DNA of 61,269 bases from NCBI GenBank assembly GCA_947463385.1, contig CANHSL010000005.1, forward strand, positions 1-61,269, given 5' to 3'. The notes beneath the pieces are model-generated. The model was given only the letters and a program-made list of their open reading frames with translations. It did no database searches and was not told where the DNA came from. Position numbers and translations under genes: made by a program. Below are positions 1-61,269 of this stretch, in pieces; within the stretch, counting starts at the first letter, position 1, and every line of letters starts with the position of its first letter. The DNA comes from Flavobacteriales bacterium. GTDB taxonomy: Bacteria > Bacteroidota > Bacteroidia > Flavobacteriales_D > Crocinitomicaceae.

Positions 1-548
1 GTGAAAATAACTGCACCTGCACTTGCGTCAAAAAGACCTCTACGACCACCTCTCGGTACATCACCTGTTTGGTAAATAAACCCTCTTCGTGGGTCAATCA
101 TATCACCAAAGGTTAGTTTTTCCCAATCCAAATATTTCTGAATGTATGCTGCACGAACTCCAAAATTAAAAGATACCTTACGATTTATTTTTAGATTGTA
201 TGAATAAATCCCACCCAGCATGGTCGTGGAGATTGTTCCTTCCGCTTGCTGATCGTACATTGCGATAATACCAACTCCACCTTTAATGTCCTTTACGTAG
301 GAATCAAAAGCAGCAGAATACGTGGTGTAGTTCCCCGTGAGTTGTGGCCATTCATTGCGGTAGTTTAATGAAACACGAGGGCATCCTGTGGTTCCAGCTA
401 AAGCAGGATTCAAATACAGTGGATTCGAATAAAACTGTGTAAAGGTTGGGTCTTGGGCCAAAGAGGTTTGTGCTAAAAACAACAAGCACAGTAATGTGAA
501 CAGCTTACCCACATTTATAAATAAGAATTGACTTACACGGTTTATCAC
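1..548 (-). CDS. PorP/SprF-type T9SS outer-membrane protein, 3' part outside window
   Basis: This is the N-terminal part of a PorP/SprF family protein; the coding frame runs off the left edge. After a signal peptide ending in SLAQ the mature protein starts DPTFTQFYSNPLYLNPALAG, the hallmark opening of this family. Family members are outer-membrane beta-barrels linked to type IX secretion and gliding, and many sit next to giant secreted adhesins. The frame has an upstream TAA and offers two GTG starts, at 548 and at 512; the 512 start gives a compact signal peptide (GKLFTLLCLLFLAQTSLAQ), so either is possible. It is divergent from porU, with about 100 bases between them. Family assignment is firm; which of the several paralogues it is cannot be told. 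Confidence 0.85.
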   Translation of the reverse strand, partial: MINRVSQFLFINVGKLFTLLCLLFLAQTSLAQDPTFTQFYSNPLYLNPALAGTTGCPRVSLNYRNEWPQLTGNYTTYSAAFDSYVKDIKGGVGIIAMYDQQAEGTISTTMLGGIYSYNLKINRKVSFNFGVRAAYIQKYLDWEKLTFGDMIDPRRGFIYQTGDVPRGGRRGLFDASAGAVIF

Positions 549-640
549 GAGCGCTTGTACGGGTTTAAGTTAACTTGGTTACAAATATCGTAAATATTTT
601 CAAATAATTAAAACACCTTTCCGTTTTTGATGTTTCCGAC

Positions 641-648
641 TATTTTTG
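641..648 (+). promoter_or_regulatory. -7 promoter element of porU (TATTTTTG)
   Basis: Exact match to the Bacteroidota -7 consensus TAnnTTTG, with only four bases between it and the porU ATG at 653. Transcription from it would begin at or next to the start codon. No convincing -33 element was recognised. Confidence 0.5.
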
Positions 649-652
649 CACT

Positions 653-3600
653 ATGAAGTACCCGAGCATCTTGTTTTTTTTTGTGTGTTTTCTGTGGAGT
701 TCATTGGAAGCGCAGACCATTGAAATATCCTTGCACTGGAAAGCTTCTGTTCCGGTAACATTAAGTGAATCAAATTATTTAGTTCCGTCGTTCGGCACTG
801 AATTACCATCGGATGGCATTCCTAGATATCTTTTCAGGCAGGAACTAAAGTCAGTGAATTTTTCTTCCATACTCAGTTCAATGGTTGCTATTGAAGCTAC
901 TTCGGATGAAAGCACATATTTAACTGCGATTGGCTTTCATCCCTCCGATTCATTAAGCTACTCACTCAAAGTAACGCGAGCTGGCGAAAAAGCGATGTTG
1001 AGTTTTTCTTGTTTTCCGTTCTTCTTTGAAAATGGAATGCTGAAAAAGTTACTATCTGTTTCGGTAAGCTTAAACCCCAAAGCCCCTCCATCGATTAATA
1101 AAGACTTTGCTGCTACTTCTGTTTTGGATCAAGGTGAATGGTATAAAATTGCAATAACATCTGATGGGATTCATAAAATAGATAAGACCTTGTTAACTGC
1201 GCTTGGAATTAATACGAGCGGTTTGAATCCTAACCACATTCATGTATTCGGTAACGGAGAAGGAAGTTTGCCAGAATTAAATTCGACACCCTACACCGAT
1301 GACTTAGCGCAAAATTCGATTGCTTTGTTTGGTGCGCAGGATGGTTCATTTGATGATGGAGACTATATACTCTTTTATGGAATGGGGCCGCATCAATGGT
1401 ATGCCAATGGTTCGGCAGAATTCGAACAACGTAGAAATCCGTATTCAGACAAATCCTATTATTTCATTCACATTAATTCTTCCCTTCCAGCGAAGCTGAT
1501 TAATGAGGTAGATTATTCGACAGGAGTAGAAAGTTTGACATATACCAGTTACGATTACAGAGATGTCTACGAGAATGACTTAGTTTCATTAGTCGGTGGA
1601 GGAAAACGATGGTATGGGGAATTATTTGATATTGAATTGGCAAGGACATTCACATTCTCTGTTCCTGCAATCGAAGCATCAACTCCCGCTCGTTTTCGTG
1701 TGTCACTCGCCTCCAATGCGCTAACATCTTCAGGAACAGCGCAGAAGTATTCCGTTAATGGAACCCAGGTTTTTCAAACAACCCTTCCAGTTGCGCCCTA
1801 TGATTACAACCGTTCAGTCGTTAATTTTACCGCCACTAATCCAAGTGCGGCACTGAATTTATCCCTTACGGTAAATCGAAACAATGCGACAACGTTAACC
1901 TATTTGGATCGAATTTTATTGAATGCCCGACGGAATTTAACATTTAGCGGCGCCCAGTTTGGATTTCGTAACTTAACTACCCCTGACTCGTCTATTTTAG
2001 TTAAATATCAATTAAGCAATTTTAATGCATCAGGCTTTGTTTGGGACCTTTCTGTTCCTCACGCACCACGCAAAGTAAAAGGAACACTCAACGGTAGTGT
2101 TTTTAATTTTTGGTGCGAAAAATATTACCGTGAATTTGTGGCTTCCAATGGAAGTGGTTTTCTTACTCCTTCCGCTGTTGGTGGAATCAATAATCAGAAT
2201 TTACACGGATTAAGTCAAGCGGATTATCTAATCGTTACTCCTGCATCCTTCATTAACCAAGCCGAGCGTTTAGCGAATTTACATCGTTCGGAAGGATTGG
2301 ATGTACATGTCGTTCTTATCGACCAAGTGTACAACGAATTCAGTTCAGGCGCTCAGGACCCAACAGCCATAAGAAAAATGGCTAAAATGTTTCATGATCG
2401 CTCCCTCCAAAACGGATCAAAAATGATTAAATATTTATGTTTATTCGGTGATGGAACGTATGATCCAAAAGACCGAATTGACAACAACAACAATTTTATT
2501 GTTACGTATCAAGTGGATAACAGTGAAAATCATATTTCGGCATTAGTAACCGATGACTATTTCGGAATGTTAGATGATAATGAAGCAATTTATGATTCTG
2601 ATTTAATTGATATCGGCGTGGGTCGTTTGTTGATTAGCGATGCCACCCAAGCTAAACAACAAGTTGATAAAATCGAACATTACATGAAGAATGGATCCCA
2701 ACTGTTCCAATCGGCGAATGCAAACTGTTGTTTAGATGATAATTCTGCATTAACCTTTGGAGATTGGCGAACCAAGGTGGTTCAAATTGCTGATGATGAG
2801 GAGAACGGATATTTTATTAAAAACGATACGGAACCTCAATATGATATCCTTAAAGCCAATCACCGTGAGTTAAATGTAGATAAGCTTTATATGGATGCGT
2901 ATACGCAACAAACCTCTGCTGGAGGACAGCGCTATCCGGATGTGTATGATGCCATTACGGATCGTATTAATCGCGGAACCTTGGTTATGAATTATGTAGG
3001 ACATGGTGGTGAGGTTGGGCTCGCAGAAGAGCGTGTGGTGACGATTCCTCAAATTCAATCATGGAAAAATATTAATGCTTTAACGCTGTTTGTTTCCGCG
3101 ACGTGCGAGTTTACAAAATATGATGATCCTTCGCGAATCTCTGCAGGGGAATGGATGTCGCTCAATCCGAATGGCGGAGCCATTGCCTTAATGACCACCA
3201 CGCGCTCCGTATTCTTTGGTGTAAATTCCAGTGTCGGCCTAGCATTTTATAATAATGCATTTGTTCGCGACGCCAATGGGAATCCCAGAACCTTTGGAGA
3301 GATTGTAGAGCAAACCAAGAATGTTGCACTTTCCTCAGACAATAAGCGCAGTTTTACCCTAATAGGTGATCCCGCCTTACGATTAGCCCTCCCTAGACTT
3401 GGAGTTGTTACTGACAGTATCAATGGGAAAGACTATATCTCTTTGGATACCTTAAGTGCTTTGAGCAAGGTTACCGTTAAAGGACACATTGTGGACAATA
3501 ATAACATCTTGGTAAATTCTTTTAATGGAACGATAGTTCCCTCGGTTTTTGATAAAATTAAAAACAACCAGACTTTGGCTCAGGATCCAGGATCGCCCGT

Positions 3601-4474
3601 ATTAGATTTTGAATTGCAGCGAAATGTGCTTTACAAAGGAAAAGCGAGTGTGAATAATGGATATTTTGAGTTTAGCTTTATCGTCCCGAAAGATATTGCA
3701 TTAAACTATGGGCGGGGTAAACTCAGTTATTATGCCTTTTCAAGTCAAACCGATGCGATTGGGGTGGATACTACATTTATTATTGGGGGGATTGACCCAA
3801 ATGGCCTTGTAGATTCCATTGGACCTGAAATTTCAGCCTACCTAAATGATGAGCAATTTATAGACGGCGGTATAAGCAATGAAGAACCTGTGTTGTTCAT
3901 TAAATTATTTGACGAAAGCGGAATTAACACCGTTGGAAATGGGATTGGTCACGATTTAATGGCAATTCTTGATGAAGAATCAGCCAATCCGATTATTTTG
4001 AATGATTACTATACTTCAGACCTTAATACGTATCAATCTGGTCAAGTGAAGTATCCATTCACTACCTTAGATCCCGGGCAACACACCATTAGCGTAAAAG
4101 CATGGGATGTCAATAACAATTCATCGGATGTTAAAATTTCGTTCACAGTACAAGCGGCAGAAACCCCATTAGTAAAAAGATTATATAATTATCCAAACCC
4201 ATTTTCTACCTCGACGGAATTCATGCTTGAACACAATCAGTCCTGTGAAGTAATGGATGTTCAAATTCAGATTTATACGATTGGCGGAAGGCTTGTTAAA
4301 ACCATTCAAAATCAAGTAAATACCCAAGGATTTACGACCAGGGGATTATTTTGGGATGGCCGAGATGAATATGGAGACCGGCTTGCGAATGGAGTTTATA
4401 TTTATCGATTACAATACCAAAACAGTGATGGAAAACGTGCGGAAGAAACACAAAAATTGGTGATATTAAATTAG
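653..4474 (+). CDS. porU: Type IX secretion system sortase PorU
   Basis: PorU is the surface sortase of the T9SS: it removes the C-terminal signal of cargo proteins and attaches them to lipopolysaccharide. The 1,273-residue protein has a signal peptide ending near SLEA, a long N-terminal beta region, and a gingipain-like C25 peptidase domain at about residues 520-910. The catalytic pair is visible: His784 in NYVGHGGE and Cys818 in VSATCEF. The C-terminus (about 1180-1273) is a FlgD-like Ig domain beginning YNYPNPF and ending in a KLVILN strand, as usual for PorU. porV follows 57 bases downstream on the same strand, the common arrangement in Bacteroidota. The ATG lies just after a TAnnTTTG element, so the mRNA may be leaderless. 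Confidence 0.95.
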   Translation: MKYPSILFFFVCFLWSSLEAQTIEISLHWKASVPVTLSESNYLVPSFGTELPSDGIPRYLFRQELKSVNFSSILSSMVAIEATSDESTYLTAIGFHPSDSLSYSLKVTRAGEKAMLSFSCFPFFFENGMLKKLLSVSVSLNPKAPPSINKDFAATSVLDQGEWYKIAITSDGIHKIDKTLLTALGINTSGLNPNHIHVFGNGEGSLPELNSTPYTDDLAQNSIALFGAQDGSFDDGDYILFYGMGPHQWYANGSAEFEQRRNPYSDKSYYFIHINSSLPAKLINEVDYSTGVESLTYTSYDYRDVYENDLVSLVGGGKRWYGELFDIELARTFTFSVPAIEASTPARFRVSLASNALTSSGTAQKYSVNGTQVFQTTLPVAPYDYNRSVVNFTATNPSAALNLSLTVNRNNATTLTYLDRILLNARRNLTFSGAQFGFRNLTTPDSSILVKYQLSNFNASGFVWDLSVPHAPRKVKGTLNGSVFNFWCEKYYREFVASNGSGFLTPSAVGGINNQNLHGLSQADYLIVTPASFINQAERLANLHRSEGLDVHVVLIDQVYNEFSSGAQDPTAIRKMAKMFHDRSLQNGSKMIKYLCLFGDGTYDPKDRIDNNNNFIVTYQVDNSENHISALVTDDYFGMLDDNEAIYDSDLIDIGVGRLLISDATQAKQQVDKIEHYMKNGSQLFQSANANCCLDDNSALTFGDWRTKVVQIADDEENGYFIKNDTEPQYDILKANHRELNVDKLYMDAYTQQTSAGGQRYPDVYDAITDRINRGTLVMNYVGHGGEVGLAEERVVTIPQIQSWKNINALTLFVSATCEFTKYDDPSRISAGEWMSLNPNGGAIALMTTTRSVFFGVNSSVGLAFYNNAFVRDANGNPRTFGEIVEQTKNVALSSDNKRSFTLIGDPALRLALPRLGVVTDSINGKDYISLDTLSALSKVTVKGHIVDNNNILVNSFNGTIVPSVFDKIKNNQTLAQDPGSPVLDFELQRNVLYKGKASVNNGYFEFSFIVPKDIALNYGRGKLSYYAFSSQTDAIGVDTTFIIGGIDPNGLVDSIGPEISAYLNDEQFIDGGISNEEPVLFIKLFDESGINTVGNGIGHDLMAILDEESANPIILNDYYTSDLNTYQSGQVKYPFTTLDPGQHTISVKAWDVNNNSSDVKISFTVQAAETPLVKRLYNYPNPFSTSTEFMLEHNQSCEVMDVQIQIYTIGGRLVKTIQNQVNTQGFTTRGLFWDGRDEYGDRLANGVYIYRLQYQNSDGKRAEETQKLVILN

Positions 4475-4531
4475 TTCATACAATAAAGCACCCCGAATTC
4501 CGTATATTAGCGCCTTGTATAAATTTTTATT

Positions 4532-5782
4532 ATGCGGATTTTATTATTTTTTCCTATTCTTTTTATTGCTCCCTTGGTTGTTTTTTCTCAAGATGCAAAC
4601 CAAAATAGTTTACAATTAAATACCATTACGACGGCCTTGCCTTTTATGGCAATAACGCCAGATTCCAGAGCTGGAGGAATGGGAGAAGCCGGTACAGCGC
4701 TTAGTCCAAGTGCGACTTCGGTATATTGGAATACAGCAGGCTTAAGTTTTGCAGAAAAGAACAGCGAATTAAGTTTGTCTTACACGCCATGGCTTCGTCA
4801 ATTGACAAATGATATGCACTTATCCTATTTGTCAGGATATTATCGAGTAAACAAAAAACATTCGATTGGAGGTGCATTGCGCTACTTTAGTTTAGGAGAA
4901 ATAACATTTACCGACGCTTCGGGTAATGTCTTGAGAGATGATAAACCCAGTGAATTCGAACTTACAGGAGCATACGCCTTCAAGCTGTCGGATAAATTTA
5001 GTATTGGGGTCAATGGAAAATTTGCGTATTCAAATTTAACTGGCGGACTCACCGTGGCCGGTGTAATGACTAAACCGGGAAAAGTTGGTGCAGCAGATCT
5101 TTCGTTCGCGTACTACAATGACCGTATTAAATTAGGTAAAACTTCCGCTACGTATCAATTTGCAGCAACCATTAATAATATTGGAAATAAAGTAGCTTAT
5201 TCCGTGTTGGCTAAGCGTGATTTCATTCCAATGAATTTAAAAATCGGAAATGCTATTGTGGCTAAGTACGATTCGTACAATAGCGTCACGTATTCAATTG
5301 ATATTCAACGCTTGTTGGTTCCTACTCCTGCCCTGTATGAGCAAATCAATGGTGAAACTGTTATGTTATCAGGTCGAAGCGGAGATGTGGGTGTTATTAA
5401 CGGGATGTTGCAATCGTTTTATGATGCTCCTGGAGTAGTTGCGAAGGATGAAAATGGGGAGTATATCGTGAATGGAGATGGTACTTATCAAACGGTGAAA
5501 GGGTCTAAATTGAAAGAGGAGCTTTCAGAGATCAATATTGCTGGAGGAATTGAGTGGTGGTACAATGAAACGTTTGCTATTCGTTCTGGCGTCTTCTATG
5601 AAAGTAGAAATAAAGGAAATCGACAATATTTGAATCTCGGGGCAAGTTTGAAGTATAACATGTTCGGTATTGATTTCTCTTATTTGGCATCATTAAATGG
5701 ACGTCAAAATCCATTGTCTAATACCCTTCGATTCACCTTACGTCTTTATCTTGGCGATAAACAAGTGAAGGCTGCTGAATAA
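4532..5782 (+). CDS. porV: Type IX secretion outer-membrane protein PorV
   Basis: PorV (LptO) is an outer-membrane beta-barrel that receives cargo from the T9SS translocon and delivers it to PorU. The 416-residue protein has a signal peptide (to about VVFSQD), then the conserved segment FMAITPDSRAGGMGEAGTAL followed by SATSVYWNTAG, which is characteristic of the PorV/FadL-like family. The rest is alternating beta-strand sequence ending in a typical barrel strand (LRFTLRLYLG). It lies directly downstream of porU. A weaker -7-like sequence (TATATTAG, 4503-4510) precedes it, so it may have its own promoter as well as read-through from porU. ispF starts three bases after its stop. Confidence 0.95.
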   Translation: MRILLFFPILFIAPLVVFSQDANQNSLQLNTITTALPFMAITPDSRAGGMGEAGTALSPSATSVYWNTAGLSFAEKNSELSLSYTPWLRQLTNDMHLSYLSGYYRVNKKHSIGGALRYFSLGEITFTDASGNVLRDDKPSEFELTGAYAFKLSDKFSIGVNGKFAYSNLTGGLTVAGVMTKPGKVGAADLSFAYYNDRIKLGKTSATYQFAATINNIGNKVAYSVLAKRDFIPMNLKIGNAIVAKYDSYNSVTYSIDIQRLLVPTPALYEQINGETVMLSGRSGDVGVINGMLQSFYDAPGVVAKDENGEYIVNGDGTYQTVKGSKLKEELSEINIAGGIEWWYNETFAIRSGVFYESRNKGNRQYLNLGASLKYNMFGIDFSYLASLNGRQNPLSNTLRFTLRLYLGDKQVKAAE

Positions 5783-5785
5783 GCT

Positions 5786-6262
5786 ATGAAATTACGAATA
5801 GGATTTGGTGTTGATGTCCATCGATTAGATTCGGGTATTCCACTCATTGTTGGTGGCTTGGAAATCCCTTCTGACATTGGTGCAGTTGGCCATTCGGATG
5901 CGGACGTACTGCTGCATGCCATATGTGATGCGATCCTCGGAGCTGCCAATTTAAGAGACATTGGCCATCATTTTTCAGATAAGGATCCGCAATATAAAGG
6001 GATTGATTCTAAAATTCTCTTAGCGAACGTGGTTGATTTAATGAAGTCACACGAATATACCTTGGTGAATCTGGATTCAACGGTAATTCTTGAGTATCCA
6101 AAGCTCAATCCACACATCCCGCAAATGCAGTCAATTATTGCCGAATTGTTAGAGGTGGATATTGATGCCGTTTCCATCAAGGCCACGACCCATGAACGCG
6201 TAGATTCATTTGGGGAAAGTAAGGCGATAAAGGCATACGCTACCGTGCTACTTCAAAAGTAA
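5786..6262 (+). CDS. ispF: 2-C-methyl-D-erythritol 2,4-cyclodiphosphate synthase
   Basis: IspF cyclises CDP-methylerythritol 2-phosphate to methylerythritol cyclodiphosphate with release of CMP, in the non-mevalonate isoprenoid pathway in the cytoplasm. At 158 residues it has the usual family length. The zinc ligands correspond to Asp10 and His12 (in GFGVDVHRL) and His44; the signature GHSDADVLLHA (residues 35-45) and the C-terminal SIKATTHERVDSFG segment are intact. It begins three bases after the porV stop and is probably co-transcribed with it. No functional link to secretion is implied. Confidence 0.97.
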   Translation: MKLRIGFGVDVHRLDSGIPLIVGGLEIPSDIGAVGHSDADVLLHAICDAILGAANLRDIGHHFSDKDPQYKGIDSKILLANVVDLMKSHEYTLVNLDSTVILEYPKLNPHIPQMQSIIAELLEVDIDAVSIKATTHERVDSFGESKAIKAYATVLLQK

Positions 6263-6289
6263 GAAAGCAATCGTTCTCAGTTTTTTTAC

Positions 6290-6297
6290 TATCTTTG
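6290..6297 (+). promoter_or_regulatory. -7 promoter element of pyrR (TATCTTTG)
   Basis: Exact TAnnTTTG match ending six bases before the pyrR ATG at 6304. It overlaps an in-frame TTG at 6295, which rules that TTG out as the start and leaves essentially no leader. Confidence 0.55.
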
Positions 6298-6303
6298 CTC
6301 CGA

Positions 6304-6852
6304 ATGGATAAGCAGGTTATTCTCGATGCCCAACAATTCGATTTAACCCTCACACGGTTGTGCCACGAGCTTATTGAACAACATTCAGATTTCTCCAACA
6401 CCGTTTTGATTGGACTTCAGCCTAGAGGAATACACGTCGTTAAACGCTTAAGAGATAAGCTTAATGAGATCTTATCTGCCGCTCCAGTATGCGGGTCCTT
6501 GGATATCACGTTTTATCGCGACGATTTTAGAAGACGAGAAAAACCAATTATCCCTAGTGTAACAAACATCGATTTTAGCATAGAAAATAAGCAGGTTATA
6601 TTGGTAGATGACGTACTATTTACTGGACGTACGATACGTTCTGGATTAGATGCCCTCTTAACTTTTGGACGACCAACAAAGGTCCAATTGTTAGTGTTGA
6701 TTGATCGAAGATTTAATAGGGATTTACCGATTCAGGCAGATTATATTGGTAAATCGGTTGATACCTTGTTCCATGAAAAAGTAAAAGTGAGTTGGTTAGA
6801 AGGAGATGGAGAAGATAAAGTAGAATTATACATGAAGGATTCGAATGAATAA
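6304..6852 (+). CDS. pyrR: PyrR-type phosphoribosyltransferase (pyr regulator / uracil phosphoribosyltransferase)
   Basis: A type I phosphoribosyltransferase of the PyrR family, 182 residues. The PRPP-binding loop VILVDDVLFTGRT (about residues 98-110) and the upstream segment LIGLQPRGIHVVKRL are typical. PyrR makes UMP from uracil and PRPP and, in Firmicutes, also binds pyr mRNA leaders to cause attenuation. The ATG at 6304 is chosen because the longer reading from TTG 6295 would start inside the promoter element. pyrB overlaps its end by eight bases, so the two form an operon for pyrimidine synthesis. With no leader visible in front of pyrR, classical leader attenuation at this position looks impossible. 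Confidence 0.92.
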   Translation: MDKQVILDAQQFDLTLTRLCHELIEQHSDFSNTVLIGLQPRGIHVVKRLRDKLNEILSAAPVCGSLDITFYRDDFRRREKPIIPSVTNIDFSIENKQVILVDDVLFTGRTIRSGLDALLTFGRPTKVQLLVLIDRRFNRDLPIQADYIGKSVDTLFHEKVKVSWLEGDGEDKVELYMKDSNE

Positions 6853-7774
6853 TTTAAGCGTTTCGCACCTTACGGGAATCCGTGATTTAACAACTGAGGA
6901 CATTGAGATGATCTTCAAAACGGCTGATTCATTTAAAGATGTAATTAACCGTCCAATTAAGAAAGTTCCTTCCTTAAGGGATATTACCATTGCAAATTTA
7001 TTCTTTGAGAATTCAACGCGAACTCGCCTGTCATTTGAATTAGCAGCTAAAAGACTTTCTGCAGACGTGGTTAATTTTACTGCGGCAAATAGTTCAGTCA
7101 AAAAAGGAGAAACACTCATTGATACGGTCAATAATATCCTATCAATGAAAGTGGATATGGTAGTGATTCGTCATGCCTCTCCAGGAGCTGCGGGTTTCTT
7201 AACTAAACATATTCCTGCCAAAGTAATTAATGCAGGCGATGGAACGCATGAGCACCCAACGCAGGCCCTCCTTGATGCATATTCGATCCGTGAGAAATTA
7301 GGCACCGTTAAAGGGAAAAAAGTGGCAATAATTGGAGATATCTTGCATTCACGGGTTGCGCTCTCTAATATTTATTGTCTGCAAAAACTTGGTGCGGAAG
7401 TAATGGTTTGTGGGCCTTCCACGCTCATTCCAAAGTATATTGAAAGTTTGGGGGTAAAGGTGTCACATAATTTACATGAAGCCCTCATGTGGTGTGATGT
7501 TGCAAATATGCTTCGCATTCAATTAGAACGACAGGATATTCAGTATTTCCCGAGTTTACGTGATTATGCGCTTCAATTTGGCTTGAACCAAGAGTTGTTA
7601 GATAGCTTAGGGAAAGACATCGTTGTTATGCACCCAGGACCTATTAATAGAGGAGTTGAAATCACTTCTGATGTTGCAGATGGTGATCAAAGTATTATTT
7701 TAAATCAGGTTGAAAATGGGGTAGCCATACGAATGGCAGTTATTTATTTACTCGCTTCGCAAATTGAACGCTGA
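6845..7774 (+). CDS. pyrB: Aspartate carbamoyltransferase catalytic subunit
   Basis: PyrB condenses carbamoyl phosphate and aspartate to N-carbamoyl-aspartate, the first committed step of pyrimidine synthesis. The 309-residue length is normal for the catalytic chain. The carbamoyl-phosphate loop FFENSTRTRLSFE (residues 53-65), the HPTQALLDAY motif and the aspartate-side VMHPGPINRGVEI motif are all present. Its ATG overlaps the pyrR stop by eight bases, implying translational coupling. No pyrI regulatory chain follows; the next gene encodes a STAS protein with its own promoter element. Confidence 0.97.
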   Translation: MNNLSVSHLTGIRDLTTEDIEMIFKTADSFKDVINRPIKKVPSLRDITIANLFFENSTRTRLSFELAAKRLSADVVNFTAANSSVKKGETLIDTVNNILSMKVDMVVIRHASPGAAGFLTKHIPAKVINAGDGTHEHPTQALLDAYSIREKLGTVKGKKVAIIGDILHSRVALSNIYCLQKLGAEVMVCGPSTLIPKYIESLGVKVSHNLHEALMWCDVANMLRIQLERQDIQYFPSLRDYALQFGLNQELLDSLGKDIVVMHPGPINRGVEITSDVADGDQSIILNQVENGVAIRMAVIYLLASQIER

Positions 7775-7781
7775 TTTTTGA

Positions 7782-7789
7782 TATATTTG
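7782..7789 (+). promoter_or_regulatory. -7 promoter element of STAS gene (TATATTTG)
   Basis: Exact TAnnTTTG match, five bases before the ATG at 7795. It gives the STAS-rnz pair its own leaderless-type transcript, separate from pyrRB. Confidence 0.5.
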
Positions 7790-7794
7790 AGCAA

Positions 7795-8142
7795 ATGCCT
7801 ATTATGAACTTTACAAGTGATGTTCGAAACAATGTTGTGGTGGTTACCTCAATGGTTGAAAAATTAGATACCCATACCGCACCAGATCTTAAGTCAGTTT
7901 TTACTTTTGAAAATAAAAAAGGACAAAATAAGATGTTACTAGACTTAACTAAAACTAAGTTTTGTGATTCTTCTGGTCTTAGTGCAATCTTGGTTGCTAA
8001 TCGGCTGTGTAAAGATACAAATGGATCTTTCGCAATCGCAGGGGCCCAGCCCGTGGTACTAAAAATGATAGAAATTGCACAATTAGATCGCGTGTTTAGG
8101 ATTTTTCAATCCGTTGAAGAAGCCCTAGCCGATTTTGAATAA
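7795..8142 (+). CDS. STAS-domain protein, anti-sigma factor antagonist type
   Basis: A single STAS domain of 115 residues, like SpoIIAA/RsbV. The phosphorylatable serine is in the motif FCDSSGLSAIL (Asp58-Ser59-Ser60-Gly61). Such proteins bind a partner kinase or anti-sigma factor and are switched by serine phosphorylation. No anti-sigma kinase or phosphatase gene is nearby, so its partner is unknown. A second in-frame ATG at 7804 (MNFTSDV) could be the real start. The ribonuclease Z frame overlaps its end by eight bases, so the two are one transcript. Confidence 0.88.
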   Translation: MPIMNFTSDVRNNVVVVTSMVEKLDTHTAPDLKSVFTFENKKGQNKMLLDLTKTKFCDSSGLSAILVANRLCKDTNGSFAIAGAQPVVLKMIEIAQLDRVFRIFQSVEEALADFE

Positions 8143-9052
8143 TTTTAATGCTTTAGTGCTTGGCAGCTCTGCTGCTGTTCCAACCACCGAACGATCTTGC
8201 TCAGCTCAATTAGTTTATTGCAACAACCGCTACGTCCTTATTGATTGCGGCGAAGGCACACAACAGCAACTTCGTAAGTTCAATGCGCCATTTCAACGCA
8301 TCAATCACATTTTAATTTCTCATTTGCATGGCGATCATTTCTATGGTCTACCCGGTCTGCTTGGAACTATGAGTTTATTGGGAAGAACTACAGGCATTCA
8401 ATTGTATGGACCTCCAGAATTATTGGAAATTCTATCTGTTATATTTAGAGCTAGCGAAACAACACTTAAGTTTAATTTCAACTTTATTCCCCTTGAAATG
8501 AAAACAAAAGAGGTGATTTTTGAGGATGAGGGAATGCGTATTTCGGGATTTCCACTGAAACATCGCATTAAGACCTTTGGATTTAGTATTGAAGAAAAAT
8601 CCCAACGCTTAAAAATTAATAAAAATGCCGTTGAAGGAAGCACTCTAAGTAATGAACATCTAAAGCTCTTAGCTCAGGGTAAGGATTTTCAACGCATCGA
8701 TGGGTCTTGGGTATTTTATAAAGATTATACCTTGCCTCCACCACCATCAAGGATTTATAGTTATTGTTCTGACACGAAGCCTTTTCCCGCGCTAAAATCA
8801 TACACGGTTGGAACCACTAGCTTGTATCATGAAGCTACGTTCTTATCCGATAAAAAGGATAGAGCAAAGCAAACTTTTCATTCTACGGCCGCAGAAGCAG
8901 CAAGTTTAGCTCAAGAAATTGGTGCACGTAAACTGCTAATGGGTCATTTTTCCTCAAGATATCCGAATACAGATCAACATATTATAGAGGCTAAAGAGTA
9001 CTTTGAGAATGTAGAAGCCGTTATCGATGGGGTCACCTATCAAATCGAATAA
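8135..9052 (+). CDS. rnz: Ribonuclease Z
   Basis: Ribonuclease Z is the endonuclease that matures tRNA 3' ends, and is needed where CCA is not encoded, as in the tRNA-Ala of this window. The 305-residue protein has the metallo-beta-lactamase zinc motif SHLHGDHFYG (HxHxDH at residues 63-68), the opening LVLGSSAAVPT, and the later segments LYHEATF and LLMGHFSSRY. The start must be TTG at 8135: an in-frame TAG lies at 8126-8128 and no ATG or GTG occurs before the conserved N-terminus. That start overlaps the STAS stop by eight bases, which suggests coupling. Its 3' end overlaps batD by 13 bases in convergent orientation. Confidence 0.95.
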   Translation: MNNFNALVLGSSAAVPTTERSCSAQLVYCNNRYVLIDCGEGTQQQLRKFNAPFQRINHILISHLHGDHFYGLPGLLGTMSLLGRTTGIQLYGPPELLEILSVIFRASETTLKFNFNFIPLEMKTKEVIFEDEGMRISGFPLKHRIKTFGFSIEEKSQRLKINKNAVEGSTLSNEHLKLLAQGKDFQRIDGSWVFYKDYTLPPPPSRIYSYCSDTKPFPALKSYTVGTTSLYHEATFLSDKKDRAKQTFHSTAAEAASLAQEIGARKLLMGHFSSRYPNTDQHIIEAKEYFENVEAVIDGVTYQIE

Positions 9053-10737
9053 TTACGCTTGATAAGTTCGTATATAGTTTTACTTTCGGAAATCATCTCT
9101 TTATCATCAATGTCATTTACATTTAACCCATATTTGGCTTGTTGCACACTTAAATACCAAGCATGTATTTGATTCGCATCGGATTCATTTAACAGTCGCA
9201 ATTCCGCTAACAGGGTTTCTTTTGTTTCATGTGCTGGATTTTTATTTAAACCCAAAGCGATCGCATTAAATATAATTCGCTCTATGTCTGATATTGAGCC
9301 TTGATGTATTGCGCTTTCGAATTGTTCGTTGAGCATTGCTCCACTAATTTGGGGGCTAAGGGTTGCTTGTTTATTGATTTTTGTGTCGCTAATAAACGGA
9401 TTGATTTGTGCTGGTTTTTTACGAAGATAGAACAATCCAATCGTGGCTAGAAATAATACAGACGCCAAAGAAAGAATACCCCAAGTAATAAAGTTTTTAT
9501 TCGAAGTGGCGGGTTCTGTGGGTTTGTTTATATTATCCGGTTTAATAACCGTAGTTGTTCCTTTTTTTGTGATGGGAGTATTTGTTTGAACATCCGTGGA
9601 TTTGAAACCATCTAAGGTAAGCGTTACATACGCTTCTTTCTCGGGGTTGAAGTAGCTTATTAATAGATCATTAATTTCTTTTCTTTCGTTATTGGTAGAT
9701 TGAAGCGTGTAATTATAAATTATTTTACCTTCAGCTCCCTGGGCACCAAATGAATAGGCTTCTGTTAAGGCGGGTTTGCCAAATTGAATTAGTCCTTTGC
9801 TTAGGATTAATTTTGGCGCATCGACATTGTGCAAATTACCTTTTCCACTAAGTACCAGCTCAAGTTTTATTATGTCCCCTTTTTTATCGCAAGTCCCATT
9901 ATATTGGCATTTTGCCTCTAACGAACCAACAAAACCTATAAAGGATTTTGGGGCATTGTTAGGCAATGGCTTAACATTAACACTCGCGCCGTTAGATACC
10001 ACCGCTAAGCCATCAAAGTGTTGTCGCAACACGAGTTTAAACGGGTTAATTTGTAATGCGCCACTCCCCGTTGGGAAGAGAAGATTTTTATCGTGTGTTA
10101 TAACGTACATTCCTACGCCTTTTACGCTTTCTTTACGTGCTGTTAGATTTTGTGCATTATCCAATACTTGTTTATCTATACTCTGGTCAATTTTATAGGT
10201 TTGATAATCTTCAATACTTGTTGGAGCGAATCTTGAATATACTTTGGCTTGGACGATTAAGGGTTCGCCTTCGTAAAGCGATGTTTTGTTGACTTCAATT
10301 ACGCCAAAAGCTAGTTGTTTGAGTTGTTTAGAAGTTATGGTTCCATTGCCGTTATCTACATGTTCCTTTTGCACAGTAATTTGGACCATGTTTGATTTAA
10401 ATATATGCTTGCCGCGTTTAACGTAGGCCGGACCAATGCTGAACGTTCCTGTCTTTTTAAAGCTTCCATTCTGAGAATAATAACTAATGGTGTTAACGAT
10501 TCCGGTATTATAATCAACTTCTTGTTCCATCCCGCTCATTACATCATACCCTCTGACAAATTCCGAGGGGAAGTTAATGGTGATTTCACCTTCAATATTC
10601 GATTTAACGGTGATAATTAATTCATTGCCGAGCGTGATTTTCGTTTGGTCAACCTCTAATTTTACAATCGGTTTTTGGGCATGTAACATGCAAACGATTC
10701 CAATCAACACCAGTGTAAATAGTTTTGTCATTACCAA
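9040..10737 (-). CDS. batD: BatD family membrane protein
   Basis: BatD (565 residues) is the last gene of the bat operon. It has a signal peptide (to about MLHAQK), a series of extracytoplasmic beta-sandwich segments (about 25-400), one membrane helix (about 417-436, WGILSLASVLFLATIGLFYL) and a cytoplasmic helical tail. The opening VKLEVDQTKITLGNELIITV is typical of the family. Bat proteins are linked to aerotolerance and envelope stress in Bacteroides, but their biochemical role is not settled. The ATG overlaps the batC stop by seven bases. No batE-type gene follows, because convergent rnz begins immediately. Confidence 0.88.
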   Translation of the reverse strand: MVMTKLFTLVLIGIVCMLHAQKPIVKLEVDQTKITLGNELIITVKSNIEGEITINFPSEFVRGYDVMSGMEQEVDYNTGIVNTISYYSQNGSFKKTGTFSIGPAYVKRGKHIFKSNMVQITVQKEHVDNGNGTITSKQLKQLAFGVIEVNKTSLYEGEPLIVQAKVYSRFAPTSIEDYQTYKIDQSIDKQVLDNAQNLTARKESVKGVGMYVITHDKNLLFPTGSGALQINPFKLVLRQHFDGLAVVSNGASVNVKPLPNNAPKSFIGFVGSLEAKCQYNGTCDKKGDIIKLELVLSGKGNLHNVDAPKLILSKGLIQFGKPALTEAYSFGAQGAEGKIIYNYTLQSTNNERKEINDLLISYFNPEKEAYVTLTLDGFKSTDVQTNTPITKKGTTTVIKPDNINKPTEPATSNKNFITWGILSLASVLFLATIGLFYLRKKPAQINPFISDTKINKQATLSPQISGAMLNEQFESAIHQGSISDIERIIFNAIALGLNKNPAHETKETLLAELRLLNESDANQIHAWYLSVQQAKYGLNVNDIDDKEMISESKTIYELIKRNYSI

Positions 10738-11423
10738 TCTTTATTCGACGAATTATTGGATTTACTTTTACCACTACCCATCTTTCTTCGAGTTTCTCCT
10801 TCTTTTCTTGCAAGCTCATCTAATTTTCGTTCTACCTCTTTTTTGGGAAGTTTACCTTGGCTTGACTGTCCGTTTTTATTGGAATTCTTATTGTTGTTAT
10901 TTCCGCTTTTTGGATCGTTTTTTTGCTTTGAATCTGATGGATTTTTTTTAGGACCGTTTTGCTTATTTGGATTGTTTGGTTTGTTTTTTTCTTCTTGATT
11001 TTGTTGCTGTCGAATTGCTTCGCTAAGGTTGTACCTTGTTTTATCATTAGCAGGATTCAACCTCAAGGATTCTTTATATGCTTTAATTGCCTTGGCATAG
11101 TCTCCTTTTTCAAAATATGAATTTCCAAGATTGTGTTTTACTCGAGCTTTTTCAGTTTTGTTCTTTACCGATTTTAATTTTTTTTGATAAAAATGAATGG
11201 CTCCTTTGTAATCTCTTTGACGATACTTAGTTTGAGCAAGTTCTTCGTCAATCCCTCCTTTTGATTTCGCCTTTTCGTACTGTGATTTGTATATCCGTTC
11301 AGCGTCTGCGTAGTTTTTTTTATGATACGCTTGGCGCGCTGCATCAATGGAATCCACCCATTGTTGGGCAAATCCCCAATGAATAATTAATCCAAGAAAA
11401 AGAACAAGGTAATGTTTATTCAT
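10731..11423 (-). CDS. batC: BatC-like TPR protein
   Basis: A 230-residue secreted or periplasmic protein with a signal peptide (to about GFAQQ) and TPR-like helices at about residues 27-135; the best repeat is the segment HNLGNSYFEKGDYAKAIKAY followed by KESLRLNPAN. From about residue 138 to the end the sequence is highly polar and rich in Asn, Lys, Ser, Gln and Pro, so probably disordered. The position between batB and batD makes it BatC. It overlaps batB by eight bases and batD by seven. The low-complexity tail creates long open frames on the opposite strand, which I regard as shadows. Confidence 0.82.
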   Translation of the reverse strand: MNKHYLVLFLGLIIHWGFAQQWVDSIDAARQAYHKKNYADAERIYKSQYEKAKSKGGIDEELAQTKYRQRDYKGAIHFYQKKLKSVKNKTEKARVKHNLGNSYFEKGDYAKAIKAYKESLRLNPANDKTRYNLSEAIRQQQNQEEKNKPNNPNKQNGPKKNPSDSKQKNDPKSGNNNNKNSNKNGQSSQGKLPKKEVERKLDELARKEGETRRKMGSGKSKSNNSSNKDW

Positions 11424-12516
11424 TCGCTTTAAATCCTTTTACTAATATCCAACCGCATAAAGAGATCAATGCAAGCAATACGGCGTATTCGTAAATGCTA
11501 GCCTTGATTTCAAAGTCCAAATTTCGTGATTTTGTTGATTTCGCGTGGTTAATTTCTGTTAATATCGCATCCAAATCTGGATATGCTTCGCTGGTAATTA
11601 TTGCAGTACCATTAAGGCGACTGGCTAAGTCTTTTATGAAATTAGGATTAAGTGCTGAATTGACAGTGAATCCATTGGCATCTCTTTTATTTGCTGAATA
11701 AGGGTCTTGCGGATCCTCTGGAATAGGTCCACCATTGGTTGATCCAATTCCAATTCCATAAAATGCAATGTGTTGTTCCCTTATGAAATTATAAATTTCA
11801 CTTTGTTGATTTTCATGATCTTCACCATCACTGATCATAAGAATGCACTTCGGTTCATTACTCTTTGAGAACATTAAAACACTTGTTTCTAAGGCTTCAA
11901 TTATATTCGTTCCTTGATTTGAAATATAGCTTGATTGTATTTCTTCCGTAAATAGTTGCGCGGTCTGATAATCGGAGGTTAATGGCAATTGAACCATAGC
12001 GTTTCCGGCGAATACACACAGGCCTATTTTTTCACCTGAGAGTTGATTAATTAAGCCGCCAATGGTCCGTTTTGCTACCTCAATTCTGGATTCACCCTGC
12101 AAATCTCTAACATTCATGGAATTGGATATATCCAAGCAAATGGCGATTTCTAAGGATTTTGATACCCCTTTAACTTTCTTTTTGCCAAATACCGGTTGTG
12201 CTAAGGCAATGATTACAAAACATATACTCAAGGTTAGAAAAAACTGCGATACAGTTGTTCTAAATGTGCTTATAGTTCGATTAAATAATGGACTGGCGTA
12301 TTGCTTTTGTAAGGTTTCTTTGATGCGCTGATTTCTATAATAAACGACATAGGCGATTGGAACAATCCAAAACATATAAAGATATCCTGGCTTTGTGAAG
12401 ATGAGCGTTGATTTACCTTGAACGGATTGACTAAAATAATAATTAAGTCCACCTAATATTAGTGCGATCACACCAATGGAAACGAAACTATAAATGATGT
12501 CTTTCCTCACGTTCAT
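11416..12516 (-). CDS. batB: BatB, VWA-domain membrane protein
   Basis: A 366-residue von Willebrand factor A protein of the bat operon. Two N-terminal membrane helices (about 9-27 and 47-60), a third helix near residue 95, then the VWA domain with an intact metal-ion site DISNS (Asp129, Ser131, Ser133) and the MISDGEDHE strand, and a last helix at the C-terminus (VLLALISLCGWILV). The topology places the VWA domain in the periplasm. It is paralogous to batA upstream. The gap to batA is four bases and the overlap with batC eight, so translation is likely coupled. Confidence 0.9.
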   Translation of the reverse strand: MNVRKDIIYSFVSIGVIALILGGLNYYFSQSVQGKSTLIFTKPGYLYMFWIVPIAYVVYYRNQRIKETLQKQYASPLFNRTISTFRTTVSQFFLTLSICFVIIALAQPVFGKKKVKGVSKSLEIAICLDISNSMNVRDLQGESRIEVAKRTIGGLINQLSGEKIGLCVFAGNAMVQLPLTSDYQTAQLFTEEIQSSYISNQGTNIIEALETSVLMFSKSNEPKCILMISDGEDHENQQSEIYNFIREQHIAFYGIGIGSTNGGPIPEDPQDPYSANKRDANGFTVNSALNPNFIKDLASRLNGTAIITSEAYPDLDAILTEINHAKSTKSRNLDFEIKASIYEYAVLLALISLCGWILVKGFKANE

Positions 12517-12520
12517 TTCT

Positions 12521-13558
12521 TTAATCGTTTATTTGAGGTAAAAATAAAAATGAAGACACTACTAAATAAATGAGTATTAAAACAAAGGCCCAGTTTAAAA
12601 ATGCTTGAGGGGTTGGAGGAGGGTCAGCTTGAACTACCTTATGCGTGATTTTTCGTTTTTCCATCACCTCAATCTGCTCATATATTTTTTTTAATCCATC
12701 CTTGTCTGTAGCTCGGAAATACATCCCTCCAGTGGTTGTTGCAATTTGGGTTAAGGTTTGCTCATCAATTTCAACAGGCATATTTTCGTAGATTATTCCC
12801 GTTGAAGTCATAATTGGCGTGGGAGCAACTCCATTACTACCAATTCCGATTGTATACACGCAAATATTCTTTTCCTTCGCCAATAATGCCGCATCTTGAG
12901 GACTTATATCTCCGGAATTATTACTTCCATCTGTGAGTAAAATAATGACCTTAGATTTTAATTGATCATTTCTGAGTTGTACAACGGCTGTTCCTAATCC
13001 TGTTCCGATGGCTGTTCCTGGTTCCATTTCCATTCCATCTGCTTTCGTGAGCTGTTCTATTAAAATAGGGTAATCAAGCGTAGGCGGACAACTTGTAAAC
13101 GCCTCACCCGCATATTGTACCAGCCCAATTTTATCACCGTTTCGACCATTTATAAAGTCAATTGCAACTTCTTTTGCCGCTTCCAAGCGGTTAGGTTTAA
13201 AGTCTGTTGCATACATCGACATAGAAACATCCATCGAAAGCATGATATCGATTCCGAATTTGTTTTCTTCGTGTTTTTGGTCGCTTTGCTGCCATGAATA
13301 GGGTTTCGCCATAGCAATGATGAGCAGGGTGAGTACGGCAGCGGGTAACAATACGATACCGGTGCGAAATAGCGATAAGAAATTAAATCTACTTCCATTT
13401 AAGTGTTGAATCGTACCATTATACTTCCAGTCACCCCCTCGTCTGCGGTCCAAGAAATACAACCAACCCGCGACGATTGGAACCATCAATAGTGCCCAAA
13501 ACCAAGTGGGTTCCAAATACTCATATTGGGTTATATTTAAATTCCAACGATTAAACAT
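12521..13558 (-). CDS. batA: BatA, VWA-domain membrane protein
   Basis: A 345-residue VWA protein, the typical BatA. N-terminal membrane helices at about residues 18-35 and 66-84, a VWA domain with the metal-ion motif DVSMS (Asp110, Ser112, Ser114) and the LLTDGSNNSG strand, and a C-terminal helix (FVLILIYLVVSSFLFL). Family knowledge: BatA and BatB form complexes in the inner membrane of Bacteroidota and spirochaetes. Its ATG overlaps the upstream membrane-protein gene by eight bases. Confidence 0.92.
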   Translation of the reverse strand: MFNRWNLNITQYEYLEPTWFWALLMVPIVAGWLYFLDRRRGGDWKYNGTIQHLNGSRFNFLSLFRTGIVLLPAAVLTLLIIAMAKPYSWQQSDQKHEENKFGIDIMLSMDVSMSMYATDFKPNRLEAAKEVAIDFINGRNGDKIGLVQYAGEAFTSCPPTLDYPILIEQLTKADGMEMEPGTAIGTGLGTAVVQLRNDQLKSKVIILLTDGSNNSGDISPQDAALLAKEKNICVYTIGIGSNGVAPTPIMTSTGIIYENMPVEIDEQTLTQIATTTGGMYFRATDKDGLKKIYEQIEVMEKRKITHKVVQADPPPTPQAFLNWAFVLILIYLVVSSFLFLPQIND

Positions 13559-14495
13559 GCGATGTTTCCACAGGGCTACTTATAATTACTACTTCTTTCG
13601 ACCATTCAATTAATTTTTCGTGTTCGCTAGATGGTAGTTCGCTATTCGCGAATTTCACTGCGTCTACTTCCTTGAAAATTAGGCTGATCTGTGTAATGAG
13701 GTATTCATCTAACTTTAGCGCCCTAAGTAACAAGATGGTTTCAAAGGTGGTTCGTTCCAATAAATTTATCTTGTAACGTGTTGACAAGTACCACCGAAGA
13801 ATAAAACTTAATTCCGTATAATGAAGTTTCTGGTCTGTGCGCCATTGGTGTTTAGCTTCTAATTTTTCAATGGATTGAAGGGTCTGTTGCTTCAGCGTTA
13901 TGGACTCGGGTTCGATGGGCGCAACGTTAGCCCTTTTTTTATAAACAACAATGAACAAGCCAATGAGTAAGAAGAGCAATAGGATCCACCAGTATTTCGA
14001 TAAAAGTTCTGTCCATACAAGCTCTTTTTTAAATGGTGTACTTGATTCGTTAATGTCGTAAATGCGTACCCCTTTTTTAGCCGGAATAAAGGTGGATTGA
14101 ACAAGTATAGATGTAAAATAGCTCATTTGACTATCCAGGGAATAGGGGAGTGGCTGAAGTACTAAGGTTCCTGTATCCCAAGGGATTAATTTGAAATTGG
14201 CGCGCCAAAGTTTGGATTCGCCTGAATCCACAATGGTGTCGCTGTAACTCAATATTTCCAACTCCTTAAATTCCGTTCCCTTTAAGTTGGACTTAGCGGA
14301 AATTCGGTTGCAGGGAAAATACCCCAGGGGTGGATTGAATGTTATGTGCTGGTTCTTTGATAAACTTATTTCGTATTGAACTTCAAGAATTCCACCGACG
14401 CTTATCTCTTTACTTGAAACATAGGTGTTCGGTTCTTGTGCCATGGTTAGTACCCGTGCAGAAATTAAGGCAACAAATAAAACTAGTTGTTTCAT
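13551..14495 (-). CDS. Bat-operon membrane protein, unnamed
   Basis: A 314-residue protein found between the DUF58 gene and batA. It has a signal peptide (to about LTMAQE), an extracytoplasmic beta-rich region (about 20-160), one membrane helix (about 168-185, WWILLLFLLIGLFIVVYKK) and a cytoplasmic helical domain. The layout resembles a small BatD, and genes with this layout are common at this position in Bacteroidota. No enzyme motif is visible. It overlaps DUF58 by four bases (ATGA) and batA by eight, so it is fully embedded in the operon and probably works with the Bat complex. Confidence 0.8.
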   Translation of the reverse strand: MKQLVLFVALISARVLTMAQEPNTYVSSKEISVGGILEVQYEISLSKNQHITFNPPLGYFPCNRISAKSNLKGTEFKELEILSYSDTIVDSGESKLWRANFKLIPWDTGTLVLQPLPYSLDSQMSYFTSILVQSTFIPAKKGVRIYDINESSTPFKKELVWTELLSKYWWILLLFLLIGLFIVVYKKRANVAPIEPESITLKQQTLQSIEKLEAKHQWRTDQKLHYTELSFILRWYLSTRYKINLLERTTFETILLLRALKLDEYLITQISLIFKEVDAVKFANSELPSSEHEKLIEWSKEVVIISSPVETSHV

Positions 14496-15361
14496 TTTCG
14501 TTGGTTGAAAAATGCAGTTAAGGGTTCTATGACCGATGCATTGGTTTGCAAATTTATTAACGGTATACCCCGTGTTTTTAAATCGCGTTCTACTTTTTCT
14601 TCATGGGCAAGAAAGTTAGATTTGAAGGCTCGTTTGAAAAACTCGGAAAATCCATTTACCCATTGAGTTTTGCCGGTTTCGGGATTAACTACTTGATAAA
14701 CAGCAGGAATCCGCAGGTCTTTTTCACTTGGATCATTGATTTTTACGCCAATTAAGTCGTGGTATTTTTTTGTTAAATACAATTCATCAAGGTTGAGTGA
14801 TTCATCTACAAAATCCGTGACTAAGAAACAAATTGCACGTTTTTTTTGGGTCTGGCGAAGCGCTTTTAATGGTGCGCTCAGCGTTGTGCCTTTGTGAACT
14901 GGATTGAAGGCAATGAGGCGGTCAATCATGTACAAGATGTGTTCTCGTCCTTTTTTGGGCGGGATGTAGCACTCCACATCATTAGAGAAGAAAATAGCCC
15001 CTGTTTTGTCATTGTTTACAAGGGCGGAAAAGGCGATAGTGGCTAAAAATTCTACGGCTTTTTCAATTTTAGAGTGGTGATCTGTTCCATAATAAAACGA
15101 GGCAGAGACATCAACCAATACCATTACTGATAATTCGCGTTCCTCCTCAAACACTTTCACGTATGGTGTATTATATCGGGCGGTAACATTCCAATCTATG
15201 GTGCGAATTTCATCTCCGTATTGGTAATCGCGAACCTCGGCAAAAGACATTCCTCGTCCTTTGAATGCCGTTTTATATTGACCTGAATACAAATCTCTTC
15301 GGAGTCCTTTGGTGGCTATTTCAATCGTCCGAATCCGTTTAAGTATTTCTTCTCTGTTCAT
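14492..15361 (-). CDS. DUF58 domain protein (MoxR-associated)
   Basis: A 289-residue soluble DUF58 protein. The hallmark segment GDEIRTIDWNVTARYNTPYV is at about residues 49-68 and is followed by a VWA-like fold with the metal-ion-type motif VDVSASF. DUF58 proteins are nearly always encoded beside MoxR ATPases and are thought to act with them as chaperones for metal insertion or complex assembly; this is family inference. It starts three bases after the moxR stop and overlaps the next gene by four bases. Confidence 0.9.
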   Translation of the reverse strand: MNREEILKRIRTIEIATKGLRRDLYSGQYKTAFKGRGMSFAEVRDYQYGDEIRTIDWNVTARYNTPYVKVFEEERELSVMVLVDVSASFYYGTDHHSKIEKAVEFLATIAFSALVNNDKTGAIFFSNDVECYIPPKKGREHILYMIDRLIAFNPVHKGTTLSAPLKALRQTQKKRAICFLVTDFVDESLNLDELYLTKKYHDLIGVKINDPSEKDLRIPAVYQVVNPETGKTQWVNGFSEFFKRAFKSNFLAHEEKVERDLKTRGIPLINLQTNASVIEPLTAFFNQRK

Positions 15362-15364
15362 GAA

Positions 15365-16387
15365 TTAAGGAACTTCGATGCGAGAAACAAGTTGTTGAAT
15401 GAGGTCGTCGGATTTCAGATTGGCTACTTCTGCTTCATAGGTGAGTCCTATTCGATGTTTGAGCACATCCGTAGCCATGGCCTGCACATCATCGGGAATA
15501 ACGAATGCTCGTCCTTTCAGGAATGCATGTGCCTTAGCGGCCATTGCAAGGTTGATGCTCCCTCTCGGTGAGGCCCCAAAAGAAAGGTAATTTGCCAAGT
15601 CGCTTGCCCCATATTCCGACGGGTTTCGTGTTGCAAATATCAACGATACAATGTACCGTTCAATTTTATCATCCATGTATATTTGTTCCACCAGGGATCT
15701 CATTCGTTCAATGTCAACCAACGATAGGACAGGATTCACTTTTTGGTTTGTACTTGGATTAATATGGTTACGAATAATTAATAATTCTTCATCTTTCGAT
15801 GGATATCCGATCGTTACTTTAAGCATAAATCGGTCTACTTGTGCTTCCGGTAGTGGATAGGTGCCTTCTTGTTCTATCGGATTTTGAGTTGCCATTACAA
15901 GAAAGGGAGAGGGTAAGATAAAGGTTTCATCGCCTATCGTTACTTGTCTTTCCTGCATTGCTTCCAATAAGGCACTTTGAACTTTTGCAGGAGCTCTGTT
16001 TATTTCATCCGCTAGGACAAAAGATGCAAAAACAGGTCCTTTTTTTACAACGAATTTTTCTGATTTTTGCTGATAAATTTGCGTCCCTGTTAAATCTGCT
16101 GGAAGCAGGTCTGGCGTGAATTGAATTCTATTAAACGTACCATCAACTGCATCGGATAGTGTTTTTATGGCAAGTGTTTTAGCCAAACCAGGTACCCCTT
16201 CAAGTAGAATATGCCCATTCGATAATAAAGCAATGATTAAACGGTCAATGAGTTGGTGCTGTCCGACAATTTTTTTTGCAATTTCGTTTTTGAGGATCGA
16301 CAATACTTGATGCTCCAGTGCAATTTTTTCGGCAATTTTCCGTAATTGTTCTGTTCGATGCATTTCTTGATTTACATTATTTTCCAT
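15365..16387 (-). CDS. MoxR family AAA+ ATPase
   Basis: First gene of the bat operon, 340 residues. Walker A is GVPGLAKT (64-71), Walker B is the FVLADEINRAPAKVQSALLE segment, and sensor 1 is ATQNPIEQEGTYPLPEAQ. MoxR ATPases act with VWA proteins; here three are encoded just downstream (DUF58, BatA, BatB). The seven genes from here down to 9040 have gaps of at most four bases or overlaps, so they should form one transcript. No exact TAnnTTTG element was found in the 87 bases before the start. Confidence 0.93.
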   Translation of the reverse strand: MENNVNQEMHRTEQLRKIAEKIALEHQVLSILKNEIAKKIVGQHQLIDRLIIALLSNGHILLEGVPGLAKTLAIKTLSDAVDGTFNRIQFTPDLLPADLTGTQIYQQKSEKFVVKKGPVFASFVLADEINRAPAKVQSALLEAMQERQVTIGDETFILPSPFLVMATQNPIEQEGTYPLPEAQVDRFMLKVTIGYPSKDEELLIIRNHINPSTNQKVNPVLSLVDIERMRSLVEQIYMDDKIERYIVSLIFATRNPSEYGASDLANYLSFGASPRGSINLAMAAKAHAFLKGRAFVIPDDVQAMATDVLKHRIGLTYEAEVANLKSDDLIQQLVSRIEVP

Positions 16388-16474
16388 TCGCGTCTTTTTT
16401 CCGAGCCTAAAATTGGCACTATTTGGATGCTTTCCTTTATTTTTCCTTGTTAATTCTTGTTAATCAACTATCCT

Positions 16475-16837
16475 ATGAGTAATCGTCATTGCCGAGAATG
16501 TAATGAAGTCCTAAATGGACGAAAAGACCAGAAATTCTGTTCTGATTATTGTCGAAACACCTTCAATAATCGGTTGAATGAAGACAGTAACGCTACTGTT
16601 CGAAAAGTCAATCGAATTTTGCGTAAAAATCGTAGAATTCTAGAAGAGCTTCTTTCAAATAAACAATGTGTAAAGCCAACAGTTGATCTGATTGAAATGG
16701 GGTATAACTTTAATTATCACACGAATTTATTCCAAACACAAAAAGGGGATACCTATTATTTTTGTTATGAATTGGGGTACTTAAAGCAACAGAATAATCG
16801 CTGTGTTATTGTTGAGAAATCCCGATACATCAATTAA
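16475..16837 (+). CDS. Small zinc-ribbon protein of unknown function
   Basis: A 120-residue protein with an N-terminal Cys4 zinc-ribbon-like motif: Cys6-x2-Cys9 and Cys22-x3-Cys26 in the segment CRECNEVLNGRKDQKFCSDY. A basic helical region (about 45-66) follows, then a short beta-rich C-terminal part. The ATG at 16475 (MSNRHCREC) is preferred to an in-frame TTG at 16457. It stands alone between divergent moxR and convergent gatC, sharing a four-base stop overlap with gatC. Similar small proteins are conserved in Flavobacteriales, but I know of no function; nucleic-acid binding is a guess from the motif. Confidence 0.8.
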   Translation: MSNRHCRECNEVLNGRKDQKFCSDYCRNTFNNRLNEDSNATVRKVNRILRKNRRILEELLSNKQCVKPTVDLIEMGYNFNYHTNLFQTQKGDTYYFCYELGYLKQQNNRCVIVEKSRYIN

Positions 16838-17133
16838 TTGTTGTGCTTTCCTTTTACTTTTGGAATTCGGAAGTAGTCGCTGTCGTGTTTAGGACCATTT
16901 TTCAAGGCGTCATTTTTCGAAATTTCCAAATGCGCTTCGTCAGTTCGTAAGCGATTTACTTCGTCTGTCATGAACACGAGTGGTTTTACCGCATCCGTAT
17001 CTAAGGTGTTTAATTGATTCATGAATCCAATGATTTTCTCTAAATCCTTCTTCAATGCCTCTCTGTTATCTCCTTCAAAAGATAGTTTAGCTAAATTACT
17101 GAGGTGATTAATCAGGTGATCGTCTATGTTCAT
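16834..17133 (-). CDS. gatC: Aspartyl/glutamyl-tRNA amidotransferase subunit C
   Basis: GatC is the small stabilising subunit of the GatCAB amidotransferase, which converts Glu-tRNA(Gln) or Asp-tRNA(Asn) to the amidated form. The 99-residue protein shows the family pattern: HLINHLSNLAKLSFEGDN, then a helical segment LEKIIGFMNQLNTLDTD, then RTDEAH and the final FRIPKV. gatA and gatB are not in the window, which is usual for Bacteroidota. It begins nine bases after plsC, so the two probably share a transcript. Confidence 0.93.
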   Translation of the reverse strand: MNIDDHLINHLSNLAKLSFEGDNREALKKDLEKIIGFMNQLNTLDTDAVKPLVFMTDEVNRLRTDEAHLEISKNDALKNGPKHDSDYFRIPKVKGKHNN

Positions 17134-17142
17134 GTGGTAAAG

Positions 17143-17901
17143 TTAGTAAAGTTCGGGATGCGCTTCCTCGAGTGGTTTTGAAATAATTTGAAAACAATGC
17201 GCTTTCAATTCTTCAGCGGTCATTGATTCAATTTGATCTACTGTGACAAGCGGATGCAAATGAACTACAGCTAGGCCTGGGCGTGCAGGTCCTAACCATT
17301 CCAGTGGATCTGAAAATAATTTATAATTGTTCATGAAGGTAATTGGGAAAATTGGTGCATTAAGTTCTTTTGCCAATTTAAAAGCGCCACTTTTGAAAGC
17401 AATCATTTTTGGTAAGTCTATTTCCGGAAAGGTTCCTTCTGGAAAAATTGCCAACGAAAACCCTTGTTGATACGCTTTAATGGCCCCTAAATATGCTCTT
17501 CCTGCCTTTGATTTATCATTTCGATAAACGGGTACATTCATGCTTTTGAAATACGTACTTACAAGGGGATATCCCAAGATTTCACTTTTACCTAAAAACA
17601 TAAACTGATGCTGAGGGATGATGGAATACATGAAGAAAATATCCAAGTAGGATGTGTGATTTGCAACAATGATATAGGGTCCTTTTGGCATTTCACCGTG
17701 TCTAATTTTCTTAATCGGATATAAACAAAAGACGCGCATCATGTAGCTCCAGAATATGAACAGATAAAAGCTGTAATTCTTTGTTCGAGGGGATTGAATG
17801 ATGATTAGGAAAAATGGAAACAGTAAGATTGCGAAGAAAAAGAACACGATAGCGATATGAACTTTCCAAAGAAGCGATAGAATTCCCAAAAATATTCGCA
17901 T
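17143..17901 (-). CDS. plsC: 1-acyl-sn-glycerol-3-phosphate acyltransferase
   Basis: PlsC acylates lysophosphatidic acid to phosphatidic acid at the inner membrane. The 252-residue protein has an N-terminal hydrophobic region with one or two membrane helices, the HX4D catalytic motif in NHTSYLD (about His82 to Asp87) and the substrate motif FPEGTFPE. The start is taken as ATG at 17901 (MRIFLGIL); an in-frame TTG at 17907 lies inside the TACTTTTG promoter element and cannot be in a transcript started from it. It is followed by gatC after nine bases and is divergent from trpS. Confidence 0.92.
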   Translation of the reverse strand: MRIFLGILSLLWKVHIAIVFFFFAILLFPFFLIIIQSPRTKNYSFYLFIFWSYMMRVFCLYPIKKIRHGEMPKGPYIIVANHTSYLDIFFMYSIIPQHQFMFLGKSEILGYPLVSTYFKSMNVPVYRNDKSKAGRAYLGAIKAYQQGFSLAIFPEGTFPEIDLPKMIAFKSGAFKLAKELNAPIFPITFMNNYKLFSDPLEWLGPARPGLAVVHLHPLVTVDQIESMTAEELKAHCFQIISKPLEEAHPELY

Positions 17902-17904
17902 GGT

Positions 17905-17912
17905 CAAAAGTA
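17905..17912 (-). promoter_or_regulatory. -7 promoter element of plsC-gatC (TACTTTTG)
   Basis: Exact TAnnTTTG match on the minus strand, three bases before the plsC ATG at 17901. It implies a leaderless plsC mRNA and decides the start codon. Confidence 0.55.
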
Positions 17913-17952
17913 AGGAATTAACTTGATTTCGTGAATTTATCTACTGATTTGT

Positions 17953-17960
17953 TATTTTTG
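17953..17960 (+). promoter_or_regulatory. -7 promoter element of trpS (TATTTTTG)
   Basis: Exact TAnnTTTG match, 12 bases before the trpS ATG at 17973. The divergent plsC element lies about 40 bases away, so the two promoters share one short intergenic region. Confidence 0.5.
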
Positions 17961-17972
17961 TAGAAATAAATC

Positions 17973-18947
17973 ATGCCAAGAGTTTTAACCGGAATACAAA
18001 GTACAGGCACCCCGCATTTAGGTAATATTCTAGGGGCTATTTTGCCCGCAATTCAAATGTCTGAAATCCCAGGCAATGATTCGTTTTTGTTTATCGCTGA
18101 TTTGCATTCATTAACCCAAGTTAAGGACCCCCAGACCCTAAAGAATAATACCTTGTCCACGGCAGCAACTTGGTTGGCTTGTGGTCTTAATCCCGAGAAC
18201 GTAGTTTTTTACAGGCAAAGTGATATTCCGCAGGTTACTGAACTTATGTGGTATTTACTTACTTACTTTCCGTATCAACGGCTTACCTTGGCGCATAGTT
18301 TTAAGGATAAAGCGGACCGTTTAGCAGATGTAAATGGCGGGTTGTTTACTTATCCAATGTTAATGGCTGCAGACATTTTATTGTACGATGCCAATCAAGT
18401 TCCTGTCGGAAAGGATCAATTGCAGCATTTGGAATTTACCAGAGATGTGGCTGCTCGATTTAATGCCAAGATGGGCGACATTTTTGTTTTACCGGATGAG
18501 CATATCAATGATGAAACGAAGTTAATTCCTGGAATTGATGGCCAAAAAATGAGCAAATCTAGAAATAACATCATTGATATTTTTGAGGATGAAAAACAGT
18601 TGCGTAAACGCATTATGAGTATTGCTTCGGATAGTACCCCACTTGAGGAACCAAAGAATCCGGATACATGCAATGTGTTTAATTTATATCAATTGTTGGC
18701 CGAGCCGTCAGACATCCAAACAATGCGAGCAAATTATTTAGCAGGTGGTTATGGATATGGTCATGCGAAACAGGCATTATTTGAGTTAATATGTACTAAG
18801 TTTTCAAACGAACGGAGACTTTACGCGCATTATATGAATAATCCAAAGGAAGTAGAGCGAATCTTACATGTGGGAGCACAACGTGCAATGGCAGTGGCTA
18901 ATCCCGTATTAAAACGTGTGCGCGAATCCCTTGGATTAGCTATATAA
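17973..18947 (+). CDS. trpS: Tryptophanyl-tRNA synthetase
   Basis: Class Ic aminoacyl-tRNA synthetase charging tRNA(Trp). The 324-residue length is standard. The HIGH-type motif is TGTPHLGN (HLGN at 15-18), the KMSKS loop is intact at 192-196 in GQKMSKSRNN, and GKDQLQHLEFTRDVA is the typical tryptophan-site segment. It is monocistronic, between divergent plsC and rpoD, with about 100 bases to rpoD. Confidence 0.97.
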   Translation: MPRVLTGIQSTGTPHLGNILGAILPAIQMSEIPGNDSFLFIADLHSLTQVKDPQTLKNNTLSTAATWLACGLNPENVVFYRQSDIPQVTELMWYLLTYFPYQRLTLAHSFKDKADRLADVNGGLFTYPMLMAADILLYDANQVPVGKDQLQHLEFTRDVAARFNAKMGDIFVLPDEHINDETKLIPGIDGQKMSKSRNNIIDIFEDEKQLRKRIMSIASDSTPLEEPKNPDTCNVFNLYQLLAEPSDIQTMRANYLAGGYGYGHAKQALFELICTKFSNERRLYAHYMNNPKEVERILHVGAQRAMAVANPVLKRVRESLGLAI

Positions 18948-19046
18948 TCACAAAATCCAACCTATTTTCATTTTTTTTGTAAAAAAGCACTAACCTTTTT
19001 GATGTTTCTGCGTTAGAGTCTTCACTACGTTAAAATACAATAGTTT

Positions 19047-19916
19047 ATGAGGCAGCTGAAAATTGCGAAACAGGTAACCAACCGAGAGACAGCATCACTT
19101 GACAAATATCTTCAAGAGATTGGTAGGGTGGATTTGATTACCGCAGATGAAGAAGTGGAATTAGCACGAAGAATTCGCGCTGGAGATCGCGCCGCGTTAG
19201 AGCGCTTAACCAAAGCAAATCTTCGATTTGTGGTTTCCGTATCAAAACAATATCAAAACCAAGGGCTTGCCCTTCCCGATTTGATTAATGAAGGAAATCT
19301 TGGATTAATCAAGGCCGCTGAGCGCTTTGATGAAACCCGAGGATTCAAATTCATTTCTTATGCGGTTTGGTGGATTCGACAATCAATTTTGCAGGCATTA
19401 GCTGAGCAAGCACGTATTGTTCGTTTACCACTGAACAAGATTGGAAATATCAATAAGATTAATCGGGCATTTTCTGAATTAGAGCAGAAGTTTGAACGAC
19501 CTCCTTCTGCCGAAGAGTTAGCTGAATTTTTGAATTGCAGTACGGATGAGGTGAAGCAATCGCTGGCTCAAAACGGAAGGCATGTTTCTATGGATGCTCC
19601 ATTGGTAGAGGGAGACGAGTCTTCTTCCAACATGTATGATGTGATGAGCGGTGAAGGGATGCCAAGTCCTGAGAATAATCTTACCATGGAATCCTTACGC
19701 AGTGACATTAAACGTTCATTGCTAACGCTAACCCCGCGTGAAAGTGAAGTAATCTGCATGTTCTACGGATTAGATGGTCGTCCACCGATGTCTTTAGAAG
19801 AAATAGGTGATCGTTTTGATTTAACTAGAGAACGCGTTCGTCAGATTAAAGAGAAAGCGATTCGACGATTGAAACATACATCCAAGAATAAGATTCTGAA
19901 AAGCTATTTGGGTTAA
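19047..19916 (+). CDS. rpoD: Primary RNA polymerase sigma factor RpoD
   Basis: The housekeeping sigma factor, 289 residues, without region 1.1, which is the normal form in Bacteroidota. Region 1.2 is at the start ([20 protein letters not shown]), region 2 includes [20 protein letters not shown], and region 4 is the helix-turn-helix ending [20 protein letters not shown]. This Bacteroidota sigma reads the TTTG / TAnnTTTG promoters used throughout this window. The start is ATG at 19047 ([10 protein letters not shown]). Its stop shares a four-base TTAA overlap with convergent priA. Confidence 0.97.
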
Positions 19917-22390
19917 TATGCATCAACGTCTATATTCACTTTGATGGCTTTGTAAGAAACCATCTCGTAAAAATTAGTAAGGAGTGCCATGAGGTGCTCC
20001 TTAATTTTTTTATCCGATAGCGACTTCTCGTATTTTATTTTGATTTCCTTTTGGTATTGGTTCTGGATGCGTTTTACAATGGGAAATTCAGGTCCGAGTA
20101 CACGTTCCTTCAAGGCACTTTTTAAATGCATGGCCAAGTCTTGTGATGCCCGATTCAACAAGTTCTCATCGGCATGTTTCAAGGTTATTATTATGAGTTT
20201 CGAGAAGGGGGGATAATTAAAATTCTTACGTTCTATCAATTCATTCTTAATAAACTGAAGGGTGTCGTGTGAGCTAACTAATTGCAGTACCCAGTGGTCT
20301 GGTTGCTTCGTTTGAATCACAACTTTACCGCGTTTATTTTTTCTTCCTGCTCTTCCTGCTACTTGGGTCATCAGTTGAAATCCACGCTCATAGGCTCTAA
20401 AGTCTGGACGATTTAAAAGATGGTCGGCATCGAGAATTCCAACCAAACTCACATTGTCAAAATCCAAGCCCTTGGAAAGCATTTGTGTACCAATGAGCAC
20501 ATCTATTTCTCTGTTTTCGAAGCGAGTAATCAGTTCAGAATAGGCGTGCTTAGAACGTGTAGTATCCAAATCCATTCGCGCAATTTTTGCATCAGGAAAT
20601 ACTTTTTCTAGTTCATCCTCAATTTTTTCAGTACCAAACCCCTGCATCTTTAACTTATGACTCCCGCAAGCGCCGCAACTGCCCATGGGGGAGCTCGTAT
20701 ATCCGCAATAATGGCATTTCAGCAGGTTAACATGTTTGTGATAAGTTAAAGAAACATCACATGCATCGCATTTAGGAATCCAACCACAAATTTCACAAGA
20801 CCAATAAGGGGTGTATCCTCGTCTGTTTTGAAACAGAATGACCTGTTCTTTATCGCCTAATACTTTAGTCATGTGCTCAAGTAATAAGCTTGAAAAATGA
20901 GACGTCATGGATTTGCTTGCCGTTTCTTTTTGTGTATTTGCGATAAGGATTTCTGGCATTTTTAAGTCGCCAAACCGAGCATCTAATCTAACGTAGCCAT
21001 ATTTATGGTCGAGGGTATTTTGAAAGGATTCAAGCGAAGGGGTTGCAGATCCAAGCAGTACTTTCGCGTTGAACATTTTAGCAAGGTATATGCTGGCATC
21101 TCGTCCGTGATAGCGCGGGGATGGATCATGTTGCTTGTACGAACTTTCATGTTCCTCATCAACGATCACGAGTCCAAGGTCTTGAAAAGGTAGAAATATG
21201 GAAGATCGAGCACCAATAATCACCCTAAATTCATTCGGATGGTTTGCATGTACTTTATTCCAGATTTCTACACGTTCATTTTGGTTAAATTTTGAATGAT
21301 AGACACCGATTTGTTTGCCGAAATATTTTTCGAGTCGATGTATTAATTGGGTAGTCAGCGCAATTTCAGGTATTAATAAAAGAATTTGTTTTCCTAAATC
21401 TAAATAGCTTTGAATGAGGTGGATATAGATTTCTGTTTTTCCTGAACCAGTAACTCCATGCAGTAAGGTAATGTCTTGCTTTTTCCATGTTTCTTCAATC
21501 GCATGAAGGGCAGTATCTTGATTGGTGCTCAATACAGGAAATGCAGCATTTCCTTCCATGGCTGATCCTACGCGGTCTATGCGTAATTTCTCTTGCATGA
21601 TTATTCCCTTTTTTTCAAGAGACGTTAGTGCGCTCGGACTGATTTCATGGCTTAGCAGCAACTTTTTCTCAAGGTATTCTTGTTCTATTCCGTGAATTGG
21701 CAGCAACTGCATTATTCTAAGCAAGGCATTCATTTGATTCTGACTACTCGAACGGCTATTAAGTTCCTCGAGAATACTGCTCAGTTTAGCTTCATTATGG
21801 GATGGATTGATCCGAATATAGGTTTTGGTTTTAGGCGTATAACGTTGATTGATTTCTTCGTGCGTGATGATTATGCGTTTCTCTATCATGCGCTTGATTA
21901 GCACTTGAATATTTTTAATGCCAAGTATTTCCGAAAGTTCTTTTAAATCCACTTGTTCACGATGCGCTAAGGTTTCGAGAATTAACTGTTCTTGAGCATC
22001 GGATGTTTCCGCCCCGTCGAAGTCAGGATGGATTAATACCTTTGTTTCACTTGCCAATTTGAAATTCGCGGGTAAGGCGGCAGCCATAATATCACCGATC
22101 GGTGCCAGATAGTACGAAGAGATCCAATTCCAAAAGGCCAATTGGTGGGGCGATAGGATGGGTTCATCATCTAAAATAAACTCTAGATATTTTGCCTGAT
22201 AAGCGCTTGGTGCAGTTTCATGGATGCTAGCAATTATTCCAGTAATCCGTTTATTCTTCCCAAAGGGTACAATCACACGCTGACCAATGGAAATGGCTTC
22301 ATTCAGCTCATAGGGAACCCTGTAGGTGAATAAGTTCCGTATTGGAACAGGTAGAATTAAATCTACGAATAAGGTTTTACGCTCATCCAT
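19913..22390 (-). CDS. priA: Primosomal protein N' (replication restart helicase)
   Basis: PriA is a 3'-5' superfamily 2 helicase that reloads the replisome at stalled forks. The 825-residue protein has the N-terminal DNA-binding domain ([18 protein letters not shown]), Walker A GVTGSGKT (312-319), the DEEH box ([20 protein letters not shown]) and eight cysteines for two zinc sites, starting [13 protein letters not shown]. Motifs V and VI are intact ([20 protein letters not shown]). It starts nine bases after the DUF4249 stop, so it is the last gene of the FKBP-DUF4249-priA transcript. Confidence 0.96.
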
Positions 22391-22399
22391 GAGTTCGGA

Positions 22400-23539
22400 C
22401 TACTGGCATGCATAGGATTCCTCAGCGCCAACGACGTTATCTCCGGGATGGTTAGAGCAAAACAAAAGAAGTCCGGTAATTGGCCCTTGACATAATTCGC
22501 GGGTAGATTTTTTATCGATTGCTCGAATGTATGCTTGGGCAGCATTGGTGTAAAATGGCCTGTAGAACTTCAGGGTTTGACGAGAAGAGAAAATGCCTAC
22601 AACCCGTTTTCCATTCGTTACGGTAAGATTGGTATAACTTGGTTTGCTTTGCGATAAGGATGAGCTTGGGGCATTGACAACCATATAATTGTATAGTTCC
22701 TCATGACCTCCGGTGATGGTGAATTCTATGCCTTCAAAGGTTCTTCGCGTAATGGAAGGGTCGGCAGTAACATCATTTTTCATTAAGGTATAGAAGGTTT
22801 CACCATACGCTGTGAAGGTACGAGACTCTCCCGGTAGAATGCTGGATTCACCGAGTTTCCAATCAAAGGATGATACAGTTTTATTGGCCCCAATGTATTC
22901 ATTATAGATAACTTTAAGCGATGTGTTAACCACATAGGCATTCCCAAAGGTATTGACTGCTGCAACGCCAGCGCTCACGTAAGACCCCGGATTATTAGCG
23001 AACTTAAAGGTGAAATTCTGTGAATTTGCTGGGGAAGTTAAGCCGTTGACAAGGTCCGTTTCACCTAAGACTTTAAATTTACCGTTGTCTATATCAATTT
23101 CCAGTTTGTAGGTAGCATCTTTGTTAAGTGAAGAATTTAAGGAGCTGGGTGGTCCTTGTTGTACTTCATTTGGCCCAGTAGGTAAGGTCTTGAAATAATA
23201 TACCTTTTGTTCGGGTCCATAGAATGCACCATTGATTTCTTTATTCATTACCAAGGTGTCCTTAAGAACCCAAGTACGTGTTGCTACGTCGCCAACAAAT
23301 TCTGTAACGGTTGCATTAACTTGGTTGAAATAACTTGAATCAGAAATTTGAGCTAAGTCAACTGCGCTTCCAGGTCCAATAAATGCACGCGTGATTTTAA
23401 TAAAATGAAGACTGTCCGCGTGATCAAGTAAGCCATAGACTACAGCTGTTTCTTGGTAATCTCCGAGCAAATCAATTTTTTCATTGCATGATGAAAGGCC
23501 AAAAAGTCCAAGAAGAAATATAATAGCTACTCGTTTCAT
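22400..23539 (-). CDS. DUF4249 lipoprotein
   Basis: A 379-residue secreted lipoprotein. The lipobox is GLSSC with Cys18, then a DUF4249 opening (AVVYGLLDHADSLHFIKITR) and a beta-rich body; the end has the family-typical region with cysteines (RELCQGPITGLLLFC). DUF4249 lipoproteins are specific to Bacteroidota and usually lie next to a TonB-dependent receptor, acting in uptake; no receptor is present here. It overlaps the upstream FKBP gene by four bases (ATGA), and priA follows closely. Function unknown. Confidence 0.88.
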   Translation of the reverse strand: MKRVAIIFLLGLFGLSSCNEKIDLLGDYQETAVVYGLLDHADSLHFIKITRAFIGPGSAVDLAQISDSSYFNQVNATVTEFVGDVATRTWVLKDTLVMNKEINGAFYGPEQKVYYFKTLPTGPNEVQQGPPSSLNSSLNKDATYKLEIDIDNGKFKVLGETDLVNGLTSPANSQNFTFKFANNPGSYVSAGVAAVNTFGNAYVVNTSLKVIYNEYIGANKTVSSFDWKLGESSILPGESRTFTAYGETFYTLMKNDVTADPSITRRTFEGIEFTITGGHEELYNYMVVNAPSSSLSQSKPSYTNLTVTNGKRVVGIFSSRQTLKFYRPFYTNAAQAYIRAIDKKSTRELCQGPITGLLLFCSNHPGDNVVGAEESYACQ

Positions 23540-24456
23540 TGGGCTTGTGGATTTTTCAAGTTAGCAGTAAAGCTGCCTTCTTTTCCGGTTGCGATTAATT
23601 CTACAAAAAAGCAAAGGGATTCTTTCCCCTGTTGTTCGCCATATGCTAAGTTCCATGGAATGAAAATTCGGTATTTTCCGCCTACTTTCATTTTAGGAAT
23701 GGCAATCGTCCATCCTGGAATAACGCCGCCGTTCAAGGCTAAGGGAATCGGTTCAACATTTCCTTTCCCGTCTCCTTTGTATGAACTTTGAATGGTATCA
23801 CCTAAGGCGGAGGTTAGAATGTAGTGTACTTTAACATCGTCAGATTTAGAGGGGCTTGCGCCGTTACCTGCTTTGACGGTTTCCATAAGTATTCCACCTT
23901 CAAGTGTTGCAATTCCTGGTATTTTTTTGGCTTTATCCATCATTTTTTTACCGTTGGATACATTGAGTCCAGTCATAAATTCGGTCATCATAAAGCGCAT
24001 GGTGTTATCTTTTAAGAACGAGGTGTCACGTTTGTATAAACCATCTTCGAATCCTTTTTTTACCATGGCAAAATTGATTTTGTCAAGTGCACCTAATTTT
24101 CGGATATCGAAATAGAACGCGTACCCGCTCATTTTACCCATACAGATAGATCCTTCTTTCACATATTTCGCATTGAAATCTTGGTAGGTAGGACCAAATA
24201 ATAACTGCAGTGTGTTTAAACAATCTTGCGCCGGAGTCCCGTTTAGATTTTGATTAAACCCTTTTAAAACAAGCGCTTTGTCCAATTTATTAAAGGCTTC
24301 TGTCCCAGAATTTACAATCGTTTTGGCATTAATGGCCCCGAGCACATAAGATAACTTGTCTTTTTCATTTTTAAAAGTAACTGAATAAGGCTTCTCGTCA
24401 TTCTTGCATGCACTAAGGAAAAGAATGCAAAGAGATACTATTAATAGGTGTTTCAT
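23536..24456 (-). CDS. FKBP-type peptidyl-prolyl isomerase lipoprotein
   Basis: A 306-residue periplasmic-side lipoprotein (lipobox LSAC, Cys17) with an FkpA-like dimerisation domain (KLSYVLGAINAKTIV onward, about 35-175) and a C-terminal FKBP domain (about 190-295) with KVHYILTSALGDTIQSSY, NGGVIPGWTIAIPKMKVGG and WNLAYGEQQ. These proteins catalyse proline isomerisation and act as envelope chaperones. It is the first gene of a transcript that continues through DUF4249 into priA. A TATCTTCG element lies 18 bases before the ATG. Confidence 0.93.
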   Translation of the reverse strand: MKHLLIVSLCILFLSACKNDEKPYSVTFKNEKDKLSYVLGAINAKTIVNSGTEAFNKLDKALVLKGFNQNLNGTPAQDCLNTLQLLFGPTYQDFNAKYVKEGSICMGKMSGYAFYFDIRKLGALDKINFAMVKKGFEDGLYKRDTSFLKDNTMRFMMTEFMTGLNVSNGKKMMDKAKKIPGIATLEGGILMETVKAGNGASPSKSDDVKVHYILTSALGDTIQSSYKGDGKGNVEPIPLALNGGVIPGWTIAIPKMKVGGKYRIFIPWNLAYGEQQGKESLCFFVELIATGKEGSFTANLKNPQAQ

Positions 24457-24474
24457 GTGATGATTCTTAAGTTG

Positions 24475-24482
24475 CGAAGATA
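24475..24482 (-). promoter_or_regulatory. Possible -7 promoter element of FKBP-DUF4249-priA (TATCTTCG)
   Basis: One mismatch to TAnnTTTG (TTCG end), 18 bases before the ATG at 24456. Plausible but weaker than the exact matches. Confidence 0.35.
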
Positions 24483-24512
24483 CGTATTATAATTGTCAAC
24501 GGCTTGGTTAAA

Positions 24513-26948
24513 TTATCGTAAAAAGTAGATAGCGTTGGCTACTTGCAATTTGCCATTTTCCCAAAATCCCCTGAATAACGGGTTATCGAAAAAGTAAACG
24601 ATTTCACCTTCCCCTATCGCATAGGAGCCTACGGTAACAGCACCTTGCTGTTTGTGTTTTACTTTATACCCAGCAAAGCCTGTAACCCATCCATTTTTCT
24701 CTTGAATTTTCTGTATGATTTCCCCTTGAAAAGGGTAAACATCTGCGGCTAAACGCAGGGTGAAATACGAGTCTTTATAACCAAAAGCCAGGGGGTGTGA
24801 GGTGTCGACATTGCACTGATAAATTGCGCCGATTATCGTTTCACTAATGCTCGAGCGCTCAAGATTGCCATAATTCCCTAAATCTCTCGATACAATCGGT
24901 GTAGTTCCCTCTTCGATTTTCATCCCGAAGTCCGCTTCCATAAAATTTGCAGCACCCGATCCCATAACGATACACGTTCCTCCGTTGCTTATCCATTGCT
25001 TCAAGTTGGCATTATTTTCACTTTGAAATCCTTCAGGAATTAGGAGTACATCCAATTGATTTAAGGCATATAAATCTGCATCACCATTTCGAAGTACTTG
25101 ATGTTCTATAGCCAGTTCTGCATCAAGAAAATTCCAAATTTCACCCATCGATAGGGAAGAGGTTTGATCGTTGAACAAGATGCCAATTTTTGGTTTGGAA
25201 ATATTTTTAATGCTAGAGGATCCTAAATCTGTCCCGGTTTCTGCCCAACCGGAAAATAAGGCCGTAGCTTGTTGCTTGTGTTTATTAATTATTGACGGAA
25301 CTGTTATGGAGAGTGATTTCCCGGGATTATCGGATTTGAGTACAAGGAGCGTTCCCTTGTTAAATTTACCCATGCTTGTGGTGAATTCTTTTTCAGTCAT
25401 CGAAACGTTAAGTCCTGCACTTAACAATTCATTCAAGATTCGCACATCATTTAAGTTATCCCACGGAATAGCAATGGCGTAGGGCTCTTCACTGAGAGTA
25501 AACGGGGTATATTGTTCCTTGTTTTCTCCTTGGGGAATGGCAATAGATTTAAAGATTTTCATACAAGGTACGCCGTATGCATAGGGCAACGACCATGCGG
25601 TGATGTCATACGTTAAGGAATCACTTAATGCTGTTTTTTGTTCGAACAGGACATTGATTAAATTTCCTTTTTGCTGATTAGTGGCGATAACTACATCATT
25701 TTTAAGCAACTTTCTGGATTGTTCTTTATTGGTAAAGTAATCGAATCCCTTCACTTCACTTCCTTGATCTTGGTCGACTTTTGTATACTTGATTTGATGA
25801 CGGTCTAACAGCGTTGTTAAGGCGCTAAGGTTTGCGGAACTCCCATCTAACACATAGGTGTTTATTGCTTTATTTAAGTTTTTTTCTTGGAATTTTTGAA
25901 ATTCCTCAATTAATTTAACGTGATGATTTTTAACGGTTTCAAGGGTGGAAATCCCAGTGATTACGTGGTGTTCAATTCGCTCCGCTAGGGTAAGGGTATC
26001 TCCAACCATGGTGATTACCCCAAGTCCGGCCCTTCCAGATCCCCCTTGTTCATAGGTCATCCCTATGGCACCGTTAAAGGTTGGATACGTATCGCCATAG
26101 GATGGGTAAAGCAAGTCAAAGATCTCTTTTGAAAAATAGAGCCATCCATTTTTATCAAAATAGGAGGCATGGTTTTTACCAATGTGTTTTTGAAAGTCTC
26201 GTTGCCAATTTGTGATCACTTCATGATAAGGTTCTGCCGCGGGTGGAAAATAATACGGCTCATTCATGCCTTGTTCGTGAAAATCTACATGTACATGAGG
26301 TAACCATTGATTGTAAACGTTAATACGCTGTTGAGATTCTACTTGGGTTAACCAAGCCCAATCCCTGTTAAGGTCGAATAGATAGTGATTTGGTCGACCC
26401 CCGGGCCAGGTTTCATCGTGCTCAGCGCTAGGAACTTGTAATTGACCCGTTTTATTATGGTATTGTTTAAAGTAATTAACATAGCGGTCTCTTCCGTCCG
26501 GGTTCAGGCACGGATCAAGGATTACTAAGGTATTTTCTAATAAGTTCGTTTCCGTTGTTACCAGGCGATATGCGGTTTCCATAGCTGCTTCGGTTCCACA
26601 GCTTTCATTGCCGTGCACGTTGTAGCTTAACCAAGCAATTGACGTGTTTTCCAATTTATTGCTGCTCAAGTGGTTTACACGAATATTCTCCAGGGTTTGG
26701 ATGTTTTTTTCGGTGCTTATGAACGCCATAATGAGCGGTCGCCCTTCGTTGGTATATCCGTAGGTTTCAAGCTTTACTTGCTTAGGATAGAGCCCCTGTA
26801 GCGTTTCGAAAAACTGTACCACTTCGTGGTGGCGTGAAAAATCCGTTCCTGAATGGTAAAATTTGTTCAAGGGTGAAGGCATGCTCACAAGTTGAGCCGA
26901 AACAAGCGTTGCGCTAATAATAAAAAGTCCGAAAAGGAAATTCTTCAT
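24513..26948 (-). CDS. M14-family zinc carboxypeptidase with C-terminal GATase-like domain
   Basis: An 811-residue secreted peptidase with a signal peptide (to about LVSAQL). The M14 domain (about 25-350) has zinc ligands His112 and Glu115 in NVHGNESCG and His224 in HVDFHEQG, with LNPDGRDRYVN and LFDLNRDWAWLTQ between them. The C-terminal half includes a class I glutamine-amidotransferase-like flavodoxin fold (segment QLDVLLIPEGFQSEN), as in related Bacteroidota peptidases. It probably cleaves C-terminal residues from peptides in the periplasm. No T9SS C-terminal domain is seen. Monocistronic between the FKBP gene and ftsK. Confidence 0.92.
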   Translation of the reverse strand: MKNFLFGLFIISATLVSAQLVSMPSPLNKFYHSGTDFSRHHEVVQFFETLQGLYPKQVKLETYGYTNEGRPLIMAFISTEKNIQTLENIRVNHLSSNKLENTSIAWLSYNVHGNESCGTEAAMETAYRLVTTETNLLENTLVILDPCLNPDGRDRYVNYFKQYHNKTGQLQVPSAEHDETWPGGRPNHYLFDLNRDWAWLTQVESQQRINVYNQWLPHVHVDFHEQGMNEPYYFPPAAEPYHEVITNWQRDFQKHIGKNHASYFDKNGWLYFSKEIFDLLYPSYGDTYPTFNGAIGMTYEQGGSGRAGLGVITMVGDTLTLAERIEHHVITGISTLETVKNHHVKLIEEFQKFQEKNLNKAINTYVLDGSSANLSALTTLLDRHQIKYTKVDQDQGSEVKGFDYFTNKEQSRKLLKNDVVIATNQQKGNLINVLFEQKTALSDSLTYDITAWSLPYAYGVPCMKIFKSIAIPQGENKEQYTPFTLSEEPYAIAIPWDNLNDVRILNELLSAGLNVSMTEKEFTTSMGKFNKGTLLVLKSDNPGKSLSITVPSIINKHKQQATALFSGWAETGTDLGSSSIKNISKPKIGILFNDQTSSLSMGEIWNFLDAELAIEHQVLRNGDADLYALNQLDVLLIPEGFQSENNANLKQWISNGGTCIVMGSGAANFMEADFGMKIEEGTTPIVSRDLGNYGNLERSSISETIIGAIYQCNVDTSHPLAFGYKDSYFTLRLAADVYPFQGEIIQKIQEKNGWVTGFAGYKVKHKQQGAVTVGSYAIGEGEIVYFFDNPLFRGFWENGKLQVANAIYFLR

Positions 26949-26990
26949 ACAATCAAATTGACTGTAAAGCTACAAAAACGTGCTAAGAAA

Positions 26991-29546
26991 TTATAGTAAT
27001 CCTTTTACACGCAAGAATTCATCCAAGGATTCAATGTCTCCAAACAATACCTCTCGTGCTTTACTTCCTTGAAAAGAACCAATAATCCCCATGGCTTCTA
27101 ATTGGTCTACAATTCGTCCTGCACGGTTGTACCCTAATTTTAATTTACGCTGTAGAAGGGAGGCAGATCCTTGTTGGTTCATGACTACGATGCGCGCTGA
27201 ATCAACAAACATCGGGTCGATTTCATCCATATCCACGTCACCACTTCCTTCACCGCCTTCCGGAATATATTCTGGAAGTAAGAAGGCGCTCGGGTAAGCC
27301 CGTTGATCACCTACGAATTCACAAATTTCTTCTACTTCTGGTGTATCCACAAAGCCACATTGTAAACGAATCATATCGGAACCCGTAGAAATCAACATGT
27401 CGCCGCGTCCAATTAATTGGTCAGCTCCAGAGCCGTCAAGAATAGTTCTTGAATCGATTTTTGACAAGACCCTGAAAGCAATACGTGCCGGGAAATTGGC
27501 TTTAATCATTCCGGTAATTACATTCACAGAAGGACGTTGAGTGGCTACAATGAGGTGAATTCCAATGGCTCGGGCAAGCTGTGCGATTCGGGCAATTGGA
27601 TGCTCCACTTCCTTGCCTGCTGTCATGATAAGGTCTGCAAACTCATCGATAAGTACTACAATGTACGGAAGGTAACGGTGTCCTTTTTCTGGATTTAATT
27701 TACGTCCGATGAATTTTGCGTTGTATTCTTTGATGGTACGAACGCCTGCATTTTTGAGGAGTTCATAGCGGTCATCCATTTCAATACAAAGCGAGTTTAG
27801 CGTGTTCACTACCTTAGAGGTATCTACGATAATGGCATCTTCCTCTCCGGGGAGTTTGGCCAAGAAATGCCGCTCAATTTTATTGTACAAGGTGAGTTCT
27901 ACCTTCTTCGGATCCACAAGTACAAATTTTACTTGAGCAGGATGTTTTTTGTAAAGTAGCGATACTAAAATTGCGTTTAATCCTACCGATTTTCCTTGAC
28001 CAGTTGCGCCAGCTACGAGTAAGTGAGGCATTTTTGTTAGATCAAAAACAAAGGTTTCGTTTGTGATGGTTTTCCCCATTACGATCGGTAATTCGCCATC
28101 GAAATTTTGGAATTTCTCGGATGCGATTAAAGAGCGCATGCTAACCATTTCAGGTTTTGAATTTGGAACTTCAATTCCGATGGTTCCCTTGCCTGGGATC
28201 GGTGCAATAATCCGGATGCCTAAGGCGGAAAGACTTAAGGCAATGTCGTCTTCTAGGTTTTTGATTTTTGCAATGCGGACACCGGGAGCGGGGATAATTT
28301 CATATAAGGTAACCGTTGGACCAACCGTTGCTTTAATTTTAGCGATATCGATTTTATAGTGCGATAACGTTTCAACGATGCGGTCCTTGTTGCTTTCCAA
28401 TTCTTCTTTTGTGACCGAAGCACCTCCGTTTCCGCCGTATTCTCTCAATAATTCAATGGGAGGAAGCACGTACGATTCAAGGTCCATTTTGGGGTCATAT
28501 AATCCGAATTCACTCACTAAATCATCTGCTGTGGTGTCGGCGTTGGGAGCCTTTGGTTCGGCAGGAACTTCCGCTGTAGCGGCTGCTGTGGCTGCTGGAA
28601 GATCGTTAATTTCTAATTCTACATCCGATGTAGCTTCTTGCTTCGATTTATCAATGAAGGTGATTTCTAATTCCGAATCATCGATTAATTCATCTTCATC
28701 TTCATCCGGAGTGGGTTCGTCAAAATGAACGGGTTTTGATACCAGGTCTTCTGTAATTTCATTTTCTTTAATCGGGTTAACAACCTTCATGGAATTATAC
28801 GGTTTCTCGGGCGCAACTTCTTTATCTTCATTTATATCAAAGTAGTCACCATTTAAGTTGGAAGGTTTGATTCGATCAAAGAATGCTCCGTAGTTGGGGT
28901 TAAAGAGCAGGGTGATTGTAATGTAAAGCAGTACTAAATGAAAAATAAACGTTGGAACACTTCCAATGGTCAGGGATAACCACTCATTAATGAAGAAGCC
29001 AAATGTGCCTCCTCCAAAATTGATGTACTCATGGAAATACCCAAGAAAAATGGATCCCCATACCATAAAACTCAAGGTAATGATCGACGTCCGAAGAATC
29101 GGTAGGAGTTCCACTTTAAAGAGCAGGCGTACGCCCAGTAAAAATCCAATTAAACTAAACCCAATGGAGGTAACACCAAAACTATTGTAAATTAGGTTGT
29201 GACTGAACCAGGCTCCTGATTTGCCCAGCCAATTATCTGGCGCGGGAAGCTGGTTGTTAAAAATATACTCGAAAAATCCATGACCTAATACGGAGTCTTG
29301 ATCTGCCTTCCATGTTAGAAAGTAAGAAATGCACCCAAAGAACAAGAAGATGCTCGAAACCGTTAAAAGGGCTCCGAGGGATGTGATAACACGAGCGGGG
29401 GTTACAAAACTTTTGGACTTTTCTGATTTTGGTTTAGCCTCTTTTTTTGGTTTAGGCGTGGCGGTTTTTTCTTTCTTCCGCGTCGGTTCCGTGTTGTCGT
29501 ATTGTGTTTCCTCTTCTTCGTATGGGATGTATTCGTTATCTCGCAT
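26991..29546 (-). CDS. ftsK: DNA translocase FtsK
   Basis: FtsK anchors at the division septum and pumps chromosome ends apart. The 851-residue protein has a basic N-terminus, four or five membrane helices (about 50-215), an acidic linker (about 230-345, rich in Asp, Glu and Ala), and the motor domain with Walker A AGATGQGKS (about 512-520), Walker B VVLIDEFADLIM and RPSVNVITGMIKANFPARIA. The C-terminal gamma winged helix (SASLLQRKLKLGYNRAGRIV) is present and should read KOPS-like sequences. Normal length for Bacteroidota. A TACTTTCG element lies 14 bases before the start. Confidence 0.96.
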   Translation of the reverse strand: MRDNEYIPYEEEETQYDNTEPTRKKEKTATPKPKKEAKPKSEKSKSFVTPARVITSLGALLTVSSIFLFFGCISYFLTWKADQDSVLGHGFFEYIFNNQLPAPDNWLGKSGAWFSHNLIYNSFGVTSIGFSLIGFLLGVRLLFKVELLPILRTSIITLSFMVWGSIFLGYFHEYINFGGGTFGFFINEWLSLTIGSVPTFIFHLVLLYITITLLFNPNYGAFFDRIKPSNLNGDYFDINEDKEVAPEKPYNSMKVVNPIKENEITEDLVSKPVHFDEPTPDEDEDELIDDSELEITFIDKSKQEATSDVELEINDLPAATAAATAEVPAEPKAPNADTTADDLVSEFGLYDPKMDLESYVLPPIELLREYGGNGGASVTKEELESNKDRIVETLSHYKIDIAKIKATVGPTVTLYEIIPAPGVRIAKIKNLEDDIALSLSALGIRIIAPIPGKGTIGIEVPNSKPEMVSMRSLIASEKFQNFDGELPIVMGKTITNETFVFDLTKMPHLLVAGATGQGKSVGLNAILVSLLYKKHPAQVKFVLVDPKKVELTLYNKIERHFLAKLPGEEDAIIVDTSKVVNTLNSLCIEMDDRYELLKNAGVRTIKEYNAKFIGRKLNPEKGHRYLPYIVVLIDEFADLIMTAGKEVEHPIARIAQLARAIGIHLIVATQRPSVNVITGMIKANFPARIAFRVLSKIDSRTILDGSGADQLIGRGDMLISTGSDMIRLQCGFVDTPEVEEICEFVGDQRAYPSAFLLPEYIPEGGEGSGDVDMDEIDPMFVDSARIVVMNQQGSASLLQRKLKLGYNRAGRIVDQLEAMGIIGSFQGSKAREVLFGDIESLDEFLRVKGLL

Positions 29547-29560
29547 TTTGGGGTAAAATA

Positions 29561-29568
29561 CGAAAGTA
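29561..29568 (-). promoter_or_regulatory. Possible -7 promoter element of ftsK (TACTTTCG)
   Basis: One mismatch to TAnnTTTG on the minus strand, 14 bases before the ftsK ATG at 29546. Confidence 0.35.
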
Positions 29569-29631
29569 AGAAAAGGGTTACGATGTAATCAGGACAAAAG
29601 TGAATTCTTTACACAGCAAGGTGTTAACTAC

Positions 29632-30258
29632 CTAGGGCTTGGACATTTCTTCCATGAATTCTTCGATGCTTACCCGTTTATATTCCGTGGGCACCATAAA
29701 AAGTGTCAATGGAGGATCTATTCGTTTGAATTCGGTCAAGGTGTATTGGAACATACCTTCGTCGGTTGGAATGTAATATTCAACAACTAATCCAGGAAAG
29801 TTTGTATAGGCGCTTCCGTAGCTGGCAGGAATATTTTTTAGGTAATAAAAGGAGAATTTTTTGTCTATATCCGAGAAGGTAACGCTAAGTTTCTTGGCTT
29901 TCATTCCGGCGATGCGTTTGGATCCTAGTTTCTTTTTAAAGGAATACGATAGGGTTGAATCTTGGTACTTGGTATAGTTCGTTCGGATGGCGTACTTGCC
30001 TTTGGTGGTTTCGAGGAGCAGGTAAGATTTTTCTTTACTTAAATGCTTAATCAACTCTTGTTTCCCCATGTTAGAGGAGAAATTAATTACTTTAAGCAAG
30101 CTGTCTTTTGCATAAATAAGCATGTGTTCTTGGGCAGAATCCACGGGAATTACGCGTTGGGCTCTGAATAATAATTCTCCAGAAAAAGGTTTTTGTTTTT
30201 TTTGCGCGAAAAAACTAACCGAATACAAGATACTTAAGAGGAAGACTAAACATTTCAT
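29632..30258 (-). CDS. Secreted GLPGLI/LolA-like protein
   Basis: A 208-residue secreted protein with a signal peptide ending near FFAQ. The body looks like the beta-sheet domain of GLPGLI or DUF4412 proteins: KKLGSKRIAGMKAKKLSV (equivalent to the usual ...I.G..C.KA segment), FYYLKNIPASYGSAYTNFPG (the GLPGL-like turn, here NFPGLV) and VPTEYKRVSIEEF at the end. Function unknown; the family is confined to Bacteroidota and exported. An exact TACCTTTG element lies four bases before its ATG, so it is transcribed separately from the envelope operon upstream. Confidence 0.72.
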   Translation of the reverse strand: MKCLVFLLSILYSVSFFAQKKQKPFSGELLFRAQRVIPVDSAQEHMLIYAKDSLLKVINFSSNMGKQELIKHLSKEKSYLLLETTKGKYAIRTNYTKYQDSTLSYSFKKKLGSKRIAGMKAKKLSVTFSDIDKKFSFYYLKNIPASYGSAYTNFPGLVVEYYIPTDEGMFQYTLTEFKRIDPPLTLFMVPTEYKRVSIEEFMEEMSKP

Positions 30259-30262
30259 GCAT

Positions 30263-30270
30263 CAAAGGTA
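30263..30270 (-). promoter_or_regulatory. -7 promoter element of GLPGLI-like gene (TACCTTTG)
   Basis: Exact TAnnTTTG match on the minus strand, four bases before the ATG at 30258, again pointing to a leaderless mRNA. Confidence 0.55.
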
Positions 30271-30294
30271 GTAATGAATCCTTTGGGAAACACA

Positions 30295-30480
30295 TCACTT
30301 ATTTTTAAATCTTTGGCGCAATTGAATGATTAAGGTAAGTGAAAGCCCCAGGGTAATCAATGGCCACAGCACACAAAAGATAAGGGCACAGAAATCTTCA
30401 TAGGTAATGTTCATTAAATTTGCACTGGTAATGCAGAAATCCGTGCAATAAACATAAATATGTGTAATCAACTCCTTCAT
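30295..30480 (-). CDS. Small membrane protein, last gene of envelope operon
   Basis: A 61-residue protein with one clear membrane helix (about 32-54) and a basic tail (RQRFKNK). Its helix and tail (LWPLITLGL...R) resemble the C-terminus of the 134-residue protein just upstream (LWPLLMFGL...R), so the two look like paralogues sharing a membrane anchor. Cys12 and Cys16 precede the helix. Its ATG overlaps the upstream stop by four bases (ATGA), which supports a real gene. No function recognised. Confidence 0.6.
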   Translation of the reverse strand: MKELITHIYVYCTDFCITSANLMNITYEDFCALIFCVLWPLITLGLSLTLIIQLRQRFKNK

Positions 30481-30881
30481 GCGTTCTTTTTTCGGTTTCG
30501 GATGAACATTTCCACGTTTGCTACCACTAACCCAAACATGAGCAATGGCCAGAGAATTACGAGAAACAAAATGTTATTGGATTTGTATTTATCGCCATTT
30601 GAAACACCAAGGGAACCAATAATCTTTTGGCGGAGGGTGTCCACTGGACCACGGCTAATACGGTTTCTTAAGCGATGTTCCTTCAAACACCCAGGGGTAT
30701 GGCAATGCCATGTGCATTTATCTGGCAATGAATATTCAGGATTTCGAGTCCATTCAACATCCCCTTTTTCGAATATATCGTGAACTTGGTATTTTGGCTT
30801 TGTTGTTTCATTCACCACCACCATTAAAAGAAATGGGGAGATCAAGAGGGACAGGTAAAAAAATAATCGTTTTATTGACAC
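30477..30881 (-). CDS. Two-helix membrane protein with Cys/His-rich loop
   Basis: A 134-residue protein with membrane helices at about 5-23 and 103-125 and a loop of about 80 residues between them. Charges (SIKR at the start, RNRKKNA at the end) put both ends in the cytoplasm and the loop in the periplasm. The loop has a compact Cys/His cluster CTWHCHTPGC (Cys56, His59, Cys60, His61, Cys65) followed by His69, which could bind a metal or form disulfides. It overlaps the peptidase-like gene by ten bases and the small membrane gene by four. I do not recognise the family. Confidence 0.65.
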   Translation of the reverse strand: MSIKRLFFYLSLLISPFLLMVVVNETTKPKYQVHDIFEKGDVEWTRNPEYSLPDKCTWHCHTPGCLKEHRLRNRISRGPVDTLRQKIIGSLGVSNGDKYKSNNILFLVILWPLLMFGLVVANVEMFIRNRKKNA

Positions 30882-31729
30882 AAGGTAACATGAAAGTGGT
30901 CGTCATGGCGTACGCTTGAACATTGGGCTATTCCGAATCTGTAGGATTTAATTCTCTTTGAGTGCTTTCTAAATCTTTGGATTAAATGCGGTTCAAGTAT
31001 TAGTTGTTTGATACCATAATTGATGAATTCATCTATTAAATTTGCTGACTCCAAACTATTAAGTTGATAAGATGAACGAGGAAGGTTCTGATACATAAAA
31101 GAATATTGCCAATTTTCTTTTTCGCATTTACATGGTTTACAAGTTTCAGTTGGAAGTGGGTCTACAGAGCTTCCATAGCCGAAAGCAGTTGGCGTTAAGT
31201 TAGATGATAGACCATTTTTATCATTATAAACTAATGCAATATCTGCTTTTGTTCCATCGTGTGTAATGTGTGGTAATAGACCCTCTAAAATCCAAACATT
31301 TTTTTTACCGGTTATATTTATCCTAAACGGATAATTGCAATCCATGTATTTTACTTTAAGATCTGGGTGTTTTTTTACGTAGGCTTCCGCTATGCTTTCT
31401 AGCTTGGTTCTTCCTTCAGACTTGATGTAATTCCTGCCAAAAATTGCTGTCCAATACGTTACAGGGATCAATGCGCCCGATTTAGACATTGGCAGTGGAA
31501 CCCGGTCTTGAATGCGCGCAAGGGGTGGGATAATAACGAACATGAAAAAAAGATAAAACACCACAAATCCTCCCACATGGACACCGCGTCGAACCCACGC
31601 GTTTTTGAACCGTTTTTTGAAGAATTGATACAACAGCAACCACAGCAAAAGGATGAGTCCTCCCACTTGGGAAAGGGCAGTTAATATGACAAAAAGGAGT
31701 ATTATTCCAAGGATGTTCAGGACTTTCAT
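30872..31729 (-). CDS. Membrane-anchored M15/M74-like peptidase
   Basis: A 285-residue protein with two N-terminal membrane helices (about 5-36 and 50-68) and an extracytoplasmic domain. The domain resembles zinc peptidoglycan peptidases of the M15/M74 type: THDGTKADIAL (His157, Asp163) and the terminal VRHDDHFHV (His275, His278, His280). The His-to-Asp spacing is one residue shorter than the usual HxxGxAxD, so activity is uncertain. A CKPCKCE cluster (Cys197, Cys200, Cys202) is unusual for the family. It lies six bases after an L,D-transpeptidase-like gene. Role in murein cleavage is inferred from motif and neighbours. Confidence 0.68.
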   Translation of the reverse strand: MKVLNILGIILLFVILTALSQVGGLILLLWLLLYQFFKKRFKNAWVRRGVHVGGFVVFYLFFMFVIIPPLARIQDRVPLPMSKSGALIPVTYWTAIFGRNYIKSEGRTKLESIAEAYVKKHPDLKVKYMDCNYPFRINITGKKNVWILEGLLPHITHDGTKADIALVYNDKNGLSSNLTPTAFGYGSSVDPLPTETCKPCKCEKENWQYSFMYQNLPRSSYQLNSLESANLIDEFINYGIKQLILEPHLIQRFRKHSKRIKSYRFGIAQCSSVRHDDHFHVTLCQ

Positions 31730-31735
31730 ATGAAT

Positions 31736-32383
31736 TTATTTAATGGCGACTAAGTAACACGTTTTAAGGAACAACAGGCGTTTATTTTGCAAGATTTCAA
31801 AGACTTCAGGTGAAACCGTAAAACAACCGTCGCTGTTGCCTGTGCATCCCTGTTCGCTCACGTATCTTGCTGTATGAATAACTACGCCGCGGTCAATGGC
31901 CTTATTGTTAGATTCTTCTAATCCATTAATTGGGAATTTTCTCCCTTTATGTTTACACATATTGCTCTGCGTGTAGTTTTCGCAACGGCATGTATGTTTT
32001 CTGCCTGGGTTCATATTTCGCTCTGGATAAATTCGATAAATCCCCAAAGAACTTTGATTACTACCTTCTATATTAGAAAACTTACGTGGCGCTAGGAAGG
32101 AGCTGAACGATGCGGATTTTTTACCATGTGCCGTGTACGAGGTAGCAATAACCTCACCTTTGTCAACCACCCACAAGCGACGTTCTTGTCGGCGTTTACT
32201 AAAATCCACATAAATGACAAACTTGTTCGCTAAGTCATAGTCAGAATAATACGAGGATTTAATGAATTTTTCAGGCAAAGGCGATTTATAGAATTCACCA
32301 GTTAAGGGTTCTTCTTTACTCAAGAAAATCCAGAGGAATAGTATGGCAACAAGGGCAATAAGTAAAGGAAGGATCTTTTTCAT
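31736..32383 (-). CDS. L,D-transpeptidase-like murein protein
   Basis: A 215-residue protein with an N-terminal membrane anchor (about 4-20) and a catalytic domain resembling murein L,D-transpeptidase domain PF13645 (YkuD-like). The active-site segment has His170 (VVIHTARYV) and Cys187 (GNSDGCFTVS). An inserted Cys/His-rich stretch at about 130-146 (HTCRCENYTQSNMCKHK) is not usual and could bind a metal. L,D-transpeptidases form 3-3 crosslinks or attach proteins to murein. The ATG overlaps the preceding YkuD gene by four bases, so two different transpeptidase-type proteins are made together. Confidence 0.78.
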   Translation of the reverse strand: MKKILPLLIALVAILFLWIFLSKEEPLTGEFYKSPLPEKFIKSSYYSDYDLANKFVIYVDFSKRRQERRLWVVDKGEVIATSYTAHGKKSASFSSFLAPRKFSNIEGSNQSSLGIYRIYPERNMNPGRKHTCRCENYTQSNMCKHKGRKFPINGLEESNNKAIDRGVVIHTARYVSEQGCTGNSDGCFTVSPEVFEILQNKRLLFLKTCYLVAIK

Positions 32384-32844
32384 GGCATTATCTCAATGGT
32401 ACAGCCGTTATCAATGGCGTCGTAAATCTCATCGATTTCGGTATTGGTCAGCGCAATACATCCCTGGGTCCAATCTTTCCAACGGTGAAATTTACCTGCC
32501 CAACTGTATTTTTGTCCTAGTCCGTGAATTAATACATCACAACCATAGCCAACATCTATTGCTTTGTGAAACGCGCTCGAAGTTCTTTTTTTCGCATGAA
32601 ACCTACCTTCTGGGGTAAGGTTGTCTCCACATTTTTGTCGTTTTGCTAAGCCTTTTTTACTTAACGAAACATGATAGGTTGCAAGTAATTCACCTTTAAA
32701 AAAGACCTCCATGGTATGTTGCTCCTTTTTAACAACAATTCTATCGATTTTTTGTCCGGGTGTTAATTGGCTTTCCGGCCAGAAATAATAAATGGGCAAG
32801 GCGATTAATAGGCCTAGAAAGATGTATCGAATGATTTTTTTCAT
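32380..32844 (-). CDS. L,D-transpeptidase (YkuD domain)
   Basis: A 154-residue protein with an N-terminal membrane anchor (about 5-22) and a single YkuD catalytic domain. The active site is complete: His107-Gly108 in DVLIHGLG and Cys129 in DWTQGCIAL. The fold starts with DRIVVKKEQHTMEVFFKG and ends in GCTIEIMP, all as expected. It likely crosslinks peptidoglycan in the periplasm. It is second in a six-gene operon, eight bases after the first gene. Confidence 0.88.
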   Translation of the reverse strand: MKKIIRYIFLGLLIALPIYYFWPESQLTPGQKIDRIVVKKEQHTMEVFFKGELLATYHVSLSKKGLAKRQKCGDNLTPEGRFHAKKRTSSAFHKAIDVGYGCDVLIHGLGQKYSWAGKFHRWKDWTQGCIALTNTEIDEIYDAIDNGCTIEIMP

Positions 32845-32852
32845 GCGTTGTT

Positions 32853-33614
32853 TTAAATATTTAGGATGTACTTTAGATTATTCCAAAACCGCCGCCATGC
32901 ACTTTCTTGATTTATCTTGGAGCTATCTACAAATAATATTTCTTTTTTAATTTTATTAAAATTGGGCTTCTCCCCATAAATGGCTTTGTATAGTTCTCCA
33001 AATTTTGGTATTTGACGTTCTTCGCTACTTGAATAAAAGAAATTAAGGCGTTCCTCCAGTTTCATGATCGTTTCAACCGCCTTTTCATGGTCAAAAATTC
33101 CTGGCACAATAATGAGCCTTGAGTTTTTGAAGTTTGTGTCCACGTTATCATCTACCTTAACTTGGTACTGAGGACCAATGAGGGTTTTTACTTCTTCGCT
33201 TAGTTCATCCAAATATGATTCCTTAGTAAACTCTATAAGCTTACTTTCAGAAAACTGATTTTCGCGATATCCGGTGATGGCGATCACCTTATACGGCGGA
33301 AGTGTCGCAACATAAAGAAGGAAGATGATTCCAAAAAACATTAAGAACAGAGTGGTTCTTAAGTAAACTAATGGTTGTGACATCGCCTTAAGCCATGATC
33401 GTTCGCCTTCAGGTTGTTTTATGTAATGAATAAGTACAAACACGAAAATACAGGATAGCACAAAAAAGAAAATGAAGAGTTTGGGGCTGATATTAAACCA
33501 TTCAATTAATGACTCGATGGAAAACAAAAATAACATCACTTCAGCAATGACCATACCCGTGATTGGACGAAGTTTTTTTGTGTTAAAACGGTCAAGAAGT
33601 TTTGATATATCCAT
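32853..33614 (-). CDS. Three-helix membrane protein, first gene of envelope operon
   Basis: A 253-residue protein with three membrane helices (about residues 20-38, 44-61 and 87-104 from the chosen start) followed by a soluble C-terminal domain of about 145 residues with no motif I recognise. An upstream in-frame ATG at 33656 would add 14 residues, but an exact TATTTTTG element lies at 33630-33637, between the two, so ATG 33614 (MDISKLLDRF) is preferred. It leads the operon of two transpeptidase-like proteins, a peptidase-like protein and two small membrane proteins. Function unknown. Confidence 0.7.
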   Translation of the reverse strand: MDISKLLDRFNTKKLRPITGMVIAEVMLFLFSIESLIEWFNISPKLFIFFFVLSCIFVFVLIHYIKQPEGERSWLKAMSQPLVYLRTTLFLMFFGIIFLLYVATLPPYKVIAITGYRENQFSESKLIEFTKESYLDELSEEVKTLIGPQYQVKVDDNVDTNFKNSRLIIVPGIFDHEKAVETIMKLEERLNFFYSSSEERQIPKFGELYKAIYGEKPNFNKIKKEILFVDSSKINQESAWRRFWNNLKYILNI

Positions 33615-33629
33615 TGGTTTAATTTGATT

Positions 33630-33637
33630 CAAAAATA
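33630..33637 (-). promoter_or_regulatory. -7 promoter element of envelope operon (TATTTTTG)
   Basis: Exact TAnnTTTG match on the minus strand, 15 bases before the ATG at 33614. The local sequence is very AT-rich, so the match is less telling than others. Confidence 0.4.
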
Positions 33638-33732
33638 TATTTTTTTGAACATACATACCTTGCTTCGTAGAAAATAGTTTCCAAAGAAATCGCTTCGCTC
33701 AGTGCTCGCCCGATAGTGATAATCATGTAAAA

Positions 33733-33764
33733 AGCCCTGCTTCGCTTGTTCAGCTTCGCAGGGC
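33733..33764 (-). terminator. Terminator-like hairpin in first tRNA-end copy
   Basis: Inverted repeat GCCCTGC...GCAGGGC with a 16-18-base centre, followed on the minus strand by a T-run. It occupies the same place as the AGCCCC hairpins of the other two copies but differs in sequence. Confidence 0.5.
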
Positions 33765-33865
33765 GGAAGTGGAGAAGATCGGGCTTACCTCAACTTCGTT
33801 CGGCATAAGCTACTCCCTTTGGTCGTGAAATCGCTTCGCTAAGTGCTCGCCCGATAATTGTAATA

Positions 33866-33890
33866 ATAGAAAAAGCCCCAAGCGGGGCTT
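33866..33890 (-). terminator. Rho-independent terminator, second tRNA-end copy
   Basis: Stem AAGCCCC/GGGGCTT with a four-base loop, then TTTTTCT on the minus strand. Identical to the terminator directly after the intact tRNA. Confidence 0.6.
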
Positions 33891-33962
33891 CTTTATACGT
33901 GGAGAAGATCGGGCTTACCTCAACTTCGTTCGGCATAAACCTCTCGCCCGATAATTGTAATA

Positions 33963-33990
33963 ATAGAAAAAGCCCCAAGCGGGGCTTCTT
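33963..33990 (-). terminator. Rho-independent terminator of tRNA-Ala
   Basis: Stem AAGCCCC/GGGGCTT with a four-base loop and a T-run, starting about ten bases after the tRNA 3' end on the minus strand. Confidence 0.75.
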
Positions 33991-33996
33991 TATACG

Positions 33997-34070
33997 TGGA
34001 GAAGATCGGGCTCGAACCGACGACCTCTTGACTGCCAGTCAAGCGCTCTAGCCAACTGAGCTACATCCCC
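33997..34070 (-). tRNA. tRNA-Ala (anticodon GGC)
   Basis: A complete cloverleaf on the minus strand: acceptor GGGGATG pairing with CTTCTCC, D-arm with TAGCTCAGTTGG, anticodon stem CTTGA/TCAAG with loop CTGGCAG (anticodon GGC, reading GCC and GCU), T-arm with TTCGAGC, discriminator A. The acceptor has the G3-U70 pair that defines alanine tRNAs, and one U6-U67 mismatch. CCA is not encoded and must be added after RNase Z processing. It is flanked on both sides by partial copies of its own ends. Confidence 0.95.
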
Positions 34071-34090
34071 ATTAAATTTGAATCACACGT

Positions 34091-34126
34091 GCTCTAGCCT
34101 CCGCCGCGGCGGAAAGCTACATCCCC
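34091..34126 (-). repeat. Partial tRNA-Ala 5' end with palindrome in D-arm, copy 1
   Basis: Plus-strand sequence starts GCTCTAGCC and ends GCTACATCCCC, matching the tRNA 5' end and D-arm, but the D-loop is replaced by the palindrome TCCGCCGCGGCGGA (34100-34113). It lacks anticodon and T arms, so it is not a functional tRNA. Confidence 0.8.
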
Positions 34127-34142
34127 TTAATTGTAATCACTC

Positions 34143-34177
34143 GCTCTAGTTCCGCAACTGCGGAAAGCTACATCCCC
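34143..34177 (-). repeat. Partial tRNA-Ala 5' end with palindrome in D-arm, copy 2
   Basis: Same design as the neighbour at 34091: GCTCTAG ... GCTACATCCCC, with the palindrome TCCGCAACTGCGGA (34151-34164) in place of the D-loop. The two copies are about 50 bases apart and lie on the 5' side of the intact tRNA. Confidence 0.8.
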
Positions 34178-34248
34178 GAGATGAGTGCGAATATACAGCC
34201 TTTCGTCAAATCCTGAAAGTTTTCTTTTCGTTAGGTGGTCAACTTTTG

Positions 34249-34256
34249 TATCTTTG
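34249..34256 (+). promoter_or_regulatory. -7 promoter element of arginase-argS (TATCTTTG)
   Basis: Exact TAnnTTTG match, 27 bases before the ATG at 34284. An upstream in-frame start at 34185 would lie before this promoter, which supports the 34284 start. Confidence 0.5.
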
Positions 34257-34283
34257 TCTAGTTCCTATTCAACGGAACCCGCC

Positions 34284-35231
34284 ATGAGCAAAACGATCCA
34301 ACTTATTATAAACCCCTCGGAATTAGGGGCAGGAACTCGGGGCGCCTCCTTGGGTCCATATGCGATTCAAGCCGCTTCTAGAATGCAAGGAAATTCATTG
34401 TTTACTGAGATTTCTTGGGAAGTGCTTCCTGATTTGAATCACCTTCTTGATCGACCGATTATTTATCCCTTAGCTAAGCGCATTGACGGGATGCAACATG
34501 TATATCAATCGGTTTCTTCCGCCTTGGTTTCGCATATTCAAGCCAATCGGTTCCCTCTTATCTTAGCAGGTGACCACGCCTCTGCAGGGGGTACCTTGCA
34601 TGGGTTAAAAGCCGCTTTCCCCGATAAACGCATTGGGGTGGTTTGGATAGATGCCCATGCAGATTTGCACTCGCCTTACACTACGCCCTCTGGTAACTTG
34701 CACGGCATGCCCCTAGCTACAGCCTTAGGTGTCGATAACCTGCCTTGCCAACGGAATCACGTAGACATCGAGACATCCCTTCAATGGACACAATTAAAAA
34801 GTAATTCTGTTAAGTTCTCTGATTTAATTTATGTCGGAGTGCGCAGTACGGAACCGGAAGAAGATGCAGTTATTGAAGCTGAACACATCACCAATATCAC
34901 GGTAGAGAAGGTTAGGTCACTTGGTATTCAACAAGTATTAGAACAAATCAGCCATCAATTGAATCCCTGTGATGTATTGTATGTTTCCTTTGATGTAGAC
35001 TCGATGGATCCCGTTGAAACGTCCTTTGGCACGGGTACACCGGTGGCCAATGGCTTGACGGTTCAAGAAGCAAAATCACTCCTCGACGGATTGTGTCGTT
35101 CGCCAAAGTTAGTTGCCTTGGAATTCGTGGAAGTGAATCCAACCCTCGACGAGAAAAAAAATAGAATGGCCGAGGTAGCCCTCGAGTTAATCACCAATTG
35201 TACACGTACCTTAATTGAATCATGGAAGTAG
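34284..35231 (+). CDS. Arginase family protein
   Basis: A 315-residue arginase-type ureohydrolase. The metal-binding motifs are complete: GDHASAGG (His98), DAHADLH (Asp123, His125, Asp127) and SFDVDSMDP; the segment FVEVNPTLDEKNRMAE-like near the C-terminus is also typical. It most likely hydrolyses arginine to ornithine and urea. ATG 34284 (MSKTIQLIIN) is used; an earlier in-frame start at 34185 would add 33 residues without homology and lies upstream of the promoter element. Its stop overlaps argS by ten bases, tying arginine breakdown to arginyl-tRNA synthesis in one transcript. Confidence 0.92.
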   Translation: MSKTIQLIINPSELGAGTRGASLGPYAIQAASRMQGNSLFTEISWEVLPDLNHLLDRPIIYPLAKRIDGMQHVYQSVSSALVSHIQANRFPLILAGDHASAGGTLHGLKAAFPDKRIGVVWIDAHADLHSPYTTPSGNLHGMPLATALGVDNLPCQRNHVDIETSLQWTQLKSNSVKFSDLIYVGVRSTEPEEDAVIEAEHITNITVEKVRSLGIQQVLEQISHQLNPCDVLYVSFDVDSMDPVETSFGTGTPVANGLTVQEAKSLLDGLCRSPKLVALEFVEVNPTLDEKKNRMAEVALELITNCTRTLIESWK

Positions 35232-37120
35232 CGTTGAAGGATATCCTTTTAACTAAAGGAAAGGAATGGTTAGGAATTGACATTGATCCATCGTGGATTC
35301 AGTTTCAACCTACCCGCAAAGGCGTTCGTGGTGACGTGACCTTAATGGTTTTTTCCTTTGCTAAAGCGCTTCAATTGCCACCTGCAGAGGTTGCAGAACG
35401 TATTGGTAAGCATGTGAAATCTGAGGTTTCATTTGTTGCGGATTACGAGGTGATTCAAGGATTTTTAAATTTTGTATTTTCAGAGACCTTATGGTCTGAT
35501 CAACTCATTTCAATCAATCAAAACGATTCGTTTGGGATTGCTGAACCCAATTCTAAGCAACTGGTGATGGTAGAATATGCTTCGCCCAATACCAATAAAC
35601 CGCTGCATTTAGGTCACCTTAGAAATATTTTCCTTGGCTATGCGGTGGCGCAATTAAAAAAAGCATACGGGCATCAAGTCATCAAAACCCAAGTAATTAA
35701 CGACCGTGGAATTCATATTTGTAAAAGTATGTTGGCTTGGCATCGTTTTGCTCCGCTCCAATCCAATGGCGAACGCGAAACTCCCGCTAATTCTGGGCTC
35801 AAAGGAGATAAGTTAGTTGGTAAGTATTATGTGGAGTTTGAAAAGCATTTGCAGCTTGAAGTGAAAGAGGTACTAGCCCGTTGGAATGCCGGAGATTTTT
35901 CGAACACTTCTGCCGCAGCACTTGAAAAATTTCAAGAATTAAATCTTGCGCTCGTTGGAAAAGATGAAAAGGCACAAGCTGCAATTTCTGATAAGATCAA
36001 GGAGCTCGCCAAGAATGAAACTGAGATTCTTAGAGCCGCTAAAGACATGCTGGTGCGATGGGAAGGTAGGGATCCAGAAACTTATTTATTGTGGTCTACC
36101 ATGAACGGTTGGGTTTACGAAGGGTTTGACGTGACCTATCAACGCATGGGGGTAGATTTTGATAAATTGTATTACGAAAGCGATACCTTTTTACTGGGTA
36201 AAGACCAGGTCATGGACGGATTAGCACGCGGTGTATTTTATCAAAAACCCGATGGCAGTGTTTGGATTGATTTGACACCAGATGGTTTAGATGAAAAATT
36301 GGTGCTTCGCGCAGATGGTACAGCCGTTTATATGACACAGGATATTGGAACGGCAATTGAACGTTTTCATGATTATCCAGCCTTATCTGGAATCGTTTAT
36401 ACGGTGGGGAATGAGCAAGATTATCACTTCAAGGTGTTGTTTTTAATCCTACAAAAGTTAGGGTATGCTTGGGCTGCCGATTGTTTCCATTTGTCTTACG
36501 GAATGGTAGATTTACCTTCTGGGAAAATGAAATCTAGGGAAGGTACCGTGGTAGATGCAGATGACCTCATGGAAGAGGTGGTGAATGCGGCAACGGTAAT
36601 GACACAAGAACGGGGTCAGATTGCTGAATTATCAGAGACGGAACGCAGCGTGCTTTTCGAATCGATTGGTATGGGAGGCTTGAAATATTATTTATTGAAA
36701 GTTGACCCGAAAAAACGAATGTTATTCAATCCGGAGGAATCGATCGACTTAACTGGAAATACCGGTCCGTTTATTCAATATACCCATGCCCGAATTAATT
36801 CCTTATTGCGAAAGGCAGGTTCGATCCAATTCGATGAGTCCGCGCTGGTGATTGAATTCGGAGAAATTGAGTTGATTAAATTGCTCGCTGCATTTCCTCA
36901 AACGATTGCTGAATCAGCAGATAATTATTCTCCGGCCGTGTTGGCAAATTACCTGTATGAATTGACAAAAGCATATAATTCCTTCTATCAGCAAAGTCCG
37001 ATTCTAACTGAAACCAACGAAGGATTACGCGCCGCGCGCCTCTTAATCTCTAAGAATGTAGCCAAGGTTTTAAAAACTGGGTTAACTATTTTGGGGATTA
37101 ATGCACCAGAACGGATGTAA
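35222..37120 (+). CDS. argS: Arginyl-tRNA synthetase
   Basis: Class Ia synthetase charging tRNA(Arg), 632 residues. The HIGH motif is in ASPNTNKPLHLGHLRN (HLGH at 129-132); the degenerate KMSKS region reads SGKMKSREGTVV, normal for ArgRS. The N-terminal Add1 domain (about 1-115) and the C-terminal anticodon-binding DALR domain (ending TGLTILGINAPERM) are both present. It starts inside the end of the arginase gene (ten-base overlap). Confidence 0.97.
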   Translation: MEVALKDILLTKGKEWLGIDIDPSWIQFQPTRKGVRGDVTLMVFSFAKALQLPPAEVAERIGKHVKSEVSFVADYEVIQGFLNFVFSETLWSDQLISINQNDSFGIAEPNSKQLVMVEYASPNTNKPLHLGHLRNIFLGYAVAQLKKAYGHQVIKTQVINDRGIHICKSMLAWHRFAPLQSNGERETPANSGLKGDKLVGKYYVEFEKHLQLEVKEVLARWNAGDFSNTSAAALEKFQELNLALVGKDEKAQAAISDKIKELAKNETEILRAAKDMLVRWEGRDPETYLLWSTMNGWVYEGFDVTYQRMGVDFDKLYYESDTFLLGKDQVMDGLARGVFYQKPDGSVWIDLTPDGLDEKLVLRADGTAVYMTQDIGTAIERFHDYPALSGIVYTVGNEQDYHFKVLFLILQKLGYAWAADCFHLSYGMVDLPSGKMKSREGTVVDADDLMEEVVNAATVMTQERGQIAELSETERSVLFESIGMGGLKYYLLKVDPKKRMLFNPEESIDLTGNTGPFIQYTHARINSLLRKAGSIQFDESALVIEFGEIELIKLLAAFPQTIAESADNYSPAVLANYLYELTKAYNSFYQQSPILTETNEGLRAARLLISKNVAKVLKTGLTILGINAPERM

Positions 37121-37161
37121 TCCGAATTGATTTTTATACTTTTAAGGACCTAAGCTACCCT

Positions 37162-40100
37162 ATGAAAGTTTTTACGCTATCCTTGCTGTTTTTTGTATCC
37201 CTTCATCTTACTGCACAATCCATATCAAAAGATCATATCACTTCCCTTTGGAAGCAACCGAAAGAGTCTTTTCCCCGCTTCATAAAATTTGATGGGAAAG
37301 TTACCTTGGCACCGGAATCCCATGGGAAATTTATTCGTGATTTATTCGATTTACCTGAGGAATATTCGTTCACCCTTTCGGATAAAATAACTGATCAGCT
37401 CGGTTGGATTCATTATTCCTATTCGCTAAATTACAAAGGCATTCCAATTCGTCATAACGCAATTAAAATTCACATGAATGGGAGTCTTTTGGTTTCCGTA
37501 AATGCGTCACTGGATAAGGTTTCGGGTTCGATTACGCCCTCTATTTCAAGCGACCAAGTGATAGAAACAGCGCTGAATCATGTGAATGCAACGCGCTATA
37601 AATGGGAGATGCCAGAAGAAGAAGCCTTACTCAAGATGGAACACGGAAGCGAGGCCAGCTACTATCCCACGCCGCAATTGATGTGGTACACGAACCCTTC
37701 CACTCATACAACAACCTTAGTTTATGGCTTAGATGTATATGCGGATGAGCCCTTGTCTAGACAGTTCATTTGCATAGATGCTCATACAAATCTCGTTGTT
37801 GCAGCGGAAAACAGGATACATACCGCCGACAGCAATGGTATTGCGGTTACCGCCTATTCCGGTAATCGAGTGATGGTGGCAGATTATTTTGCATCTCAAT
37901 TTAGGCTGCGTGAAACGGGAAGAGGAAATGGAATTCAAACATTTGACTTAAATAACACGTCGAATTACGGTGCAGCAGTAGATTTTATTGATTCAGATAA
38001 TTATTGGAATAATACGGTCAACCAAGACCATTTTGCCGGTGATGCGCATTGGGGAGCGGAAATGACCTATGATTATTTTTGGCAAATCCACAACCGAAAT
38101 AGCATTGATGGGAATGGGTTTTTATTGAAAAGCTATATGCATTACAATACCAACTACAATAATGCTTTTTGGGATGGACAACGCATGACGTATGGAGATG
38201 GAAACGGAACGACCTTCACGCCACTTACGGCGATTGACATTACAGCCCATGAAATTGCACACGGTCTGACCTCAAATACCTCCAATTTAGTATACGCGAA
38301 TGAATCAGGTGCGTTGAATGAATCTTTTTCGGATATTTTTGGTGTTTCTGTGGAGGCTTTTGCTAATAACAATTCCTTAAATTGGATTATGGGGGAAGAT
38401 GCAACACCCAATGGTAATGGAATCCGAAGCATGAGTAATCCAAGCGCCTTTGCCGATCCGGATACCTATTTAGGTACCAATTATTACACTGGAACCCAAG
38501 ATAACGGAGGGGTTCATACGAATTCGGGCGTTCAGAATTTTTGGTTTTATTTACTCACAGTTGGCGGCACGGGCACCAACGATATAAACAACGCATACAA
38601 TGTTAGTGGCTTAGGTATTGTGGATGCCGCACGCATCGCATTTCGCAACAACACCTTTTATTTAACGCCGAATTCAGATTATCAAGATGCGCGTTTTTAT
38701 GCAGTTCAGTCGGCCATTGATTTGTTTGGTGCTTGTTCTCCGGAGGTAATGAGTACCACCAACGCGTGGTACGCGGTAGGGGTGGGACCTGCCTTTTCTT
38801 ATACCGTCAATGCAGATTTCTCTACAGCGTTTCAAGATTATTGTCAGGCACCAGCGCTGGTTAATTTCACGAACGAGAGTTTTAATGCAGGTACCTTTCA
38901 ATGGGATTTTGGCGACGGTACTACATCGTCTTCCTTAAACCCTTCGCATACCTATCAAAATCCGGGCTTGTATTCGGTTTCCTTAATTGCAAGTGGCGGG
39001 GCGTGTGGGACAGATACTTTGACCTTGGTGGACTACATAAATGTGGACCCAAGCTTGCCTTGTGCAATCACCATGAATCCGGCGGGATTGAATCAAACGC
39101 AGAATTCTTGCAATGGAACCTTATTCGATCCAGGAGGCGCGGCAGCGAATTATCAAGATCTTGTAACTAGCGAGATTACCATTGCGCCAATTGGGGCAGC
39201 GAGCATTACCCTTAATTTCTCAAGCTTCGATTTAGAGTCCAATTACGATTACCTGTACATTTATGACGGTCCGAATAACACGAGTCCGTTAATCGGACAA
39301 TACACCGGTAACACCTTACCTAATGGGGGTGTTATTAATTCAACGTATGGCGCTGTTACCTTGAAGTTTTTCTCGGATACCTATGTAACCAATGCTGGAT
39401 TTGTAATGACGTGGGCGTGTCAACTACCCACCAATCCACCAGTTGCTGATTTTCAAGCCAACGCGCTTACCAGTTGCACGGGAGCGATTGATTTTTATGA
39501 CCAGTCTACTGGCGGTCCAACGAGTTGGGTTTGGGATTTTGGCGATGGCGCCGCATCTACGCTTCAGTTTCCTAGTCATGTGTATACGCAAGACGGTCAA
39601 TTTACAGTTACTTTAATTGCTGGAAATGCTTTCGGGACCGATACCATCAGTTTTGCTCAATACATTACCATTGATCGTCCAGATGCACCCCTCGCTGCAG
39701 GTGTTATCGTTTGTGCCCCTGATTCGGTTACGGTGAATGCGACAGCAAATGGCAGTATGTCCTATTATGATGCGGAGTTTGATGGGAACTTATTGACGAT
39801 CGGGTCGAGTTATTCTACCTTCTTACAGCAAACAGATACCGTTTGGGTAGAGTCTGTTGAGAATAATCCTTCTCAATACCTTGGTCCTTTAAATAATTCC
39901 TTTGGTACAGGGGGGCAGCATAATAACGCAACTACGCAATACATGATTTTTTCGGTTAATGAACCCCTAACGATTGTTTCTGCATGGGTAAATGCAGGTG
40001 CAACTGGGGATCGAACAATTACCTTATGGGATGCGAGCGGCAATCAGTTAGATTCTAGGTTTTTGAATATTCCTTCCGGAGGTTCGCGGATTTCACTAAA

Positions 40101-40806
40101 CTTTCATGTGGAGCCCGGGGTGAATTATCGCATTGGTGGAGCACAAATGAATTTGTATCGGAATAATGCCGGTGCAGTGTTCCCGTATCAAATTCCGGGT
40201 TTGATTTCCATCACAGGTTCAAGCGCCGGTGGTGCTTTTTATTATTATTTCTATGATTGGGAAGTGGTTAAAGATCCATGCGTCAGTCCAAGAACGCCTG
40301 TTTCATTAATTATGGATCAAGTGACGGCAGCAGCGAGTATTTCCACGATAGGAATGACGGCAAGTGTGGTTGCGAATGCCTCCAATAACGCCACACAATA
40401 CAGTTGGGATTTTGGGGATAATACGTCTTCTACACAAACTACGCCTACCCATTTGTATACGCTTCCTGGAACTTATCCGGTGACCTTAATAGCCAACAAC
40501 GATAATTGTTCTGATACCGTTAGTTTTGAAGTGGTTGTGGATAATGCCTCATTGAATGAACTCACCGGAAGTAATTGGGTGCTTTATCCTAATCCAGCGA
40601 ACGAGCGCTTGAATGTTGAATTCACACAAGGTATCGCACAATCTGTATGCATCGTAGATGGCGCAGGACGCGTGGTGATGAAATGTCCAATACAGAGCGC
40701 GCTTTCTTCAGTTAACATAAGTGGATTGGCACGTGGTACGTATCGGGTTATAGCCAGCTTTAGTGATGGAACCCGGTCTGTTAAGCCCTTTGTGAAACAG
40801 GATTAA
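37162..40806 (+). CDS. T9SS-exported M4 metallopeptidase with PKD and CUB domains
   Basis: A 1,214-residue secreted thermolysin-type peptidase. In order: signal peptide (to LTAQ), propeptide with FTP/PepSY character (about 40-215), M4 domain (about 225-555) with HEIAH (His363, His367) and Glu in NESGALNESFSD, then a PKD domain (WDFGDGTTSSSLNPSHTY), a CUB-like domain (about 645-755, with YDYLYIYDGPN), a second PKD (VWDFGDGAAST), a beta-rich region, a third PKD (YSWDFGDNTSSTQTTPTH) and a type A T9SS signal (about 1135-1214, starting WVLYPNPANERLNVEF). It is probably sorted by the T9SS and processed by PorU. Its stop overlaps topB by four bases. Confidence 0.93.
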   Translation: MKVFTLSLLFFVSLHLTAQSISKDHITSLWKQPKESFPRFIKFDGKVTLAPESHGKFIRDLFDLPEEYSFTLSDKITDQLGWIHYSYSLNYKGIPIRHNAIKIHMNGSLLVSVNASLDKVSGSITPSISSDQVIETALNHVNATRYKWEMPEEEALLKMEHGSEASYYPTPQLMWYTNPSTHTTTLVYGLDVYADEPLSRQFICIDAHTNLVVAAENRIHTADSNGIAVTAYSGNRVMVADYFASQFRLRETGRGNGIQTFDLNNTSNYGAAVDFIDSDNYWNNTVNQDHFAGDAHWGAEMTYDYFWQIHNRNSIDGNGFLLKSYMHYNTNYNNAFWDGQRMTYGDGNGTTFTPLTAIDITAHEIAHGLTSNTSNLVYANESGALNESFSDIFGVSVEAFANNNSLNWIMGEDATPNGNGIRSMSNPSAFADPDTYLGTNYYTGTQDNGGVHTNSGVQNFWFYLLTVGGTGTNDINNAYNVSGLGIVDAARIAFRNNTFYLTPNSDYQDARFYAVQSAIDLFGACSPEVMSTTNAWYAVGVGPAFSYTVNADFSTAFQDYCQAPALVNFTNESFNAGTFQWDFGDGTTSSSLNPSHTYQNPGLYSVSLIASGGACGTDTLTLVDYINVDPSLPCAITMNPAGLNQTQNSCNGTLFDPGGAAANYQDLVTSEITIAPIGAASITLNFSSFDLESNYDYLYIYDGPNNTSPLIGQYTGNTLPNGGVINSTYGAVTLKFFSDTYVTNAGFVMTWACQLPTNPPVADFQANALTSCTGAIDFYDQSTGGPTSWVWDFGDGAASTLQFPSHVYTQDGQFTVTLIAGNAFGTDTISFAQYITIDRPDAPLAAGVIVCAPDSVTVNATANGSMSYYDAEFDGNLLTIGSSYSTFLQQTDTVWVESVENNPSQYLGPLNNSFGTGGQHNNATTQYMIFSVNEPLTIVSAWVNAGATGDRTITLWDASGNQLDSRFLNIPSGGSRISLNFHVEPGVNYRIGGAQMNLYRNNAGAVFPYQIPGLISITGSSAGGAFYYYFYDWEVVKDPCVSPRTPVSLIMDQVTAAASISTIGMTASVVANASNNATQYSWDFGDNTSSTQTTPTHLYTLPGTYPVTLIANNDNCSDTVSFEVVVDNASLNELTGSNWVLYPNPANERLNVEFTQGIAQSVCIVDGAGRVVMKCPIQSALSSVNISGLARGTYRVIASFSDGTRSVKPFVKQD

Positions 40807-42572
40807 TTCCCAAAGATCACTTCGTCCGTTAATTCACGAACCATTTGAAAAAGTTCTGCTTTGAATTGCTTTGGGTCGTAAAGCCCACGTTCCATTTGAC
40901 GTAATTTATGCTCCCATTGACCGGTAAGTTCAGGGCTTTTGAGTAGGTCGTTTTTAATGGTGTCAATTAAATGCATGCCAGTATCCGTAGCGATGAGGTT
41001 CTTTTTCTTTTTCTCGATGTACTTTCGTTTGAATAAGGTTTCAATAATGGCGGATCGGGTAGAGGGTCTTCCAATACCGTTTTCCTTCATTAATTCCCGC
41101 ATTTCTTCGTCCTCTACCAGTTTCCCAGCGGTTTCCATGGCTCTGAGGAGCGTGGCTTCGGTATAGGGTTTTGGTGCTGAAGTTTTGCCTTGATGCATAA
41201 AGGGCTCATGCGGACCTTCTTCGCCTTCGGTAAATAAGGGTAAGATTTTATCTTCAGATTCACCTTTTTTCTGAACTTTTTGATCGAGGTCTTCATATAC
41301 CACACGCCAACCTTTATCTAATACCTGCTTCCCAGTTGCTTTAAATGCTAATTGATCTACTTGACCCATTACGGTGGTATTCGAAACTTTGCATTCTGGA
41401 TAAAAAGCAGCAAGTAGCCGGCGAGCAATTAGGTCATATATTTTATGTTCATCAGGTGAAATTCCGGAAGGGACAATTCCCGTAGGAATAATAGCGTGGT
41501 GGTCGGTTACCTTGCTGTTGTCGAAAATAGCTTTTGTTTTAGGAATGGGCTTTTCCAATAAAGATTCAGTAAATCTACTGTAATCTCTGAGCCCTTTTAA
41601 TACATTGGGTATTTTGGGGTGAAGATCTTCGGAGAGGTAGGTGGTGTCAACGCGTGGGTAGGTCACCAGTTTTTTCTCGTAAAGGCTTTGAACATACTTA
41701 AGCGTTTCATCGGCGCTAAATCCGTAACGCTTGTTTCCATCTACTTGCAAGGAAGTTAAGTCGTACAATCTCGGATTTCCTTCTTTCCCTTCCTTTTGTT
41801 CAAAGGAAGTGATTTTAAAAGGTTTATCTTTCAAATATGCTTCGCCTTTCTTGGCTTTTTCTTCCGACTTTAAGCGGTCAATTTGACAAAGGAACTCTGT
41901 TTCTCTGTAAATCGTTTTAAGTTCCCAGTAGGTTTCGGATTTAAATGCATTGATTTCCTTTTGCCGTTGAACAATCATGGCGAGGGTAGGGGTTTGCACT
42001 CTACCGACGGATAAAGTCATTTTTGCGGGTGCAAATTTCTTGGTATAGAGTCGTGTTCCATTGATGCCTAGCATCCAATCGCCGATGGCACGTGAATTTC
42101 CTGCGGCAAACAAATTATCGAATTCTTCACCATTTTTAAGCTTGGAAAAACCTTCTTTAATGGCTTCATCAGTAAGGGAGGAAATCCATAAGCGCTTTAC
42201 TGGAACTTTACACCCTGCTTTCAAAAGTACCCAGCGTTGAATCAATTCACCTTCTTGTCCCGCATCCCCGCAATTGATCACTTCTTCACATTGTGCTACG
42301 AGGGATTTTAGCACATTGAACTGTCGTTGTACCCCTTCGTCTTTGATTACTTTAATGCCAAATTGTTCAGGGGAAATGGGTAAATCCTCTACCCGCCACT
42401 GTTTCCAATTTGGGTTATAATCTTCTGGTTCTTTCAGCGTACACAAATGACCAAAGGTCCAACTCACCCAATATCCATTTCCTTCAAAATACCCCTCTTT
42501 CCGAGTGGATGCGCCAAGAATTTGAGCCAAATCTCGTGCGACACTCGGTTTTTCCGCAATGCACAGTTTCAT
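40803..42572 (-). CDS. topB: DNA topoisomerase III, short form
   Basis: A type IA topoisomerase of 589 residues. The TOPRIM domain has Glu7 (AEKPS) and the acidic motif DAGQEGE (103-109); the active tyrosine is Tyr305 in LVTYPRVDTTYLSED; ENGIGRPSTRSAIIE is the conserved type IA motif. It ends soon after the core, so the C-terminal zinc-finger extension of longer TopB proteins is absent. The enzyme relaxes or decatenates DNA through single-strand passage. It starts at the base after the dsbD stop codon, an odd operon partner, and shares a TTAA stop overlap with the M4 peptidase gene. Confidence 0.93.
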   Translation of the reverse strand: MKLCIAEKPSVARDLAQILGASTRKEGYFEGNGYWVSWTFGHLCTLKEPEDYNPNWKQWRVEDLPISPEQFGIKVIKDEGVQRQFNVLKSLVAQCEEVINCGDAGQEGELIQRWVLLKAGCKVPVKRLWISSLTDEAIKEGFSKLKNGEEFDNLFAAGNSRAIGDWMLGINGTRLYTKKFAPAKMTLSVGRVQTPTLAMIVQRQKEINAFKSETYWELKTIYRETEFLCQIDRLKSEEKAKKGEAYLKDKPFKITSFEQKEGKEGNPRLYDLTSLQVDGNKRYGFSADETLKYVQSLYEKKLVTYPRVDTTYLSEDLHPKIPNVLKGLRDYSRFTESLLEKPIPKTKAIFDNSKVTDHHAIIPTGIVPSGISPDEHKIYDLIARRLLAAFYPECKVSNTTVMGQVDQLAFKATGKQVLDKGWRVVYEDLDQKVQKKGESEDKILPLFTEGEEGPHEPFMHQGKTSAPKPYTEATLLRAMETAGKLVEDEEMRELMKENGIGRPSTRSAIIETLFKRKYIEKKKKNLIATDTGMHLIDTIKNDLLKSPELTGQWEHKLRQMERGLYDPKQFKAELFQMVRELTDEVIFGN

Positions 42573-44615
42573 TTACTGGTTGAATTTTCGTATTCCTTTC
42601 AATAAGAAGTTCTTGTAGCTCTCAATTTCTGGCGTATATCCGATGGTTTCCGTAAGGTCTTTCCCTTCATGATCCGTTACCACGTAGAGCGGTTGTTGGA
42701 AGCTTTTGTAATTAATTACTTCGTACTCTGCCCATTTGTTTCCAACGTCACGAATTTTCCCACCTAACTCCTTGGAATAACGCTGCTCGCTTTCTGGAAG
42801 CGGTTGGTGGTCATCTACATACAGCGAGATAATCACAAAACTCTTTTGAAGTAAGGGACGGATTTCGTCGTTGGTCCAAACGGTAGATTCTGTTTTACGA
42901 CAATTCTGACAGGCATGTCCCGTGAAATCCATGAGGATTGGTAGATTTCGTTCCTTGGCATAGGCTCGTCCTTTGTATAAGTCATGGAATACTAAGATGG
43001 AACCATCACCCACAGGATGCATGTCTGCCGCATATTTATCGGTAATGGAATCTTGTTTTACCCCGGTATCAAGTCCACCGTTATTAAAGCGGAAATTATC
43101 CTCTGAATGGGTTCTTGGAGGAGCGATACCATCGATTAATTTTAATGGGTGGCCAAACATTCCGGTAAACAAGTAAACGGAGAACACGAGGGCAACGAAC
43201 GCGAACATGAACCTTGGAACGCTTAATTTTTCAACGGGGGAATCATGAGAGAATCGAATCTTTCCAAGAAGATAAAGGCCCATAAGCATGAAAATCACAA
43301 ACCACGACCCTACAAACCATTCACGGCTTAGGATATCCCAATGGTAGGCCATATCAACAGCAGATAAAAATTTCATTGCCAAGGCGATTTCAAGAAGTCC
43401 AAGAACCACTTTAACTGAATTTAACCAGCCGCCGGATTGTGGTAGAGAGTTTAACCAACTTGGAAAAATTGCAAATAAGGTAAAGGGAATTGCAAGTGCA
43501 AGTGAAAATCCGCCCATACCCATGGCTGGCGTAAGATAGGACCCGGTGGTTGATGCGGTAACTAATAGACTTCCAATGATTGGACCTGTACACGAAAAAG
43601 AAACCAATCCGAGGGTAAAGGCCATAAAGAAGATGCCTATGTACCCACCGCGGTCGGCTTGCTTGTCCATCTTATTCACCCATTTACTTGGTAATTGTAT
43701 TTCAAAGGCCCCAAGAAATGAGAAGGCGAAAACCATAAAGATTGCAAAGAACACGAGGTTCATCCAAATGTTCGTGGATAGGTCATTTAGTCCGGTGGTT
43801 CCTAAAACTGCCGTAAATAAAATGCCCGAAGTAACATAGATCACAACAATTGACACGCCATAAACAAGTGCTTTGATGATTCCTTCCGCGCGTGTTTTAG
43901 ATTGTTTGGTAAAGAACGTTACGGTCATGGGTATCATGGGGAACATGCATGGCGTTAACAGGGCAAATAATCCGCCACCAAATCCTGCCCAAAATGTCCA
44001 CCACAGCGTGTTAGGTTTTTTTGGTGCAATTTCTTTGTCCTCCTTTTGATCCATGGTGTCGCCGGTATTGTTGTCACCTGAAGATGTAGTTGTTGTGCTG
44101 GTGTCTTGTGGTGTTTCCTGGGGTGCACTAGCGGATGATGCTGCACTTTTATAGCCACTTATTTTAACGGTTGCGTCTTGTGCAGGTGGGAAAATACATC
44201 CCGCTGCATCACAGATTTGAAAACTGTAAGTGAAAGGAATGCTAAATGCTTCGTTGCTTAGTATTTCAATCTGCTGCTTAAAGGTAGCGTTTCCTTCAAA
44301 GTATAATTGTTCCCCTAATTCATCAACAAACTTTTTTGGTGCACTGCCATCCTTAAGTTTCCCAACCAACTTGAAATTCTTATTGGCTTTGATGTCAAAG
44401 GTGGTAGGTGTTCCTGTGAAATCCGCCTTCTTGGGGTCGTGATTTACCGAGAAAATATGGAAATGGTTTAGAAGGGTCGCTTTACCAACGATATACGCAT
44501 GACTGCTGTCAATTTTCTCTAGGCTAAATTTCCATTTAATATGGTCTTGCCAAGAGCCTTGGGCAAATGTCGCTAAGCTTAAAAGTAGTAAGCAGGTAGA
44601 TAAAAAATACCTCAT
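42573..44615 (-). CDS. dsbD: Thiol:disulfide interchange protein DsbD
   Basis: A 680-residue protein that carries electrons from cytoplasmic thioredoxin to periplasmic disulfide substrates. Signal peptide (to TFAQG), N-terminal alpha domain (about 25-150) with the reactive pair Cys135 and Cys140 in ICDAAGCIFPP, a low-complexity Ser/Thr linker, eight membrane helices (about 205-500) with the conserved cysteines in FALLTPCMFPM and SFSCTGPIIG, and a C-terminal thioredoxin-like gamma domain with CQNC in MDFTGHACQNC. It follows the separate DsbD-alpha gene by two bases and abuts topB. Confidence 0.94.
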   Translation of the reverse strand: MRYFLSTCLLLLSLATFAQGSWQDHIKWKFSLEKIDSSHAYIVGKATLLNHFHIFSVNHDPKKADFTGTPTTFDIKANKNFKLVGKLKDGSAPKKFVDELGEQLYFEGNATFKQQIEILSNEAFSIPFTYSFQICDAAGCIFPPAQDATVKISGYKSAASSASAPQETPQDTSTTTTSSGDNNTGDTMDQKEDKEIAPKKPNTLWWTFWAGFGGGLFALLTPCMFPMIPMTVTFFTKQSKTRAEGIIKALVYGVSIVVIYVTSGILFTAVLGTTGLNDLSTNIWMNLVFFAIFMVFAFSFLGAFEIQLPSKWVNKMDKQADRGGYIGIFFMAFTLGLVSFSCTGPIIGSLLVTASTTGSYLTPAMGMGGFSLALAIPFTLFAIFPSWLNSLPQSGGWLNSVKVVLGLLEIALAMKFLSAVDMAYHWDILSREWFVGSWFVIFMLMGLYLLGKIRFSHDSPVEKLSVPRFMFAFVALVFSVYLFTGMFGHPLKLIDGIAPPRTHSEDNFRFNNGGLDTGVKQDSITDKYAADMHPVGDGSILVFHDLYKGRAYAKERNLPILMDFTGHACQNCRKTESTVWTNDEIRPLLQKSFVIISLYVDDHQPLPESEQRYSKELGGKIRDVGNKWAEYEVINYKSFQQPLYVVTDHEGKDLTETIGYTPEIESYKNFLLKGIRKFNQ

Positions 44616-44617
44616 AG

Positions 44618-45067
44618 TTAGTTGTTAATTTGAATCGTTATGGGCACATCGATTGGAGGAATACATTTCGTTTCGTCGCAAGTCATGTAATTTAATGTCA
44701 GTTTTAATGCGCCTGCTTTCTTAATTCTAAAGGCTTGGTGTATTTCTACTACATTCTCCCAAATATAAACCATTCCCCCAAAATTGTCATCTTGATGCGC
44801 AACGGGTGTTGTTAAAAATTCTAAACTCCCTATTTTCTTTATGCCCTTAACTTTCTCAAACGTAACACTTAGCGCGATAGGTCCAAGGTTCGGGTCGGTT
44901 TTAGGGGAGTACAAGTGCCACGTAGGATCAATGGTTCCTTTAATAACCACCGATTTCGAATTCTTATCCCAAGAAGCATTCCATGTCACATGGTTTTGTG
45001 CTTGAAAAGACTCAAAATAACCGAAAAAACTAAAAAATAAAAGGGTACGATAAACTACACGACACAT
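44618..45067 (-). CDS. Stand-alone DsbD alpha-domain protein
   Basis: A 149-residue secreted protein equal to the N-terminal DsbD domain alone. Signal peptide to about SFQAQ, then HVTWNASWDKNSKSVVIKG and WHLYSPKTDPN, and a Cys pair near the C-terminus in MTCDETKCIPP, matching the CDAAGCIFPP pair of the DsbD encoded next. It probably accepts electrons from DsbD and passes them to periplasmic targets. A TAACTTCG element four bases before its ATG gives it a possible leaderless promoter that overlaps the stop of the gene upstream. Confidence 0.88.
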   Translation of the reverse strand: MCRVVYRTLLFFSFFGYFESFQAQNHVTWNASWDKNSKSVVIKGTIDPTWHLYSPKTDPNLGPIALSVTFEKVKGIKKIGSLEFLTTPVAHQDDNFGGMVYIWENVVEIHQAFRIKKAGALKLTLNYMTCDETKCIPPIDVPITIQINN

Positions 45068-45071
45068 GCCG

Positions 45072-45079
45072 CGAAGTTA
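45072..45079 (-). promoter_or_regulatory. Possible -7 promoter element of dsbD-alpha (TAACTTCG)
   Basis: One mismatch to TAnnTTTG, four bases before the ATG at 45067, and overlapping the stop codon of the upstream 91-residue gene. Confidence 0.4.
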
Positions 45080-45352
45080 AAAAATAATATCAATAATTTT
45101 AGATATTGGAATCCAAACACCACCTTTTAGAGTTATGAAATGTTGCCCCATTGCCCAAACGGTGGTATTTACTTTTTTAAACCCCTCGTCATCGCAAAAT
45201 ACAATAGAAACTTTACCCCGATGGGTGTTTCCTAAAATCATGGCTTTGTGCAGTTGTTGCCGCAAATTAGCTTCCTGTTCAATGGAGCTTAGTTTTTCAT
45301 AGGTGCAATTTGGGACCTGCTCCTTTTGGATTTCTTGGATTTCTAAATACAT
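45077..45352 (-). CDS. Conserved 91-residue cytoplasmic protein
   Basis: A small soluble protein without signal peptide or membrane helix. The first half is helical and charged (about 1-40), the second half is beta-rich (KVSIVFCDDEGFKKVNTTVW, then MGQHFITLKGGVWIPISKII). I think similar proteins are common in Flavobacteriales but know no function. It lies between tsaD and the DsbD-alpha gene on the same strand, nine bases before the latter. A weak TATCTTCA sequence lies upstream. Confidence 0.75.
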   Translation of the reverse strand: MYLEIQEIQKEQVPNCTYEKLSSIEQEANLRQQLHKAMILGNTHRGKVSIVFCDDEGFKKVNTTVWAMGQHFITLKGGVWIPISKIIDIIF

Positions 45353-45403
45353 AGTAGTGTGTTTGGTTCTTTGAAGATAGTAAATTTTTCTAAACTTCCA
45401 AAT

Positions 45404-46423
45404 TTACCAAGGTAACTTTGCATTTGCTGAAATCTGCTGGTCATGAGTAATACCCGCTTCAAATAAAAATGCCCCAGTTATCGCAACCATCGCCGCGTTA
45501 TCAGTACAATAAGAAGGGTGCGCAACATGTATTGTGAGTTTCGGATTTGTTGCTTGCCATGCTTGAAGTTTGGCTCGTAATTCGCTGTTAACAGATACCC
45601 CGCCACTCACAGCAATACACGTTATCCCGGTTTGAAGCTGCGCTTTTTTCAGTTTTTTAAGTAAGATTTCAGTGATGCGATGTTGAATGGATGCACAGAG
45701 GTCGTTTAAGTTTAGTGCTACAAAATCCGGATCCTTTGCTACTTCTTTCTGTAGAAAATATAAAATGGATGTTTTTAACCCACTAAAGCTAAAGTTCAAC
45801 TCGGGAATATTCGGCTCAGCAAAGGTAAATGCCATGGGATTTCCGGTCTTTCCGTAGTGGTCAATGAGCGGACCTCCCGGGTATGGCAAACCCAACATTT
45901 TAGCGGCTTTATCAAAGGCCTCGCCTGCGGCATCATCGATTGTTTTTCCGATGATTTCCATGTTCATTGCATCATGAACGACAACGATTTGCGTATGTCC
46001 ACCGCTTACAGTTAAGCATAGGTATGGAAAACTTGGCGCTGTCATTCCTTCATGCGTGATGAAATGACTTAAAATGTGCGCCTTCATGTGATGAACTCCA
46101 ATCAAGGGTTTATTTAAGGCTAGCGCGAGTCCTTTTGCAAAAGAGGTTCCAACCACGAGTGACCCCATAAGACCAGGTCCTTGGGTAAAGGCAATGGCAT
46201 CAATGTCTTTTAAGGAAACTTGAGCCGTTTCAATTGCTCGCTTTACCACCGGAACAATATGCTCAATATGTGCCCGACTGGCTAATTCCGGAACTACGCC
46301 TCCATATGCTTCATGAATCAATTGGGTGTGTGTTATATTCGCGAGGATTTGCGTTCCTCTCAGAACGGCTGCAGATGTATCGTCACAAGACGATTCAATT
46401 CCTAAAATCAACCGTTTATTCAA
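45404..46423 (-). CDS. tsaD: tRNA N6-adenosine threonylcarbamoyltransferase TsaD
   Basis: TsaD transfers the threonylcarbamoyl group to A37 of tRNAs that read ANN codons, with TsaB and TsaE. The 339-residue protein has the ASKHA signatures ILGIESSCDDTSAAV and QGPGLMGSLVVGTSFAKGLA, and the metal motif HMKAH (His112, His116). Length is normal. Divergent tamB starts 24 bases away, so both promoters must share or overlap this short space. Confidence 0.97.
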   Translation of the reverse strand: MNKRLILGIESSCDDTSAAVLRGTQILANITHTQLIHEAYGGVVPELASRAHIEHIVPVVKRAIETAQVSLKDIDAIAFTQGPGLMGSLVVGTSFAKGLALALNKPLIGVHHMKAHILSHFITHEGMTAPSFPYLCLTVSGGHTQIVVVHDAMNMEIIGKTIDDAAGEAFDKAAKMLGLPYPGGPLIDHYGKTGNPMAFTFAEPNIPELNFSFSGLKTSILYFLQKEVAKDPDFVALNLNDLCASIQHRITEILLKKLKKAQLQTGITCIAVSGGVSVNSELRAKLQAWQATNPKLTIHVAHPSYCTDNAAMVAITGAFLFEAGITHDQQISANAKLPW

Positions 46424-46432
46424 TGCAATGAT

Positions 46433-46440
46433 TAATTTTG
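46433..46440 (+). promoter_or_regulatory. -7 promoter element of tamB-accC (TAATTTTG)
   Basis: Exact TAnnTTTG match, seven bases before the tamB ATG at 46448. It lies inside the 24 bases that separate tamB from divergent tsaD. Confidence 0.5.
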
Positions 46441-46447
46441 CTAACGC

Positions 46448-49400
46448 ATGACAAAAGTAGTTAAAATCCTTGGCAGAACCTTCGGGGTGTTCTTTGAGTG
46501 GATGTTGATTTTTGTCATTTTATTCGCCTTTCTAATTCGCACTTCGTCCTTTCAATCCTATCTCGCTAAACAGGCAACAGATTTCTTTTCTAAGGAATGG
46601 AATACTAAAGTGAATATAGGTAAGGTGGACATTACGCTCTTCAATCGAATTTATCTTGAAGATGTGCTGATTCATGATTTGTCGGACAAACGCTTGGTGT
46701 CAATTCGTAGCTTAGAAGTGTTAATACAGGGTTTTGGCACACAACATTTAACCTTGGATGAAGTCATTCTAGAAAAAGGTGAAGTTTGGGTGTATGCTGA
46801 AAAACGTACCGGTGAAATGAATTTTCAGTTCATAGCCGATTATTTCGCTTCGGAGGATACGACCTCAAGCCCTTCAGAGTTTACCGTTGCTTTGAATAAA
46901 ATCACACTAAAACAGACCAAGCTACGCTACGATGATTTTCGAATCCCTAAGATGAAAACGGGGCTCGATTTTAATCACGTTGCCCTTAGAAATGTGAATT
47001 TAACGGTTTCCAATTTTGTGAATGACGGCCCACTTACTGCGTTTAATCTTGATGATTTCCACACGAAGGACCAATCTGGGCTCTGGGTCAAGGCCTTGAA
47101 GGCTAAGGTAGCAATCAATGAGACGGGGTTAAGGTTGAATTCGGTGTATATTAAGTTAAATCGCTCCGAAATTCATGCCTCTGAAATCGCTTATTCCTAT
47201 ACTGATCCTGCTGCATTGGATGATTTTAACAACAAGGTGTTCTTCAATATTGCCATTCAACCGAGTACTGTTAATCTGGCAGATGTGGCGTTTTTCGTTC
47301 CTGAAATGGAAGGAATGAATGAACAGGTTCAGTTGAGTGGAACGCTTTACAATGTGGTGAATCATTTCAAAATCAAAAACCTTGACATAAGGATCCGAAA
47401 AAACACCTTTTTAAAGGGAGATTTAGATTTGCCGGATTTTGCTGAGTTTGCTGCATACCCCGTCCGAGAAGTCATTCGAAACGCTTCATTTGATGTGGCT
47501 GAACTAAGTAAGGTGCGCTTGCCAGATGGATCATTCTTGTCTTTTGGCCCTGAAGTAGATCGCTTAGGAACCGTTCGTTTTCGAAATATGGTCGTGGATG
47601 GAAAGCAAGGGAAGTTAATTCTACGTCCCGTAACTATAAAAACGGAAAAAGGAGAATTAAGCGTTGTTTCACCTATTAAATTGGATGTGCTGGGTAATGC
47701 CATAGGAATTCAGAATTTACGTCCAGACAGCATTGCCGTGGCACTAAATCACATACAATTAGGAGACATCCTGGGTGTTTCTGATGTTGGTGAAATAAAC
47801 GGTAACTTGAAATTTTCGACGTTCGATGTGTTGGATAAAGGGTTTAAACTAACCAATGGATCCGCATATTTCAGTGAGTTAGAGACCATGGGTTACGTTT
47901 ATCATAATGTCGCTCTACAAGATATGCGCATGGATGGTGTGGTGTTGAATACCTCAGTACAGGTGGATGATCCAAATGCGAAATTTACGATTTCGGGAGG
48001 ATTCGATATAGAAGGTAAACCAACCTACAATGCATCGATGCGCTTCGATAAATTAAATCTCGGAGCCCTAGGATTTACGGAATCCAAAAATACGGCGTTA
48101 ACAGGTGAATTTACACTGGATACAAAAGGACCTTCATTTAATCGGTTTGAAGGCGGGTTGACGCTTGCTCAGTTCAATTATACAGAAGATGGTAAAGAAA
48201 TAAAGATTCCATCGGCTCGGATCGATTTCAATCACTCCATGGCGGAAGAATCATTAATACTGCGGAGTAATATAGCGGATTTAGATTTTAAAGGAAAGAT
48301 TGATCCGAACACGATTCAAGATGATATTTTGTTCGGGATTTCACGCGTTCTCCCGAGTTTGGTGCAAGCAAGAAAACCCGTTCGTGGAAAAGTGAATAAT
48401 GAAATTGATGCCAGGTTGGTAGTGAAAGATATTAATGAACTCACCGATTTATTTGTACCCGGTCTTGAAATCGATCCACAAACCGAAGTCGTTTTAAAGT
48501 TTGATTCAGAGCAAGATTTATTTGGCTTACAACTTACCTCGAGTCATATTATGTATGACAGCATTAACCTAGAAGGTATTACATTACAACAGCGAGTAAA
48601 TGCTTCAGGGGTTACCGCTAACGTATTAGTGAATCAATTGGATGCCCGTGATTCATTGATTTTTCATGAGGTTAATTTTTTAACCACAGGTATCGGGGGG
48701 AAACTTAATTCAAGTCTAGGGTGGGATCAAGGGCGTTTGAATGAATCTCGAATACAATGGCGTACAACCATGAATTCTGCCAACGATTTTGATTTACTTT
48801 TTGATCAATCTAGATTTTCTATTAATGGGTATAAATGGTATTTAGATTCCGGAAGCGACCTGATTGTTCAAAATAAACACATTCAAACCAATAAGTTAAT
48901 GTTGCGAAGTGATCAAAAGAATCAGCGCATTGAAGCCGGTGGGTGCCTATCTAATAATGTGAATGATGTTCTTGGTTTGAGTATCACTAATCTTGACTTG
49001 GAGGATCTTTCAAAGATGTTAAACCTTGAAGTTGACCTCGCAGGTAAGGTAAATGGTTCCGTAGGTTTAGCAAATCCCTATGAGGCGTTAACCTTAACCT
49101 CTAATGTGGATATCTTTTCCTTCTTTATAAACCAAGAGGAAGTAGGTGAAATTCATATCGATGCAACGTATAACGATGCCTTAGCAGCGGTAGGACTAAA
49201 AGGCACCTTGGCATATCGCGGAATGAAAACCTTAGATTTTTCGGGTTCTTATTTAACGAATGTTGCAGATGAAAACCTTCGATTACGCTTAGATTTTCAG
49301 AATACGGACATTTCATTTACCAATGCCTTCATGGATCCCGATGTGCTAGATAAAATTGAAGGAAAACTGAACGGTTTCATTAACATAAAAGGAACTCCGG

Positions 49401-50992
49401 ATGCACCAAGACTCGCAGGGACTTTAAGTCTTAAAGATGCCGCCGCTGATTTCACCTTGCTGGGTTGTCGTTACACGATGAATGGTAAAATTAACGTAGA
49501 GCAGGATGGGTTTTTAATTAATAAACTCCCGATTCGTGATGCTGATGGGAATGTAGCAACGATAGACGGTACGGTTTATCATTCCAACTTTACTAAGTTT
49601 AACTATAATGTGGATGTGGATTTTGAAGAGGATTATAACCATTCCTTGCGAGATAACCCCGGACGTAAGATAGATAAGTTCATGCTCTTGAATACCAAAT
49701 ACAAGGAAGGCGATGTGTATTACGGTAAGGCGTACGGACGAGGTACCGCGAATATTTCGGGATACGGTTCGGTGATGAATGTTTCGGTAAATGTTCAAAC
49801 CAGAAAAGGTACGAAATTGGTGTTTCCGATGTATGGAACCTCTGAATTAGAAGAAGAGTCGATCATAACCTTTGTTTCAGATAAAAATTTAGCTCCCATA
49901 CTTGATGATAAAATCGATTTTACAGGGGTTGACTTGGATTTGACTTTTGATATTACCCCGGATGCAGAGGTCCTCTTGGTATTTAATGAGCAAACACACG
50001 ATGAAATTCAAGCGAAAACACAAGGAAAACTAAATTTGAAACTCGATGCCTATAATCAAATGCGTTTGGATGGTGGCTTGAAGATACTGAACGGCAGTGT
50101 GTATAATTTCACCATGGGCCCTGCTCGTAAACCTTTTGATATTATTGATGGAACAATAAACTGGTCTGGCGACGTGTACAATGCAGATATGAAAATTGTC
50201 ACTTCGTATTTAGTGAAAAATGCCAACATGTTAGAATTAACTCCAGAACAAACGGATAAATCGTTGGCAAAGCAAGATGCTCAATGCATATTAAATTTAA
50301 CTGGATCTTTGATTCAGCCCAACATCACGTTTGAATTAGTGGCTCCCAAAGCGCCCGAATCAGGAAAGGCACTCATGAACCGTATCAATGAAGATAAAGA
50401 TGAATTAAATCGTCAGTTTTTCTCTTTAATGCTTTTCAGTAAGTTTCAACCGTTCAAAGGAACCAATTCAGCCAATGAATCCGCGGCCATCGATTTGGTT
50501 GAAAGTCAAATAAATCAAGCGCTTTCTCAAATGTCTAAAAGCTATCAAGTAAAGATGGATTTGGGGACAGATAACGTTTCTACTTCGGTGCAAAAATCCT
50601 TTGCTAAAGATCGCTTAGTGGTTACAGGAAGTTTCGGGGTTCAAAACACAACGGGTTCATCCGCGGCCAACGGAGGCCTAGTAGGCGATGTGAGTATTGA
50701 ATATTTGGTAAATGAATCGGGGACTTTCCGTGTTAACGCGTTTAATCGATCCAACACAAATACCGTAAAAGAAAATGCAGGGCCTTTTACACAAGGCGCG
50801 GGTCTTTCATACCATGAAGATTTCAATAGCGCAAAAGATTTTGTACTCTTGCAATCTTTTTTAGATGTATTTAGATCCAAGGAGAATAAAGTAGTAAAAT
50901 TCAAACGAAAGAAACGTCAAACTAAATTACCGCCTGTCGGAGCTCCAACGGTTCCGGTGCCAAGCGTTGAAAATAAAGAAGAAAATGAATAA
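46448..50992 (+). CDS. tamB: Translocation and assembly module protein TamB
   Basis: A 1,514-residue AsmA/TamB-type protein with one N-terminal membrane helix (about 15-32) and a very long beta-helical body reaching across the periplasm. The C-terminal DUF490/TamB domain (about 1140-1480) includes LNLKLDAYNQMRLDGGLKIL, IIDGTINWSGDVYNADMKIV and RLVVTGSFGVQN. TamB helps outer-membrane protein assembly and anterograde phospholipid transport. The final 30 residues are basic, then proline-rich. The start codon of accC overlaps its stop by eight bases. Divergent tsaD next door is a common arrangement in Bacteroidota. Confidence 0.92.
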   Translation: MTKVVKILGRTFGVFFEWMLIFVILFAFLIRTSSFQSYLAKQATDFFSKEWNTKVNIGKVDITLFNRIYLEDVLIHDLSDKRLVSIRSLEVLIQGFGTQHLTLDEVILEKGEVWVYAEKRTGEMNFQFIADYFASEDTTSSPSEFTVALNKITLKQTKLRYDDFRIPKMKTGLDFNHVALRNVNLTVSNFVNDGPLTAFNLDDFHTKDQSGLWVKALKAKVAINETGLRLNSVYIKLNRSEIHASEIAYSYTDPAALDDFNNKVFFNIAIQPSTVNLADVAFFVPEMEGMNEQVQLSGTLYNVVNHFKIKNLDIRIRKNTFLKGDLDLPDFAEFAAYPVREVIRNASFDVAELSKVRLPDGSFLSFGPEVDRLGTVRFRNMVVDGKQGKLILRPVTIKTEKGELSVVSPIKLDVLGNAIGIQNLRPDSIAVALNHIQLGDILGVSDVGEINGNLKFSTFDVLDKGFKLTNGSAYFSELETMGYVYHNVALQDMRMDGVVLNTSVQVDDPNAKFTISGGFDIEGKPTYNASMRFDKLNLGALGFTESKNTALTGEFTLDTKGPSFNRFEGGLTLAQFNYTEDGKEIKIPSARIDFNHSMAEESLILRSNIADLDFKGKIDPNTIQDDILFGISRVLPSLVQARKPVRGKVNNEIDARLVVKDINELTDLFVPGLEIDPQTEVVLKFDSEQDLFGLQLTSSHIMYDSINLEGITLQQRVNASGVTANVLVNQLDARDSLIFHEVNFLTTGIGGKLNSSLGWDQGRLNESRIQWRTTMNSANDFDLLFDQSRFSINGYKWYLDSGSDLIVQNKHIQTNKLMLRSDQKNQRIEAGGCLSNNVNDVLGLSITNLDLEDLSKMLNLEVDLAGKVNGSVGLANPYEALTLTSNVDIFSFFINQEEVGEIHIDATYNDALAAVGLKGTLAYRGMKTLDFSGSYLTNVADENLRLRLDFQNTDISFTNAFMDPDVLDKIEGKLNGFINIKGTPDAPRLAGTLSLKDAAADFTLLGCRYTMNGKINVEQDGFLINKLPIRDADGNVATIDGTVYHSNFTKFNYNVDVDFEEDYNHSLRDNPGRKIDKFMLLNTKYKEGDVYYGKAYGRGTANISGYGSVMNVSVNVQTRKGTKLVFPMYGTSELEEESIITFVSDKNLAPILDDKIDFTGVDLDLTFDITPDAEVLLVFNEQTHDEIQAKTQGKLNLKLDAYNQMRLDGGLKILNGSVYNFTMGPARKPFDIIDGTINWSGDVYNADMKIVTSYLVKNANMLELTPEQTDKSLAKQDAQCILNLTGSLIQPNITFELVAPKAPESGKALMNRINEDKDELNRQFFSLMLFSKFQPFKGTNSANESAAIDLVESQINQALSQMSKSYQVKMDLGTDNVSTSVQKSFAKDRLVVTGSFGVQNTTGSSAANGGLVGDVSIEYLVNESGTFRVNAFNRSNTNTVKENAGPFTQGAGLSYHEDFNSAKDFVLLQSFLDVFRSKENKVVKFKRKKRQTKLPPVGAPTVPVPSVENKEENE

Positions 50993-52472
50993 AGTACTAG
51001 TAGCAAATCGAGGTGAAATTGCACGTAGGGTGTTAAGAACCTTGAAGAAAATGGATATTAAAAGTGTGGCAGTGTATAGCGATGCAGATCGCTTTGCTCC
51101 CCATGTATTAGAAGCAGATGAATCGGTGTATTTGGGAGCAAGCCCTTCCTCGGAATCTTATCTGCGTCAGGATGCGATTATTCAAGCATGCAAGGAGTTG
51201 GGGGTGGATGGCGTGCATCCTGGCTATGGTTTTTTGTCTGAAAATGCAGGCTTCGCAAGAAAATTAAAGGAAGCAGGAATCACATTAATCGGTCCATCTC
51301 CTGAATCGATGGAGGTCATGGGCGATAAATTAAGTGCCAAACAAGCGGTTAAAGAATTTGGTGTTCCCTTAGTTCCTGGAGTTGATGAAGCCGTCGCAAG
51401 CGTCGAACTTGGAAAGAAAATTGCTGCAAGCATTGGCTATCCGGTCTTAATTAAAGCCTCCGCTGGTGGAGGTGGAAAAGGCATGCGCTTGGTGGAACGC
51501 GAGGAAGAATTCGAAGAACAAATGCACACCGCACAAAGTGAGGCTCGGTCTTCCTTTGGCGATGATGCGGTATTTATAGAAAAATTTGTAACCAAGCCTC
51601 GACACATTGAGATTCAAGTGTTCGCAGATAACCATGGGAACGTAGTGTATTTGTTTGAACGTGAATGTTCGATTCAACGTAGACATCAAAAGGTGATCGA
51701 AGAAGCGCCAAGTGCTGTAGTAACTCCTGAATTGCGCAAACAAATGGGGGAGGCCGCGGTCAATGTATGTAAAGCATGTAATTATTCAGGTGCAGGTACG
51801 GTTGAGTTTTTATTGGATGCTGAGTTGAATTTCTATTTTTTAGAAATGAATACACGGCTTCAAGTGGAGCACCCGGTTACTGAAGAAATTACCGGTACAG
51901 ACTTAGTGGAATGGCAAATCCGTGTTGCGCGTGGCGAAAAGCTGCCAAAGACACAGGAAGAATTAAGCATCAACGGACACGCCATTGAAATTCGTGTGTA
52001 TGCAGAAGATACCTTAAACGGATTCATCCCGGATATCGGTACACTTAACCGGTATCGCATTCCTTCGGGCCGTTCCGTTCGGGTAGATGATGCCTTTTTA
52101 GAAGGAATGGATATTCCGATATATTATGATCCAATGATCGCCAAACTGGTAGTTTGGGGAAAAACGCGCCAAGATGCCATTCGACGGTGCATCGAAGCCA
52201 TCGATGATTATCAGATTTCTGGTGTGAAAACAACCCTCGATTTCGGGAAATATGTATTGAAGCATGAGGCGTTCATTTCAGGTAATTTTGATACAAACTT
52301 TGTAAAGCACTATTTCTCTGATCCTCGGGTTGTAAATACAGCGATGGAGGAGGAGCATCGGGCCTTAACCTTTAGTATTGACCAAATATGGAAGGATATT
52401 AAAGCCTTCAAGGAACAAGAATATGCTTCAAGGGAAAATACAAGCAGTTGGAAAAATAAATTACAATCGTAA
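50985..52472 (+). CDS. accC: Biotin carboxylase (acetyl/propionyl-CoA carboxylase subunit)
   Basis: Biotin carboxylase, 495 residues, carboxylates the biotin of a carrier protein using ATP and bicarbonate. The N-terminus is VLVANRGEIARRVLRTLKKM; the ATP-grasp loop KASAGGGGKGMRLV and the catalytic FLEMNTRLQVEHPVTE segment are intact. No carrier or carboxyltransferase gene is adjacent, so whether it serves acetyl-CoA or propionyl-CoA carboxylase cannot be told. ATG 50985 (MNKVLVANRG) is chosen over an in-frame TTG at 50967. It overlaps tamB by eight bases. Confidence 0.94.
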   Translation: MNKVLVANRGEIARRVLRTLKKMDIKSVAVYSDADRFAPHVLEADESVYLGASPSSESYLRQDAIIQACKELGVDGVHPGYGFLSENAGFARKLKEAGITLIGPSPESMEVMGDKLSAKQAVKEFGVPLVPGVDEAVASVELGKKIAASIGYPVLIKASAGGGGKGMRLVEREEEFEEQMHTAQSEARSSFGDDAVFIEKFVTKPRHIEIQVFADNHGNVVYLFERECSIQRRHQKVIEEAPSAVVTPELRKQMGEAAVNVCKACNYSGAGTVEFLLDAELNFYFLEMNTRLQVEHPVTEEITGTDLVEWQIRVARGEKLPKTQEELSINGHAIEIRVYAEDTLNGFIPDIGTLNRYRIPSGRSVRVDDAFLEGMDIPIYYDPMIAKLVVWGKTRQDAIRRCIEAIDDYQISGVKTTLDFGKYVLKHEAFISGNFDTNFVKHYFSDPRVVNTAMEEEHRALTFSIDQIWKDIKAFKEQEYASRENTSSWKNKLQS

Positions 52473-52517
52473 CGCAGTCAAATAGAAATCACTAATTTTA
52501 CGCAACCAAAATAGCAT

Positions 52518-53729
52518 ATGAATTTACACGAATACCAAGGAAAAGCGATTTTAAAAAGCTACGGAGTAGCCATTCAAGAAGGAGTGGTAGTAGAAAATGT
52601 AGCCGATGCAGTAGCCGCTGCGGAAGAATTAACCAAGCAAACCGGTACGGGATGGTATGTGATTAAAGCACAAATCCATGCGGGTGGTCGTGGTAAAGGA
52701 ACTGTTGAAGAAACAGGATCTCACGGCGTTGTGCTAGCTAAAGGGATTGGTGAAGTAGAGGAAAAGGTAAAAGGAATCCTTGGCGGACACTTAGTTACCC
52801 TACAAACCAATGGTAAAGGAAAAAAGGTAAATAAAGTGTTGATTGCTCAGGATGTGTACTATCCAGGAGAGAACGAACCGCAAGAGTTTTACATGTCGGT
52901 ATTGTTAGACCGTGAGAAAGGCCGTAACGTGATTATTTATTCTACCGAGGGTGGAATGGACATTGAGCACGTAGCGGAACATACACCAGATAAAATATTT
53001 AAAGAATTCATTGATCCGCGCGTAGGATTGCAAGGATTTCAAACGCGTAAGATTGCGTTTAATCTTGGATTGAGTGGTGAAGCGTTCAAGCAAATGACCA
53101 AATTCGTAGCTTCTTTATACAAGGCATACGATGGTATTGATGCCGCCATGTTTGAGATTAATCCATTGTTCAAAACTTCAGATAATAAAATCATTGCAGT
53201 AGATGCGAAAGTTACCCTAGACGGTAATGGCTTGATGCGTCACCCAGATTATGCTGCGATGCGTGACAAAAATGAAGAAGATCCAACAGAAGTTGAAGCG
53301 GATGAAGCAGGATTGAATTTCGTGAAGTTAGACGGAAATGTAGGGTGCATGGTGAATGGTGCAGGTCTAGCCATGGCCACCATGGACATCATCAAATTGT
53401 CTGGCGGTAATCCAGCAAATTTCCTAGACGTAGGTGGAACGGCAAATGCGGAGCGCGTAGAAAAAGCATTTCATATCATTTTGAAAGATCCAAATGTTAA
53501 AGCTATTTTGGTGAATATTTTCGGAGGAATTGTACGTTGCGATCGCGTAGCGCAGGGTATTGTAGATGCCTATAAAAACATCGGTCATATTCCAGTTCCG
53601 ATCATTGTACGTTTGCAAGGAACCAATGCCGTAGAAGCGAAGAAGTTAATTGATGATTCAGGATTGAACGTTCATTCAGCGGTATTGCTTCAAGAAGCTG
53701 CAGATAAAGTAAAAGAAGTATTGGCATAA
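52518..53729 (+). CDS. sucC: Succinate--CoA ligase (ADP-forming) beta subunit
   Basis: The ATP-grasp subunit of succinyl-CoA synthetase in the citric acid cycle, 403 residues, full length. It starts NLHEYQGKAILKSYGVAIQE, and has AQIHAGGRGKG, LDVGGTANAERVEKAF and NIFGGIVRCDRVAQGI in the usual order. The alpha subunit gene sucD is not in the window. A TAATTTTA sequence (52493-52500, one mismatch) may be its -7 element. A REP-like hairpin follows the stop. Confidence 0.97.
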   Translation: MNLHEYQGKAILKSYGVAIQEGVVVENVADAVAAAEELTKQTGTGWYVIKAQIHAGGRGKGTVEETGSHGVVLAKGIGEVEEKVKGILGGHLVTLQTNGKGKKVNKVLIAQDVYYPGENEPQEFYMSVLLDREKGRNVIIYSTEGGMDIEHVAEHTPDKIFKEFIDPRVGLQGFQTRKIAFNLGLSGEAFKQMTKFVASLYKAYDGIDAAMFEINPLFKTSDNKIIAVDAKVTLDGNGLMRHPDYAAMRDKNEEDPTEVEADEAGLNFVKLDGNVGCMVNGAGLAMATMDIIKLSGGNPANFLDVGGTANAERVEKAFHIILKDPNVKAILVNIFGGIVRCDRVAQGIVDAYKNIGHIPVPIIVRLQGTNAVEAKKLIDDSGLNVHSAVLLQEAADKVKEVLA

Positions 53730-53739
53730 TTTTAATTCC

Positions 53740-53783
53740 CTATGGGTGCCGGTCCCTGAGCTTGTCGAAGGCCGTACCCATAG
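53740..53783. repeat. REP-like palindrome, CCCTGAG...TCGAAGG type
   Basis: A hairpin with outer stem CTATGGGT/ACCCATAG and the inner core TCCCTGAGCTTGTCGAAGG. It sits between sucC and the DUF1569 gene and may stabilise or end the sucC mRNA, but has no T-run. The first part (GGGTGCCGGTCCCTGAG) recurs exactly at about 55408. Confidence 0.75.
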
Positions 53784-53798
53784 AGAGATTCGCTTAAC

Positions 53799-54254
53799 AT
53801 GCTGCCCAACATTTACCTGCGAGAAACCACAACCGAGTTTATTCGACGTATTAATTGCCTGTCGGGTAATGAAAATCCGTTGTGGGGTAAAATGAATGTG
53901 GGACAAATGCTATCCCATTGCTGTCTTCCGTATCAACAAATTTTAGGAGAAAACACGGATCGTCCTCCGTTCATTATGCGCGTTTTGATGCAGTGGTTTT
54001 TCCGTAACTCGATGACCAATGATCAGCCTTATCGAAAGAATTTACCCACAGGACCTACGTTTATTCGAACGGGGACACATGATGTTTCTGAAGAGCGTCA
54101 GCGCTTAATTTCCTACGTAGAAGCCATAGAGCGTCTTGGCCCGGAAGGTCTAGCAAGTATTCCATCCTTAAGTTTGGGTAAACTCTCCGCAGTGGAGTGG
54201 TCGAACATGCTGTATAAGCATTTAGATCATCACTTACGACAGTTCGGAGTGTAG
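53799..54254 (+). CDS. DUF1569/DinB-like four-helix protein
   Basis: A 151-residue protein resembling DUF1569, part of the DinB/YfiT four-helix superfamily. Two histidine patches that could bind a metal are in GQMLSHCCLPY and KHLDHHLRQFGV; the final helix is characteristic of the family. These proteins often act as metal-dependent thiol transferases or bear no known activity. It stands alone between the REP-like hairpin and the tandem repeats. Confidence 0.78.
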   Translation: MLPNIYLRETTTEFIRRINCLSGNENPLWGKMNVGQMLSHCCLPYQQILGENTDRPPFIMRVLMQWFFRNSMTNDQPYRKNLPTGPTFIRTGTHDVSEERQRLISYVEAIERLGPEGLASIPSLSLGKLSAVEWSNMLYKHLDHHLRQFGV

Positions 54255-54288
54255 GGGTAATTCTGGGGGCTGCCCTGAGCAGCTTGCC

Positions 54289-54684
54289 TTCCCCCTTTGA
54301 AGGGGGAAAGAGGGGGATGACGACTCTGACGAGTATCAGACTTAGTCATAAGGGATAATCGGTTGATTCCTCCAATTAATAGTGTTTTTTATCGGCTTTC
54401 AATACCTATAATGGCTAGGCTAGCTAATCCGATTCCATCGGAATCGTACATGATTGTTTAAGTAATGCAGCAACCGAGCTACCCCAGCGGGGTCGAATAT
54501 TTTGTTGTATTGTGTTGCCTTGCTTTAGTTGTGATGCTATTCATCTACGAAGATGGCACCGTGGAGCGGGTCGTGGAGATGGAGGAGTGATATATATTGG
54601 GTTGGAATAAGTAAATCATCCCCCTTAATCCCCCTTCCAAGGGGGAAATAGTGTCTATTTTAAAGCAATTGTATTTTTCACAAC
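54289..54684. repeat. Tandem repeat unit 1 (396 bases)
   Basis: First of three near-identical direct repeats filling the otherwise gene-poor 1.3-kb gap. The unit opens with the hairpin TTCCCCCTTTGAAGGGGGAA, followed by CTCTGACGAGTATCAGAC, a CGATTCCATCGGAATCG hairpin, an ACCCCAGCGGGGTCG hairpin, the small frame at 54465-54590, and a CCCCCTTCCAAGGGGG hairpin near its end. Confidence 0.9.
54465..54590 (+). CDS. Possible 41-residue membrane peptide inside repeat unit 1
   Basis: An ATG frame of 41 codons ending in TGA. The peptide has a polar start, a hydrophobic stretch from Tyr12 to about Tyr28, and an acidic tail EDGTVERVVEMEE, the layout of a small one-helix membrane protein. Copy 3 (55261-55386) keeps the same frame from its third codon on, with mostly silent or hydrophobic-for-hydrophobic changes, but its second codon is TAG. 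Copy 2 (54862-54988) has a one-base insertion and an early stop. No ribosome-site evidence; it may be a decayed gene fragment or chance. Confidence 0.3.
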   Translation: MQQPSYPSGVEYFVVLCCLALVVMLFIYEDGTVERVVEMEE

Positions 54685-55083
54685 TTCCCCCTTGCGAAGG
54701 GGGAAAGAGGGGGATGACGACTCTGACGAGTATCAGACTCAGTCATAGGGTATAACCGGTTGATTCCTCAAATTAATGGTGTTATTGATCGACTTTCAAT
54801 TACTATAATGGCTAGGCTAGCTAATCCGATTCCATCGGAATCGTAAATGATTGTTTAAGTAATGCAGCAACCGAACGACCCCAGCGGGGTCGAATATTTT
54901 GTTGTTGATGTGTAAGCTACCTAAAGTCATGATGCTATTCATTTGCGAAGATGGCACCGTGGAGCGGGTAGTGGAGATGGAGGAGTGATATATATTGGGT
55001 TGGAATAAGTAAATCATCCCCCTTAATCCCCCTTCGCAAGGGGGAAATAGTGTCTATTTTAAAGCAAATGTATTTTTCACAAC
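54685..55083. repeat. Tandem repeat unit 2 (399 bases)
   Basis: Second direct repeat, same order of hairpins as unit 1, starting TTCCCCCTTGCGAAGGGGGAA. The small frame is broken here by a one-base insertion around 54903-54926, the most diverged part. Confidence 0.9.
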
Positions 55084-55386
55084 TTCCCCCTTGCGAATGG
55101 GGAAAGAGGGGGATGACGACTCTAACGAGTATCAGACTTAGTCATAAGGGATAACCGGTTGATTCCTCAAATTAATGGTGTTATTGATCGACTTTCAATA
55201 CCGATAATCGGTAGTTGTGTTAATCCGATTCCATTGGAATCGTACATAATTGTTTTAGTAATGTAGCAATCAAGCGACCCCAGCGGGGTCGAATATTTTG
55301 TTGTTTTGTGTTTCCTAGCTTTAGTTTTGATGCTATTCATTTACGAAGATGGCACCGTGGAACGGGTCGTGGAGATGGAGGAGTGA
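55084..55386. repeat. Tandem repeat unit 3 (partial, about 303 bases)
   Basis: Third direct repeat, ending at the TGA of the small frame; it lacks the last roughly 95 bases of the unit, including the closing CCCCC/GGGGG hairpin. Opens TTCCCCCTTGCGAATGGGGAA. Confidence 0.88.
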
Positions 55387-55401
55387 TATTATAGAATTAT
55401 A

Positions 55402-55478
55402 TCCCCTGGGTGCCGGTCCCTGAGTAGTCCGCTACAGCGGAGCGGATGTCGGACGTATCGAAGGGCGCAACCAGGGAT
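55402..55478. repeat. REP-like palindrome with inserted TCCGC-N4-GCGGA
   Basis: Shares GGGTGCCGGTCCCTGAG with the hairpin at 53740 and ends TCGAAGGGCGCAACCAGGGA. Between the two halves lies an extra segment containing the palindrome TCCGCTACAGCGGA (55428-55441), the same type as in the tRNA fragments near 34.1 kb. Confidence 0.75.
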
Positions 55479-55612
55479 GACAACGGTAAAATTATTCCCT
55501 AACACATGAATGGATTAGCTTTTTATTGATATTTTGGCTTCTGAGGGTTTAAGAAAGAAATTTTTTCTGTTAATCCATAAATTAGGACGTCGAAAAGCTA
55601 CCTTTTTTTGTG

Positions 55613-55620
55613 TACCTTCG
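55613..55620 (+). promoter_or_regulatory. Possible -7 promoter element of giant repeat protein (TACCTTCG)
   Basis: One mismatch to TAnnTTTG, seven bases before the ATG at 55628. It favours 55628 or 55634 over the in-frame ATG at 55622. Confidence 0.35.
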
Positions 55621-55627
55621 TATGCAC

Positions 55628-58600
55628 ATGCGAATGAGGTTTTTAAGAACTATTTTTCTTGGTTTTACATTGCTTGCAGCGCTGCACGGGTTTTCTCAAT
55701 CGGCGACGTTTACGACCATTCCTGCCGCTGTAAATGGTACTATCAATGTGTGTGCGGGATCAACTATTTTATTTACCTCTACTGTCAACCCTGCAACCTT
55801 GGTAGCTCCTGCAGTTTATTCGTGGAATTTTGGTAACACCCAAACATCAAACTTGCCAGGCCCTATTGGAATCACATATCCAACGCCAGGAACGTATACC
55901 GTCACCTACAATATAACCCATGCGAACGGTGCTCTTACCCAAACCACAGTAACCGTAAATGTTTCTGCTGCACCGGCCAATCCACCCACCTTCGCATCTG
56001 CAGTAGGGCCTAATTGTCAACAAACATATACAGTAGGTGGAATACCTATGATTCAAACGACTGGAAATAATTGCAATTGCACACCATTTAATGGCCCAAT
56101 GATCGGCTTGAATAATGCGAACCAGCAACCTGCAGGAAGTACGGCGACCATTCATTGGGGGGCAAACGGTTTGGGTGGTACGACAACAACGTTTCCCATC
56201 GGAGCGTCGAATCTGCTGAATAACCCCTTTATCAATTTTCCTGGACAGCAAAATCCAGGTCCAGCAACACATTACAATTCACCAGGTTCCTACAATTTAA
56301 TGTATTTAGTGAATTATCCGAACGGTTGTACTTATTCAACCTATGTTATCATGAGTTATGGTGCGGCGGCAATTTCCTTGGGTACCTTATCTGCACAAAC
56401 GCAGTGTAATCCGTTGATTTACAACTTAACCTTTGCGAATCAGACCCCCGGAAATACCTATGTAATTAATTGGGGGGATGGAACGCCAAATACCACGTTT
56501 ACGTATCCGAATCTGCCACTATTGCCTAACGGTGTGCCCCATCAGTATGCTCCAAGTTCTTGTGCCAACGGGGTTCCTCAGCCCTACACCATAACGATTA
56601 CAGCTACCAATCCATGTCAAGGAAGCACCACGACAAGTACCATAGGACCTTTTTTCGTAAACCAATTACCGACTGCTGCTTTTACTAGCAATCCTGGGAA
56701 TTCCATTTGCCAAAATCAATCCATTACCTTCACGAATACTTCCACGGGTGGGCTTTCCATTGCCAATGGAACGTGCAATACTCAATACAATTTTAATTGG
56801 TCTGTTGATTATTGGAATGGTTTAAGCGGTAATGGTTATCAAGTTACTTCAGGAGCCATGGGGGATCCCTTCAACAGCCCCGTCATCAATGGAAGCAATC
56901 AAATCACCGTTCAATTTACCCAACCAGGTACCTATGCCGTTTCCATCGATGCGACGAACAGTGCCTGTGGTAACGACAACGAAACCCAAACGATTACCGT
57001 TAATCCCATTCCGATTGTTCCAAATCAAACTGCAACCATCTGTAGTGGGCAAACCTTTGTAATTGTCCCTCAAAATAACCCGCCGAATACGATCGTTCCT
57101 CCGGGTACTACGTATTCTTGGGTGGCTACGCCTAACGCCAATGTTGCTGGTGAAGTCAATGGAAATAACGATACTATTTCTGGGACACTTGTAAACTTGA
57201 CCAATGTTAATCAAACCGTTACCTATACGGTTACACCTACCGTAAATGGATGCCAGGGAGCACCTTTCACGCTTACAGTGACAGTTATTCCTGCGATCGT
57301 GGTACCGAATTTTACCCAAACAATATGTAACGGAGGAACGTTTACCATCAATCCAGCCAATGCACCACCCACTACGATTATCCCTGCCGGTTCTACTTTT
57401 GCATGGACGGTAGTGGACAATCCTAACGTTACAGGTGAATCCAATGGAACGGGTTTACCCTTGTCTCAGACCTTATCGACTAACGTTGCCTCACCCGCAC
57501 AAAGCGTTGTTTACACCGTTGTCGCTACCTCACCCGGAGGAGGTTGCCCCAATACGACATTTACCGTAACCGTTACCCTTAATTTAGTTACGCCTCCCGC
57601 AATAGCCAACGATACCACCATTTGTTCCGGTGGAGATCCGGCCGCTTTTGTGAACACCACTGCTGCTACTGCATCTGGAACGCTTACCTATCAGTGGCAA
57701 TCGGCGACTGCTGCCATTGGACCATTTACCAATATTGCAGGTGCTACATCGGCTACCTATAATCCTCCAGCGGGATTAACGGTCACTACATATTATCGGG
57801 TTATTGTAACGAGTACACTCAATGGGGTTGCTTGTACTGCCACGAGTAATACCCGCATCGTTACAGTTAATAACGTTTCTGCGGGTGTTCTAGCAACTTC
57901 CCAAACCATTTGTTCGGGTGGAGATCCAAGTGCATTCACGGTTACGACCGCGGCCAGTGGTTCAGGATCCTTGAATTATCAATGGCAATCGGCTACAGCT
58001 ATTGGAGGCCCTTGGACCAACATGGTAGGAGAAACCAATCCAACCTATGATCCTCCGGCAGGACAAACTGTTACTACGTATTTTCGATTGGTGGTTACCA
58101 GTACCCTAAACGGTATTCAATGTACCGCTACTTCTGCGGTATTGACGGTAACCGTTAATAATATTGCAGCAAGCGTTGTGGCTGGAAATCAGACCGTTTG
58201 TTCTGGAGGTAATCCTGCTGCATTTACGGTAACTACCGCTGCGACAGGAACAGGAACCTTAAGTTATCAATGGCAATCTTCCGCGTCGGCACTTGGACCA
58301 TGGACAAACATAGGTGGCGCAACATCTGCAACGTATGATCCTCCAGCAGGTTTAGCAACAAGCACCTATTACCAAGTGGTTATTTCAAGTGCGTTGAACG
58401 GCGTTACTTGTACTGCTATTTCCAATACTTTAACGGTCAATGTAAATTTAGTGACCGCCCAAACCATTGCGGCTGGACAGACCATTTGTTCTGGTGGGGA
58501 TGCATTGGCCTTTACCGTAACAATAGCTTCAACAGGTACAGGAAATTTGAGCTATCAATGGCAATCGGCTTCCCTTGCCGCAGGACCTTTTTCCAACATT

Positions 58601-61269
58601 GCTGGTGCAACATCGAGTACCTACGATCATCCCGCAGGACAAGTTGCATCGATGTATTTTCAGGTAGTAACGAGTAGTGTACTGAACGGAGTAACTTGTA
58701 CTTCAACCTCGAATACATTAGCGGTATTAGTTAATTCGGTGAGTGCCGGGACTTTAGGGACGAGTCAAACGATATGTTCAGGAGGTAATCCTAATGCATT
58801 TGTTGCAACGTTAGTTCCTAGCGGTTCCGGAAGCTTAACCTATCAATGGCAATCTTCTACGGTAGGGCCAAATTCAGGATTCGCACCCATTCCTGGAGCT
58901 ACAACCGTGAGTTACGATCCCCCCGCAGGAATTTCAACTACCACCTATTATCAGCTCGTTGTCACGAGTACCTTAAACGGGGTACCATGTACTGCAACCT
59001 CGGCCACTTTGAGTGTAACGGTTAACAGCCTTAGCGCTCCTATGGTGGGTAGCAATGAAACCATTTGCTCTGGTGGAAATCCAGTGGCATTTACGAACCC
59101 AACACCTGCGATAGGTGCCGGAAATGTCACGTATCAGTGGCAATCATCGACCACCAATGTGGGGGCTGGTTATTCCAATATAGCGGGGGCAACCTCTGCT
59201 GCGTATGATCCTCCCGCTGGGTTGAATGTTACTACGTATTACCAAGTCATTACTACAAGTACCCTAAATGGCGTTGCATGTAACGTGACCTCAAATCCCA
59301 TTACTGTTTCTGTTAATACAGTGTCTGCTGGTACCTTGGCTCAATCTCAAACCATTTGTTCAGGGGGAAATCCTGCAGCTTTTACTGCAACCACTCCTCC
59401 TTCTGGTGCGGGCTCGCTCAGTTACCAATGGCAGTCGTCGACTACAGGTCCCAATGCTGGATATACGAATATTCCGGGTGAAACGAATGCAACATATGAC
59501 CCTCCTGCAGGGCTTTCAATTACGACATACTATCAATTAGTCGTAACAAGTTTGTTGAATGGTGTAATTTGCACGGCAACCAGCAATGCCTTAACCGTCA
59601 CTGTAAATTCGCTTACACCCAGTGTTATAGCAAGCAACGAAACCATCTGTCCGGGTGGAAATCCAATAGCATTTACCAATTCCACAGCGGCTAGTGGCAA
59701 TGGAGCGCTTACCTATCAGTGGCAGTCTTCTACTACAAGTCCTGCTTCAGGATTTAGTAACATCAATTTAGCAACTTCCGCCACCTATGATCCCCCGGCT
59801 GGGTTGAATATTACCACATTCTATCAAGTGCTTATTACAAATACACTGAATGGCTTAGCTTGTCAAGCCACGTCCAATGTTGTGACGGTAACTGTTAACA
59901 CGATAACTTCTCAGGTTATTGCGGCCAATCAAACGATTTGTCCAAACGGTGATCCTGTGCCGTTCACTGTGACCACACCTTCCTCGTTTGGCGGGACTGC
60001 TTCGTATCAATGGTTTGTTTCAACCAGTTCACCAAATACTGGATTTTCACCTATCAATGGAGAAACTACCTCAGCCTATGATGTCCCTCCCGGACTCGCT
60101 ATTACAAGTTACTACCAAGTCATATCAACAAGTACATTGAATGGCATTACTTGTTCCGCCACATCTAATACACTTACAGTTACGGTTTCAACTGCACCTG
60201 TAGTACAAAACGTGAATCAAACCATCTGTAGTGGAACGGCTTTTACAGTAAGTCCTATCAATGGTGGAGGAAACTCGATTCCTGCAGGTACAAGCTATAC
60301 ATGGACAGTGAACAATAATCCAAATGTTACAGGTCAAAGTGCGCAAAATTCTGGTCAGAATTCAATTTCACAAACACTTACGAACAACACGAATACGGCT
60401 CAAACAATCATTTATACGGTAATCCCTACCGCAGGGGTATGTTCAGGAAATTCTTTTAGTGTGAACGTTCTGATAAACCCAACACCCGTTTTAACACTTT
60501 CCGCTAACCAAACGATTTGTGGTGGGCAAACAACCATAGCCTCTGCCTATGCCAATTCTGTGGCTGGAGGGATTTTCACTTATGCGTTGCAGAATGTTGC
60601 CTCGGTTCCAGCAACAGTTACAGGATTCCCCACCAATGGCAACGGTCAAATACCCGCCGCCACGATTAATAATTCAGGTACAACACCTTACACGCTTAAT
60701 TATACGGTAACGCCTACAGCAAATGGGTGTAATGGGGCCGTGGGAACGTATTCGATTACCATCAATCCTGCGCCCGTAACCACGTTTTCCATCGCGAATC
60801 AAGCCATTTGCAGTGGAACGAATTCTGCCCCGGTAACTTTTTCTTCTACTACACCGAACGTAACCTATGCTTGGCAAGCAACGGTGCCAAATGGGATTTC
60901 CAACCTCACCCCAACAATTGGAAGCGGCAACTTACCATCCTTTACCAATGTTACCAATGCCAACAACGCGGTTCAAACCGTACAGTTTTCGGTTATAGCC
61001 TCTACGGCAGGAACTGTTTGTGCGGGTCCTCCAGCTACGTATTCCATTGCAGTCATTCCGATTCCTACGGTAAACGCCTTTTCGAATGCCACCTATTGCA
61101 ATGGGGTAGCCATCCCCGCACTTCCCTTATCTTCGAATGTGCCCGCTGCGACTTATGCGTGGAGCATGAGCACGAATGTTGGCCTCACACCAACTTCTGG
61201 ATCGGGAACACCCATCCCAGGATTTAATGCTTCGATCGCGGGAACCGTTCCAATTACCTCTACAGTAAC
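55628..61269 (+). CDS. Giant repetitive secreted adhesin-like protein, 3' end outside window
   Basis: An open frame of about 1,880 codons that runs off the right edge. Signal peptide MRMRFLRTIFLGFTLLAALH to about FSQS, then PKD-like domains (YVINWGDGTPNTTF, ITVQFTQPGTYAVSI), two Ig/PKD-like units, and from about 57580 to 60180 nine repeats of about 96 residues with the consensus QTICSGGNPAAFT, SYQWQSS, YDPPAGL, TTYYQVV and TSTLNGV. More PKD-like units of the CSGT type follow. The protein should end in a gliding-motility-associated or T9SS C-terminal domain beyond the window. ATGs at 55622, 55628 and 55634 are all in frame. The frame has no break across the repeats. Likely role: surface adhesin or gliding-associated matrix protein. 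Confidence 0.88.
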   Translation, partial: MRMRFLRTIFLGFTLLAALHGFSQSATFTTIPAAVNGTINVCAGSTILFTSTVNPATLVAPAVYSWNFGNTQTSNLPGPIGITYPTPGTYTVTYNITHANGALTQTTVTVNVSAAPANPPTFASAVGPNCQQTYTVGGIPMIQTTGNNCNCTPFNGPMIGLNNANQQPAGSTATIHWGANGLGGTTTTFPIGASNLLNNPFINFPGQQNPGPATHYNSPGSYNLMYLVNYPNGCTYSTYVIMSYGAAAISLGTLSAQTQCNPLIYNLTFANQTPGNTYVINWGDGTPNTTFTYPNLPLLPNGVPHQYAPSSCANGVPQPYTITITATNPCQGSTTTSTIGPFFVNQLPTAAFTSNPGNSICQNQSITFTNTSTGGLSIANGTCNTQYNFNWSVDYWNGLSGNGYQVTSGAMGDPFNSPVINGSNQITVQFTQPGTYAVSIDATNSACGNDNETQTITVNPIPIVPNQTATICSGQTFVIVPQNNPPNTIVPPGTTYSWVATPNANVAGEVNGNNDTISGTLVNLTNVNQTVTYTVTPTVNGCQGAPFTLTVTVIPAIVVPNFTQTICNGGTFTINPANAPPTTIIPAGSTFAWTVVDNPNVTGESNGTGLPLSQTLSTNVASPAQSVVYTVVATSPGGGCPNTTFTVTVTLNLVTPPAIANDTTICSGGDPAAFVNTTAATASGTLTYQWQSATAAIGPFTNIAGATSATYNPPAGLTVTTYYRVIVTSTLNGVACTATSNTRIVTVNNVSAGVLATSQTICSGGDPSAFTVTTAASGSGSLNYQWQSATAIGGPWTNMVGETNPTYDPPAGQTVTTYFRLVVTSTLNGIQCTATSAVLTVTVNNIAASVVAGNQTVCSGGNPAAFTVTTAATGTGTLSYQWQSSASALGPWTNIGGATSATYDPPAGLATSTYYQVVISSALNGVTCTAISNTLTVNVNLVTAQTIAAGQTICSGGDALAFTVTIASTGTGNLSYQWQSASLAAGPFSNIAGATSSTYDHPAGQVASMYFQVVTSSVLNGVTCTSTSNTLAVLVNSVSAGTLGTSQTICSGGNPNAFVATLVPSGSGSLTYQWQSSTVGPNSGFAPIPGATTVSYDPPAGISTTTYYQLVVTSTLNGVPCTATSATLSVTVNSLSAPMVGSNETICSGGNPVAFTNPTPAIGAGNVTYQWQSSTTNVGAGYSNIAGATSAAYDPPAGLNVTTYYQVITTSTLNGVACNVTSNPITVSVNTVSAGTLAQSQTICSGGNPAAFTATTPPSGAGSLSYQWQSSTTGPNAGYTNIPGETNATYDPPAGLSITTYYQLVVTSLLNGVICTATSNALTVTVNSLTPSVIASNETICPGGNPIAFTNSTAASGNGALTYQWQSSTTSPASGFSNINLATSATYDPPAGLNITTFYQVLITNTLNGLACQATSNVVTVTVNTITSQVIAANQTICPNGDPVPFTVTTPSSFGGTASYQWFVSTSSPNTGFSPINGETTSAYDVPPGLAITSYYQVISTSTLNGITCSATSNTLTVTVSTAPVVQNVNQTICSGTAFTVSPINGGGNSIPAGTSYTWTVNNNPNVTGQSAQNSGQNSISQTLTNNTNTAQTIIYTVIPTAGVCSGNSFSVNVLINPTPVLTLSANQTICGGQTTIASAYANSVAGGIFTYALQNVASVPATVTGFPTNGNGQIPAATINNSGTTPYTLNYTVTPTANGCNGAVGTYSITINPAPVTTFSIANQAICSGTNSAPVTFSSTTPNVTYAWQATVPNGISNLTPTIGSGNLPSFTNVTNANNAVQTVQFSVIASTAGTVCAGPPATYSIAVIPIPTVNAFSNATYCNGVAIPALPLSSNVPAATYAWSMSTNVGLTPTSGSGTPIPGFNASIAGTVPITSTV

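Follow-up and report, generated by a model that had tools for sequence, protein, structure and literature searches.

Loop-rewritten partial copies flank a tRNA-Ala gene in a Flavobacteriales bacterium and recur at other bacterial tRNA genes

A tRNA-Ala gene between copies of its own two ends

The window analyzed here, a stretch of 61,269 nucleotides from a Flavobacteriales bacterium (GenBank assembly GCA_947463385.1, contig CANHSL010000005.1), carries on its minus strand an intact tRNA-Ala(GGC) gene at 33996-34070 (ARAGORN; Rfam 64 bits at 33997-34070), upstream of which lie a divergent arginase gene and then a gene for arginyl-tRNA synthetase. Two units directly precede the tRNA on the same strand. 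5’ unit 1 (51 bp, 34127..34177) consists of a copy of tRNA nucleotides 1-12, a hairpin (TTCCGC-AGTT-GCGGAA, 34150-34165) occupying the place of the D-loop, the D-stem motif CTAGAGC, and an AT-rich tail, and 5’ unit 2 (56 bp, 34071..34126) repeats this design with its hairpin at 34098-34114. The copied sequence GGGGATGTAGCT stands at 34166-34177, 34115-34126 and 34059-34070, the last being the tRNA itself, and at about the place of the tRNA D-loop CAGTTGG the two units read TTCCGCAGTTGCGGAA and TTCCGCCGCGGCGGAGG. A unit similar to the first occurs three times in a close relative (genome G024), and the second differs from units of genomes G204 and G402 at 3 and 4 places. Upstream of 5’ unit 1 lies a putative promoter, TTTC-N19-TATATTCG (minus strand, 34188..34218), which we take to fit the Bacteroidota promoter consensus; a promoter scan reported no sigma-70-type promoter at this position.

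The downstream side is built from the other end of the gene, again on the minus strand. 3’ unit 1 (97 bp, 33899..33995) comprises the terminator-like hairpin of the tRNA (33967..33990, terminator scan), the heptamer ATCGGGC (within 33946-33953), an inner hairpin, and a copy of the tRNA 3’ end at 33899-33914 in which identity to the tRNA starts at A58. 3’ unit 2 (130 bp, 33769..33898) has the same order of parts: a terminator-like site at 33870-33893, ATCGGGC within 33849-33856, a hairpin stretch, and a tRNA 3’ copy at 33769-33784. In both units ATCGGGC is complementary to GCCCGAT of the tRNA copy and could pair with it around the inner hairpin. The 16-mer GCCCGATCTTCTCCAC accordingly occurs at 33996-34011 in the tRNA and at 33899-33914 and 33769-33784 in its copies, and a perfect 70-bp repeat spans the tRNA 3’ end plus sequence beyond it. 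The array ends at 33686..33768 (minus strand) with a third terminator-like hairpin and the remnant of a further unit (TATCGGGCGAGCACTGAGCGAAGCGATTTC), which lacks a tRNA copy and matches repeat family D2 at 87%. The terminator scan returned two sites, after the tRNA (33990-33967) and after the first 3’ copy (33893-33870), against 1.0 expected from shuffled sequence; the third hairpin with its T-run (33729-33764), which follows the second 3’ copy, was picked by eye and is absent from the scan output. Elsewhere in the window, at 54288-55389, a 399-bp unit that starts with the GC-rich CCCCCTT...AAGGGGG is repeated in tandem (2.8 copies, 90% matches).

The copies are specific to this locus. With up to two mismatches the 3’ 16-mer has only its three sites in the whole 2.6-Mb assembly, and with up to three mismatches the 18-mer GGGGATGTAGCTTTCCGC finds just the two 5’ units; backward controls gave 0 in both searches, which excludes a chance origin. 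A preliminary description of this stretch, made from the letters alone, had placed two 5’ fragments upstream and two 3’ fragments downstream of an intact tRNA-Ala, and coordinates and repeat matches bear this out. It was also right that the fragments derive from this tRNA, that the D-arm is rewritten in the 5’ fragments, and, as far as terminator-like sites go, that each 3’ copy has one of its own, one by scan (33893-33870) and one by eye (33764-33729). Dispersed repeats unrelated to any tRNA, which would have spoken against this derivation, are rejected by the confinement of both probes to the locus. A different motif, GGGACARGCAACTTCGC, is found exactly only at a tRNA-Met unit, with 10 further sites at three mismatches against 6 in the backward control. 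At the gathering score, Rfam reported no RNA family other than tRNA in the window, and six further matches below that score (E up to 10) were taken as chance. An assembly artefact is unlikely, since the identical design is present in isolate genomes, for example in Algoriphagus, Roseivirga and Marinoscillum records.

Fragments of tRNA genes are usually attributed to integration, and the preliminary description had implied as much for the 3’ copies. The array could in principle consist of attachment-site scars of integrase-borne islands that later departed or decayed: islands in tRNA genes are typically marked by a duplicated tRNA 3’ end (PMC4383910, PMC9897764). We consider this origin highly improbable here. 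The eight neighbouring proteins include no integrase or other mobile-element protein (three of the eight have no Pfam match), the 3’ copies are spaced 97-130 bp apart and stay within about 230 bp of the tRNA, and no island intervenes. In the seven genomes that carry 3’ copies, these lie within 320 bp of the tRNA (600 bp searched), likewise with no island between. Moreover, the copied 3’ piece extends through the terminator, 5’ copies of this form would go unexplained, no further copy exists in the genome, and the pattern recurs at other tRNAs. Two other parts of the preliminary description hold up: no element remains inside the array, and repeated breakage and copying at both gene ends is a fair account of what is seen.

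Recurrence within the genome, the genus and other bacteria

With 12-mer or 14-mer probes, one mismatch allowed, we searched 400 bp of flank for copies of each tRNA’s own ends in this genome (G000) and two relatives, G024 and G016. In the relatives, 30 of 35 and 30 of 38 matched places yielded a locus, which made 31 and 35 distinct tRNA loci with neighbours included. Copies were found at 7 of 32 tRNA loci in this genome, at 7 of the 31 in the close relative G024, and at 1 of the 35 in G016; the carriers in this genome are Ala, Arg(TCG), Asn, Ser(GCT) and three annotated Met(CAT) genes, one of them initiator-like. Across the 98 loci, 5’ copies lie upstream at 10 and 3’ copies downstream at 9, with none on the wrong side. 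Controls in which tRNAs and flanks were swapped gave 0 (5’) and 1 (3’) of 984 in this genome, 0 and 0 of 924, and 0 and 0 of 1182. The copies are thus a recurrent, tRNA-specific and one-sided pattern that is not unique to the window. At tRNA-Met the copied acceptor strand has acquired a new complement, GGTCCTATAGC ... GCTATTGGAC here and GCTATAGGAC in G024. The tRNA-Asn locus of this genome (L142) has three upstream 5’ copies of about the first 10 nucleotides with long hairpins, and scattered rewritten 3’ pieces downstream.

Of 86 genomes of the genus, 52 gave a match at the tRNA-Ala locus itself. We found 5’ units in 13 of these and 3’ units in 7, with 6 genomes belonging to both groups; the number for 3’ units is a minimum, because fewer than 600 nucleotides are present downstream in eight genomes (G329, 7; G278, 0; G021, 43; G010, 74; G001, 129; G403, 194; G354, 236; G006, 374). 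A second tRNA copy in G021 was left out of the count. Presence and absence can be clean beside a shared leader: G000 carries units and G329 does not (...TATATTCGCACTCATCTC), the closeness of this pair being judged by the leader alone, and G225 carries units and G233 does not (...CTTCGCTACAT). Two main spacer types track two clades of an argS tree (FastTree, midpoint root, without support values). Two main T-arm alleles of the tRNA-Ala, GCCCGATC and ATCCCATC, are seen at L281 (G336) and other loci of the genus, and in G336 the 3’ copy retains GCCCGATC while the tRNA carries ATCCCATC.

The tRNA-adjacent units of G402 and G204 differ at 1 of 57 places, although their ArgS proteins are 65% identical and their fourfold-degenerate argS sites agree at 0.31, near saturation. 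On these sequences the near-identity would reflect either transfer or strong constraint, and transfer is favoured by the closer genomes: the G402 unit differs from those of G000, G001, G266 and G024 at 4, 10, 11 and 15 places, and is therefore nearer to distant G204 than to any of these four. In the other clade, six units differ mutually at 1-5 of 51 places, which is compatible with transfer or with constraint.

To determine how far the design extends, we scanned one genome per species (n=84,980) with a broad pattern, a truncated GGGGNNNTAGCT copy before GGGGNNNTAGCTCAG, and obtained 88 matching stretches. Among the matches listed (80 of 88), record titles name Bacteroidota, Clostridia, Patescibacteria, Ignavibacteriales and others, so the 5’-unit pattern is widespread but rare, and present in several phyla. 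An exact pattern, searched within the same order, matched 10 of 399 genomes, every one of the window’s genus. In a weak literature search, mostly at title and abstract level and outside subscription journals and preprints, we recognized no description of 5’ units of this kind.

Replacement of the D-loop by a hairpin is the common property of these units. Among 61 distinct tRNA-adjacent units, 43 have a stem of at least 5 bp starting at nucleotides 11-20 (6.9 expected from shuffles) and 36 a stem of at least 6 (1.5 expected), and the folding z-scores of scan units average -1.8 and fall below -2 in 25 of 62; the units in these counts, as in the junction and complement counts below, are not phylogenetically independent. 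The hairpin sequence varies by lineage, being TCCCGATAGCTATCGGGA in Algoriphagus and TCCGCCNNGGCGGA in the window’s genus. Three Clostridia loci (L050, L081, L105) have tandem upstream copies of 66-67 bp in which the acceptor stem is closed soon after the D-arm, resembling two-arm mini tRNAs, and in L044, L049, L110, L094 and L052 (Bacteroidetes/Bacteroidales and a Neomarinimicrobiota record) a CAGGCAACTTCGC-like linker precedes the new acceptor-strand complement of 5’ units. Another palindrome, TCCCGATANNTATCGGGA, has 4-17 sites per genome in six genomes, five titled as Bacteroidota and the sixth being that of L112. By eye it sits inside a tRNA copy at 5 of 24 inspected loci and, at others, in the loops of other hairpins; at L299-L303 it is also found flanked by short direct repeats and in non-tRNA hairpin loops, as though it targeted hairpin loops generally.

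The junctions between copied and new sequence cluster in particular loops. Of 19 3’ copies in hand-chosen loci (two intact tRNAs dropped), 10 start at T-loop position A58, 8 up to 6 nucleotides beyond it and 1 earlier, with the caveat that single-letter chance matches may shift a start slightly. The A58 starts cover six tRNA and lineage cases: Ala, Ser and Arg of the genus, Ala of L112, Val of L101, and Tyr of E. coli. At the other end, 5’ copies stop at nucleotides 12-15 in 43 of 63 units (the search pattern allowed no end before nucleotide 12), and at L297 the T-loop is split by a palindrome at about G57/A58. Junctions at the D-loop and at or just after A58 are consistent with cleavage inside tRNA genes, a correlation at the level of sequence.

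Much of this could also come about through ordinary tandem duplication in which one breakpoint fell within the tRNA gene, by slippage or template switching at tRNA hairpins followed by drift, with no dedicated enzyme; the hairpins would then stem from template switching, or would have been selected because plain copies disturb tRNA folding. For a duplication ending within the gene the side rule follows automatically, leaders appear by eye to have been duplicated along with the copy at tRNA-Met of G000 and G024, and some scan units (L040, L048 and L056, for example) have little or no hairpin. The folding model is compatible with such selection: in 11 of 13 genomes the real units burden the cloverleaf less than plain copies would (mean difference -1.07 kcal/mol), in a model where the cloverleaf stays below 0.3% in every case and the real units are costlier than no unit in 8 of 13. 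Against it, G213 and G336 go the opposite way in this test, the junctions cluster at A58 and nucleotides 12-15, and some arrays contain GIY-YIG genes. Pure local duplication was rejected for G225, though not in general, since there the unit and the tRNA are preceded by different sequences, a leader and a spacer respectively, so that the unit was not copied locally from its own leader. Overall we regard tandem duplication as a somewhat unlikely explanation.

The units might instead be maintained as RNA elements, the 5’ units acting as a structured leader and the 3’ units as trailer RNAs, selected for processing, for termination, or as small RNAs. In E. coli, RtT is a stable RNA released from the tRNA transcript, and it has the same plan, a tRNA 3’ copy pairing with a new complement around inner hairpins. 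The putative promoter ahead of the units, the terminator-like sites after the tRNA and the 3’ copies, and a unit that changed at 1 of 57 places across a near-saturated synonymous distance would fit such a role. New complements of at least 7 nucleotides are found in 6 of 61 5’ units (0.7 expected from shuffles) and in 11 of 30 3’ units (1.9 expected), rows that are not independent; a new complement of the copied strand is thus not the rule, but appears in excess over shuffles. The distribution argues the other way, being patchy (13 of 52 tRNA-Ala loci with 5’ units, at least 7 of 52 with 3’ units) with clean absence beside shared leaders, the kinship of the G402 unit with that of G204 points to transfer, and the Rfam RtT model has no match in the window at E up to 10. 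Maintenance for function seems to us quite unlikely, even though near-identity of units could reflect function instead of homing.

GIY-YIG nuclease genes in related arrays

The preliminary description missed the design shared by both kinds of copy, in which a hairpin takes the place of a loop and in some cases a new complement of the copied strand is present, the presence of the 3’ kind at E. coli tyrT, and the GIY-YIG gene in the arrays of some relatives. Five arrays (L041, L039, L088, L297 and L173) have an open reading frame of about 90 codons for a GIY-YIG protein (Pfam PF01541 at 2.3e-13 or better) downstream of the tRNA on the same strand, at distances of about 1 to 322 bp. The tRNA is tRNA-Ala in L041, L039 and L088, tRNA-Val in L297 (90-aa frame) and tRNA-Met(CAT) in L173 of G024. 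By eye, the frame is followed in L041 and L297 by a loop-rewritten tRNA 3’ copy, in the latter with the frame ending within the copy; a degraded copy follows it in L039, and none was found near it in L088. At L173 a tRNA-adjacent unit lacks the frame yet agrees with the gene’s 3’ end at 43 of 49 nucleotides (score 37 against a shuffle maximum of 13), which shows how units can come to be without the nuclease. The window 3’ unit has a marginal similarity to this GIY-YIG remnant that 20 of 1000 shuffles also reach.

The window array itself contains no GIY-YIG gene, and tblastn (E up to 1e-5) found none in the stretches fetched around the 52 genus tRNA-Ala genes; a lone match at L310 was dropped, because a part of one query encoded by tRNA sequence had aligned to the tRNA there. 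In the scan, the stretch fetched for 3 of the 88 loci contains a GIY-YIG gene. We saw a single such gene in this genome, on another contig, C11, amid hairpin repeats and with no adjoining tRNA: at about 43200-44600 (L130/L131) its frame stands between alternating hairpin repeats (GTGGACTGAGTGGTCCGC..., CGCAGGCTTCGATACACTGCG...) on both sides, and some hairpin repeats of this contig bear the palindrome TCCGCCNNGGCGGA, the type of the tRNA 5’ unit. Viral contigs scanned with the L173 nuclease yielded no relative, and one of six proteins had a weak PHROG match to a homing endonuclease (phrog_314, E 8e-4).

Faced with the copies, their sides, junctions and hairpins, their recurrence, their clean presence or absence, and the GIY-YIG genes of five other arrays, we tentatively read the window array as what a tRNA-targeting GIY-YIG system, similar to that of phage SegB, left behind after losing its nuclease (rough probability 0.42), the link being correlative. 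In this mechanism, a free-standing GIY-YIG endonuclease, its gene next to that of a tRNA, would cut tRNA genes in their conserved loops. Repair of the break would copy the 5’ part of the tRNA upstream and the 3’ part with its terminator downstream, one intact gene staying central, and hairpins would replace the loops of the copies, leaving them without a target and less able to interfere with folding of the real tRNA. Recombination between short repeats would then multiply, shrink or swap units and delete the nuclease gene, producing mini-units such as those of the window, and co-conversion by a homing system would account for the likeness of the G402 and G204 units. We infer that the GIY-YIG protein cuts tRNA genes and that such a protein made the window array. 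Speaking against the GIY-YIG reading are the array of the window, which lacks the gene, the negative tblastn result around the 52 genus tRNA-Ala genes, its occurrence at only 3 of 88 scan loci, the C11 gene with no tRNA beside it, the marginal remnant similarity and weak PHROG match, and the E. coli tyrT junction, which has no GIY-YIG gene annotated in the 2.5 kb inspected. Nuclease action, tandem duplication and maintained function may also mix, with breaks creating copies, folding pressure rewriting them, and some copies acquiring a use.

A bolder extension of the GIY-YIG reading, which we think unlikely, is that undescribed selfish GIY-YIG cassettes are widespread on bacterial chromosomes and home into tRNA genes, splitting or copying the resident tRNA around a fresh intact one, with the window array and perhaps the E. 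coli tyrT repeats as fossils. If so, an essential tRNA gene would be held hostage to the element in a natural cleave-and-rescue drive, and the rewritten loops would immunize the dead halves. Genes for tRNAs are usually regarded as stable landmarks and their fragments as island scars, yet in two close genomes roughly one in five of the tRNA loci examined has loop-rewritten copies with no island, some of them on both sides. Were the GIY-YIG link true, it would suggest a cause for such repeats and reveal a chromosomal tRNA-targeting homing system; were it false, the arrays would still document clearly that loops of partial tRNA copies are replaced again and again, and would offer a way to test leader function.

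Comparison with known systems

The closest parallel on the 3’ side is the 178-bp repeat of E. coli tyrT/tyrV with its RtT/RttR RNA (RF00391). Three 3’ copies follow tyrV at 178-bp steps, another lies between the two tRNA genes, and the Rfam RtT model matches all four of these units. Like them, the window units are arranged in tandem downstream of the tRNA, each ends in a tRNA 3’ end with identity from A58, and each has an upstream complement, GGGGAAGGAT in E. coli, that pairs with the copy around inner hairpins; for the window this outer helix is a matter of sequence complementarity. The window units differ in length (97 and 130 bp), in containing a terminator-like site each, and in the sequences of their inner hairpins. 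No 5’ copy was seen in the 60 nucleotides upstream of E. coli tyrT, and no GIY-YIG gene is annotated in the 2.5 kb inspected there despite the same 3’ junction.

Two further classes of repeat share single traits with the array. The attL and attR fragments at genomic islands are likewise displaced tRNA 3’ ends; here, by contrast, no integrase with cargo lies between the intact tRNA and a displaced fragment, both ends of the gene are copied, and the units are tandem with terminator-like sites. REP-type dispersed palindromes are likewise short and GC-rich. Unlike the high-copy REP/RAYT palindromes, however, TCCGCCNNGGCGGA has just 10 sites in this genome, and the units carry tRNA-specific sequence.

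The free-standing GIY-YIG homing endonucleases of T-even phages offer the nearest enzymatic precedent. The gene for SegB of phage T6 adjoins tRNA genes; in vitro the enzyme cleaves within tRNA genes, the tandem amplification of a tRNA segment depends on it, and its motif is RAWTSGAAC (PMC13096335); segB of T4 lies between tRNA genes (PMC2988022). On the other strand the motif reads GTTCSAWTY, which by our own reading would correspond to the tRNA T-loop. SegB differs in being a phage enzyme that amplifies full-length tRNA together with segB, whereas the copies here are partial, loop-rewritten and located in bacterial assemblies; the window lacks the nuclease gene, and the likeness of SegB to the proteins found here lies in the GIY-YIG domain. 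What the two systems would share is a GIY-YIG gene beside tRNAs, tandem amplification of tRNA segments, and a T-loop-like motif.
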